Source of the DNA: a virus
Strand: one strand, 5' to 3'
DNA: 35,533 bases
Virus record (IMG/VR): IMGVR_UViG_3300038701_001970
Location: 1-35,533 of that record
Both the position numbers and the translations under genes were made by a program. The notes beneath the pieces were generated by a model. It was not told where the DNA came from. It searched no databases and saw only the letters and a program-made list of their open reading frames with translations. Each line of letters starts with the position of its first letter. Position 1 is the first letter of the stretch. Positions 1-35,533 of this stretch are shown piece by piece.

Positions 1-474
1 AGTGATGCTCACTTCGATCCGCACATGTCGCTCAAGCATTGCATAAATGCCACAACACTGGAGCATGATGTTGTCTTGATCGACACACCCACCAACCTTG
101 GCATTCACGTACTCAATGCGTTGGCGGCATCAACCGATGTACTCTTGCCGGTGGAGACATCCGTGCTCTCACTGTCGAATCTGGAGCGCACAAAGACCTA
201 TGTGGGCAAAATCCAAGAGCGGGTCAACCCTGCGCTCAACATCCTGGGCATCATCCCCACACGCGTCGACACACAGACCGTACTCGATCAGGATGTGATT
301 GATGAACTACACAATGAACCCTTTGAGGTGTTTGAACCCGTACCCAAGAGTGTGCGCGTCAAGGAAGCGCCAGATTACAACCAGAGCATCATTGCATACG
401 AACCCACAAACAAAGCAAGCAAGGCATACATGAGCATCGCACGTCGACTGTTGGAGGTCATTCATGGCAAGTAG
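1..474 (+). CDS. parA: ParA partition ATPase, C-terminal part (5' end outside window)
   Basis: The reading frame is open from base 1, so the N-terminus with the Walker A motif lies before the window. The visible part carries a ParA/Soj-type Walker B region (VVLIDTPTNLG), then an alternating helix/strand pattern ending LNILGIIPTRVD and a C-terminal helix rich in basic residues. ParA ATPases move ParB-bound plasmid or prophage DNA apart over the nucleoid. The next gene is ParB-like and overlaps this one by 11 nt, as in a parAB operon. Partition genes beside a replication cassette suggest low-copy plasmid-type maintenance. The family call is firm; whether it segregates the phage genome or only autoregulates is inference. 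Confidence 0.85.
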   Translation, partial: SDAHFDPHMSLKHCINATTLEHDVVLIDTPTNLGIHVLNALAASTDVLLPVETSVLSLSNLERTKTYVGKIQERVNPALNILGIIPTRVDTQTVLDQDVIDELHNEPFEVFEPVPKSVRVKEAPDYNQSIIAYEPTNKASKAYMSIARRLLEVIHGK

Positions 475-1540
475 GAAGGGACTCAACAAAACCAAGCGCG
501 CCGTGGACGACATGATCAATAAAACAAGATTGGTCGACCTGGACACCATCACCCTGCACCCCGAGCTTCAAATTCGCGTGGAAATCGACCAATCGACCGT
601 CGGTGAGTACAAGGAATTGATGCACAAGGAACCCGGTCAGTTCGTCGTCAACGAGAACAAGCGCAATGAACAATGGCCACCGCTTGAGCTTTATGTGGAG
701 GGCAAGACGCTTTGGCTTGTCGATGGGTGGCACCGATACCTTGCAGCTCAAAAAAAGGGCTACAAAGACTTCCAGGCCAACATCATCTCGGGCACGTTCG
801 AGGACGCGAAGCTCGCAGCGCTCTACGCCAACAGCACAAACGGACTTCGACGTAACAACGAAGATAAACGCAACGCCGTCAAGATCGCGCTCCAAATTCC
901 TGAACTTGCCAAGTTGACCGATCGTGCGCTCGCGCGAAAGCTGGGCATCAGCGGTCCGTTCGTTGGCAAGATTCGCAAGCAATTGGAGTTGGCCGGTAAG
1001 CTCGATGAAAACATCGAACGCGTTGGTCTGGATGGGCGTGTCTACAACACCAAGAACATTGGCGCAAAACCCAAAAAGCCGACCAAGAAAGACTTCCACA
1101 TCCGCAAGCCCAAGGACATTCCTACGACCATTGATGGCAACGAATCTATCCCTGATGTCTTTGGGTACAACCCAGTACCGTCGATCGAACCGGAAGACCT
1201 GGGCGATTTTACGACACGCCACAAGGTCATGTTCTTCGCCGCCAGGAGTCACAATCAGTGGAATGAGTTGTTTGACCAGATCAACCACACCACAGTCTAC
1301 ATCACACCCAAACCACGCCACTACACCATCAATGACGTGTTCACAGGCATGAATCATTCACGCGCTGGTGTCATTCTGTGTCGCGGCTTCGTGGGCATCA
1401 ATGACCAAAACGCTCACGACCCGGAGGTTTGGATATGGGGCGGCGAAGGCATCGAAGATGTTGACATGAAACTACCCGATCGAATTGACACGATCGACGA
1501 CCTATCCGAACACCTGAAATCTCGACTGGAGCATCAATGA
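464..1540 (+). CDS. parB: ParB-like partition protein (centromere-binding candidate)
   Basis: 358 aa. Residues about 22-135 form a ParB/Srx-type N-terminal domain with DGWHRYLAA (about 87-95) in the place of the ParB box, followed by GLRRNNEDKR (about 127-136), typical of phage and plasmid ParB-like proteins. A helix-turn-helix follows at about 151-175 (RALARKLGISGPFVGKIRKQ). The C-terminal 150 residues are lineage-specific and may carry dimerisation. The start codon overlaps the parA end by 11 nt, so the two are translationally coupled. No parS tract of the chromosomal type is seen near it. Candidate sites are the 13-bp inverted repeats at 1849 and 2265 and the dispersed palindromes at 5766, 10163, 11827, 17675 and 20900. 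It could instead be a ParB-family transcription regulator. Confidence 0.8.
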   Translation: MASRKGLNKTKRAVDDMINKTRLVDLDTITLHPELQIRVEIDQSTVGEYKELMHKEPGQFVVNENKRNEQWPPLELYVEGKTLWLVDGWHRYLAAQKKGYKDFQANIISGTFEDAKLAALYANSTNGLRRNNEDKRNAVKIALQIPELAKLTDRALARKLGISGPFVGKIRKQLELAGKLDENIERVGLDGRVYNTKNIGAKPKKPTKKDFHIRKPKDIPTTIDGNESIPDVFGYNPVPSIEPEDLGDFTTRHKVMFFAARSHNQWNELFDQINHTTVYITPKPRHYTINDVFTGMNHSRAGVILCRGFVGINDQNAHDPEVWIWGGEGIEDVDMKLPDRIDTIDDLSEHLKSRLEHQ

Positions 1541-2313
1541 AAGACCCAAAACGCACCAAAATTATGTTCGGATCACGATCGAACCACACCCACGGCACAA
1601 TCGCATCGGATATTTACAGGCGAACACCTGAAATTATTCACAAAAATTCGGGTGTTTTATCGTATTTTTCAGCACCCCTAAAAAAAGTTGAAAAAACCTC
1701 TTTGGGTCGATTTGACGATAAATTGCACCTAGATAGGATTAAGGAGTCGGCAGTTATGGAAGAGGATGATGCAAAGACTACAACAAAACTGCACAACAAT
1801 TCTATTGTAGAGCCGACAACTAATGCGGGGGATAATGAACAAGAAAAAGAAACACCCTCTGGGCCTGAGAGTACAGAGGGTGTTTCAAAAATCTTGAGCA
1901 GAAATGAGCGATCTATTGATCGACTTGTCACTAAAGATAGCATCCAACTGTGGCAACGTCAAGTCTTCATGGATCATTCATTGTCGGATTACGCAAAATT
2001 CATCCTGATGGCATGGTCACTCTACATCGTCGAGGAAGAAATTGACGGGGAGAAAAGCCTTACCGTTCGACCTCTTGCATCATGGCTCATCGAAGACATG
2101 AAGATGGTGTCGAGCACATATTACAAACACAAAAAAGATGCGGCGGCATCAAACTTTTTAGAGGAAATTGGCGAAACCAAACAGCAATTAACCAATAGAA
2201 GCAATCGATTGACAGGATACAGACTTGTCTTTGATTCATCACAACCAATCATCGTAGAGGTCACGCAAGCAAATTCCACCACACGGAATTTGCTTGCAGA
2301 TGAAAACGAATGA
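1537..2313 (+). CDS. Hypothetical protein downstream of parB
   Basis: 258 aa, not recognised. The ATG lies in an ATGA overlap with the parB stop and has GGAG five bases upstream, so coupled translation is plausible. A second in-frame ATG at 1756 is preceded by AAGGAG (1741-1746) and would give a 185-aa protein. The stretch 1620-1755 is AT-rich and holds a terminator-like hairpin, so the longer reading is not certain. Residues about 128-250 look globular with a predicted helical, possibly winged-helix layout (KFILMAWSLYIVEEEI; ASWLIEDMKMVSSTYYKHKK). The middle is low-complexity and acidic. The gene contains two perfect 13-bp inverted repeats. A role in replication or partition control is only a guess from position. 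Confidence 0.6.
   Translation: MKDPKRTKIMFGSRSNHTHGTIASDIYRRTPEIIHKNSGVLSYFSAPLKKVEKTSLGRFDDKLHLDRIKESAVMEEDDAKTTTKLHNNSIVEPTTNAGDNEQEKETPSGPESTEGVSKILSRNERSIDRLVTKDSIQLWQRQVFMDHSLSDYAKFILMAWSLYIVEEEIDGEKSLTVRPLASWLIEDMKMVSSTYYKHKKDAAASNFLEEIGETKQQLTNRSNRLTGYRLVFDSSQPIIVEVTQANSTTRNLLADENE
1623..1656 (+). terminator. Terminator-like hairpin in AT-rich stretch after parB
   Basis: Arms AACACCTGAA (1623-1632) and TTCGGGTGTT (1647-1656) pair over 10 bp with one G-T, with a 14-nt loop. It is followed by TTATCG and a run of five T further on (TATTTTT). The GGGTG of the right arm can also pair with CACCC at 1673-1677, so two alternative folds exist. It lies inside the long reading frame but upstream of the alternative ATG at 1756. 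It could limit readthrough from parAB. Weak as a terminator because the T-run is interrupted. Confidence 0.3.
1849..1886. repeat. Perfect 13-bp inverted repeat, 12-nt centre
   Basis: Arms GAAACACCCTCTG (1849-1861) and CAGAGGGTGTTTC (1874-1886) are perfect complements. Read on the minus strand the hairpin is followed by TTTTTCTT, as in an intrinsic terminator for leftward transcription. On the plus strand it is followed by A residues. It lies within the gene after parB. It may be a protein-binding site (parS or operator), a minus-strand terminator guarding parAB, or part of an origin. Confidence 0.6.
2265..2297. repeat. Perfect 13-bp inverted repeat, 7-nt centre
   Basis: Arms GCAAGCAAATTCC (2265-2277) and GGAATTTGCTTGC (2285-2297) are perfect complements around ACCACAC. 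It sits at the very 3' end of the gene after parB, 16 bp before its stop. No T-run follows, so it is not an ordinary terminator. A binding site for ParB or the initiator, or an RNA hairpin protecting the 3' end, are both possible. Confidence 0.6.
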
Positions 2314-2388
2314 TGTCAACCTGCGTAGTGATACACGATCTGGCCTGAGAAACCGATCGATCACAGACACGCAAAACGAGCAGAGCAA

Positions 2389-3567
2389 ATGAACAATCTA
2401 ATTCACTACTACGCATGTCATGTATCTGACATGCCTATTTCGACACGCATGTACCTCAGCCAAATGTGGAACATGTGCCCATCGCCAATCATCTTCGGAC
2501 AGATGACCGCGACAGACTTGCAAGGCAACGTCACCAAAGGGGAATTTTGGGAAATCGTCGGTGAAACCAACAAGGCACACCTTCGACGCATTCGCCAGGG
2601 CATCGCCTATGGCGTCATCACGACGGTCCAGCGCAAGAAATCTGGCAACAGCTATTACATCATTCGTAAGTTGAGGCACCAGCACTGGACTGAAGCCGTC
2701 ATGGATGCCATCAGGCACCTTCACAACCAACCGTGCGACTACTCCTGGTTGATTGTGGACTTGCTCAAGCATTTGGTCTCGCCACGATTCGGCACCGCAG
2801 AGGCCAAAGATGAGCAAATCAACACAACGGGCGCGTTCACACCGAGTGATATTTACGTCACAGGCATGAGCCAGTTTTTCGAGCAATATCTGCCTTCAAA
2901 TGCTCTCTACGAAAAGTCCAAAAAAGAATCCATTTCACCCCCCATCGACAATTCAAGAGTCAAAAAAATGGACTCTCAGAGTCAAAAAAATGGACTCTCA
3001 GAGTCTAATAATTTGACTCTCAGAGTTAAAAAAATGGACTCTCCATATAAAGGGAGTATTAAAGAGAGTATTAAAGCAAGTAATGAAAGAGAGAGAGAGG
3101 GGCGTGTTGAAGAACAGGAAGAGATCCAAAATTTGGATGCTCCCCCCCCTACCCCTGAAACATCATCTGATCGTCACCTCTTGCCAGAGCTACCCGAGCG
3201 CGATCCAACACTCGGCAACCGGGCAGTTCAGGTGTTGGAAATCATCACCAAGTTTTGCAAAGATGAAAACGTGCGGCCAAGACCATCGCAATGGCAGCTT
3301 GAAAGCGCGAGGGATACCTTGCTCAAAAAGCTCGTTGGTCAACCGATTGAACCGGATGAAATTGCAGCAAGAATCAAAGAGATTGTTTTGGAGAAGGCTG
3401 CAAATACAAACAATCACTGGAAAGCGGTGATGTATTCTTTGCAGTCTTATTCAACGACAGGTGCATCAAAGCATTGGAAAGATTCAACAGCACCAAAACA
3501 TCAACTTGCTGCTCAAATCGAAGGCGATGATGATTTGTTGGCCAAACTGGAAAGGAGCGGCAAATGA
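2389..3567 (+). CDS. Replication initiator (lambda O-like role) with internal origin iterons
   Basis: 392 aa. Residues about 1-115 look like a winged-helix DNA-binding domain (SQMWNMCPSPIIFGQMTATD; NKAHLRRIRQGIAYGV; GNSYYIIRKL). Residues 190-219 are encoded by four tandem 22-bp iterons, and residues about 220-262 are a charged, disordered linker. Residues about 265-375 form a second helical domain (VLEIITKFCKDENVRPRPSQ; NTNNHWKAVMYSLQSY) that could contact the helicase loader. The gene is followed directly by DnaC-like and DnaB genes with 4-nt overlaps. An initiator carrying its origin inside the coding region, then loader and helicase, is the arrangement of lambda O/P and many temperate phages. 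The role is inferred from layout and iterons, not from a named family match. Confidence 0.75.
   Translation: MNNLIHYYACHVSDMPISTRMYLSQMWNMCPSPIIFGQMTATDLQGNVTKGEFWEIVGETNKAHLRRIRQGIAYGVITTVQRKKSGNSYYIIRKLRHQHWTEAVMDAIRHLHNQPCDYSWLIVDLLKHLVSPRFGTAEAKDEQINTTGAFTPSDIYVTGMSQFFEQYLPSNALYEKSKKESISPPIDNSRVKKMDSQSQKNGLSESNNLTLRVKKMDSPYKGSIKESIKASNEREREGRVEEQEEIQNLDAPPPTPETSSDRHLLPELPERDPTLGNRAVQVLEIITKFCKDENVRPRPSQWQLESARDTLLKKLVGQPIEPDEIAARIKEIVLEKAANTNNHWKAVMYSLQSYSTTGASKHWKDSTAPKHQLAAQIEGDDDLLAKLERSGK
2956..3043. repeat. Four tandem 22-bp iterons: probable replication origin
   Basis: Units start at 2956, 2978, 3000 and 3022. Units 1 and 2 are identical (AGAGTC, seven A, TGGACTCTC), unit 4 has one change, and unit 3 keeps only the flanks AGAGTC...GACTCTC. 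Each unit is itself a GAGTC/GACTC inverted repeat, and the junctions make GACTCT-C-AGAGTC palindromes. Since 22 is not a multiple of three, successive units are read in different frames (RVKKMDS, then QSQKNG). Selection is therefore on DNA, not protein. The 22-bp period puts sites two helical turns apart, on one face. The neighbouring initiator gene makes this the likely origin. Confidence 0.8.
3054..3076. repeat. AT-rich direct repeats next to iterons (possible unwinding element)
   Basis: GAGTATTAAAG occurs at 3054-3064 and again at 3066-3076, with a 12-bp period, directly after the iterons and inside an AT-rich stretch from 3043 to about 3090. Short AT-rich repeats beside iterons commonly form the DNA unwinding element of initiator-dependent origins. 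That function is inferred. Confidence 0.45.
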
Positions 3568-4352
3568 ACAAATTTGATGACAATGCACTTGTGCAGCATT
3601 TCCATGAAGCCAAACCATCAACACCCTCTTGCGTTGTTTGTGGCATTGATGTGGAACCAACACTTGTGCCAGGGTTAGGATGGTTCGCGCCATCGGTTCA
3701 CCCTGGATGCGCCAAGGAGTTGAGAAGCAAACCGGAGAGGTCCAAGGCAAAGGTTTCGTTTGAAGAGATAATAGATTTACTTGTGTTTCGAGATATTATT
3801 TTGGCAAATGAAGCGAGCGATTTGAGACAACATGTAGAACACGGGTTGCAGTTGAATCAAAGGTGGTTGAAGTTGCTTGGGCCATTCAAGACGACCGACA
3901 AAAAACGCTGGGGGTTTATGTTCGGAAAGCCCGGCACAGGCAAGACAACACAAGCGATTTTGTTCATGGCAACGTGGTTACATCTTCGTGCCAAAGAAAA
4001 CGAAGATTGGCGAAGTTGCCGTGTGGTTTATACGACGGAACCAAGGATGCTCAGGCGTTTGTCCAGTTTTGCCGATCAGCTTGAAAAATACTCAGAGGCC
4101 GACTTGCTTGTCATTGATGAAGCAGGGGATACAGCCCCAACTCACGCCAAGGTGACAAATTTTGCCGAAATTATCAGCGAACGTCACAGGAACAAAAAGA
4201 CGACGTTGTTTTTATCCAATCACTCACTCAGTAAATTGATGAAGCAAAGCGAGTTTTACAATCCAAGAATCTCCACCAGACTGCTTGATTTGATCGGTGA
4301 ACTTGGTGATTTGATCGAAGCAAATATTGTGTATCGCAACAGGGGGCTTTGA
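3564..4352 (+). CDS. DnaC-like helicase loader, AAA+ ATPase
   Basis: 262 aa. The N-terminal region has CVVC (23-26) and a later HPGC (47-50), a probable zinc site. The AAA+ core shows Walker A GKPGTGKT (121-128), Walker B LLVIDEAG (181-188), a sensor-1-like LSN (217-219) and a candidate arginine finger in NPRISTRLLD (about 233-242). This is the layout of DnaC/DnaI-type loaders, which open the replicative helicase and place it on single-stranded DNA at the origin. It overlaps the initiator upstream and the DnaB gene downstream by 4 nt each (ATGA and TGATG-type overlaps). The zinc site at the N-terminus resembles DnaI-type loaders rather than E. coli DnaC. Confidence 0.85.
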   Translation: MNKFDDNALVQHFHEAKPSTPSCVVCGIDVEPTLVPGLGWFAPSVHPGCAKELRSKPERSKAKVSFEEIIDLLVFRDIILANEASDLRQHVEHGLQLNQRWLKLLGPFKTTDKKRWGFMFGKPGTGKTTQAILFMATWLHLRAKENEDWRSCRVVYTTEPRMLRRLSSFADQLEKYSEADLLVIDEAGDTAPTHAKVTNFAEIISERHRNKKTTLFLSNHSLSKLMKQSEFYNPRISTRLLDLIGELGDLIEANIVYRNRGL

Positions 4353-5773
4353 TGGATTTGACAAGTTTTTTCGACGCCCATGATTATGGAGAATCAGACT
4401 TTAACTGGAGGGCAAACCCCCAACTTGAACGTGCCATTCTGGGTAGTCTTTTTGTACATCCTGATGCTTATGAGAAAATTGCTGGTATTGTAATTTCTTC
4501 GGAGATGTTTTGGGAAGAAAGACATCGTCGACTTTTTGAGGAGATTGGCCGGTTTTTAGAGCAAAAGTTGGAAATGGATCATGTGTCGTTTGCAGACTTT
4601 ATCGATCGCACTGGAAGGTGGGATGCTCGAAGTGTGATCAATTACATTAGATATTGCGAACGAGATGGTGCTCTTTCTGTAAGTCGCACGGTTCAGATGG
4701 CACATCAATTGGCCGATCGATACGAACTTAGGGCAAGGATTTTCCTTGAAACTGAACGTATTGAAAGATTGAAGGTTGGTGAGTCTTTGGTTGAAGTCAA
4801 TCGCGATATTGATGCGCGGTTGAGTGTGATCAAAAAACCAAAACGCGCAAGTGGTCCACGCAGGATCAAGGAATATCTTAAAGGCTTATTGTCCGATTAC
4901 GAAAAGGTGTCGAAGAGTGGTGATGAGCGTGTGGGTCTTGCGACCGGATTTGAAGACTTGGATAATATCACTGGAGGATTCCAAGCGCCTGATTTGATCA
5001 TTTTAGCTGGTCGTCCGTCCATGGGTAAGACTGCCGTTGCGCTCAATATGTGTCACTATATGGCTGATTGTGGTGTGCCCGTGGCAATGTTTTCTTTGGA
5101 GATGTCGTCGGTGCAAGTTACTGCAAGGATCATTTGTCATCGCGCACGAATTGACAGCAATGTGCTTCGCGATGCTCGTTTGGATGAAGCCGAGTGGGCA
5201 CGATTGATTAGGTCTGCGGGCGATTTGGTTGAAATGCCGTTTTGGATCGACGACCAACCCGCGTTGACTATTACACAGTTTCAGTCCAGGGCAAGGTACT
5301 TGGTGCATGAATGTGGCGTGCGTTTTATTTGCGTTGATTACCTTCAGTTGATGAAAGCGCCAGGTAAGTCTATCAATTCTCGCGAGCAAGAGATTTCCGC
5401 AATATCAAGCTCTCTCAAGGCCACAGCCAAAGAGCTTGATGTGCCGATCCTGGCCTTGGCGCAGTTGAATCGTGGTGTGGAGCAACGTGCAGACAAACGA
5501 CCAATGAACAGTGACTTGCGTGAGTCTGGAGCGATTGAGCAAGATGCGGACATCATTAGCTTCATCTATCGTGATGAGGTGTATAACTCCGATACAGATG
5601 ACAAGGGCATTGCTGAGATTATTCTGGGCAAACATCGAAATGGTGCGTTGGGAACCGTTCGTTTGAAGTTTCTTGGTAAGTTTATGACCTTCATGAATCT
5701 TGAACCCGAAGACGATCGCAGGGTGATGGAGTACGCGGAGAAGCAACGAGAGATAAACTCAAGGGCAAGTTGA
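4349..5773 (+). CDS. dnaB: Replicative DNA helicase DnaB
   Basis: 474 aa, full length for DnaB. N-terminal helical domain at about 20-160 (LERAILGSLFVHPDAYEKI), then a linker and the RecA-like C-terminal domain. Walker A AGRPSMGKT (220-228), catalytic Glu in FSLEMS (about 248-253), Walker B ICVDYLQL (327-334), H3/H4 region LAQLNRGVEQR (370-380) and the arginine finger in SDLRESGAIEQDAD (388-401). It unwinds DNA at the phage fork as a hexamer. The start codon overlaps the loader gene by 4 nt. The stop codon lies inside the first copy of the dispersed palindrome. Having its own initiator, loader and helicase, the phage depends on the host mainly for polymerase and primase. Confidence 0.95.
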   Translation: MMDLTSFFDAHDYGESDFNWRANPQLERAILGSLFVHPDAYEKIAGIVISSEMFWEERHRRLFEEIGRFLEQKLEMDHVSFADFIDRTGRWDARSVINYIRYCERDGALSVSRTVQMAHQLADRYELRARIFLETERIERLKVGESLVEVNRDIDARLSVIKKPKRASGPRRIKEYLKGLLSDYEKVSKSGDERVGLATGFEDLDNITGGFQAPDLIILAGRPSMGKTAVALNMCHYMADCGVPVAMFSLEMSSVQVTARIICHRARIDSNVLRDARLDEAEWARLIRSAGDLVEMPFWIDDQPALTITQFQSRARYLVHECGVRFICVDYLQLMKAPGKSINSREQEISAISSSLKATAKELDVPILALAQLNRGVEQRADKRPMNSDLRESGAIEQDADIISFIYRDEVYNSDTDDKGIAEIILGKHRNGALGTVRLKFLGKFMTFMNLEPEDDRRVMEYAEKQREINSRAS

Positions 5774-5798
5774 CTGCAAATGATTTGCAGTCAACTTG
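5766..5798. promoter_or_regulatory. Dispersed palindrome copy 1 (longest, operator overlapping -35)
   Basis: Arms CAAGTTGACTGCAAA (5766-5780) and TTTGCAGTCAACTTG (5784-5798) are perfect over 15 bp around TGA. The core arms TGACTGCAAA / TTTGCAGTCA recur at 10163, 11827, 17675 and 20900. The dnaB stop codon is inside it, and its right end overlaps the -35 of the promoter at 5796. No T-run follows, so it is not an intrinsic terminator. A smaller palindrome, GTTCG-A-CGAAC (5798-5808), adjoins it. Confidence 0.75.
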
Positions 5799-5824
5799 TT
5801 CGACGAACTTTGGTTTGGTACAAT
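5796..5824 (+). promoter_or_regulatory. Sigma-70-type promoter after dnaB
   Basis: TTGTTC (5796-5801), 17-bp spacer, TACAAT (5819-5824) with an extended TG motif (TGGTACAAT). The surrounding word GGTTTGGTACAATG closely matches GGTTTGATATAATG at the 10198 promoter. The -35 is weak but the palindromic operator covers its first bases, a geometry expected for repression. It would drive the gene at 5857 and the block behind it. Confidence 0.6.
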
Positions 5825-5856
5825 GTTTCCCAACGGAACTCGTACACTCAGGAGTA

Positions 5857-6306
5857 ATGATGGATGATTCTCGATTCGAGCGAATCGGTGGTGGCGATGT
5901 CGAAGAAGGTGATTTGCTTGTGGTGACTCGCGTTGATGAGTTGCCTGAAAATAATGCGGTAAGTGCAGAGTTTGGTGACGTCATCGTTCACATTCCTCGT
6001 GAAGATCGTCTGTATCGATTGCGACAAGGATCTGTAGGTGTGCTTGATGAGGCCGGGTTTGGTGACTTATGGGACGTTCTGCCAGGTTTGCTTGGCGTGC
6101 ACAAGGAAGGAATTCTGGATAAGGTCGAGCATTTGCTTGGTGAGGTTCATACGCTTGAACGTAAGTTGGAGCATGCACAAAATAATAATGCACGATTGGA
6201 GAGAGAGCTTGCAGTTTCCCAAGCGCGCGCAGAAGCATACATGCATTGCCATGATGTTATGGCGCAAGTTACCTCCGGTGGCAAAGCGCGCGATCGAAAG
6301 TTCTGA
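5857..6306 (+). CDS. Hypothetical protein with C-terminal coiled coil
   Basis: 149 aa from ATG 5857 (ATG 5860 is equally possible). The frame is open upstream to 5770, but AGGAG at 5850-5854 and the promoter at 5796-5824 argue for the later start. Residues about 10-80 are acidic and beta-rich (EEGDLLVVTRVDEL; FGDVIVHIP; DRLYRLRQGSVGVLDE), possibly an SH3-like fold. Residues about 90-140 form a coiled coil (LLGEVHTLERKLEHAQNNNA). No family recognised. First gene of the block after the regulated promoter, so probably early expressed. Confidence 0.7.
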   Translation: MMDDSRFERIGGGDVEEGDLLVVTRVDELPENNAVSAEFGDVIVHIPREDRLYRLRQGSVGVLDEAGFGDLWDVLPGLLGVHKEGILDKVEHLLGEVHTLERKLEHAQNNNARLERELAVSQARAEAYMHCHDVMAQVTSGGKARDRKF

Positions 6307-6488
6307 TGCCGCAACGCAAGGAATGTGGCAGTTGTAGGGTGTTGACCATCACGGATTGGTCTGGCGCTGACCAGGGTTTTATGTGTGAAACTTACTGTAG
6401 GTTAATTCAGGTTCATAGCAACGTGCCTGAGCGATGTGGTCAAGGGGGGGTTGGATGTATCGAAAAACCAAAACGGGGAAGACCGTGA
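6306..6488 (+). CDS. Small cysteine-rich protein
   Basis: 60 aa. The start overlaps the preceding stop by one base (TGATG). Cysteine pairs CGSC (about 8-11), CETYC (about 27-31) and two further Cys near the end suggest a small zinc-binding protein. No family recognised. It overlaps the next gene by 34 nt, so one of the two starts may be wrong, but the coupled start and the cysteine pattern favour a real gene. Confidence 0.5.
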   Translation: MPQRKECGSCRVLTITDWSGADQGFMCETYCRLIQVHSNVPERCGQGGVGCIEKPKRGRP

Positions 6489-6664
6489 AGGTTCACACCG
6501 TGAAGAGTTTTGGTCAAGGACTTCCCTCGCATGGAGTAATGATTGAGGTTGTGGAAGAAAGTTCATATGGCGACCCGTCCGTTGCGAGGAGATTTACAGT
6601 GGGTCAGGCGTTTGAAGTGCGTGGGAACATGGAACTGGTGCGGTTGCTCTTTGGGGATCATTAA
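6455..6664 (+). CDS. Small hypothetical protein
   Basis: 69 aa from ATG 6455, chosen because AAGGGGGGG (6442-6450) lies just upstream. An earlier in-frame ATG at 6434 has no such site. The protein is basic at the N-terminus (YRKTKTGKTVKVHTVKSFG) and beta-rich afterwards. Function unknown. The stop overlaps the following ATG (TAATGA), so it is coupled to the SPFH gene. Confidence 0.6.
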   Translation: MYRKTKTGKTVKVHTVKSFGQGLPSHGVMIEVVEESSYGDPSVARRFTVGQAFEVRGNMELVRLLFGDH

Positions 6665-8022
6665 TGAATATTTTGTTTTTGTTTTTGGTTGCGAGCGTGA
6701 TTGGTGCGGTTATGGGTTGGCGTCGTCATGTTTGGAGGCGTCGCGGCGAACTGGAGCGCCAAAGCATTCTGTTGATGCGCCAAACTCTTCGTATTGCAGA
6801 CAGAAGACATCGGAAGAGAATCAGGCGTTTGTTGTTTGAGAACGTCCGAATGATGGGCGATTTGTACAGGTCAGAGCCTCACGTCGATGATGACTTGAGG
6901 GAGGAGATGGCCGTGAAGATCACGGCCATTCACAGGATAAATCAGAACATTCACCGTCTCGTGTTGAGTGGTGAGTATGAGAAAATGGAACGCATCAAGG
7001 AAGAGGTTGAAGCGATGAAGGAAGTCAAAATGTTTCTGTTATTAATGACGGTTGCGATCATGTGTTTTACTGGATGCAGCACAGAAGAGATCCCGCCAGG
7101 ACACAAGGGGTTCATGTTCGACAAAACGGGACCAGCTGCATTTTACTCGGGTGGTGCCGGTTTACAAAAAGATGTGATGCTCTCATCTGGCACTCACTAT
7201 ACGGGATGGTATGATACGATCGTTGGGGTCAACTGCCAGGATGCACATACCAAAGAAAGATTGTTTGTGCTGACCAAGTCTGACATGAAAGTCGCCGTCG
7301 ATCTGCGCATCACATACTCGGCAAACTGTGAGAGTAAAGAGAAGGTGGGAGAAGTGCTGACGAAGATCAGCGCAAAGGGTGGTTTTGTCCAACCACCGCA
7401 GTTGTTTGCCCGTTATTTGATGCCGGTGATTAGGCAGAGTTTGCGCAATAACCTCGCCAATACGACGATTGAGGATGTTAAAAATATCCGGGGGTCACTC
7501 TCTAAGGCAATCCAAAAAGATATTGATGGCGCGGAGAAGAAGTTCCCCATTTCCGTGAAAATGATCACGGTAAGCGACATCACATTGCCAGTATCCATTA
7601 CGACCAAAATTAAGGAGATTGAGATCGCGAGGATGGAGGCAAACAAGGAGGTCGAGAAGCAAAAAGCATCCAAGGTGAGGCTCAAGCGCGAGCTGTTTGA
7701 AGCCGAACAGGACTTGAAGGTCAAGCAAGCCAACGCGCTCAAGGCCAAACGTGTGGCGGAGATCGACGCTCAAGCCAAGGCCGCCGTCAAAAAGATTGCC
7801 GCGCAAGCCGATCTGGACGCCAAGAAACTCGAAGCGCAAGGCATACTGGAGATGACGCGTCGGTTGACGCCGGAGTATTTGAAGTACATCAACATCATCA
7901 AAGGCGCTCAGGTGAAGATGTCCATGGCCAATGCGATGTCAACGGGCACGAAATGGTACATGAACGGCTTTGAGTTTATGGTGCCGCCGGGCACGACGCC
8001 TAATGTGGCGTTGTCGCGGTGA
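6664..8022 (+). CDS. SPFH/band-7 (prohibitin-like) membrane protein with a second, internal lipoprotein start
   Basis: 452 aa. Residues 1-18 form a membrane anchor (LFLFLVASVIGAVMG), and 20-118 are basic then helical. Residues 123-138 are a second export signal ending in a lipobox-like CFTGC (Cys138), typical of a lipoprotein start. ATG 7030 at Met123 has its own AAGGAAG (7018-7024). SPFH domain about 143-305 (PPGHKGFMFDKTGP; FARYLMPVIRQSLRNN), then an Ala/Lys/Glu-rich coiled coil about 320-410. SPFH proteins oligomerise on membranes and guard proteases or membrane domains. Either this is one protein with two membrane segments, or two products share the frame: a short anchor protein and a lipoprotein from 7030. 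The second is more natural for a lipobox. Confidence 0.8.
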   Translation: MNILFLFLVASVIGAVMGWRRHVWRRRGELERQSILLMRQTLRIADRRHRKRIRRLLFENVRMMGDLYRSEPHVDDDLREEMAVKITAIHRINQNIHRLVLSGEYEKMERIKEEVEAMKEVKMFLLLMTVAIMCFTGCSTEEIPPGHKGFMFDKTGPAAFYSGGAGLQKDVMLSSGTHYTGWYDTIVGVNCQDAHTKERLFVLTKSDMKVAVDLRITYSANCESKEKVGEVLTKISAKGGFVQPPQLFARYLMPVIRQSLRNNLANTTIEDVKNIRGSLSKAIQKDIDGAEKKFPISVKMITVSDITLPVSITTKIKEIEIARMEANKEVEKQKASKVRLKRELFEAEQDLKVKQANALKAKRVAEIDAQAKAAVKKIAAQADLDAKKLEAQGILEMTRRLTPEYLKYINIIKGAQVKMSMANAMSTGTKWYMNGFEFMVPPGTTPNVALSR

Positions 8023-8426
8023 TCTTCGCGCAAGATGTTGAACTTGCCGCAAAGTTGGCGACCGATCAGAGGTGGCGATGGCAACATGGGATGGTTGTTC
8101 GCGTGCCTTGCGAGGACAAGCCAACATTAACGCAACGTATGATTGCTGTTGATCCACGCTTGCACCCTGTTGATGGCGTGCTTCATGTTTCGATCTTGGC
8201 GATGCTAGAGGGTTCATCCTTGGATTTGCATCTTCCCGAGAACTTTGGGTTTTTGATCCACCAAATCGATGCGTCATTGATCCGTCAGGAACGCGATAAT
8301 TCCATAGACACCGACAGCAGTCTACTTGGCCAAAGTGATGCTGGTGCCTTGCTCGTGAGGACGCTCTGGAGCGTTTGGCAACGTGAGGTTGAGCGTGCAA
8401 AAGATAACTGGCGCGTGTTGATTTGA
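8019..8426 (+). CDS. Hypothetical protein
   Basis: 135 aa, GTG start in a GTGA overlap with the SPFH stop, so coupled to it. No recognised domain. It is soluble, with mixed alpha/beta composition. The segment VPCEDKPTLTQRMIAVDPRL and the C-terminal helix (TLWSVWQREVERAKDNW) are the best-defined parts. Coupling suggests it may work with the membrane protein upstream. Confidence 0.6.
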   Translation: MIFAQDVELAAKLATDQRWRWQHGMVVRVPCEDKPTLTQRMIAVDPRLHPVDGVLHVSILAMLEGSSLDLHLPENFGFLIHQIDASLIRQERDNSIDTDSSLLGQSDAGALLVRTLWSVWQREVERAKDNWRVLI

Positions 8427-8449
8427 ACGAAAAGCAGGAGTGTTGAAGA

Positions 8450-8863
8450 ATGAGTGATGCTCTGTTTGTGTGGGTGTTGCGTCGGAGTAGTCGTGATCCT
8501 CAATTGGCGCAAGATGGTTATGTGCATGGAATCTATGCCACGAAAGAAGCGGCGCACCATGCAATGATTTTGATGGGCTATCACGACTTTTGGTCGGTTG
8601 ACACGCACTGTGACGATGACATGTGGACGACAAGCGCGCGTCGTCATGGTGAGAAGTGCTGGTTTTGTGCCACACGAACTGAGGTGATCAACGCGGTGCC
8701 AGTTGAGGTTGAAGTCGGGATGCACGTTCAGGGTCGTCGAGGTGGTTTTGTGGAGGTTGTTCTTGAGGTGACATGCGATCATGTGATCGTGCAGCCCGTC
8801 GGCACAACTCGGCGCATTGCAATGCGCCGATGGGATTTTTGGGAAATACACAAACAGGTATAA
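8450..8863 (+). CDS. Hypothetical protein
   Basis: 137 aa. ATG preceded by GCAGGAG at good spacing. Tryptophan- and histidine-rich N-terminal half (FVWVLRRSSRDP; HDFWSVDTHCDD), one WFC motif, and a C-terminal beta-rich part (EVEVGMHVQGRRGGFVEV) like a small SH3 or KOW-type barrel. The last codons contain a 20-bp perfect palindrome. Its TAA stop overlaps the first ATG of the next gene. Not recognised. Confidence 0.65.
   Translation: MSDALFVWVLRRSSRDPQLAQDGYVHGIYATKEAAHHAMILMGYHDFWSVDTHCDDDMWTTSARRHGEKCWFCATRTEVINAVPVEVEVGMHVQGRRGGFVEVVLEVTCDHVIVQPVGTTRRIAMRRWDFWEIHKQV
8810..8840 (+). terminator. Perfect 20-bp palindrome followed by T-run
   Basis: CGGCGCATTG directly followed by CAATGCGCCG (8810-8829) is perfectly self-complementary and as RNA gives an 8-bp stem with a TGCA loop. 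TTTTT follows at 8836-8840, six bases later. It is inside the end of the 8450 gene, just ahead of the RNA ligase gene. It may be a weak intrinsic terminator (the offset T-run argues against a strong one), a structure hiding the ligase start, or an operator. Confidence 0.4.
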
Positions 8864-8865
8864 TG

Positions 8866-10197
8866 ATGAATGAATTGAATGCAATCCCCATTACGCATAT
8901 GCGTGTGGATGAACTGGTGTCGATGTTTCAAGAGAATGAACAAGAGGTGCTAAGGCTCATCGACGAAGACCCCTTGTTGCGCAAGCGAGAGCACCCTGAC
9001 GGGCTTGTAATCGCAAACGCGAGCAAGGGCTTGTTTGAACCCACCATGGAGCACCAGGTCTTCGCCAAGGGCATTGTGTACACACGCAACCCATATCGGT
9101 TGGTGGCCATGCCCCTGATGAAGATGCACAATTATGATATGAACGCTGCGTTGATGCAGACCATCAGCGAGGTGCGATCGAATGAGTTGGATGTGCATGT
9201 AGAGTTCAACCACAAGGAGGATGGTACCTTTGTGCAGGTGTTCGAGCACAACGGCAAGGTGTACTTTGCGACGCGCTCGGTCATTGAAGGGTGTGAGGTT
9301 GCCAATGGTGCGCATTGTCGCAATTTTGACTACATCGGCACAGCACGACGAATCCTTGAAGAGCAGTGGTCATTTGCGTTGGGGCTTGTGTGTGAAGAGC
9401 CGGTGTCGTTGTTCTTTGAACTGATTCATCCTGAGTGTCGTGTGATCAGCGATTATGAGGACATGGAAACGATGGTGCTCATAGGTGGTTTCGACAAGGC
9501 ACATGCCGGGTATCGCTACTTCAGTAATGCGGATCTGATGTATTTCGAGATGGATGGCGCGAATATCCCAAGTCACTTCGCGAACAATGATCCATCGAAA
9601 ATGGAATCGGTGCTTTTTGCGACACTGAGCCAGCTCAATGATATGCCAGCGTTGCCCGAAGGCTTGGTGGTCTCCCTGGTTCAAAACCAACAACTGGTGC
9701 TCTGTCGCTTCAAGGTCAAGACTTCAGCGTATATTGATGCACACAGATTGAAATATGCCCATTCGTACAAAAGCGTGGTCAAGATGCTCTGGAACCATGA
9801 AGAGTTGCGTGCGTGGGATGTGTTCTTGAGGCATTTGAAGGGTCGTGGACACGTTGACGAAGAAATACAGGCAGTCTATCGCAAGCACTTTGATACATTC
9901 AGTTCATGGATGACGGGGTTGCGACAGTCCTTGCAAGATTGTCGGCTTGAGGTCGATGCGATCCAACGTCGATACGTCAAGGACGGAAGTCATTCGTGGA
10001 ATAGAAACAATGAGATTCGCAAGATCATTGGCAAGGACTACAAAAACCACCCGTGTCAGGGGTTGATGTTCAAAGTGGTCTCCGACAGGGCTAACGTTGT
10101 CGCCGCCGCGAAGCATGATCCACCATACAAGGGCTTTGCCAATGATTTAAGAACAGGTGTTTTGACTGCAACTGTTTGCAGTCAGGATCAGGTTTGA
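8866..10197 (+). CDS. RNA ligase, T4 Rnl1-like (ATP-dependent, tRNA-repair type)
   Basis: 443 aa from ATG 8866 (ATG 8863 also possible). Covalent nucleotidyltransferase motifs are in order: upstream FAKGIVYTRNP (66-76) and PLMKMHNY (83-90) matching the RG...KFFN region of Rnl1; motif I K117-E-D-G; motif III SLFFELIHPE (181-190); motif IV P264-EGLVV; motif V RFKVKTSAYIDAHR (281-294). Such enzymes join 5'-phosphate and 3'-OH RNA ends through a lysyl-AMP intermediate. T4 Rnl1 reseals tRNA cut by host anticodon nucleases. About 150 extra C-terminal residues replace the Rnl1 tRNA-specificity domain, unrecognised here. Three tRNA-like elements elsewhere in the window give a possible substrate. The last codons run through palindrome copy 2. 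Confidence 0.75.
   Translation: MNELNAIPITHMRVDELVSMFQENEQEVLRLIDEDPLLRKREHPDGLVIANASKGLFEPTMEHQVFAKGIVYTRNPYRLVAMPLMKMHNYDMNAALMQTISEVRSNELDVHVEFNHKEDGTFVQVFEHNGKVYFATRSVIEGCEVANGAHCRNFDYIGTARRILEEQWSFALGLVCEEPVSLFFELIHPECRVISDYEDMETMVLIGGFDKAHAGYRYFSNADLMYFEMDGANIPSHFANNDPSKMESVLFATLSQLNDMPALPEGLVVSLVQNQQLVLCRFKVKTSAYIDAHRLKYAHSYKSVVKMLWNHEELRAWDVFLRHLKGRGHVDEEIQAVYRKHFDTFSSWMTGLRQSLQDCRLEVDAIQRRYVKDGSHSWNRNNEIRKIIGKDYKNHPCQGLMFKVVSDRANVVAAAKHDPPYKGFANDLRTGVLTATVCSQDQV
10163..10184. promoter_or_regulatory. Dispersed palindrome copy 2 (operator overlapping -35)
   Basis: TGACTGCAA (10163-10171), centre CTGT, TTGCAGTCA (10176-10184). One base shorter in the middle than the other copies. It lies at the 3' end of the RNA ligase gene, and its right arm supplies the -35 of the promoter before the HU-like gene. 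A bound protein would block that promoter. Confidence 0.75.
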
Positions 10198-10203
10198 TAT
10201 AAT
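10176..10203 (+). promoter_or_regulatory. Promoter of the HU-like gene
   Basis: TTGCAG (10176-10181), 16-bp spacer, consensus TATAAT (10198-10203) with extended TG (TGATATAAT). The -35 is inside palindrome copy 2. The -10 region GGTTTGATATAATG is nearly the same as at 5813-5825. About 47 bp of leader precede the HU start. Confidence 0.7.
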
Positions 10204-10257
10204 GGGTGTACGGTTTGGCAAGGGTGTCGACCAATTACAACACAACAGGAAGTGTCA

Positions 10258-10548
10258 ATGAACAAATCAGAATTAATTGAACAGGTGCATTTTGATCTTC
10301 AGTCTCGTGGATTTGATGTCACAAAGAAGCAGGTCAAGCAAACGGTTGAGTCCACCATGGATGTTGTGCAAGATGCCATCATCAGTGGTGAGGGGTTTGC
10401 TTATCCCAAGTTTGGTACGTTTAAGACCAATGTGCGCGCTGCATACACGGGTCACAATCCAGCCAAGGGCGAGCCTGTTGAGGTGCCAGCGGCGACGGTG
10501 GTGAAATTCAAACCATCGACAGTGCTCAAGGGCCGTCTCAACTCGTAA
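10258..10548 (+). CDS. HU/IHF-family DNA-bending protein
   Basis: 96 aa. ATG 10258 follows AGGAAG; a GTG two codons earlier is less likely. The HU fold is clear: two N-terminal helices, GFAYPKFGTFKTN (the GFGTF motif region), then the beta-arm with GHNPAKGEPVEVPA, matching the RNP-tip segment of HU, and FKPSTVLKGRLN at the end. HU proteins dimerise and bend DNA. In a phage this may serve replication, packaging or control of late genes. It has its own promoter at 10176-10203 overlapped by the palindrome, so a palindrome-binding factor probably regulates it. Confidence 0.9.
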   Translation: MNKSELIEQVHFDLQSRGFDVTKKQVKQTVESTMDVVQDAIISGEGFAYPKFGTFKTNVRAAYTGHNPAKGEPVEVPAATVVKFKPSTVLKGRLNS

Positions 10549-10561
10549 GGTTGTTGGGTCA

Positions 10562-10591
10562 CATGAGGTTCAAGGTTGCTTGAGGCTCATG
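10562..10591 (+). other. Strong hairpin between HU-like gene and 10618
   Basis: CATGAG (10562-10567) pairs with CTCATG (10586-10591), and TCAAG (10570-10574) with CTTGA (10579-10583), around loop GTTG. The inner flanks add one T-G pair and leave a single G-G mismatch. No T-run follows. It may protect the HU mRNA 3' end, modulate translation of the next gene, or be a binding site. Confidence 0.5.
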
Positions 10592-10617
10592 ATGGCAATG
10601 CAACATAAGAGGTTGAT

Positions 10618-10935
10618 GTGAAAAAAGAAAAGTTGATCATGAGCATGCTCGCGCTGGCCGCAGTCAGTGCAGGGGCGCAGCCAGGGACTCCCCAGGATGG
10701 GGGGTTGCACAAAAAACAACGAGCGCGCGCCGTTCGTCGCACACTTGCCAAGCAACGCAAAAAGAGAGCGCGTGTTCGTAAGGGGAAATGTGTCACATGT
10801 GTGCGAGATAATGGTGTGCCACTGACGCAAGGGCAGGTGTATTTGGTGCGCAAGGTTGTGCGCGGTCGCGTCGGCGTGATGAATGATCACGGCCAGATTC
10901 ACAACTACCCCGCCGATCGCTTCGAGGTGTTGTGA
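10618..10935 (+). CDS. Small basic protein with CxxC and an SH3-like C-terminal segment
   Basis: 105 aa from GTG 10618, preceded by AGAGG (10608-10612). Residues 2-20 look like an export signal or a short membrane helix (KKEKLIMSMLALAAVSAGA). Residues 30-56 are very basic (KKQRARAVRRTLAKQRKKRA). CVTC is at about 59-62, and residues 70-105 are beta-rich (QVYLVRKVVRGRVGVMNDHG...YPADRFEVL). The end resembles that of the protein at 18919 (VVNDHG...YHKRRF), so the two may share a small barrel. Function unknown. Confidence 0.55.
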   Translation: MKKEKLIMSMLALAAVSAGAQPGTPQDGGLHKKQRARAVRRTLAKQRKKRARVRKGKCVTCVRDNGVPLTQGQVYLVRKVVRGRVGVMNDHGQIHNYPADRFEVL

Positions 10936-11324
10936 TGTTTGATAGAAGGAAAGGGTTGCTCGCAAACATTCGTCCTGGTCACACTGTGGTGTGTCTTGCT
11001 CGGTATTTGTCGCGCGCGAAGGGTGCGGAGTGCTTCGGTTATTGTGAGCACGTGACCAAAACGGGGCGAATGCACATTGTGCTCAATGGCAAGATGCGCA
11101 AGTTCTATCCTGACGGTCGAGCCTTCTCAAGAGAAGGGTATGCGGTAGTGATGCGTCTTGAGGATGCTGGTGATGAGGTGAAAGAACGTTTTCGCATGCG
11201 CTTTTACAAGAATTTGCGTGACGTGTTGGATCGTAAGTTGCGCACCGTGCTGACCAACACACCAGATGATCGTCTGGAGGATATGACCGAAAAGGTGAGC
11301 GCGCTGTTGGAGGAGTTGTCGTGA
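10935..11324 (+). CDS. Hypothetical protein
   Basis: 129 aa from ATG 10935, overlapping the previous stop (TGATG). The N-terminal half is beta-rich with cysteines (HTVVCLARYLSRAKGAECFG), the C-terminal half helical (VKERFRMRFYKNLRDVLDRK). Not recognised. Its stop is in a GTGA overlap with the next gene, so 10618, 10935 and 11321 form one coupled unit. Confidence 0.65.
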   Translation: MFDRRKGLLANIRPGHTVVCLARYLSRAKGAECFGYCEHVTKTGRMHIVLNGKMRKFYPDGRAFSREGYAVVMRLEDAGDEVKERFRMRFYKNLRDVLDRKLRTVLTNTPDDRLEDMTEKVSALLEELS

Positions 11325-11695
11325 AGTGGTCCTCGCGTGCTGATCCCGATGTGTTGTATAATGCAGTCAACGATGTGTTGGATGTGTTGTTTCGGCACCA
11401 TGCACCAAGGACAGCTCGACGTGTCTTGGAGTTTTCCTTGATCGAGCATCACCGCAATGGACAGCGAATACACAAGCGGGTTTGGCTGCGAAAGGTTGGT
11501 GGTGGATGGAAGAGAGTTTTACAACGCGCTCATACAAGGGTGTCTTGCTGTAAAACCAAGCGGCGATATTTGTTGCCCGGTCATGCGGGCCGGGTTGCCG
11601 CAAGAGTATCAAAACAAGAGCGACTTGATTTGAGGCATTACATGTGCCTTCACTGTGGGTACTACCACGTTGGCTCAATGGATATGTACAGATGA
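11321..11695 (+). CDS. Small zinc-ribbon-like protein
   Basis: 124 aa, GTG start in a GTGA overlap. The C-terminal half has CCKTKRRYL (about 76-84) and YMCLHCGYYHVGSM (about 107-120). This pairs an upstream CxK-KR-Y segment with CxxCGxYH, as in many small phage zinc-ribbon proteins. The conserved cysteines and histidine suggest one bound zinc and perhaps nucleic-acid binding. The N-terminal 60 residues are unrecognised. Last gene before the first tRNA-like island. Confidence 0.65.
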   Translation: MKWSSRADPDVLYNAVNDVLDVLFRHHAPRTARRVLEFSLIEHHRNGQRIHKRVWLRKVGGGWKRVLQRAHTRVSCCKTKRRYLLPGHAGRVAARVSKQERLDLRHYMCLHCGYYHVGSMDMYR

Positions 11696-11696
11696 T

Positions 11697-11732
11697 GCGC
11701 ACCCGCTTGTTCGTAGGCTTCGCTGGGTGCGT
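11697..11732 (+). other. Hairpin at the 5' side of tRNA-like island 1
   Basis: GCGCACCC (11697-11704) pairs with GGGTGCGT (11725-11732), seven Watson-Crick pairs plus one G-T, around a 20-nt loop. It begins two bases after the stop of the 11321 gene and ends six bases before the tRNA-like segment. The same order, hairpin then T-arm element, is seen at 22252-22397. Confidence 0.45.
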
Positions 11733-11738
11733 GCATAT

Positions 11739-11824
11739 CGTCGGTGGTCTTTAATGACATGGCCTGTCTTGCTTTGGGTAGTTTGAGGTTATGTTTGATG
11801 TGGGTTCGATTCCCATTGCGACGA
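11739..11824 (+). tRNA. tRNA-like element 1 (only 3' half convincing)
   Basis: The T-arm is canonical: stem GTGGG (11800-11804), loop TTCGATT, stem CCCAT (11812-11816). The acceptor 3' strand TGCGACG follows (11817-11823), with A at the discriminator position. The best 5' strand is CGTCGGT at 11739, whose first five bases pair perfectly and last two do not, giving an 86-nt element. GGTC/GGCC (11746-11749 / 11761-11764) could be a D-stem, but no clear anticodon stem is visible and the D-loop lacks GG. It may be a decayed tRNA, an unusual tRNA mimic, or a captured tRNA 3' end as found in attachment sites. Confidence 0.3.
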
Positions 11825-11826
11825 TT

Positions 11827-11849
11827 TGACTGCGAATGGTTTGCAGTCA
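11827..11849. promoter_or_regulatory. Dispersed palindrome copy 3
   Basis: TGACTGCGAA (11827-11836), centre TGG, TTTGCAGTCA (11840-11849), with one mismatch between arms. It starts two bases after tRNA-like element 1 and ends 15 bp before the SspB-like start codon, partly adjoining its ribosome-binding site (AAGG, 11853-11856). No good -10 lies at promoter distance, so here it would act on translation, on readthrough, or as a non-promoter binding site. Confidence 0.75.
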
Positions 11850-11864
11850 CCAAAGGTAGGCAAG

Positions 11865-12275
11865 ATGAGTGATGACGACAACCTGATTCGAGTGGATTTC
11901 AGTGGTAAGTTTGACCGTCCGAAGGGTTCATTTTTTGATGATTTGAAACTCAAGCAGGTTGTGAGTGAGGATGTGGATGCAATGCGTTTGCAGTTCTTCG
12001 AGCGAGCGATTGAGCTTGGTAAAACCCGAGTGGTTCTTATCCCCCATATGAAGGGGGTCGATGTGCCAGAGCAATTTACCTCACACCATACACTTGCGTT
12101 GGATTTCTCACATATGTTTGGTTGTGATGTGTTCGAGTTTGACGAACAAGGCATTCGCGCGACTTTGAGCTTTGGCGGCGTAGATTATCTGTGCGTTGTG
12201 CCATGGTCGTCTGTCTTTGCGATCCAGCCTTGTGGCGAGCCATCGCAGGTGTTTGTGTCAGTGGGGATGTTTTGA
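11865..12275 (+). CDS. SspB-like ClpXP adaptor
   Basis: 136 aa from ATG 11865, with AAAGGTAGG just upstream. Residues about 55-125 fit the SspB substrate-binding fold: VVLIPHMKGVDVPEQF, LALDFSHMFG, then IRATLSFGGVDYLCVVPWSS and VFAIQPCGE. The FGG...VPW...AI series is the hallmark. SspB tethers ssrA-tagged or other substrates to the ClpX unfoldase. Bacterial SspB ends in a short ClpX-binding tail after a disordered linker. Here the protein ends soon after the fold (SQVFVSVGMF), so a ClpX tail is not obvious and it might act as a decoy. Phage homologues are uncommon in my experience. Confidence 0.6.
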   Translation: MSDDDNLIRVDFSGKFDRPKGSFFDDLKLKQVVSEDVDAMRLQFFERAIELGKTRVVLIPHMKGVDVPEQFTSHHTLALDFSHMFGCDVFEFDEQGIRATLSFGGVDYLCVVPWSSVFAIQPCGEPSQVFVSVGMF

Positions 12276-12565
12276 ACAAGTCAAAGTTCTGGACCGTATA
12301 TCGCGCAGTTGCCAATGCGTTCATTGGTGTGCTCTGGTTGGTCGTACTTCTGTTGCTGTGCGTAGCATCCGGCGAAGCGGGATACCAACTTGCGATGCAC
12401 TTTGGTGTGTCTGAGCGACACAGTGTGCTTGTTGGGTTTTTGTTTGTGGTGTGTACGCTTTTGGGTTTGGCGTTTTGCTTTTGGTTTGCCCATGAAGCGA
12501 AGCCATCCGATCCGCCTGATTGGTTTGTGCGTCTGCGAAAAGGGAGTAAGGAAAATGATCAGTGA
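12272..12565 (+). CDS. Small two-helix membrane protein
   Basis: 97 aa from TTG 12272, in a TTGA overlap with the SspB-like stop and with GGGG upstream. Two hydrophobic segments: about 13-32 (AFIGVLWLVVLLLLC) and about 50-70 (VLVGFLFVVCTLLGLAFCFW). The charged C-terminal tail is probably cytoplasmic. Unrecognised. Placement behind SspB and ahead of other small genes could suggest host takeover or holin-like roles, but no lysis genes are next to it. Confidence 0.55.
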   Translation: MNKSKFWTVYRAVANAFIGVLWLVVLLLLCVASGEAGYQLAMHFGVSERHSVLVGFLFVVCTLLGLAFCFWFAHEAKPSDPPDWFVRLRKGSKENDQ

Positions 12566-12935
12566 AGCAAGTGTCAGTCGAGTTGGAGAGCGTTTTTCTC
12601 TAAAGGGTGTTTTCGATGTTGAGTCTTATTGCGAAGATGGCCGTCAAGTTGGCTTCGAGGTTGAGTTTTCTCACACAGACGTTCATGTGGACATCGTGTG
12701 CAGCATGGAAGACGAACGTTTCCACAAGCTCGTGCACCGCGATGACTTCCTTGGTCTTCACCAAAAAGGTGGGGATGTCCAGGTGTATGGCCGCAAGTTC
12801 ACTGATGATGGTCATCCGTGGTGGTTGAAGTTTGATTGGCTCAACTTGGGCAATGTGATGTTTGAGTGTGAAGAGGTTGCTGACGATTTTGTTCGAGTGC
12901 TTCGGGGTTTGTTTTTGTTTGTTCAATCCATTTAA
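12555..12935 (+). CDS. Hypothetical protein
   Basis: 126 aa from ATG 12555 (AAGGAAA upstream), overlapping the previous gene by 11 nt. Beta-rich with His/Asp/Trp-containing segments (FEVEFSHTDVHVDIVCSMED; HPWWLKFDWLN) and a hydrophobic C-terminal helix (DFVRVLRGLFLFVQSI). No recognised family. Confidence 0.6.
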   Translation: MISEASVSRVGERFSLKGVFDVESYCEDGRQVGFEVEFSHTDVHVDIVCSMEDERFHKLVHRDDFLGLHQKGGDVQVYGRKFTDDGHPWWLKFDWLNLGNVMFECEEVADDFVRVLRGLFLFVQSI

Positions 12936-12979
12936 AAAGATGGGTTTTGATGTGCCTTGCGCAAGATGGAGGTTGGTTG

Positions 12980-13255
12980 ATGTTTCTTAATCGATTACGT
13001 GCGCTCATTGGTTTGAGTGCTGATGCAACAGAGAGGGAGGTGCTGGATTGGGTGGTTGAGGCCAAGTGCCAAATCTCCGAGCATCGCGAGAAAGTGGAGC
13101 GTTACGTGAAGGCGTCCGAATCCAGGGAGGCTTGCTTGCAGGCTGAATTGGACGAAGTGCACAAGCAGTTGGACGCCATGAAGGTGGAGCGTCGCGAGTT
13201 GGTCGCAACTGTTGCCGCGCAAAATGCAACCATTGAAGATGAGTTGTCGGCATGA
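12980..13255 (+). CDS. Small coiled-coil protein
   Basis: 91 aa from ATG 12980, with GGAGG 12968-12972 upstream. An earlier in-frame ATG lacks a site. The N-terminal helix FLNRLRALIGLSADATEREV is followed by a heptad-rich coiled coil to the end (EHREKVERYVKA; LQAELDEVHKQLDAMK). The LSADATEREVL segment is reminiscent of a motif common in phage proteins, but no function can be given. The stop is in an ATGA overlap with the next gene. Confidence 0.6.
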   Translation: MFLNRLRALIGLSADATEREVLDWVVEAKCQISEHREKVERYVKASESREACLQAELDEVHKQLDAMKVERRELVATVAAQNATIEDELSA

Positions 13256-13578
13256 GGTCTAAACACAAGCGATATACCAACGCAATCGCGCTGGTTGGTG
13301 GCGTGCGCATGAAAGTGCATTTGGTGCGGTTTATCAGGGTTGGTCAATATGGTCGCGAGCGATGGATTGTGCGATTGCCATGTGGTGATGAGCCATCCGC
13401 TGAAGTGATCGTGTCTTTGCGCTCTTCCAAGTTGAGCGTTCGAGATGTTAAAGAGGTTCGCCGCAATCCATCAATGCACTCACCCCAAGAGTGGGCGAGG
13501 TTGTTGATGTGTTCTGTCAGTGCCATTGAAGATGTAATTGCGCACAGGACGTGGTGTGGCATAAAGGGGTTTTCATGA
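13252..13578 (+). CDS. Hypothetical protein
   Basis: 108 aa, ATG in an ATGA overlap. Strongly basic N-terminus ([10 protein letters not shown]), then a beta-hairpin-like stretch ([20 protein letters not shown]) and a C-terminal helix. Possibly nucleic-acid-binding, unrecognised. The end overlaps the thyA start by 4 nt (ATGA). Confidence 0.6.
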
Positions 13579-14372
13579 ATGAGCAGGTTTATTTGAAGGC
13601 ACTTCGCATGTGTCTTGAACAGGGCGAGCAACGCGGTGATCGCACCGGAACGGGCACGCGCGCGGTCTTTGGTCATCAGATGCGGTTTGACCTCAACCAT
13701 GGCTTTCCCGCAGTGACAACCAAGCGCTTGGCATTCAAGGCGGTTGTGACTGAGCTGCTGTGGTTTCTTCGCGGTGATACCAACGTTGCATTTCTGCATG
13801 AACATGGTTGTCATATTTGGGATGAATGGGCGGATGCTGACGGTGATCTTGGGCCTGTATACGGGAAGCAGTGGCGCAGTTGGGGTGCAGGCAAGGGCAT
13901 CGACCAGATCGCGAAGGTGATCGAGGGCATCACCACGAACCCTTGGAGTCGTCGACATCTTGTCAATGCGTGGAATGTTGCAGATATTGAAGAAATGGCG
14001 TTGCCGCCGTGTCATTTGGTCTTTCAGTTCTACGTGAGCAATGATCGTCGGTTGTCGTGCCATCTGTATCAGCGAAGCGGTGATATGTTCCTGGGTGTTC
14101 CCTTCAACATCGCATCTTACTCGCTCTTGACGCATATGATCGCGCAGCAGTGTGGGTTGCGCGTTGGTGAGTTTGTTCACACCATCGGAGACATGCACAT
14201 TTACAGCAACCACATCGAACAAGTGAAGTTGCAGTTGAGTCGCGATGTCAAACCACCACCAACACTGTGGCTTGATCCTCAAGTGCCCAGCATAGACCAT
14301 TACACGCATGATGCCATCCAACTGGTGGGTTACGGGCACCATCCGACAATTCGCGCGAAGGTTGCAGTATGA
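13575..14372 (+). CDS. thyA: Thymidylate synthase ThyA
   Basis: 265 aa, almost exactly the length of E. coli ThyA (264). The start was chosen at ATG 13575, preceded by AAGGGG. Signature residues in order: GDRTGTGT (21-28) for phosphate binding, [11 protein letters not shown] (60-70), [10 protein letters not shown] (94-103), catalytic Cys146 in [31 protein letters not shown] (162-180) and HIYSNHIEQ (208-216). It converts dUMP to dTMP using methylene-tetrahydrofolate. With the dCTP deaminase at 17140 it completes a route from dCTP through dUTP and dUMP to dTMP, although no dUTPase is seen here. Overlaps on both sides show it is part of the coupled early operon. Confidence 0.97.
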
Positions 14373-14644
14373 TTGTGCTCAAAGAGAGAATGTCGCGCAG
14401 GGTCCGCCGCGATAATGGCAAGATGGTCAAGGCCACACTGATGGAGCATGTCAGGTCCATGGTTGGTGCCGAAAGGTGGGTTGTGAAGTTTGGCAAGCGC
14501 ATGGAGATTGTGACCATTACGACGGACACCAATGCACGTCGCCAAGGCAGCCAGCGCACGCGCTTTGCAGTGGATCATATCAACTGTCGATCTCGGTCGG
14601 ATATAGCTGGCCATGTCATGGGTGACACAAGGGGGCGCAAGTGA
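14369..14644 (+). CDS. Small basic hypothetical protein
   Basis: 91 aa, ATG in an ATGA overlap with thyA. Basic throughout, with a beta-rich middle ([19 protein letters not shown]) and an Arg-rich end. Possibly nucleic-acid-binding, unrecognised. Its stop overlaps the following GTG. Confidence 0.55.
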
Positions 14645-14928
14645 CGTGTGAGAAGGGCGTGAAGTCGCGCATCACGGCGCGCATCGACAGCGGTTTTGTT
14701 CACGGTGGCTCATACCACCCACGAGGCGATGGAACGCAGTACGAGGCATTTGATGCGCTCGTGGAGTGTGTGCTTGAGTTGGCTGATGAGTGTGCAGGTC
14801 TGCAAGCACGTGTGGCGCAACTCGAAGCGCTTGTGGGCGTCGAAGGCTTGGGGCTGGAGGAGGCCACGGGCGACACTGATTCATATTTACAGGCACAGGA
14901 GGTCAAAGATGGAACTTGCGATCGTTGA
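14641..14928 (+). CDS. Small protein with C-terminal coiled coil
   Basis: 95 aa, GTG start in a GTGA overlap, with GGGGG upstream. Residues 35-70 form a likely coiled coil (ALVECVLELADECAGLQARV; QLEALVGVEG). The N-terminus is basic and Gly-rich. Unrecognised. It overlaps the next gene by 20 nt. Confidence 0.55.
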   Translation: MTCEKGVKSRITARIDSGFVHGGSYHPRGDGTQYEAFDALVECVLELADECAGLQARVAQLEALVGVEGLGLEEATGDTDSYLQAQEVKDGTCDR

Positions 14929-15343
14929 GTCACCCTATTTCAATGAAGATGACTTGTTGCTCAAGCGCAACATTGCTTACGCGCGCTTGTGTGTGGCGTT
15001 TTTGGAGCAACAGGGATATGCGGCGTTTGCGTCGCACCTGTTCTACACACAACCTTCGATCTTGAATGACGATGATCCCGAAGATCGCCAGAAAGGGATT
15101 GATTCAGGGTTCGCCATTGCTCGGCACGCGTCAGTGTCATTTGTGTTCACCGACCTTGGCGTCAGTGGTGGAATGCGTGCGGGTATTTTGGATGCCCAGA
15201 AAGCCGGGCGACGCATTCAGTATCAGTCTATCTTCCAATCAAAGCCGCCCAAAGACATTGAGTTGATGGCATCAACGCTGGACTTGTTTGTGATTGAATC
15301 CTTGCAGGGCCGTGGACGCACCCGACGTGGGTGGACGCTATGA
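14909..15343 (+). CDS. Nucleoside 2-deoxyribosyltransferase-like protein (DUF7768-type)
   Basis: 144 aa from ATG 14909, chosen for the CAGGAGG just upstream. The pattern IVESPY at the N-terminus, RNIAYARLC (about 18-26), FASHLFYTQPSILND (about 39-53), a D-x-x-x-R-x-x-G-I stretch (PEDRQKGIDSG) and LGVSGGMRAGILDA (about 83-96) matches the Rossmann-like nucleotide-processing family related to deoxyribosyltransferases and DUF4406. These proteins cleave or transfer N-glycosidic bonds of nucleosides or nucleotides. The exact substrate cannot be read. It lies between thyA and a SLOG-type gene, so nucleotide metabolism or nucleotide-signal removal fits. Confidence 0.65.
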   Translation: MELAIVESPYFNEDDLLLKRNIAYARLCVAFLEQQGYAAFASHLFYTQPSILNDDDPEDRQKGIDSGFAIARHASVSFVFTDLGVSGGMRAGILDAQKAGRRIQYQSIFQSKPPKDIELMASTLDLFVIESLQGRGRTRRGWTL

Positions 15344-16260
15344 TGACGCCAGAAGAGGTGATCATGCGAGATCGTGCCATCCGTCGCGCTCGCGTGCAGA
15401 TGATTGGTTCTGGCGTAAAGCCGGATGTGGTGTTGCATGAGTCGGTGTGGGCTGGTTCTGTGGGGACTTCGGGTTGCTCGCATCTCGATACGCTCTTATA
15501 CGCAATGCGTCTACAGGGTGCGGGCGCATCGCACGGATTGGTGGAGCAAGCACATCAGTTGTATCGAAAGACCATCGGCGTGCGTAATGCAGTGGAGACA
15601 CAGCAAGCGTACATCCTGGTTCGGTTGGCGCAATATGCACCAACGGCAACCCCTGTCCATGGACCACACCCTTGCGTGGTCGAGCTGCAAAAGATCATTG
15701 AGGAGTCTGTGTCGATGATCGCTTTTGGGACCATCAATATGACCGCATCGACCATGAAGCGTCGCGCCATCGTCGCGATCAGTGGTTCGAGAAAAATGAC
15801 ATCGAACAAGCATGTGCAACGCGCGCGCCAGACACCCACAGGCGCATCCGAAACATTGCTTGAGTCCTGGTGTATTGAGGGCGATTTGTTCTTCAATGAG
15901 ATGAAGCGTTTGCCTTGTCGCATTGCGTCGCTGTTGCAGGGAGAGTGCTACAAAGGCGGCGCAGATGAACACGCCAAGGTGTACGGCGAAGATCGTGGCA
16001 TTCCGGTCGTAGGCTATCCGCCCGAGCAAAACAAGGGTTGGGCCATGACCAAACGCAATCGTGAGATGGAGCGTGATGCTCAGGTTGCGTGTGCGTTTTG
16101 GGATGGTAAAGTTGAAAAATCTGGCACATTGAATTTCATGGATGGCGTCTTCGATGATTCTGACTGGGTGGTCTGGAAGCGTTGGCCAAACTATCGCGGC
16201 AAGATCGAATGTGTTTTTTATGCTGTCCGTTTGAGTTGGTTGATTGGAGGTCTTTCATGA
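15340..16260 (+). CDS. SLOG/DUF2493-like nucleotide-binding protein with unknown N-terminal domain
   Basis: About 306 aa; ATG 15340 overlaps the previous stop (ATGA), and ATG 15343 is an alternative. Residues about 1-140 are unrecognised and partly helical. From about 145 a SLOG-type Rossmann domain begins with IVAISGSRKM (the GSR motif). It continues through LLQGECYKGGADEHAKVY, RGIPVVGYPPEQNKG and TKRNREMERDAQVACAFWDG, ending with a GT motif. That is the order seen in DUF2493/YAcAr proteins: G-x-x-x-G-A-D, then R-N-x-x-M, then A-F-W-D-G. SLOG domains bind or hydrolyse nucleotides and their derivatives and appear in defence, counter-defence and prophage genes. Coupled to the deoxyribosyltransferase-like gene upstream. 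Confidence 0.65.
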   Translation: MMTPEEVIMRDRAIRRARVQMIGSGVKPDVVLHESVWAGSVGTSGCSHLDTLLYAMRLQGAGASHGLVEQAHQLYRKTIGVRNAVETQQAYILVRLAQYAPTATPVHGPHPCVVELQKIIEESVSMIAFGTINMTASTMKRRAIVAISGSRKMTSNKHVQRARQTPTGASETLLESWCIEGDLFFNEMKRLPCRIASLLQGECYKGGADEHAKVYGEDRGIPVVGYPPEQNKGWAMTKRNREMERDAQVACAFWDGKVEKSGTLNFMDGVFDDSDWVVWKRWPNYRGKIECVFYAVRLSWLIGGLS

Positions 16261-16760
16261 GTGAAGTAAAGTGGTTGCGCAAACTGGTGCTTGGAATGGT
16301 TGAGCGAACCGCGCAAACCAAGAGGGTTTGGATGGTTGGCTATGTGGTTGCGTGCTTCATGGTGACCGTCTTTTCGCTCGCGATATGTAGCGTATTTTCT
16401 GGCACCATGGCGATTGTGCTGTCTGGGTTGTGTGGCGTATTTGGACTGACAATTGTGGGCGGCATTTACGATCTGATTCGTCGAATCGAATGCTTTGAGC
16501 AGTATCTATCACTGGCTGTCAGTGCGTGTTTGAGTGCGGATGATGCTATGCGGAATGAGCACAATTATTGCGAGGTTTTGGCAGTGCGACCTTGGGTGAT
16601 TTGGTGCATTGATCTGGTTTGGTTCAGGTCAAACTATTACCCAAGGTGGATCTTCCTGGGTCCAACCATAGCGCAGATTGATGAGGGGATGGATCTTTAT
16701 GTCAAACGTGTGCGCGCCAGGGCGACAAGTGGCGAGGATGTGTTGACATCGGATGATTGA
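16257..16760 (+). CDS. Two-helix membrane protein
   Basis: 167 aa from ATG 16257, ATGA overlap. Two adjacent hydrophobic segments at about 24-48 (VWMVGYVVACFMVTVFSLA) and 52-76 (MAIVLSGLCGVFGLTIVGGI), then a soluble C-terminal half with a Trp-rich patch (RPWVIWCIDLVWFRSNYYP). Unrecognised. It ends the long coupled block that started at 11865; a non-coding island follows. Confidence 0.6.
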   Translation: MSEVKWLRKLVLGMVERTAQTKRVWMVGYVVACFMVTVFSLAICSVFSGTMAIVLSGLCGVFGLTIVGGIYDLIRRIECFEQYLSLAVSACLSADDAMRNEHNYCEVLAVRPWVIWCIDLVWFRSNYYPRWIFLGPTIAQIDEGMDLYVKRVRARATSGEDVLTSDD

Positions 16761-16984
16761 TTTGAGATCATTGTATCTCAATGGGTGATGGCACCCAACT
16801 TCACATAAATCAAATGGATTTGAAGCGATAACCCCTTACGGAGTGTTGTGCATGAAGTAGTCGATGGAACCGAGCCGTCGCGATGTTTCGGCGGTGCTCG
16901 CCTTGGTGTACAACTCTGCCACATATTGCAGGGCGTGCGAGCGACGATGGATCTTTCAAGTAGTACCTTCGTGGTGTTAGGTTG
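16761..16984 (+). ncRNA. Structured non-coding stretch upstream of tRNA-like element 2
   Basis: No supported gene. At least two strong hairpins: CGAGC/GCTCG (16871-16875 / 16896-16900) enclosing CGTCG/CGGCG with loop CGATGTTT, and CTCTGC/GCAGGG (16914-16919 / 16928-16933) with loop CACATATT. TGCTCGC near 16895 can also pair with GCGAGC near 16937, so a larger alternative fold exists. Together with the T-arm and terminator downstream this looks like one transcript of about 300 nt. I do not recognise it as tmRNA, RNase P RNA or 6S RNA. Confidence 0.35.
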
Positions 16985-17056
16985 CCTTGGCTTGTAAATG
17001 GGTCGTTGAGGAGGCAGTCGGTACACGGTGGCCCGGTTCGAGTCCGGGGCGAGGGT
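16985..17056 (+). tRNA. tRNA-like element 2
   Basis: Perfect T-arm: CCCGG (17032-17036), loop TTCGAGT, CCGGG (17044-17048). The acceptor 3' strand GCGAGGG (17049-17055) pairs at six of seven positions with CCTTGGC at 16985-16991, followed by T at position 8, giving 72 nt. A longer alternative uses CCTTCGT at 16966 (seven pairs with wobbles, 91 nt). The D-stem is poor, and I find no convincing anticodon stem. The variable loop and T-arm (GGTGG, then CCCGG) closely match those of element 3. A terminator follows three bases later. Confidence 0.4.
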
Positions 17057-17058
17057 GT

Positions 17059-17127
17059 GGGGTGTGGTGCACGTATTTTTAAAAAATCAATGTCAGTTTT
17101 TTGTGTGCACGCACCCCCTTTTTTTTT
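17059..17127 (+). terminator. Intrinsic terminator before dcd
   Basis: GGGGTG (17059-17064) plus GTGCAC (17067-17072) pair with GTGCAC (17105-17110) plus CACCCC (17112-17117), with a small internal bulge, followed by nine T (17119-17127). The loop is AT-rich. It would end the transcript of the non-coding island and separate it from dcd, whose ribosome-binding site starts right after the T-run. Confidence 0.75.
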
Positions 17128-17139
17128 GGAGTATTGATT

Positions 17140-17700
17140 GTGATTTTAAATGATGCGCGGTTGCGCCAAATTGTTGATGATGGCGGTATTGTTGCGCCTG
17201 ACGGCACACCACTGCCAGATGTTCAGGCAGCAAGTGTGGACTTACACTTGGGTCGCGGTATGGAAGTTTTCGCACCATCCGTGACGCACTTGAGCCTTCA
17301 CGAAGAGCCGGACATGAGCAGGAAGTTGCCACACTGTATCAGCGATGGTCGTGAGATTTATCAGTTGATGCCCGGTGAGTTTTGCCTTGCGACCACATCG
17401 CAATTGTTGAATGTGCCGCTGGACATGGCAGTGGTGGTCTCCGGGTGCTCTTCGATCGGTCGGAAGGGGTTGGTGATTCATGTGACGGCGGGTTTCGTCG
17501 ATCCTGGGTTTTGTGGAAGTATCACGCTTGAGTTGGCGAACTTGACCCGAAAGCCGTTTTATCTGGCAGAGGGCGAGCGCATTTGTCAGCTGGTGTTCAA
17601 TCAGTTGATTGCACCGAGCGAAGGATACAAGGGTCGATACCAAAACCAGCGCGGCACGACGGGTGCACGGCGCTTGACTGCAAACGGTTTGCAGTCGTGA
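17140..17700 (+). CDS. dcd: dCTP deaminase
   Basis: 186 aa from GTG 17140, with GGAG (17128-17131) eight bases upstream and the start MILNDARLRQIVDDG typical of the family. The trimeric dUTPase fold is clear: VQAASVDLHLGRG (about 28-40), MPGEFCLATTSQLLNVP, the nucleotide-binding CSSIGRKGLVIHVTAGFVDP and FCGSITLELANL with the catalytic Glu, then GERICQLVF. It converts dCTP to dUTP, or to dUMP if bifunctional. Either feeds ThyA. The last seven residues, TANGLQS, are encoded by palindrome copy 4 and fall after the expected family C-terminus, so the repeat appears to have been added to the gene's end. Confidence 0.93.
   Translation: MILNDARLRQIVDDGGIVAPDGTPLPDVQAASVDLHLGRGMEVFAPSVTHLSLHEEPDMSRKLPHCISDGREIYQLMPGEFCLATTSQLLNVPLDMAVVVSGCSSIGRKGLVIHVTAGFVDPGFCGSITLELANLTRKPFYLAEGERICQLVFNQLIAPSEGYKGRYQNQRGTTGARRLTANGLQS
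17675..17697. promoter_or_regulatory. Dispersed palindrome copy 4
   Basis: TGACTGCAAA (17675-17684), centre CGG, TTTGCAGTC (17688-17696), then G instead of the final A. It forms the end of dcd, and the rusA GTG start begins at its last base. No consensus -10 lies at the right distance downstream. A bound protein would cover the rusA start region. Confidence 0.75.
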
Positions 17701-18119
17701 AGTTTACATGTCTCTACATACCTGGTCGTCCAGTGCCAAAGGGCCGACCACGCTTTGATAGGCGAACGGGGCGAGCGTACACACCGAAGAAGACCAAGCT
17801 CTATCAGGATCGCGTGCAACTTTATGCTCGATCTGGAAGGCTCAAGAGTTTCAACAAGGCGCGCATGTCGGTGTTTCTTCGCTTGCGCATGGTTCGTCGA
17901 AAAGGCGCTCAACCTGATGTGGACAATCTCGCAAAAGCGATATGCGATGCGCTCAATGGTATTGCGTATCATGATGATGCTCAGATTGACCACATGACCA
18001 TCACGCGCGTTTGGGTGTCTTCGACGAAGGATGAGGGTGCATCAGCGCACATGCGTCCGTGCACTGAGGGAGATGTGTTATGTGTCGAAAGGATGATGGA
18101 AAAGCACTTTAAGAGGTAA
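17697..18119 (+). CDS. rusA: RusA-type Holliday junction resolvase
   Basis: 140 aa. GTG 17697 is in a GTGA overlap with dcd and gives the natural N-terminus MKFTCLYIPGRPVPKGRPR; the frame is open further upstream but through dcd. RusA features: G-R-P-V-P-K-G-R-P, then KTKLYQDRV, then the metal site PDVDNLAKAICDALNGI (Asp74 and Asp76 among them) and YHDDAQI with Asp93/94. RusA dimers cut four-way junctions symmetrically. In phages this resolves replication or recombination intermediates so that DNA can be packaged. Confidence 0.93.
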   Translation: MKFTCLYIPGRPVPKGRPRFDRRTGRAYTPKKTKLYQDRVQLYARSGRLKSFNKARMSVFLRLRMVRRKGAQPDVDNLAKAICDALNGIAYHDDAQIDHMTITRVWVSSTKDEGASAHMRPCTEGDVLCVERMMEKHFKR

Positions 18120-18125
18120 CGAACG

Positions 18126-18701
18126 ATGCGATTTATGGGTAAGAGAATCTTTTGGTGCGACACCGAATTGACCGGCATGACCAAGGGGAATCAATTTTTG
18201 GAGATCGCCGCCGTGGTGACGGATCTTGCCGGTGAGCAACTTGGAGAGCGGTTTCGTCGGGTGTGCACGTTGACCACGCCGATGACGCAGATCACACGAG
18301 TTGTACGCAAAATGCACACCCAAAACGGTTTGTTTGATGACTGTAATGGGCCACTCGCCATGGATGAGCGTCAAGCACTGGATGACATGGTGGAGTACAT
18401 CAAGGCAAACGCTATTGGCGCATATGGTGGTGGCGTTCAGTTTTGGTTTGATCGTGGTCACTTCCAGCACCATGGCATCAACATGGATGAGCTGTTGCAT
18501 CCTCGTGATTTTGATATGGCGTCGGTCGACGATATAGCGATGACAGCCACGGGGACTTCAATCTATCCGCCAATGTCGTCGAACCACCGCGCGATGGATG
18601 ATGTCAACCGGGCGCTTGCGGCATACAGGGTGTCTTTGCAGACCTTTCGGCGTGGTCGCCCCGTGGGTGTGGATGATCTCAAGCATGGAGTTGGTAAATG
18701 A
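18126..18701 (+). CDS. DEDDh 3'-5' exonuclease, oligoribonuclease-like
   Basis: 191 aa, ATG preceded by AAGAGG. ExoI motif FWCDTELTGM with D12 and E14. ExoII-like region FWFDRGHFQHHG (about 107-118) supplies the second Asp. ExoIII HRAMDDVNRALAAYR (about 158-172) has the His and Asp of the DEDDh class. The segment VRKMHTQNGLFDDC and the length fit oligoribonuclease (Orn) better than the polymerase epsilon subunit. Orn degrades 2-5-nt RNA to mononucleotides and also linear pGpG from cyclic-di-GMP. The start is 7 bp after rusA. It could equally degrade short DNA. Confidence 0.75.
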   Translation: MRFMGKRIFWCDTELTGMTKGNQFLEIAAVVTDLAGEQLGERFRRVCTLTTPMTQITRVVRKMHTQNGLFDDCNGPLAMDERQALDDMVEYIKANAIGAYGGGVQFWFDRGHFQHHGINMDELLHPRDFDMASVDDIAMTATGTSIYPPMSSNHRAMDDVNRALAAYRVSLQTFRRGRPVGVDDLKHGVGK

Positions 18702-18919
18702 ATGAGTTGTTGGGTGTTGCGTTGTCGTTGCTCATTGTGATGATGTTCATGTTTTTGGTTTTTGGCTTCATTTATGGCGTCTTGTGGTTGGCTGGTATGC
18801 GGCATGCCATGGAAGAGTCAAAGAAGGCGCAAGAGCGTTTTGATGAGCTTCGTGAAGAATCTGTCAAATTCGAGAAGGATGTTGAGCAACGCATGAGGTC
18901 AATGCGAAGGAGGGATTGA
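18698..18919 (+). CDS. Small single-helix membrane protein with coiled coil
   Basis: 73 aa, ATG in an ATGA overlap. One hydrophobic helix at about 4-32 (GVALSLLIVMMFMFLVFGFI), then a charged coiled coil (HAMEESKKAQERFDELREES) to the end. The topology resembles small phage inner-membrane spanin or antiholin-like proteins, but no lysis enzyme is adjacent, so function is open. Confidence 0.65.
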   Translation: MNELLGVALSLLIVMMFMFLVFGFIYGVLWLAGMRHAMEESKKAQERFDELREESVKFEKDVEQRMRSMRRRD

Positions 18920-19245
18920 TGGTTGATGTGATGGATGCGTTGGTGTGTGCGTTTGTGCGTGCGGAGTCTGCCATTTCAAAGATGGCGCACATGATGCGTC
19001 AGTTGTCTGATGGTATGATTGCGATGCACTCTGATGCGCAATGGGTCAAGTGTGTTGACGATCGGCGCGCCGATGATCTTGCTGTCGGAGGTCTGTGTGT
19101 CGGTGGCAGTTACATGGCCGTCAACGAGACACGGGATGCGCTTTGGGTGGTCAATGATCACGGCGTGGTGCGCGCGTATCACAAGCGTCGATTCGTGCCT
19201 GACGTGTGGCACCCCCGTACACCGGAAGACATACAAGATGATTGA
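18919..19245 (+). CDS. Hypothetical protein with SH3-like C-terminal segment
   Basis: 108 aa from ATG 18919, overlapping the previous stop (TGATG), with AGGAGGG (18908-18914) upstream. N-terminal half helical (DVMDALVCAFVRAESAISKM). Residues about 65-98 are beta-rich (GSYMAVNETRDALWVVNDHG...KRRFVPDV), similar to the end of the 10618 protein. Unrecognised. Confidence 0.6.
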   Translation: MVDVMDALVCAFVRAESAISKMAHMMRQLSDGMIAMHSDAQWVKCVDDRRADDLAVGGLCVGGSYMAVNETRDALWVVNDHGVVRAYHKRRFVPDVWHPRTPEDIQDD

Positions 19246-19423
19246 GTTTACGCTTGCTATGGTGCCTTATGTGTCATCAATGCCCATCGGCGGTGTGTCG
19301 CATTATTTTGATGATGTGACGTTGCGTCGATGTTGCAAGAGTCGCACGTATGTTGTGTTTGATGAGGTGACAACGTGGACGCCTGAGATGGTGGCACTTC
19401 TACTGCAACGCAAGGAGTGTTGA
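19238..19423 (+). CDS. Small hypothetical protein
   Basis: 61 aa from ATG 19238, overlapping the previous gene by 8 nt, with GGAAG about nine bases upstream. Contains RRCCKSRTYVVFDEVTTWTP, a possible strand-helix unit with a Cys pair. Unrecognised. Supported mainly by tight packing in the operon. Confidence 0.5.
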   Translation: MIEFTLAMVPYVSSMPIGGVSHYFDDVTLRRCCKSRTYVVFDEVTTWTPEMVALLLQRKEC

Positions 19424-19424
19424 C

Positions 19425-19775
19425 GTGAGTGAAAAGGTCAGCATCAGAACGGGCTTGTACCTCGAAGAGTGGTTGTTTGAATACAAATGCTTCATCGATC
19501 CTGGGTGTTCTGCCATCAACCCCCATGGGTCACTGTGGTGGTATCGCTCTGCGGCTGGACGGTGGTTGCTTTGGGATTGCGACGATCCATGGTGGGTGGT
19601 TCCATTGAGTTTTCTCGTGTTGTTTATCTGGATATGGATGGTGCCTTTTTGGGCGAAGTGGTCGCGAGAAGAAATTGACATAGCGTATGAGCGAAAACGG
19701 CGTGAGTGTTCAGATCGGTGGGCCATTTCTTTGCCGGTCGATGAGTGGCAATCAACCGATCGTGCGTTGCTTTAA
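19425..19775 (+). CDS. Trp-rich single-pass membrane protein
   Basis: 116 aa from GTG 19425, with AAGGAG (19412-19417) upstream. One strong hydrophobic helix at about 57-76 (WWVVPLSFLVLFIWIWMVPF) between a Trp-rich N-terminal part (LWWYRSAAGRWLLWDCDDP) and a charged C-terminal part. Unrecognised. Last gene before an apparent promoter. Confidence 0.55.
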   Translation: MSEKVSIRTGLYLEEWLFEYKCFIDPGCSAINPHGSLWWYRSAAGRWLLWDCDDPWWVVPLSFLVLFIWIWMVPFWAKWSREEIDIAYERKRRECSDRWAISLPVDEWQSTDRALL

Positions 19776-19779
19776 TTTG

Positions 19780-19811
19780 TGATACAATTGATTGGAATCA
19801 TGGATGATTCC
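19780..19811 (+). promoter_or_regulatory. Extended -10 promoter with an adjoining 18-bp palindrome
   Basis: TGATACAAT (19780-19788) is an extended -10 element; no good -35 is present, which extended -10 promoters tolerate. The palindrome GGAATCAT-GG-ATGATTCC (19794-19811) starts six bases later, so it would lie at the transcription start, a typical operator position. It would drive the gene at 19831 and those following. Confidence 0.5.
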
Positions 19812-19830
19812 TTGCGCGAGATAGAATGAT

Positions 19831-20301
19831 ATGGGTGTAATGAAAGACAGTGGATTGTCAGTGGAGCAACTGATCAAACAGTATCCTGAGCAAGCTGGCC
19901 TGACGCGGTATCTCGATACCGTCGAGGACGTGCGCGGGTCTTGGCAGGATTTGCATCCACTGGATCGTGGTGATGTCATTGCATTGATTGAGTATTGGGA
20001 TTCAATTGAGCCAGCGCTTGAGCGTGCAAAACTCAAGGGCCAAGCCTTGACTCAGTGGTGTGAGACCGCAGGGCATTACATCAAACTTTATGAATATTAC
20101 GTGGCGCGCGCATCAGAGGGGCCGTTGGTCAGGACTCGGATCTGTGTTGGTGATGGCGCGATTGAGGTGTTGATTCACAGCAACCCGGAGATACAGCGCG
20201 AGATCGGCTCGACGTTTGCGTGTTGGGTGAGCTTCTATGTGACGCTCAGGTTGATCAATGGTGATGATTGGGATTGTTTGGCGGTATCGGATTTCATATG
20301 A
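19831..20301 (+). CDS. Hypothetical protein
   Basis: 156 aa, ATG 19831 (ATG 19840 is also in frame). Mostly helical (VEQLIKQYPEQAGLTRYLD; GDVIALIEYWDSIEPALERA), then a beta-rich part (RTRICVGDGAIEVLIHSNP). No family recognised. First gene behind the extended -10 promoter. Confidence 0.65.
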   Translation: MGVMKDSGLSVEQLIKQYPEQAGLTRYLDTVEDVRGSWQDLHPLDRGDVIALIEYWDSIEPALERAKLKGQALTQWCETAGHYIKLYEYYVARASEGPLVRTRICVGDGAIEVLIHSNPEIQREIGSTFACWVSFYVTLRLINGDDWDCLAVSDFI

Positions 20302-20504
20302 TCTGCGATATGCCACAGGTTGAAGAAATCATCAAAATCATTGCACGCGAATGGGCGCGGCGCACGGCCAGGGTGGTTATTCTCCAGCCAGGTCTTGAGC
20401 CTTACGTGAAGGATGTGGTTGGCGAAGCGTTGCGTCGATGTGGTGCTGTCGCGCGCTGGCGCGGTGATGAGTTGAGCGTGATGAAGGTCCACAGGAGAGA
20501 CTGA
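20298..20504 (+). CDS. Small hypothetical protein
   Basis: 68 aa from ATG 20298, in an ATGA overlap. Helix-strand-helix pattern (QVEEIIKIIAREWARR; ARVVILQPGLEPYVKDVV; GEALRRCGAVARWRGD). Could be a small nucleic-acid-binding or adaptor protein. Unrecognised. Confidence 0.55.
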   Translation: MICDMPQVEEIIKIIAREWARRTARVVILQPGLEPYVKDVVGEALRRCGAVARWRGDELSVMKVHRRD

Positions 20505-20505
20505 T

Positions 20506-20925
20506 ATGGGTTTGGATAGAGAATTGATGGATGGTTTGAGGGTGTTGCAAGCATCTTTGCTTGGGCCTGAGTCTGCGTGGTCAGAGTTGTGCGACATTGA
20601 TCTTGAGGTGCATGAATCCGATGTTGGCCAGGTATTGGATATGTTCGCGGACCTGTGCATAGAGTCTCATTGTAATTCCAACACATTGGTCTTTGGTTAT
20701 GTGGCTGGTTTTTTGTTCGCCAGACAGCGGTATAGTTTAATGTCGGTTGAGGGGGTAAGTAATACGCAGGAGCGAGCGTTAAGTGATTCGTTGGATCTTG
20801 CTCGTGTGTTGGTGTCACAGTTGGAGTTACGCGGTGTCGTGTTTGAGTGTTGGGTGCCATGGGGTTGGCCATCGTTGAACAAGAGCGATTCTGATAAAGT
20901 GACTGCAAACGATTTGCAGTCATAA
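20506..20925 (+). CDS. Hypothetical protein ending in palindrome-encoded tail
   Basis: 139 aa, ATG preceded by CAGGAGAG. Acidic and mostly helical (LRVLQASLLGPESAWSELCD; SDVGQVLDMFADLC). Unrecognised. The last seven codons (TANDLQS) are palindrome copy 5, nearly the same tail that palindrome copy 4 gives to dCTP deaminase (TANGLQS). The proteins are unrelated, so the shared tail comes from the DNA repeat. Confidence 0.6.
   Translation: MGLDRELMDGLRVLQASLLGPESAWSELCDIDLEVHESDVGQVLDMFADLCIESHCNSNTLVFGYVAGFLFARQRYSLMSVEGVSNTQERALSDSLDLARVLVSQLELRGVVFECWVPWGWPSLNKSDSDKVTANDLQS
20900..20922. promoter_or_regulatory. Dispersed palindrome copy 5
   Basis: TGACTGCAAA (20900-20909), centre CGA, TTTGCAGTCA (20913-20922): perfect 10-bp arms. 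It overlaps the stop region of the 20506 gene. The 107 bp to the next gene (20926-21031) hold no clear promoter, only the ribosome-binding site AGGAG at 21019-21023. No T-run follows. Confidence 0.8.
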
Positions 20926-21031
20926 GAGAATGCTTTGAGCGTGGAGTCATGCGTTGAGGAACAAGAGGATTCAAGAAACGGTTTAGAGAGAAACATCGCC
21001 ATGGACGGCGAACACCACAGGAGCCACGGAG

Positions 21032-21814
21032 ATGGCCACACAGACATGGCATAATGTCGCCGTTTTGTACGACGACCATCCATTAGACCACATCACAGAA
21101 GAGACATTGCGCTCATTGGTTGCCATCGCGCTTGAGGGTGAAGGCGTCGACATTGAAGACGATGATCCAATCATTAACGCCGATCATGAGACCATTCGTC
21201 GAGCGCTCGGTCGTGTGTTGCAGCGCGATGGGCGTTCTGGCGCGCCGATGTTTTACGCCGATGGCCAGCACGCCATGCGTCGATATTGGCAACTCAAGGG
21301 CATGTGTTCGATCATGGCGCAGTCATTGGATTTTGACCGCGTTCATGGTGGGCAAACGCCAGAGGCGCCGCCGGTCGATGAGCTGGTTGCGCTACAGCGG
21401 TGCATCGACGAATTGAGCCGTCGCGTGCGCAAGCCAAACGACAAGGTGTACAAGGCGTACAATCGAAAGCATGGTACCATGCACCTTGGGAAGTTCATGT
21501 TTTGGTGGTGGGTGTGTTCACCACATGTGGTCGGGGATATGCCGCAGCACAGCGCAGACGAGTGGACCACGGAGGTTGACCGGCGCATGTTGATTGTTAA
21601 GCTCAAGGCGGCGCTTGTTCGACATAACGAAGCCGTCGACAGCGGGTCATATTCGCGTGCGTGCAAGGCGAAGAATCTGTGCCCAGAACATGATAAATGG
21701 AAATCTCATTATCCGCGATACCAGGAGATTGAACACTGGTACAATGAGGTCAACGCAGAGTTCCACGCCATCTTGGTTGAGCGGGGGATGTCACGACGAT
21801 ACAGGGGGCGATGA
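21032..21814 (+). CDS. Hypothetical protein
   Basis: 260 aa, ATG 21032 with AGGAG eight bases upstream. Charged and mostly helical; His/Trp-rich middle (KFMFWWWVCSPHVVGDMPQH) and a C-terminal part with Cys, His and aromatic residues (KNLCPEHDKWKSHYPRYQEI). Not recognised. It directly precedes the 21811 gene in an ATGA overlap, at the boundary between early and late regions, so a regulatory role is possible. Confidence 0.65.
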   Translation: MATQTWHNVAVLYDDHPLDHITEETLRSLVAIALEGEGVDIEDDDPIINADHETIRRALGRVLQRDGRSGAPMFYADGQHAMRRYWQLKGMCSIMAQSLDFDRVHGGQTPEAPPVDELVALQRCIDELSRRVRKPNDKVYKAYNRKHGTMHLGKFMFWWWVCSPHVVGDMPQHSADEWTTEVDRRMLIVKLKAALVRHNEAVDSGSYSRACKAKNLCPEHDKWKSHYPRYQEIEHWYNEVNAEFHAILVERGMSRRYRGR

Positions 21815-22212
21815 TGGGATGCGCAGACAAGTTAAGCGCGATCGAACTGTGGGCCGCATACCGACTGATGGGGGTCAAGCCAGCCAGGGCAATTGAGCGC
21901 GCCAAAATCTCAAAACCGAATCGTTACGCGCAGCGGTTGTATGATACGGCGCAGGTCATTCGCACAGAGCGTCGATACTGCAAACAAAACGGGATCGACT
22001 TTGGAAGCATTGAGCGTGGCTTTGAAGATGAACTCAAGGGGATTCAGGCCAAGATCAAGCTGCTCAAACAGGACGCCGCAAATATCCGCATGCGCCAGCG
22101 CGCGTGTGCTGTGGTTGAATACGCCTGCTTGCTCCGACAGGGTTTAGTGTCGGATGCTGGCGAGTGTTGTGTGTCTGTTTTGGGTCAGGAGTTTTGCGAG
22201 GATTCGCTTTGA
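21811..22212 (+). CDS. Possible HTH regulatory protein at the early/late boundary
   Basis: 133 aa; ATG 21811 overlaps the previous stop, and ATG 21814 is also possible with AGGGGG upstream. The N-terminal part reads like a helix-turn-helix (IELWAAYRLMGVKPARAIER, then AKISKPNRYAQRLYDTA). It is followed by a long charged helix (EDELKGIQAKIKLLKQDA) and a Cys-rich end. No close family recognised. Last gene before the third non-coding island and the packaging genes, so control of late transcription is a reasonable guess. Confidence 0.55.
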   Translation: MMGCADKLSAIELWAAYRLMGVKPARAIERAKISKPNRYAQRLYDTAQVIRTERRYCKQNGIDFGSIERGFEDELKGIQAKIKLLKQDAANIRMRQRACAVVEYACLLRQGLVSDAGECCVSVLGQEFCEDSL

Positions 22213-22218
22213 GTGCGA

Positions 22219-22319
22219 TGGTTGCACTGATGCAACCACTGTAAAAGGGTAGAGGGTGTTGGGTTCCTTCACGTTGGTTTTGTCCTCCTGCTTGTTGTGG
22301 ATTCATGCCCAACACTCTC
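22219..22319 (+). ncRNA. Two hairpins in the leader of tRNA-like element 3
   Basis: TGGTTGCA/TGCAACCA (22219-22226 / 22231-22238) form a perfect 8-bp stem with loop CTGA. GAGGGTGTTGGG near 22252-22263 then pairs with CCCAACACTCTC (22308-22319) over 12 bp with one G-T, enclosing 44 nt. The long stem ends five bases before the tRNA-like element. No T-run follows either hairpin. The whole of 22213-22414 carries no supported gene. Confidence 0.5.
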
Positions 22320-22324
22320 GCAAT

Positions 22325-22397
22325 GAAGCTATAGTTTAAGCGGCAGAACGCTCAGACAACAATCTGGGTGGTCTCGGTTCGAGTCCGGGTGGTTTCA
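22325..22397 (+). tRNA. tRNA cloverleaf with aberrant anticodon loop (isotype undetermined)
   Basis: Exactly 73 nt to the discriminator A. Acceptor GAAGCTA / TGGTTTC pairs at all seven positions (two G-T). T8 and A9 are present. D-arm GTTT / GAAC has an 8-nt loop AAGCGGCA holding A14, G18-G19 and A21. T-arm is CTCGG-TTCGAGT-CCGGG. The anticodon arm is odd: CTCAG (22351-22355) pairs with CTGGG (22364-22368) leaving an 8-nt loop ACAACAAT, or a 6-bp stem with a 6-nt loop. Neither has U33. Standard numbering would place AAC at 34-36 but without a proper stem. No CCA is encoded. The cloverleaf is convincing; decoding function is doubtful. Confidence 0.6.
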
Positions 22398-22414
22398 ATA
22401 CCGACGAAAATGCA

Positions 22415-22975
22415 ATGTCCATCAAAACCGTTCAATACACTACAAGGCACGATGTGCCGCTTGATGAGTTGATGCCGCACCCTCAAAACGCCAACGAAGG
22501 CGATGTGGGCGCAGTCATCACAAGCATCCAAGAAAATGGCTGGTATGGCCATATTGGTGTCGATGTCAACACGGGTTGGATCGTGTGGGGTCACACACGT
22601 CGCAAGGCGCTGATGGCCATGGGCGAGAAGACTTGCCCGGAAGTTCGTTTTTACGAAGAGTTGTCCAGTGTGGTTGCGTTGAGAATGTTGACCGTCGACA
22701 ACCGAAGTTGTCGACTTGGCATGGACAACAGCGCCCGTCAGTTGGAAAACCTCAAAATCCTTGAGTCCGACAACGCGTTGCTCGGTTCTGGCTTTGATGA
22801 GGATGACATGGATCGTCTTGCTGCATTGCTTGCCGGTGATGACGACGTTGATGATCCTGGCGATGGCGATCCGCGTGAGAGTTTTCGCATTGTGATTCAC
22901 TGTGATTGTGAAGATGAGCAGTCACACATCAGCATGCAACTTGCAAGTATGGGTGTTGAGCACGAGATTAAATAA
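22415..22975 (+). CDS. ParB/Srx-fold protein beside the terminase genes
   Basis: 186 aa. The N-terminal domain has the pattern VPLDELMPHPQNANEGDV, IVWGHTRRKALMAMGEKTCP (a GH-x-R-x-x-A box) and VALRMLTVDNRSCRLG, as in the ParB-like nuclease domains that phages often encode next to the small terminase, sometimes fused to a methyltransferase. Here the second domain is short and acidic (LAALLAGDDDVDDPGDGDP). It is not the partition ParB of this element, which is at 464. Likely roles are DNA nicking, or binding near the packaging site. ATG 22415 lacks a clear ribosome-binding site; its leader is the tRNA-like element. Confidence 0.75.
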   Translation: MSIKTVQYTTRHDVPLDELMPHPQNANEGDVGAVITSIQENGWYGHIGVDVNTGWIVWGHTRRKALMAMGEKTCPEVRFYEELSSVVALRMLTVDNRSCRLGMDNSARQLENLKILESDNALLGSGFDEDDMDRLAALLAGDDDVDDPGDGDPRESFRIVIHCDCEDEQSHISMQLASMGVEHEIK

Positions 22976-23529
22976 TGTCCGAAAAGTTGTGGCACAAAAC
23001 CACTGATGAAAAATCAGTGCAATATCTGTGGTTTACTCGCTTTCGAGACATGCCATTACCCCGGACAATCAAGAAGTTCCACAAGGCGGTCAAGAAAGAA
23101 TTTAGCGATGCCGAAACTGTGCCGTCGTTGTCAACGTTCAAGCGCTGGAGTGCGGAGTTTGATTGGCAAGATCGCGTGGACGCTTGGGATGAAGATGGTC
23201 TCGCCCGTGCGACTGAAGCGCAGGAGAAACATCGGCTGGAGATGATCGAAAAGTCGGTTCTTGCCCAGACGCGTCGCATCAACTCACTGCGTGCACAGCG
23301 CGCCTTGTTGACGAAGAAGCAAGAAACCTTTCAGAAGAAATATGAAAACGGCATGCCCGTTGGGGTGGACTCGCTGCACAAACTGACCAAGTCGATCGTC
23401 GCGGTCAACGCCGCGCTCAAGGCGGAGTGGGATCGTTATCATCTGGATGGACAGGATGACGATGAGCAAGCCACCCATGGGGGCGTCACCGTCCTTGTCA
23501 TGCCGGACAATGGTCGAGTCAACAAATAG
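22975..23529 (+). CDS. terS: Terminase small subunit
   Basis: 184 aa, ATG overlapping the previous TAA (TAATG). The helix-turn-helix region holds PSLSTFKRWSAEFDWQDRVD (about 50-69), the typical small-terminase motif of P-x-x-x-T-x-x-x-W-S followed by W-x-x-R. A long helical oligomerisation part follows (LEMIEKSVLAQTRRINSLRA). It recognises the packaging site and feeds DNA to the large subunit. Position directly before the large terminase supports the call. Confidence 0.8.
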   Translation: MSEKLWHKTTDEKSVQYLWFTRFRDMPLPRTIKKFHKAVKKEFSDAETVPSLSTFKRWSAEFDWQDRVDAWDEDGLARATEAQEKHRLEMIEKSVLAQTRRINSLRAQRALLTKKQETFQKKYENGMPVGVDSLHKLTKSIVAVNAALKAEWDRYHLDGQDDDEQATHGGVTVLVMPDNGRVNK

Positions 23530-24962
23530 CACCACAACGCATCATAGAGCCGCAAGAGGGGCCACAAACCAAGGCGCTCGCGTGCAGCGCAAACATTTTG
23601 ATTTATGGTGGCGCGGCAGGTGGCGGCAAGAGCTGGTATCTTCGATATGAAGCCCTTCGTGGCATTCACCACAAGGAACACAACGCTATCATCTTTCGTC
23701 GCAAACGCGTCGATGTGGTAGGCAGTGGCGGCGCGGGTTCGATGTGGGGCGAGGCCAGTTCGCTCTATCGGTCCTTGGGCGCAAAGAGCAATGACACCAA
23801 GTTGACATGTCGATTCCCCTCCGGGGCGACGATACAGTTTAGTCATTTGCAGCATGAAAAAGACTGCGAGAATCACCAGGGCCAGGAGTACACCTATGTC
23901 GGCTTCGATGAGGGCACGCACTTTACCGAGTATCAGTTCTGGTCACTTTATGGCCGACTGAGGACCACATCAAACGACATCAAGCCGTACATTCGGCTAT
24001 CCTGCAACCCTGACCCTGACTCGTTCGTGTGTGATTTGGTGTTGCCGTGGTTGGACGAGCATGGCGATCCAATCCCCGAACTCGATGGCGAGGTCAAATA
24101 CATCTTTCGCGACAACGGCGAAACGATTTGGGTTGATGATGAAGGTCAACCGCTGACGGCGGATAGTCGTGATGCGTTTGGAAAACCGCCAATCAGCATC
24201 GCGTTCATCGCAGCGCGCCTTGAAGACAACAAGTACATTGATGATGACTACGAACAAAAGCTCAATGCGCTGACAAAGGTCGAGCGCGCCCGAAAGAAAG
24301 ATGGCAACTGGTTTACCAGGGAGCGTGATGGTCTCTTCAAAGAGCACCAAATCACAGCGATGGTCCCTTCTGCGTTGCCGAGCAACGTGCGTTGGGTGCG
24401 ATATTGGGATCTTGCACACACTGACCCAAGCTCATCCAATCCAAACCCGGACGCCACAGCGGGTGCATTGATTGGTCTTTGGCGCGATGAGGCAGGCAAG
24501 CATCATGTTTGCATTGCAGATATGGCGCGGCGTCAAGTCGCTGGCAGTAAAAAAGAAAAATGGATCAAGTCGATCGCAGTGCGTGATGATGCGTGGCTCA
24601 AGTCCAGTCGCTTCAAAGGCACAAGGTGCCAGATCGTAGTCGAGCAAGAGCCAGCATCAGGCAAGGAATTGATCGCCATCTACCAGACCGGATTTCTGTC
24701 CGGTCATTTGGTTGAAGGTGACTTGCCTCGTGGTGACAAGGAGGCGCGCGCTCGACTGTGGTTGCCACATGCTCAGACTGGATATGTGCATTTGCTCACA
24801 GATGAACACGGGCACATTCCACCATGGCATCGCGAGTTCATCGGAGAGCTTGAGAGTTTCCCGAACAAGAAAAAGGATCAGGTTGATGCCGTGTCCGGTG
24901 GTTTTGCCTACCTGACCAAAGCCAAGCCGAAATTCAATCCAAAGGTGTTGGGAACGTTTTGA
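23526..24962 (+). CDS. terL: Terminase large subunit (ATPase/nuclease), probable ATA start
   Basis: 478 aa if started at ATA 23526. Walker A GGAAGGGKS (28-36), Walker B YVGFDEGTHF, coupling motif LSCNPDP; the nuclease half has RYWDLAHTDP with its catalytic Asp, VVEQEPASGKELIAIY and KKDQVDAVSGGFAYL. The conserved stretch before Walker A (IIEPQEGPQTKALACSANIL) is in frame, but no ATG, GTG or TTG precedes it after the upstream stop at 23463. ATA 23526 overlaps the terS stop as ATAG, copying the ATGA overlaps of this genome. TTG 23598 would delete most of the region before Walker A. A frameshift or a sequence error are alternatives. Confidence 0.9.
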   Translation: MAPQRIIEPQEGPQTKALACSANILIYGGAAGGGKSWYLRYEALRGIHHKEHNAIIFRRKRVDVVGSGGAGSMWGEASSLYRSLGAKSNDTKLTCRFPSGATIQFSHLQHEKDCENHQGQEYTYVGFDEGTHFTEYQFWSLYGRLRTTSNDIKPYIRLSCNPDPDSFVCDLVLPWLDEHGDPIPELDGEVKYIFRDNGETIWVDDEGQPLTADSRDAFGKPPISIAFIAARLEDNKYIDDDYEQKLNALTKVERARKKDGNWFTRERDGLFKEHQITAMVPSALPSNVRWVRYWDLAHTDPSSSNPNPDATAGALIGLWRDEAGKHHVCIADMARRQVAGSKKEKWIKSIAVRDDAWLKSSRFKGTRCQIVVEQEPASGKELIAIYQTGFLSGHLVEGDLPRGDKEARARLWLPHAQTGYVHLLTDEHGHIPPWHREFIGELESFPNKKKDQVDAVSGGFAYLTKAKPKFNPKVLGTF

Positions 24963-26248
24963 GCATTAAGACAAAAATCATCTCTTTTTTCCGGCGCGAA
25001 CCCGATTGGGGCGAACTGGCAAAGCAAGAGGACGATGCACCGCAACGTACCACCGCCATCGAAACACGTGACACCTCACTGGATGTGGAGAACATCGCAT
25101 CACCGAACGGCAACCCATATCGCGGGCGACTGACATACAGCAACGGCACGTGGAACACACAACGCAGCATTGAGCGCGGTTTCAGTTCAAGCACGATCGT
25201 GTACATCGCGGTCAACAAGCGCGCCAAGGATGTCTCACGCATTCCACTCAAGGCAATGCGACGCCGCAACGGCAAACTTACACATATGCCGGATAGTGAG
25301 ATCCAGCGCTTGCTCAACAAGCCCAACGAATTTTGGACACCGCAGCGCTTTAAATACATCTGGATGGCGCACTACCTGCTCTCAGGCAATGCAATTACGC
25401 GCGTTGATGAGTCGAAGATTCGCAAGAAGATCACCGAATTTTGGGTGATGAGTCCTGTGGGCATCAAGCCCATCAAGCATCCAACGAAATACCTCCTTGG
25501 GTATGAGCGTCGATTCAAGCCAGCGGGCACGCACAAGTACGTGAAGGCTATCTATGGCAATGAGCAAATCATCCACCACATGATGCCCAATCCAAGCGAC
25601 ACCTTTTGGGGATTGTCGCCGCTGATGGCCGGATGTGGTCGAAGCGTCAATACCGACGAAGCCGCATCGAACTGGCAACACAACATGCTCCAAAAAGGCG
25701 CTCGCCCTTCCGGGGTGGTGAGCCTTGATACAGAGCTTGAGGACGAAGCGCGCACTGAGTGGCGCGACTGGGTTTCGGATCAGATTGAGGGGCAAGACAA
25801 TGCCGGAGGCGTTCTGTTTCTCGATGGTAGCTTGAAGTTTGCGCAGTTGAGCCTTTCGCCTGCGGAGATGGACTACATCGCTACGCGCAAGTTCACCCGC
25901 GAGGAGTTGCTTGCGGCGTTTGATGTGCCGCCGCCGGTTGCAGGGTTCTACGACAACGCAACGTACAACAATGTGATCACGGCGCGGTTGTTGTACTGGG
26001 AAAACACCATCATCCCAGACATCAATGCGATTGCCGAACACCTCACGAAAGTCATCACGCGAGTGTATGGTGATGAGTGGGTGATTCAACCCGATCTGAG
26101 CAATGTGGAAGCGTTGCTCGCACAGCTCAAAGACAAGTTGGAGGCCGCCGGGATGCTCAAGGACTTGGGCTACACCGCAAACCAAATCAACAGGATGCTC
26201 AACCTGGGCATGCCTGAGATAGAAGAACCAACCATGCCCAACGCGTGA
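24959..26248 (+). CDS. Portal protein, HK97 family
   Basis: 429 aa, TTG start in a TTGA overlap with terL. Family features: SSSTIVYIAVNKRAKDVSRI near residue 80, LLNKPNEFWTPQRF, YLLSGNAITRVD, GLSPLMAGCGRS, WQHNMLQKGARPSGVV, then the clip/crown part DYIATRKFTREELLAAFDVP. The portal forms the dodecameric ring through which DNA enters and leaves the head. Length and the order terL-portal-protease-capsid are those of HK97-like siphoviruses. Confidence 0.92.
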   Translation: MSIKTKIISFFRREPDWGELAKQEDDAPQRTTAIETRDTSLDVENIASPNGNPYRGRLTYSNGTWNTQRSIERGFSSSTIVYIAVNKRAKDVSRIPLKAMRRRNGKLTHMPDSEIQRLLNKPNEFWTPQRFKYIWMAHYLLSGNAITRVDESKIRKKITEFWVMSPVGIKPIKHPTKYLLGYERRFKPAGTHKYVKAIYGNEQIIHHMMPNPSDTFWGLSPLMAGCGRSVNTDEAASNWQHNMLQKGARPSGVVSLDTELEDEARTEWRDWVSDQIEGQDNAGGVLFLDGSLKFAQLSLSPAEMDYIATRKFTREELLAAFDVPPPVAGFYDNATYNNVITARLLYWENTIIPDINAIAEHLTKVITRVYGDEWVIQPDLSNVEALLAQLKDKLEAAGMLKDLGYTANQINRMLNLGMPEIEEPTMPNA

Positions 26249-26266
26249 CGTGCGGCGAGGAACACC

Positions 26267-27439
26267 ATGAAAATCGATCCAGACCATCAAATCACACGCT
26301 TTGGTTATGCGTTCAACTTCCGCGAGGACTTTGACACCACACTGCAAGAGCGTTTGCAAGACCGCGCCACACAGCCCCTTGAGATTCGCATGGCGGATGA
26401 TGGCAGTGAAATGACGGGGTATGCGAGCGTCTTTGGCGTGCGCGACTCCTACGGCACATGTGTTGAAAAAGGCGCGCTCGAAGAGACCATTGTTGAGCGC
26501 AAAAACAAAATCCGCGTGCTCCACAACCACAAGTCCGAACGTGTCATTGGCAAGCCCAAGAAAAAGGGCGGCATGGCCGAAGATGATTATGGCTTCTACA
26601 CCAAGACAGACATCACACAAGGTGTGGGTTGGATTGATGATGTGGCCACGCAGATCCGAAACGGTGACATTGATGGTCTGTCCATCGGATTTTGGATTCT
26701 GGAATCCTACTGGAAGACCGCCGCAGGTGACATCAAAGGTCTTTGGGATATGTCGTGGGAAGAGTACCTTGGGTCCACGCGACATATCACAAAACTGAAG
26801 CTCGCTGAATGGTCTGCGACGCCGTTTCCTTCCAACGAAGACGCGCGCATTGATCAGATCCGCACCGAGATTTTCGGTCTTCATCAGCGACAAAGCGACG
26901 CACACACAAAACTTCATCGCGGTGAGATGATTGACATGAAACAGTATCAGGAAGTGCTCAACCGTCTCAATGAGATGCAGTCGCAACTTGCTGCATTGCA
27001 GGAACAGGCCGCGCCGGTTGAACTGCTCGACTATCGCAACCAGGCCGAACAACTTCGCGTCGCGCTCGCCACGGCTGGTGACGAAGCCATTGAATTGATG
27101 GCACAGCGCACCGGCATTGATGCACAGGTCATTCGCATGGGCCTGATGCGTGAATCCAGGTTCATGTTCGACAGTGAGGCCATGGACGAATTTGCGCAGA
27201 CGCTCGGTGTGACGCTTGAGCGTACACTGCGGTCAGAGCAATGCCAGGATTCGACGATCATCATCAACCTTGGAAGTCCGGTCTCAACGCAAATGCGCAC
27301 AAACATTGCTGAGATGATCCTTGGTAACGCGCAGGTCGAAGAACCCGAAGAAAATCACACCGATGATGCGCAAACGAGAGATGAAGAGTTGGACTTCTCA
27401 GGCTTTGAGCTTCCACCCCTCGACGATTTGAAACGATAA
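26267..27439 (+). CDS. Prohead protease (HK97 gp4-like) with scaffold-like C-terminal extension
   Basis: 390 aa. The U35 protease domain spans about 35-195: GYASVFGVRDSYGTCVEKGA, catalytic His in RVLHNHKSERVIGK (His86 or His88), catalytic Ser139 in DGLSIGFW and an acidic third position in KLAEWSATPFPSNEDA (Glu181). The remaining 200 residues are helical and Gln/Glu-rich (LNRLNEMQSQLAALQEQAAP), about as long as a scaffold. The protease usually is about 200 aa, so this is a protease-scaffold fusion. It would cut the capsid's N-terminal delta domain during head maturation. An intrinsic terminator follows its stop. Confidence 0.9.
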   Translation: MKIDPDHQITRFGYAFNFREDFDTTLQERLQDRATQPLEIRMADDGSEMTGYASVFGVRDSYGTCVEKGALEETIVERKNKIRVLHNHKSERVIGKPKKKGGMAEDDYGFYTKTDITQGVGWIDDVATQIRNGDIDGLSIGFWILESYWKTAAGDIKGLWDMSWEEYLGSTRHITKLKLAEWSATPFPSNEDARIDQIRTEIFGLHQRQSDAHTKLHRGEMIDMKQYQEVLNRLNEMQSQLAALQEQAAPVELLDYRNQAEQLRVALATAGDEAIELMAQRTGIDAQVIRMGLMRESRFMFDSEAMDEFAQTLGVTLERTLRSEQCQDSTIIINLGSPVSTQMRTNIAEMILGNAQVEEPEENHTDDAQTRDEELDFSGFELPPLDDLKR

Positions 27440-27440
27440 A

Positions 27441-27520
27441 CCACCAACGACTCACAAGCACATGCAAGGCATGACCACAATTCTGTGGCGTGCCTTTTTT
27501 TGTGCCATGACCGTTGGTGG
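27441..27520 (+). terminator. Intrinsic terminator between protease and capsid genes, nested in an inverted repeat
   Basis: The inner hairpin AAGGCATGACCACA (27466-27479) pairs with TGTGGCGTGCCTT (27484-27496) over 13 bp with one bulged A and loop ATTC, followed by seven T (27495-27501). The outer arms CCACCAACG (27441-27449) and CGTTGGTGG (27512-27520) are a perfect 9-bp inverted repeat enclosing it. The inner hairpin is a strong terminator by form. The outer repeat may stabilise the mRNA end or be a binding site. Confidence 0.8.
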
Positions 27521-27570
27521 TCAGGCACAGCGCCTATTGTGGGTCTGTTTTCCCGACAAGGAAAAACCCT

Positions 27571-28977
27571 ATGAATATTCAAGAACTTCAAGCACAACTC
27601 CAAGAGCGTCACGATGTGACCATCAAGGCCATCGAAAAGCGAGACGCTGAAATCGAAGAGTTTGGCAAGGCCACGCGCGAGACCGCTGAACTGGTCAATC
27701 AACACGCTCAAGAGGTCTCTGAGCTTCGCACTCAACTCGAAGCGATCGAAACCCTCATTTCGCGTGGTGACACGCCTGATGGTGGCGATCACGCTGAGTT
27801 CAAGACGCTCGGTCAATCCTTCGTTGAGTCTGATGTGTTTGCCCAATATAGTTGGGACGACAAGGGCACAAGCAGCACACTCGAAGTGCGTGATGTCACC
27901 ATCACCACTGGACTCGCCAAACTTGCTCCCTCCATGTGGGGTGGTCTGGTCACGACCAATCGCGAGCCGCTGCGTTTGATCAACGTCATTCCTGTCATTC
28001 CCACGGATGACATCAGTGATTTTGAGTATGTGCGTGAGCTGCGCAAGCCTCGCCTTGTCTCGAAGATGACCGCCGCTGTCATCGCGACCGCGACCGTGAT
28101 CCCTGTGGCCAATGTCGGTGGGTATATCGATGGTCAGACCATTGAGATTGTCAGCCCTGACGGCAACACCACCGAAACACGCACCATTGATTCGACTGCG
28201 TACGCCAACGATGCACTTGATGATCCTTCGGGCACCATCACCGTGACCGTGGCGTTGACCAACCCGTATGCCGCCGGTTCTCTGGTGTACTCCGATCACT
28301 TCGGGTACACCCCCGAAGGGTACTACAAGCCAGCGGTCAAGCCTGTCTGGGCAGACGCCAAGGCATCCTTCAAGGTGGTTGCCGCACACATTCGCGTGAG
28401 CCGTCAGGCGTATCGCAACAGTTCCATTTTGCGCAACTACATCGACGCAGAGTTGCCCGCAACCTTGCTTGATACCATTGAGTTTCAACTGCTCAACGGT
28501 GCGGGCGGCAATGACATCACCGGCTTTCTCAATGACCCCGAAATTTTCGAGGTCACAGGCTTCGCCGCTGGCGACACTCGATATGATCGCTTGCGCAAGG
28601 CGTTGGCGTACCAGGCCAAGAGCAACTATCGCGCGAGCGTTGTGGTCATGAACCACGATGATTGGTGTGAGCTTGAGCTTGAGAAGGGCAACGATGATCA
28701 CTATGTCCATCAGGTCATCTATGATGCCAATGGTCAACCGTTGGTGTGGTCGATGCAGGTCATTCCCACCAACTACATCCCCGCAGGGAAGGCATTGATG
28801 GGCAACTTTGATCGTGGATGCTTCATGCTCCAACGTGAAACTCTCAACGTCATGGCGTCCGATTCTCACGAAGGCGACTTTTTGCGCAACCAAAAAGCCA
28901 TCCTCGCAGAAACGGAGCACACGCTTGTCATCACCAAGCCTGATGCGTTCGTGACCGTCGATCTCGTCGGCACCTGA
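27571..28977 (+). CDS. Major capsid protein, HK97 fold
   Basis: 468 aa from ATG 27571, with AAGGA eight bases upstream. Residues 1-75 are a coiled-coil delta domain (LQAQLQERHDVTIKAIEK) expected to be removed by the protease. The HK97 core follows: GGLVTTNREPLRLINVIP, then about 80 extra residues (165-245) rich in beta strand and Thr (GYIDGQTIEIVSPDGNTTET). It resumes with ASFKVVAAHIRVSRQAYRNS, IEFQLLNGAGGNDITGFLND, ASVVVMNHDDWCELELEKG and GNFDRGCFMLQRETLNV. The extra segment looks like an inserted surface beta domain. Terminators on both sides allow the gene its own mRNA level. Confidence 0.93.
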   Translation: MNIQELQAQLQERHDVTIKAIEKRDAEIEEFGKATRETAELVNQHAQEVSELRTQLEAIETLISRGDTPDGGDHAEFKTLGQSFVESDVFAQYSWDDKGTSSTLEVRDVTITTGLAKLAPSMWGGLVTTNREPLRLINVIPVIPTDDISDFEYVRELRKPRLVSKMTAAVIATATVIPVANVGGYIDGQTIEIVSPDGNTTETRTIDSTAYANDALDDPSGTITVTVALTNPYAAGSLVYSDHFGYTPEGYYKPAVKPVWADAKASFKVVAAHIRVSRQAYRNSSILRNYIDAELPATLLDTIEFQLLNGAGGNDITGFLNDPEIFEVTGFAAGDTRYDRLRKALAYQAKSNYRASVVVMNHDDWCELELEKGNDDHYVHQVIYDANGQPLVWSMQVIPTNYIPAGKALMGNFDRGCFMLQRETLNVMASDSHEGDFLRNQKAILAETEHTLVITKPDAFVTVDLVGT

Positions 28978-28982
28978 TCTTG

Positions 28983-29015
28983 ATGGTCCCCAAAAAAAGG
29001 GGACCATTCCTTTTT
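28983..29015 (+). terminator. Intrinsic terminator after the major capsid gene
   Basis: ATGGTCCCC (28983-28991) pairs perfectly with GGGGACCAT (28999-29007), 9 bp with a loop of seven A, followed by TCC and TTTTT (29011-29015) and more T. It begins five bases after the capsid stop. The downstream connector genes then need partial readthrough or their own promoter; I see none that is clear in 29016-29041. Confidence 0.85.
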
Positions 29016-29041
29016 GTTTTCCCTTCAACCGAGTCGATACC

Positions 29042-29374
29042 ATGGAAGTCATTCTCACAGAACCCAAACGAGTGCGCGGCGTCTACCACCTCAAAGGTGA
29101 CGCTGTGTGGATTGACAACCGCTCTCACGCGCTTTGGATGATTGACAATGGCAAGGCCAAGCATCCACCCAAACGCGTCAAACAAATCGTTGTGGCAACA
29201 CCTGACGACGCACCTGACGACGTTGTGAGTCAATGGAGCGAACGTGTTCGATTGGAGTTGGACAAAGAGCGTCCCCATCACAAGCGTCTGACGGCGTTGT
29301 GTGATGAAGCGGGGTTGCCCACCGATGGGAACAACAAGGACAAGATCGAACGACTGGAACAAGCGCTCGCTTGA
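29042..29374 (+). CDS. Small virion-region protein with SAP/HeH-like C-terminus
   Basis: 110 aa. The N-terminal half is beta-rich (GDAVWIDNRSHALWMIDNGK). The C-terminal 40 residues (KRLTALCDEAGLPTDGNNKD, then KIERLEQAL) look like a helix-extension-helix of the SAP/LEM type often found in phage head-region proteins. Position right after the capsid suggests a head-completion or decoration role. Not recognised as a named family. Confidence 0.6.
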   Translation: MEVILTEPKRVRGVYHLKGDAVWIDNRSHALWMIDNGKAKHPPKRVKQIVVATPDDAPDDVVSQWSERVRLELDKERPHHKRLTALCDEAGLPTDGNNKDKIERLEQALA

Positions 29375-29464
29375 TCCACATGCACACGTTGTTGTGTGCG
29401 CTATGTCGCGCAATCTTTTGCGTGCATCGCAGACACAGCAAACATATTGCCATGGAGAAAAACA

Positions 29465-30037
29465 ATGGGTGATGAAACCAAAGCAGTCCAAGAAGAGAGC
29501 ACCGTTGATTCGGATGCAGCTGATACACAAGAGACCAGTGCGCCGGTCGAAGATACCGAGACTGATCGTATGGATGCAGTTGCCAAAGAACTTGAAGGTG
29601 CAGGTGAAGAAGGCGTTGCGGTCGAATCTTTGAGCGATGCATCGATCGCATCGTTGATTGCATATGCGTCTATCGACGAAACATCTTCCCCCGAAGAGCA
29701 GGAAGAGGCCAGAGCACTTGCAGCAAAGCTTGAAAAAGAGCCACGCTATGCTCTGTTGGCTTTGTCTGATTTCTTGGGTGAACCTGAAAGGTTGGAACAG
29801 TGTGTCAAAAACTGGCTCGGTGATTGCTGCAAGCGTCGCTTCAAGGTTGGGCGAAGCAAGTACCTGGCTGGATACAAGTGTACTGGCGGTGAAATTCTCA
29901 AAATGACACCAAAGAAGGCCAATTCACTGGTTTTGGCTGGATACATCGAGCCAGATTTCACCACCGCGCCCGTCAAGCATGAGGTCAAAGATGGCTGTGA
30001 CTGCAATTCAGACGAACCTGACGTTGACAACACTTGA
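29465..30037 (+). CDS. Hypothetical head-region protein
   Basis: 190 aa from ATG 29465, with GGAG (29454-29457) upstream. Residues 1-60 are acidic and disordered (TVDSDAADTQETSAPVEDTE). The middle is helical, and the C-terminal part contains KNWLGDCCKRRFKVGRSKYL and a CDC near the end. Unrecognised. The 90-bp gap before it (29375-29464) carries nothing clear. It overlaps the next gene by 47 nt. Confidence 0.6.
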   Translation: MGDETKAVQEESTVDSDAADTQETSAPVEDTETDRMDAVAKELEGAGEEGVAVESLSDASIASLIAYASIDETSSPEEQEEARALAAKLEKEPRYALLALSDFLGEPERLEQCVKNWLGDCCKRRFKVGRSKYLAGYKCTGGEILKMTPKKANSLVLAGYIEPDFTTAPVKHEVKDGCDCNSDEPDVDNT

Positions 30038-30449
30038 ACTCAAGGCGTTGCTTGGCTTGCCATCGACATACACTGACATTGACGCGCTGATTGATCGTTG
30101 GTTTCGTGGCGCGAAGTCGATGGCAGATAACTACATCCGGCGTGCGCTTGACCCTGTTCCATATGACGTTGAGGAAGGTGTCATCGAATGGGTGCGTTAT
30201 GAACTGGTCAAGCACATGCGACACGTCGAAAACGTTAAAGGCTGGGCCAATGATCCAGAGTATGCAGATGCGCGCCCACGGCGCGGCCAGGGCCAGCGTG
30301 TTCAGTCAATTGAGACACCTGATGGTGAGAAAGTTCAGATGTTCGATCCCGGCAAATCGCGCACACTCAATGAAATCCAGTCTTCGATGATGCCCGATGA
30401 AATCAAGAAGACTTACTGGGCCAAACATCGCGGCCCCGGAAGCTACTGA
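29991..30449 (+). CDS. Head-tail connector (adaptor, HK97 gp6-like)
   Basis: 152 aa from ATG 29991, with GAGG upstream. Helical, with TLELKALLGLPSTYTDIDAL and a helix pair typical of adaptor proteins (DRWFRGAKSMADNYIRRAL; GVIEWVRYELVKHMRHVEN). Length and position after the capsid fit the ring protein that docks under the portal. Assigned by size, helical layout and order, not by strong motif. Confidence 0.6.
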   Translation: MAVTAIQTNLTLTTLELKALLGLPSTYTDIDALIDRWFRGAKSMADNYIRRALDPVPYDVEEGVIEWVRYELVKHMRHVENVKGWANDPEYADARPRRGQGQRVQSIETPDGEKVQMFDPGKSRTLNEIQSSMMPDEIKKTYWAKHRGPGSY

Positions 30450-30877
30450 TGCCATCAACCACATTTGGACTTACACACACCAAATTTCTTGAGGATGCAA
30501 CGGTTCAAGGTTGGGATGTGCGCACGGTCACGGCGACAAGCTATCCCATCAATGAAGGCACCATCACCAAGTTCATTGATCAAGCATGTGGTCAGATTAA
30601 CACCATCCTTGAGAGCAAAGGTATTGTGCCTGACGACATTACTGATGTGAACCACCCAAACGCATACAATCTGATCCATAAAACCATCTATGTGATGGTG
30701 AACTTTCGATGTGTTCAGGCGTTGGCAAACATCGAAGCGGAGTTGATGCGAGGTGATCGTGACCGTGCGATCGAATACCTGCAAAGCAATATCAGAGCAT
30801 CGCTCGGCAACGCACACCCCAAATCGCACGAAGCGCGCGCGGACAAGGGCACAAGTCACGGATTTCCGACCTCATGA
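30449..30877 (+). CDS. Head-tail joining protein (probable)
   Basis: 142 aa, start overlapping the previous stop (TGATG). Begins PSTTFGLTHTKFLEDATVQG, with helical segments (TITKFIDQACGQINTILESK; YNLIHKTIYVMVNFRCVQAL). It resembles a second connector-type protein by size and position. No motif decides between adaptor and stopper. Its end overlaps the next gene by 4 nt. Confidence 0.55.
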   Translation: MPSTTFGLTHTKFLEDATVQGWDVRTVTATSYPINEGTITKFIDQACGQINTILESKGIVPDDITDVNHPNAYNLIHKTIYVMVNFRCVQALANIEAELMRGDRDRAIEYLQSNIRASLGNAHPKSHEARADKGTSHGFPTS

Positions 30878-31383
30878 TCAAGATTGGCGTCAAAGCCAAA
30901 GGCATTCGGCGCGCACGTCGTGCGGTGCGTGCTTTTATTCGTGCAATCGAAGATCATGAAGACATCCACCAGAAGATGACCCAACAATTCATGTTGGTGC
31001 ACATGCGCCGCCGTTTCGCCTCTTCTGGCTCTTATGGCGGCATGGCATGGCAACGTCTGACGGGAAGGTATGCGCGGTTCAGGAAGGCAATCACGGGCAA
31101 TGAGCGCCCGCTTGAGTGGGATGGCGAGAACGAACGACTCAAACCATCGCTGACACAGGCGCGGCACCCTGACCATATTTTCAATACCCGAGATGCGAGC
31201 GCAAGGTTTGGCACACGCGTGCCCTATGCTGCACGCCTTGAATCCGGCGGCACAGACATTTTTGGCGATCCATATCAGGGATACGACATCATCAATATGA
31301 CCACACGGCAACGTCGCGCGTTTGTGCGCGAGTTTGGCAAAGCCGTGGCACAAAAGGCGTATCGAAACACACGTGGCAGTTGA
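30874..31383 (+). CDS. Tail completion / virion morphogenesis protein (Mu gpG or HK97 gp10 type)
   Basis: 169 aa, ATG in an ATGA overlap. Basic N-terminal helix (KGIRRARRAVRAFIRAIEDH), then FASSGSYGGMAWQRLTGRYA, which matches the F-x-x-x-G-x-x-x-G-x-x-W-x-x-L signature of phage virion morphogenesis proteins. Later RVPYAARLESGG is the usual Y-A-x-x-x-x-x-G motif. These proteins join the tail to the head or finish the tail end. Confidence 0.75.
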   Translation: MIKIGVKAKGIRRARRAVRAFIRAIEDHEDIHQKMTQQFMLVHMRRRFASSGSYGGMAWQRLTGRYARFRKAITGNERPLEWDGENERLKPSLTQARHPDHIFNTRDASARFGTRVPYAARLESGGTDIFGDPYQGYDIINMTTRQRRAFVREFGKAVAQKAYRNTRGS

Positions 31384-32020
31384 TCAATACAGCGCGATGC
31401 CCGCAGCAACCCGATGGTTGCGAGACATCTTCAAGACTCATTTCAACACGGAAAAGGACGATCTTCATGCGGTTGCCCTCGATCCGAATAACAATAAATA
31501 CACCGGGGCCAAGGTGGGCAATCCGCTTGGGTATCAGCCCGGTGTATATTTGCCTGATGTGGGTTCTGTGTATGAGCAACTGAATCCAGGGTTCGTGCAG
31601 AATATGGCCAATGATGCGGTTGCAATCTATGTCGGTCCTGTTTCGGGTGCCGAATATGGTGTGTCATCACTCAAAGGCACCGCCGGAAGCAGGAAGATGA
31701 TCAGTATCCCTTATCTTGCACGGTTGCTGTTTCGTCGAGCACCTCAAGAGCCGGTGTTTCTGGCCGATCAGGATCGGCATGCCACCACCAACGAAATCGC
31801 ACAATGGCGAAAGCAGGCATACATCGGCGCGTTGATGCGTGTGGTGGACAAGTTTGGCACACAAACGGATGTGATCGAACTGATTCAGCCAAATGATTTT
31901 GAACCACTGAATACTCAAGTGGTGCAGCTGGATATTCACGGCAACTTGACGCGGTCCATGGTGGGCGAAGCGTCCTATTCCTTTACCGTCAAACAAGAAA
32001 TCATCGCATCGTGCCCATGA
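31373..32020 (+). CDS. Tail terminator region protein (probable)
   Basis: 215 aa from GTG 31373, which overlaps the previous gene by 11 nt; ATG 31397 is an alternative, and neither has a clear ribosome-binding site. Position between the completion protein and the tail tube is where the tail terminator lies. Long for that family (usually 130-160 aa). Contains MRVVDKFGTQTDVIELIQPN and ends in a beta strand (EASYSFTVKQEIIA). No decisive motif. Confidence 0.55.
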   Translation: MAVDQYSAMPAATRWLRDIFKTHFNTEKDDLHAVALDPNNNKYTGAKVGNPLGYQPGVYLPDVGSVYEQLNPGFVQNMANDAVAIYVGPVSGAEYGVSSLKGTAGSRKMISIPYLARLLFRRAPQEPVFLADQDRHATTNEIAQWRKQAYIGALMRVVDKFGTQTDVIELIQPNDFEPLNTQVVQLDIHGNLTRSMVGEASYSFTVKQEIIASCP

Positions 32021-32050
32021 TGGCCAGCGATACATACAAGAGGTAAAATC

Positions 32051-33064
32051 ATGGGTAACGTCCCCTCAGATATTGGTGCGGTTGCTGGTGCTCCCGAAGT
32101 CACCTATGGCACAGATCCAAATCCAACAAGGGCCATGCGTTTGACTGGTCCTCCGACCATTTCAGACAATGATGAGTTCACGAATACGGAGCAATTGAGT
32201 CCGTCACGTGTGACCACGCCAGGCGCAAGAAAGAATATCGACCTGGACTTTGGAATGCAGTCATACATGACGCTTTTGCCGACCACCGGCACCATTCATC
32301 CACAGCATCATGAAATTTTGATCGCAGCTGGTCTTAATGTGGTTGTCGTGGGTGTTGGCGCATCTGGCACCACGTACACCGTTACACCGCAAAACAGTGG
32401 CTACGGTTCATCTGCGTTCCACTCGTTTGATTTCAACACGGCGGATGCTGAAGCGTCCCTGATCAAAGCGCTCGGCACCCGTGGTGATTTGGTGTTCAGT
32501 TTCGATCCGTCGAACGAATACCCCCTGCTTGATTTTACCGGCAAGTCGCTGGCGACATTCAACACCCCTTTCGGGGTGGTCTCATTGCCTGTTGATCCGA
32601 ACCTGGCCATTATTCCAATGGACCAAAAGACAGTGTGTTTTGGTTTTGAGTTGGATGGCAATGCGCTGGCGCTGGAGTCCTTTTCGCTGACACTTAACAA
32701 TGAGTTTGTCAGCAAAGATCCTGGCTTGACCGATTGTGGTGGTTCGTCTGAAATCGTGCTCAAGACAGGTACACCGTCGTTTGAGATGGTGCTGACATCG
32801 ACCAAAGGTCTCATTGATGGCACTGACACTCAGGATTGGATCGCACAGGCCCAGGCCAATGATGTGGACTTTGCTGGCGTGTTGTCGTTCCAGAGTCCAT
32901 TCAACGGCCAAACCTTTACACTGACCATGCCCAAGATGCGGTTTCAGGGCTTGGCCCAGGGCGATGGCAACAATGATCTCAAGGCATGGACCGTCACAGG
33001 TGTGCTCTCAGAGGTCACGCCCGGTATCGGTGACACGTTCACATATGTTCAAGAAATCGTCTAA
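32051..33064 (+). CDS. Major tail tube protein
   Basis: 337 aa, ATG with AAGAGG upstream. Beta-rich, with short repeated strand patterns and many Thr and Gly (LESFSLTLNNEFVSKDPG; SSEIVLKTGTPSFEMVLTST; FTLTMPKMRFQGLAQGDGNN; WTVTGVLSEVTPG). Such composition, length and location directly before the tail chaperones identify the tube subunit of a long non-contractile tail. No sheath gene follows, so the tail is siphovirus-type. Confidence 0.8.
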   Translation: MGNVPSDIGAVAGAPEVTYGTDPNPTRAMRLTGPPTISDNDEFTNTEQLSPSRVTTPGARKNIDLDFGMQSYMTLLPTTGTIHPQHHEILIAAGLNVVVVGVGASGTTYTVTPQNSGYGSSAFHSFDFNTADAEASLIKALGTRGDLVFSFDPSNEYPLLDFTGKSLATFNTPFGVVSLPVDPNLAIIPMDQKTVCFGFELDGNALALESFSLTLNNEFVSKDPGLTDCGGSSEIVLKTGTPSFEMVLTSTKGLIDGTDTQDWIAQAQANDVDFAGVLSFQSPFNGQTFTLTMPKMRFQGLAQGDGNNDLKAWTVTGVLSEVTPGIGDTFTYVQEIV

Positions 33065-33085
33065 TTCAACGTCCAAGGAGGACAA

Positions 33086-33628
33086 ATGCTTTTATTCTGC
33101 GATGATAAACTTCCATGGGAAGTGCCCGGCTACACCGCTGCACGCGTGTTGTACACTGAGATGACTAGCACCGAATATCGTCATTACATCAAAAAATTGC
33201 GCAAACTCAACAAGGAGGAAGAGGTCTATAACGCCAAACTCCTCCTTGCCATGAACGAAGGGCGCAAAATGCCCAAGGATCGTGATATTGACGCAGAAAT
33301 CGCACAAATCCAGATCAATATTGTCGTGGCTCACATCACGAGCATTGAAGGATTCAAGGCGAAAGTTAATGGTGAGGAGGTTGACATTGAGTGGACAACT
33401 GAATCGCTCGGGGTCATCGACAAAACACGCGATGACTTCGTGACCAGTCTTGGCATGACGCAGAAAGAACGTCTTGATAACTTTGCCAAGTTGTTTGACG
33501 CCGTGTCCAATTCCATGACGGAAGAGGAAAAAAAAGCCTTAGAGCAGGACTCAAAAGAGCCTACGCCGGAAAGCGAGGACGAGGAGGGGGACAGCCTCTA
33601 CCAAAGCGAAACCTCGCAGGACGAATAG
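33086..33628 (+). CDS. Tail assembly chaperone (lambda gpG-like), carries -1 frameshift site
   Basis: 180 aa, ATG with AAGGAGG upstream. Charged and helical, with a very acidic end (EDEEGDSLYQSETSQDE). The codon pair AAA AAA at 33530-33535 within an eight-A run makes the slippery heptamer A-AAA-AAA. The -1 frame is open from there, without a stop, to 33954. This gives the usual two-product system: a short chaperone, and a longer fusion binding the tape measure during tail assembly. Confidence 0.8.
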   Translation: MLLFCDDKLPWEVPGYTAARVLYTEMTSTEYRHYIKKLRKLNKEEEVYNAKLLLAMNEGRKMPKDRDIDAEIAQIQINIVVAHITSIEGFKAKVNGEEVDIEWTTESLGVIDKTRDDFVTSLGMTQKERLDNFAKLFDAVSNSMTEEEKKALEQDSKEPTPESEDEEGDSLYQSETSQDE

Positions 33629-33954
33629 CGCGCCGTCAAACCGGGGTGCCCATGGTGGGTGAATTAAACCCGGAGCAAAACGCCAAGTGTGAGCCGCTTT
33701 ATAAGCGGCTTATGGAGTTGACCTATGCAGAACTGCAAGCGGTTGACCTTGGCAAATCACTCAAAGACATTGAGCGAAGCAACGGCCTTGACGCGGCAAC
33801 AATTGAACACATGAACATGTGGTTTGTGCACATGCACGACTGTAATGGGTGTTCTCATTTGCTGCGCAAGGTGCGTTGGTCGCAGGTCTATGAGATCGGC
33901 AAAGAAGCCGCAGCACAGCACTACATTAACTCAAAACCCAAAACAGGAAAGTGA
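33529..33954 (+). CDS. -1 frameshift extension of the tail assembly chaperone (gpGT-like)
   Basis: After slippage on A-AAA-AAA (33529-33535) reading continues AGC CTT AGA and stays open to the stop at 33952-33954. It runs through a Gly/Arg/Lys-rich linker (KRAYAGKRGRGGGQPLPKRN) and then a helical domain (CEPLYKRLMELTYAELQAVD). The fusion would be about 289 aa: 150 from the zero frame and about 139 from the -1 frame. A free start at GTG 33646 in the same frame is possible but not needed. The frame relation is exactly -1, as in lambda G/GT. Confidence 0.75.
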   Translation, partial: KKSLRAGLKRAYAGKRGRGGGQPLPKRNLAGRIARRQTGVPMVGELNPEQNAKCEPLYKRLMELTYAELQAVDLGKSLKDIERSNGLDAATIEHMNMWFVHMHDCNGCSHLLRKVRWSQVYEIGKEAAAQHYINSKPKTGK

Positions 33955-33963
33955 CGCGATCTG

Positions 33964-35533
33964 ATGCAAGAAGAGGGTATTGAGTTTGTTTTTGAGGCCA
34001 GCGGCGACGCGCGCGTTGAGCTTGAAAAACTTGATAAGACACTTGCCCAAGTCGAGCGTCAGATCGGTACGTTTGAGCGCTCAAGCAGCAAGCTTGGCAA
34101 CGCGACCGATCAGCTCAAACGCAATTTTTCCGAATCCGCACAAAACGCCAAGTTGACCACCAAAGCCTTTACTGAAGGCACACGGTTCTCAAAGCAATTT
34201 GCGCAAGCGGAACGACAGCGTTTAGCTGCGGCACGTGTCGCGCTTTCGGCAGAGCGCAATGCCATCGCACAGGCGCGTGAAGCGCGCGCGCAGGCTACGC
34301 TTGATTTTAAAAAACAAGTTGCTGAGGAAAAGCGAGCGCTTCGAGAGCTTGATCGCAAACGCAAAGAATCGGCACGTGAAGAGGCGGCAAGACAGCGCCA
34401 GCGAAGTTCAGCGCGCCGTGATGTTGGGCGAGGGATCTCGGGAGTTTCTCGTGGCCTTGGCGTTGGTAACATCGCTTCGGAGCTTGGTGCGGCGGCATCG
34501 GCGGCGGGTCCATTTGGCGCAGCAATGGCGGCGGCATCTGTCGCGGCGACGGGATTGCGTGTCGCGGTTGACCTGTCAATTGCATCCATCAAATTGCAGG
34601 CACAGACCTTGCGCGATGCTGTCGTGGATGCAGCACGATTCCAGCAAGAGATTACACGAGTCAATGCACTCGTGGGCGGAAACATTCAGTCGTTTCGTGC
34701 GCTTCGCGCGGCTGCGCTGGAGGGTGGCAGGACATCTCTGTTTACCGTCCAGCAATCCGCAACAGCGCTTGGTTTTCTTGCTCAAGCGGGCTTTGATGCA
34801 CAAAAGAGCATCGCAGCATTGCCTGGTGTGTTGCAGTTGGCTACAGCGGGTAACCTCGACCTTGCCAAGACAGCGGACATTGCAACCAATATCCTGACTG
34901 GATATGGCAAGTCTGCATCAGATTTGGCGCGCGTCAACGACATTTTGACGGCGACATTTACCAATTCAAACACCAATCTCCGTGAGTTGGGTTTTGGATT
35001 TTCGTTTGCCGCAGGTATCGCTAACAGCACTGGCCAGGATCTTGAGCGTATCAGCGCCATTTTTGGTGTCCTTGCAAACAACGGTGTCAAGGGTACACGA
35101 GCTGGTACGGCGATCGCAAACGCTTTGCAGCGATTGAGCAAGCAGACTCCAGCGGCGTCGAGCGCGTTGGAACGTCTTGGTGTGCAGGTTGTCGGAAATA
35201 ATGGTAAATTGCGCCAATTGACTGATGTGTTTCGTGACTTGAACAAGGCTGGCGCGAGCGCATCCGACATTTTGACCATTTTTGGTACGGTAGCTGGTCG
35301 TTCATTCATTGGACCGATACAAAACGGTACGGCAGAACTCGCCAAGCTTGAAGCAAAGACGTTGTCACTCGACTCAGTTACGCAGAAGCTTGCCGACACT
35401 GTCGCTGATACCGCGCAAAGCAAGTTCAGGTTGCTTGAGTCAGCGGTAAGCGCATTGCGTGTGCAGTTTGGCACAGAGTTTCTTGAGTCCATCAGTGGTG
35501 CATTTGGTGCAATCACTGATGGCGTAAATTTTC
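33964..35533 (+). CDS. Tail tape-measure protein, N-terminal part (continues past window)
   Basis: At least 523 residues from ATG 33964; the frame stays open to the window end. N-terminal coiled coil (EKLDKTLAQVERQIGTFERS), then a long Arg/Ala/Glu-rich helix (QAREARAQATLDFKKQVAEE). From about 160 there are hydrophobic Gly/Ala segments (AAASAAGPFGAAMAAASVAA), then the TP901-type core: AARFQQEITRVNALVGG, QQSATALGFLAQAGFDAQKS, LATAGNLDLAKTADIATNIL, NNGVKGTRAGTAIANALQRL. It sets tail length and enters the cell with DNA. Its location just after the frameshifted chaperones is standard. Confidence 0.92.
   Translation, partial: MQEEGIEFVFEASGDARVELEKLDKTLAQVERQIGTFERSSSKLGNATDQLKRNFSESAQNAKLTTKAFTEGTRFSKQFAQAERQRLAAARVALSAERNAIAQAREARAQATLDFKKQVAEEKRALRELDRKRKESAREEAARQRQRSSARRDVGRGISGVSRGLGVGNIASELGAAASAAGPFGAAMAAASVAATGLRVAVDLSIASIKLQAQTLRDAVVDAARFQQEITRVNALVGGNIQSFRALRAAALEGGRTSLFTVQQSATALGFLAQAGFDAQKSIAALPGVLQLATAGNLDLAKTADIATNILTGYGKSASDLARVNDILTATFTNSNTNLRELGFGFSFAAGIANSTGQDLERISAIFGVLANNGVKGTRAGTAIANALQRLSKQTPAASSALERLGVQVVGNNGKLRQLTDVFRDLNKAGASASDILTIFGTVAGRSFIGPIQNGTAELAKLEAKTLSLDSVTQKLADTVADTAQSKFRLLESAVSALRVQFGTEFLESISGAFGAITDGVNF

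What the first reader, a model, noticed from the sequence alone, without database searches (positions are those of the whole stretch)
22325..22397. 73-nt cloverleaf with enlarged, U33-less anticodon loop
Seen: complete acceptor, D and T arms with canonical invariant bases, but CTCAG/CTGGG closes an 8-nt loop ACAACAAT (or 6 bp with a 6-nt loop). Known: almost all elongator tRNAs have a 7-nt loop with U33, and 8-nt loops can promote +1 frameshifting. The reverse complement of the arm would carry a GTT in a loop with U33, so a small inversion is one possible origin. Inference: either non-decoding by design, for instance resistant to anticodon nucleases, or degenerating.
Basis: partly seen in the sequence, partly recalled or inferred. 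Interest (0 to 1): 0.6.

Follow-up and report, generated by a model that had tools for sequence, protein, structure and literature searches.

The report
Phage tRNA without a usable anticodon
A phage DNA fragment carries a well-formed transfer-RNA gene whose anticodon loop has the wrong size and lacks the base needed to read codons, so it probably does something other than translation or is a relic; similar odd tRNA-like genes turn up in several unrelated phages, and in one Streptomyces phage group the shape is clearly conserved.

Summary
Confirmed: 22325-22397 (+) is a genuine tRNA-derived element (Rfam tRNA 39.1 bits, gathering 29; the only tRNA in the 35.5-kb viral record). All 22 helix pairs and the elbow bases are intact. 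Its anticodon arm has no canonical 7-nt loop: it is 6 bp + CAACAA (ARAGORN, RNAfold) or 5 bp + ACAACAAT, without U33 in either reading. It sits 17 nt before a ParB-like gene that opens the terminase/portal/capsid run, just after an unusually strong 13-bp leader hairpin. No homologue was found in viral, phage or bacterial collections, so conservation of this copy cannot be tested. Aberrant anticodon arms recur in phages: 17 of 772 distinct ARAGORN tRNAs in the fetched loci have 6- or 8-nt loops; 24 of 65 tRNA-like hits with this D-arm type are non-canonical. In Beephvirinae, one with the same 19-nt D-arm belongs to a structure-conserved, covarying tRNA-like domain capped by 4-5-nt loops, with no anticodon. 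Best reading: a non-decoding tRNA-shaped RNA, possibly an RNA-processing signal; a degenerating tRNA is the close rival. Inversion origin and leader/anticodon pairing were tested and not supported. New variant of a known kind (pseudo-tRNA); moderate interest.

The parts
22325..22397 (+). tRNA-like gene, 73 nt, no encoded CCA; acceptor GAAGCTA/TGGTTTC, D-arm GTTT-AAGCGGCA-GAAC, T-arm CTCGG-TTCGAGT-CCGGG, discriminator A
22351..22368 (+). aberrant anticodon arm CTCAGACAACAATCTGGG: 6 bp + CAACAA, or 5 bp + ACAACAAT; no U33
22252..22319 (+). 13-bp leader hairpin (GAGGGTGTTGGG.../...CCCAACACTCTC) ending 5 nt before the tRNA-like element
22218..22239 (+). second short hairpin (ATGGTTGCA-CTGA-TGCAACCAC) in the same intergenic leader
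22415..22975 (+). ParB-like protein gene starting 17 nt after the element
22975..23529 (+). terminase small subunit gene (phrog_6299)
23598..24962 (+). terminase large subunit gene (phrog_979)
8773..10197 (+). RNA ligase-like gene (phrog_562) with KEDG, EGLVV and FKVKT motifs; contextual only

Best explanation
A tRNA-derived, non-decoding RNA. Shown: the tRNA body (acceptor, D and T arms, elbow) is complete, the anticodon arm cannot present a triplet in a U33 loop, and the element lies in the leader of the packaging gene run behind a strong hairpin. Inferred: it is kept for its tRNA shape rather than its anticodon. The most economical use is as a cleavage signal for RNase P and a 3' tRNA-processing nuclease (these enzymes recognise the acceptor/T-arm half), cutting the polycistronic transcript between the upstream genes and the ParB-terminase-capsid genes, while the 13-bp hairpin protects the new 3' end of the upstream RNA.
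For: Intact body with abnormal loop. Position in the intergenic leader, 17 nt before the ParB start, all neighbouring genes on the same strand. Leader structure z=-3.26, 0/200 shuffles; hairpin helix of 11 Watson-Crick pairs, reached by only 4 of 292 canonical phage tRNAs. Precedent that phages can maintain tRNA shapes without an anticodon: Streptomyces phage Manuel (L246/L264) shares the exact 19-nt D-arm, and in ten Beephvirinae phages the domain pairs at 60/60 acceptor, 40/40 D, 47/47 anticodon-position and 49/50 T cells with many Watson-Crick alternatives, capped by GNNNA or GGGA loops. Other unrelated phages have U33-less or anticodon-less versions, some just before terminase genes (L237; Salinibacter phage B2_17).
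Against: No relative of this copy was found, so selection on it is unproven. Leader hairpins are not significantly commoner before aberrant tRNA-likes (5/16) than before canonical phage tRNAs (47/292) at >=7 Watson-Crick pairs. Proximity to terminase is not general among the aberrant elements. No transcription or cleavage data; no CCA is encoded. The Beephvirinae pair counts use a structure-guided hand parse, and one of the ten sequences (FlowerPower) did not match the typed parse exactly.
Confidence: 0.38

Rival explanations
1. A degenerating phage tRNA: a formerly decoding tRNA that lost its anticodon loop and is drifting, with no present function.
For: 39.1 bits, weaker than most other phage tRNAs scored with the same model (best hits 55-72 bits, 62.3); five G.U pairs; no relatives; no close match to any single isotype.
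Against: All 22 pairs and the elbow are intact while the 8-nt loop carries at least two abnormal features (size, U33 loss); uniform decay would be expected to hit the other arms too (inference). No bacterial genome in the collection has the 21-nt D-arm string that could mark a recent host donor.
Confidence: 0.33
2. An anti-defence RNA: a decoy or sponge for an anticodon nuclease or other tRNA-targeting host defence, or an uncleavable tRNA mimic.
For: The phage encodes an RNA ligase-like protein, consistent with exposure to RNA-cleaving defences. Phage tRNAs are proposed to evade tRNA-cleaving defences by anticodon-loop mutations (PMC10264068).
Against: The published cases keep decoding loops; this loop resembles no nuclease target known to me, and no defence partner was identified. 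The ligase gene is over 12 kb away.
Confidence: 0.12
3. A decoding tRNA with an unusual loop (for example a +1 or expanded-codon reader).
For: An 8-nt loop register exists; CAA is among the triplets and TTG is the commonest Leu codon in the genes counted.
Against: No U33; both tools that pick a register prefer 6 bp/6 nt; a class I body for Leu; A34 needed for the other triplets.
Confidence: 0.06
4. A base-calling or assembly error turned a normal loop into this one.
For: A single extra U after C32 would make the loop CUAACAA; the record is an IMG/VR viral record classed as linear that starts inside parA, so it is a fragment.
Against: Removing any single base from the 8-nt loop never gives a 7-nt loop with U33; with the extra U there would still be two bases between the D and anticodon stems and an anticodon (AAC) that is rare in bacteria (general knowledge).
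Confidence: 0.07

Closest known systems
Pseudo-tRNA tRNA-Other of Bacillus cereus (PMC3399842)
   Same: tRNA-shaped, proposed to act outside translation, part of a larger transcript
   Different: Chromosomal, has a Trp anticodon; the window element has no usable anticodon and is in a phage
Phage tRNAs with anticodon-loop mutations against tRNA-cleaving defences (PMC10264068)
   Same: Phage-encoded, altered anticodon loop, possible link to RNA-damage defence
   Different: Those are decoding tRNAs with point changes; here loop size and U33 are lost
Beephvirinae tRNA-like domain (Manuel 'tRNA-OTHER', MG518519)
   Same: Same 19-nt D-arm, intergenic, hairpin directly upstream, short non-decoding arm
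   Different: G-A/G-C acceptor end, GNNNA or GGGA cap, lies between WhiB-family (or hypothetical) and Cas4-exonuclease genes, part of a conserved ~300-nt region; no evidence of common descent with the window element
MALAT1-type tRNA-like (mascRNA)
   Same: tRNA-like without a decoding arm; known (from general knowledge) to act as an RNase P cleavage signal
   Different: Eukaryotic; the window element matches the Rfam tRNA model, not mascRNA
tRNA-dependent lysogeny tRNAs (PMC10865867)
   Same: Single tRNA in a phage genome
   Different: Those are functional tRNAs paired with a tyrosine integrase; no integrase was recognised here

Membership tests
tRNA (Rfam RF00005) | match to the covariance model above the gathering score | tested here: met
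   39.1 vs 29 bits
Functional elongator tRNA | 7-nt anticodon loop with U33 | tested here: not met
   6- or 8-nt loop, no U33 in either register
Functional elongator tRNA | aminoacylation and ribosome use | not testable with these tools
   needs tRNA sequencing or charging assay
Beephvirinae-type tRNA-like domain | anticodon-position stem capped by GNNNA or GGGA | tested here: not met
   window loop is CAACAA
Beephvirinae-type tRNA-like domain | GA...GC acceptor end and conserved ~300-nt context | tested here: not met
   window acceptor is GAAGCTA/TGGTTTC with different flanks
Pseudo-tRNA (non-decoding tRNA-like gene) | tRNA fold that is not used for decoding | tested here: inconclusive
   anatomy argues against decoding; use not tested
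tRNA-dependent lysogeny tRNA | functional tRNA plus tyrosine integrase with attP | tested here: not met
   no integrase among the proteins profiled and no decoding loop; the record is a fragment

The most novel reading that the evidence does not exclude
Phages carry a broad, largely mis-annotated class of anticodon-less tRNA-like RNAs, kept for their tRNA shape and used as processing or regulatory elements in polycistronic transcripts; the window element is one independent case at the start of the packaging genes.
Probability: 0.25. Interest if true: 0.75.

Novelty: new variant of a known kind. Interest (0 to 1): 0.47.

Why it matters
Why phages carry tRNA genes is a long-standing question, mostly answered in terms of codon supply or defence against tRNA cleavage. 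A tRNA-shaped phage RNA that cannot read codons cannot be explained by codon supply, and it makes a third use (RNA processing or regulation) directly testable, most easily in the conserved Streptomyces-phage version. It also warns that automatic calls such as tRNA-Pro(agg) in phage genomes can be wrong.

Tried and rejected
Leader/anticodon pairing: the leader carries TTGTTGT, complementary to ACAACAA, but 9.6% of leader shuffles and 2.1% of genome windows do too; rejected. Inversion origin: the inverted arm still has an 8-nt loop; rejected. Shared 18-mer in L002: no tRNA at that place, taken as a chance match. Terminase adjacency as a general rule: seen in the window, L237, Salinibacter B2_17 and Lactobacillus phage ATCC 8014-B2 (canonical tRNA-Gly), not in L246, L239, L212 or others. 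Terminase and ParB relatives mostly lack a tRNA. Leader hairpin as a mark of aberrant tRNAs: not significant. Isotype origin: no clear nearest isotype. Host donor or sister copies in bacterial genomes: none. ARAGORN tRNA-Gly calls in L071 and L118 were not confirmed by Rfam in those records.

Full report
Observation. The window is an entire IMG/VR viral record of 35,533 bases. The 73-nt element at 22325-22397 is the only tRNA found in it by ARAGORN, by Rfam at gathering score and by a single-family search. It scores 39.1 bits against a gathering score of 29. Reading the sequence: acceptor GAAGCTA/TGGTTTC (7 pairs), D-arm GTTT-AAGCGGCA-GAAC (4 pairs), T-arm CTCGG-TTCGAGT-CCGGG (5 pairs), U8, A14, G18G19, A21 and the T-loop bases present, discriminator A, no encoded CCA. 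The anticodon arm is CTCAGACAACAATCTGGG. ARAGORN and RNAfold pair six bases and leave CAACAA; the five-pair reading leaves ACAACAAT. Neither has U33. The distance between D- and T-stems is 23 nt, the commonest value for canonical phage tRNAs, so overall length is normal and only the register and the loop are not.

Is it chance or an artefact? A structural scan for acceptor, D and T arms found 425 hits in 2.0 Mb of fetched phage DNA and none in shuffled sequence, so the fold is not chance. A sequencing error cannot be excluded, but removing any single base from the 8-nt loop gives no 7-nt loop with U33. The record is a fragment: its first reading frame matches only the last third of a ParA profile, so further tRNA genes could lie outside it.

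Surroundings. All neighbouring genes assigned run on the + strand. A ParB-like gene starts 17 nt downstream, followed by terminase small and large subunits, portal, protease and major capsid. Upstream are two uncharacterised genes and a 112-nt intergenic leader. The leader folds better than 200 of 200 shuffles; its main feature is a 13-bp hairpin ending 5 nt before the tRNA-like element. Other genes: ParA/ParB, DnaC- and DnaB-like proteins, thymidylate synthase, a RusA-like resolvase, dCTP deaminase, a Band-7 protein and an RNA ligase-like protein with KEDG, EGLVV and FKVKT motifs. No integrase was recognised.

Search for relatives. The tRNA string, its D-arm and its anticodon arm have no homologue in viral contigs or bacterial genomes and only weak partial matches in phage records. 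Terminase relatives are at most 39% identical and ParB relatives of useful length at most 43%. Those relatives mostly lack tRNAs. Conservation of this copy therefore cannot be tested.

How unusual is it? Among 772 distinct ARAGORN tRNAs in the fetched loci (a sample biased towards one D-arm), 17 have 6- or 8-nt loops, the window included. Among 98 distinct sequences matching the D-arm TAGTTTAANYGGYAGAAC, 65 have matching acceptor and T arms, and 24 of these are non-canonical in the anticodon region. They range from no arm at all (L201) through 4-, 5- and 6-nt loops (L246, L174, L164, L176, L217, L237) and an 8-nt loop (L257) to large insertions (L186, L202, L250, L207, L211). At least one of the 24 (L148) looks like a tRNA with a long variable arm that the test miscounts, so 24 is an upper figure.

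A conserved parallel. L246 is Streptomyces phage Manuel; it shares the exact 19-nt D-arm TAGTTTAAGCGGCAGAACG with the window. BLAST and annotated regions show that Beephvirinae phages of three genera carry a tRNA-like element upstream of the Cas4-exonuclease gene (downstream of a WhiB-family or hypothetical gene), annotated as tRNA-OTHER, tRNA-Pro(agg), tRNA-Leu(gag), pseudo-tRNA or not at all. In a structure-guided parse of ten of them, 60/60 acceptor, 40/40 D, 47/47 anticodon-position and 49/50 T cells are standard pairs, with up to four Watson-Crick types per pair, and every cap is GNNNA or GGGA. One sequence (FlowerPower) did not match the typed parse exactly. Rfam sees four of eight tested as tRNA above gathering score and the rest not. 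This shows that a phage lineage can keep a tRNA shape without an anticodon. It does not show descent from a common element with the window: the cap, the acceptor end and the context differ.

Mechanism. Since the loop cannot decode but the acceptor/T-arm half is intact, I favour a shape-dependent use; RNase P and 3' tRNA-processing nucleases need that half and not the anticodon (general knowledge). Location between two gene blocks and the leader hairpin fit a processing signal, but the hairpin test across phages was not significant (5/16 aberrant against 47/292 canonical), and proximity to terminase genes is not general. Degeneration is almost as likely. Anti-defence use is possible, given the ligase gene and the published proposal for phage tRNAs, but nothing ties it to this loop.

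The description was accurate. The inversion idea is not supported, because inverting the arm leaves an 8-nt loop. The leader TTGTTGT complementary to the loop looked interesting but occurs in 9.6% of shuffles.

Novelty. Non-decoding tRNA-like genes are known (B. cereus tRNA-Other), and phage tRNAs with mutated loops are known. My limited paper searches found no description of phage tRNA-likes with missing or capped anticodon arms; that is weak evidence of absence. I file the window element as a new variant of a known kind.

Noticed in passing
L264-L275 (Streptomyces phages Manuel, RosePharie, JPandJE, Percastrophe, Stella, JXY1, Kumquat, WRightOn, FlowerPower, Dennebes, Treat, Abafar): A ~300-nt intergenic region upstream of the Cas4-exonuclease gene is conserved: hairpin, covarying anticodon-less tRNA-like domain, and conserved downstream blocks (GATTAC, CGTGACTG, GGGT..GA.GCCC). 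Annotations as tRNA-Pro or tRNA-Leu look wrong.
   Followed up: partly
L186:3875, L202 (- strand, 9413), L250:5054, and L207 (- strand, 3233): tRNA-like genes whose anticodon arm is replaced by a conserved insertion around ATCCTG(T/C)AAAGG, seen in several phage contigs.
   Followed up: no
L216 (- strand, 230 and 371), L203/L204: tRNAs with long insertions (up to about 50 nt beyond normal) next to the anticodon arm; the two in L216 resemble each other.
   Followed up: no
L201:6043: tRNA-like with acceptor, D and T arms but no anticodon arm (9 nt instead), with a hairpin abutting its 5' end.
   Followed up: partly
L006:6108-6180 (Salinibacter phage B2_17): Annotated tRNA-Gly just upstream of the terminase genes has a 6-bp arm with a GTCCA cap (or G33 in a 7-nt loop) and is called by neither ARAGORN nor Rfam.
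   Followed up: partly
L005:1149-1213, minus strand (Arthrobacter phage Ranunculus): tRNA-like element before gene 1 on the opposite strand; best Rfam match is mascRNA-menRNA below its gathering score (30.2 vs 42.5 bits).
   Followed up: no
window 25-1540: ParA (truncated by the contig start) and ParB genes with no recognised integrase; the phage may be a plasmid-like prophage.
   Followed up: no
window 11826-12275: Weak SspB-like match (E 8.4e-5, below Pfam cut-off).
   Followed up: no
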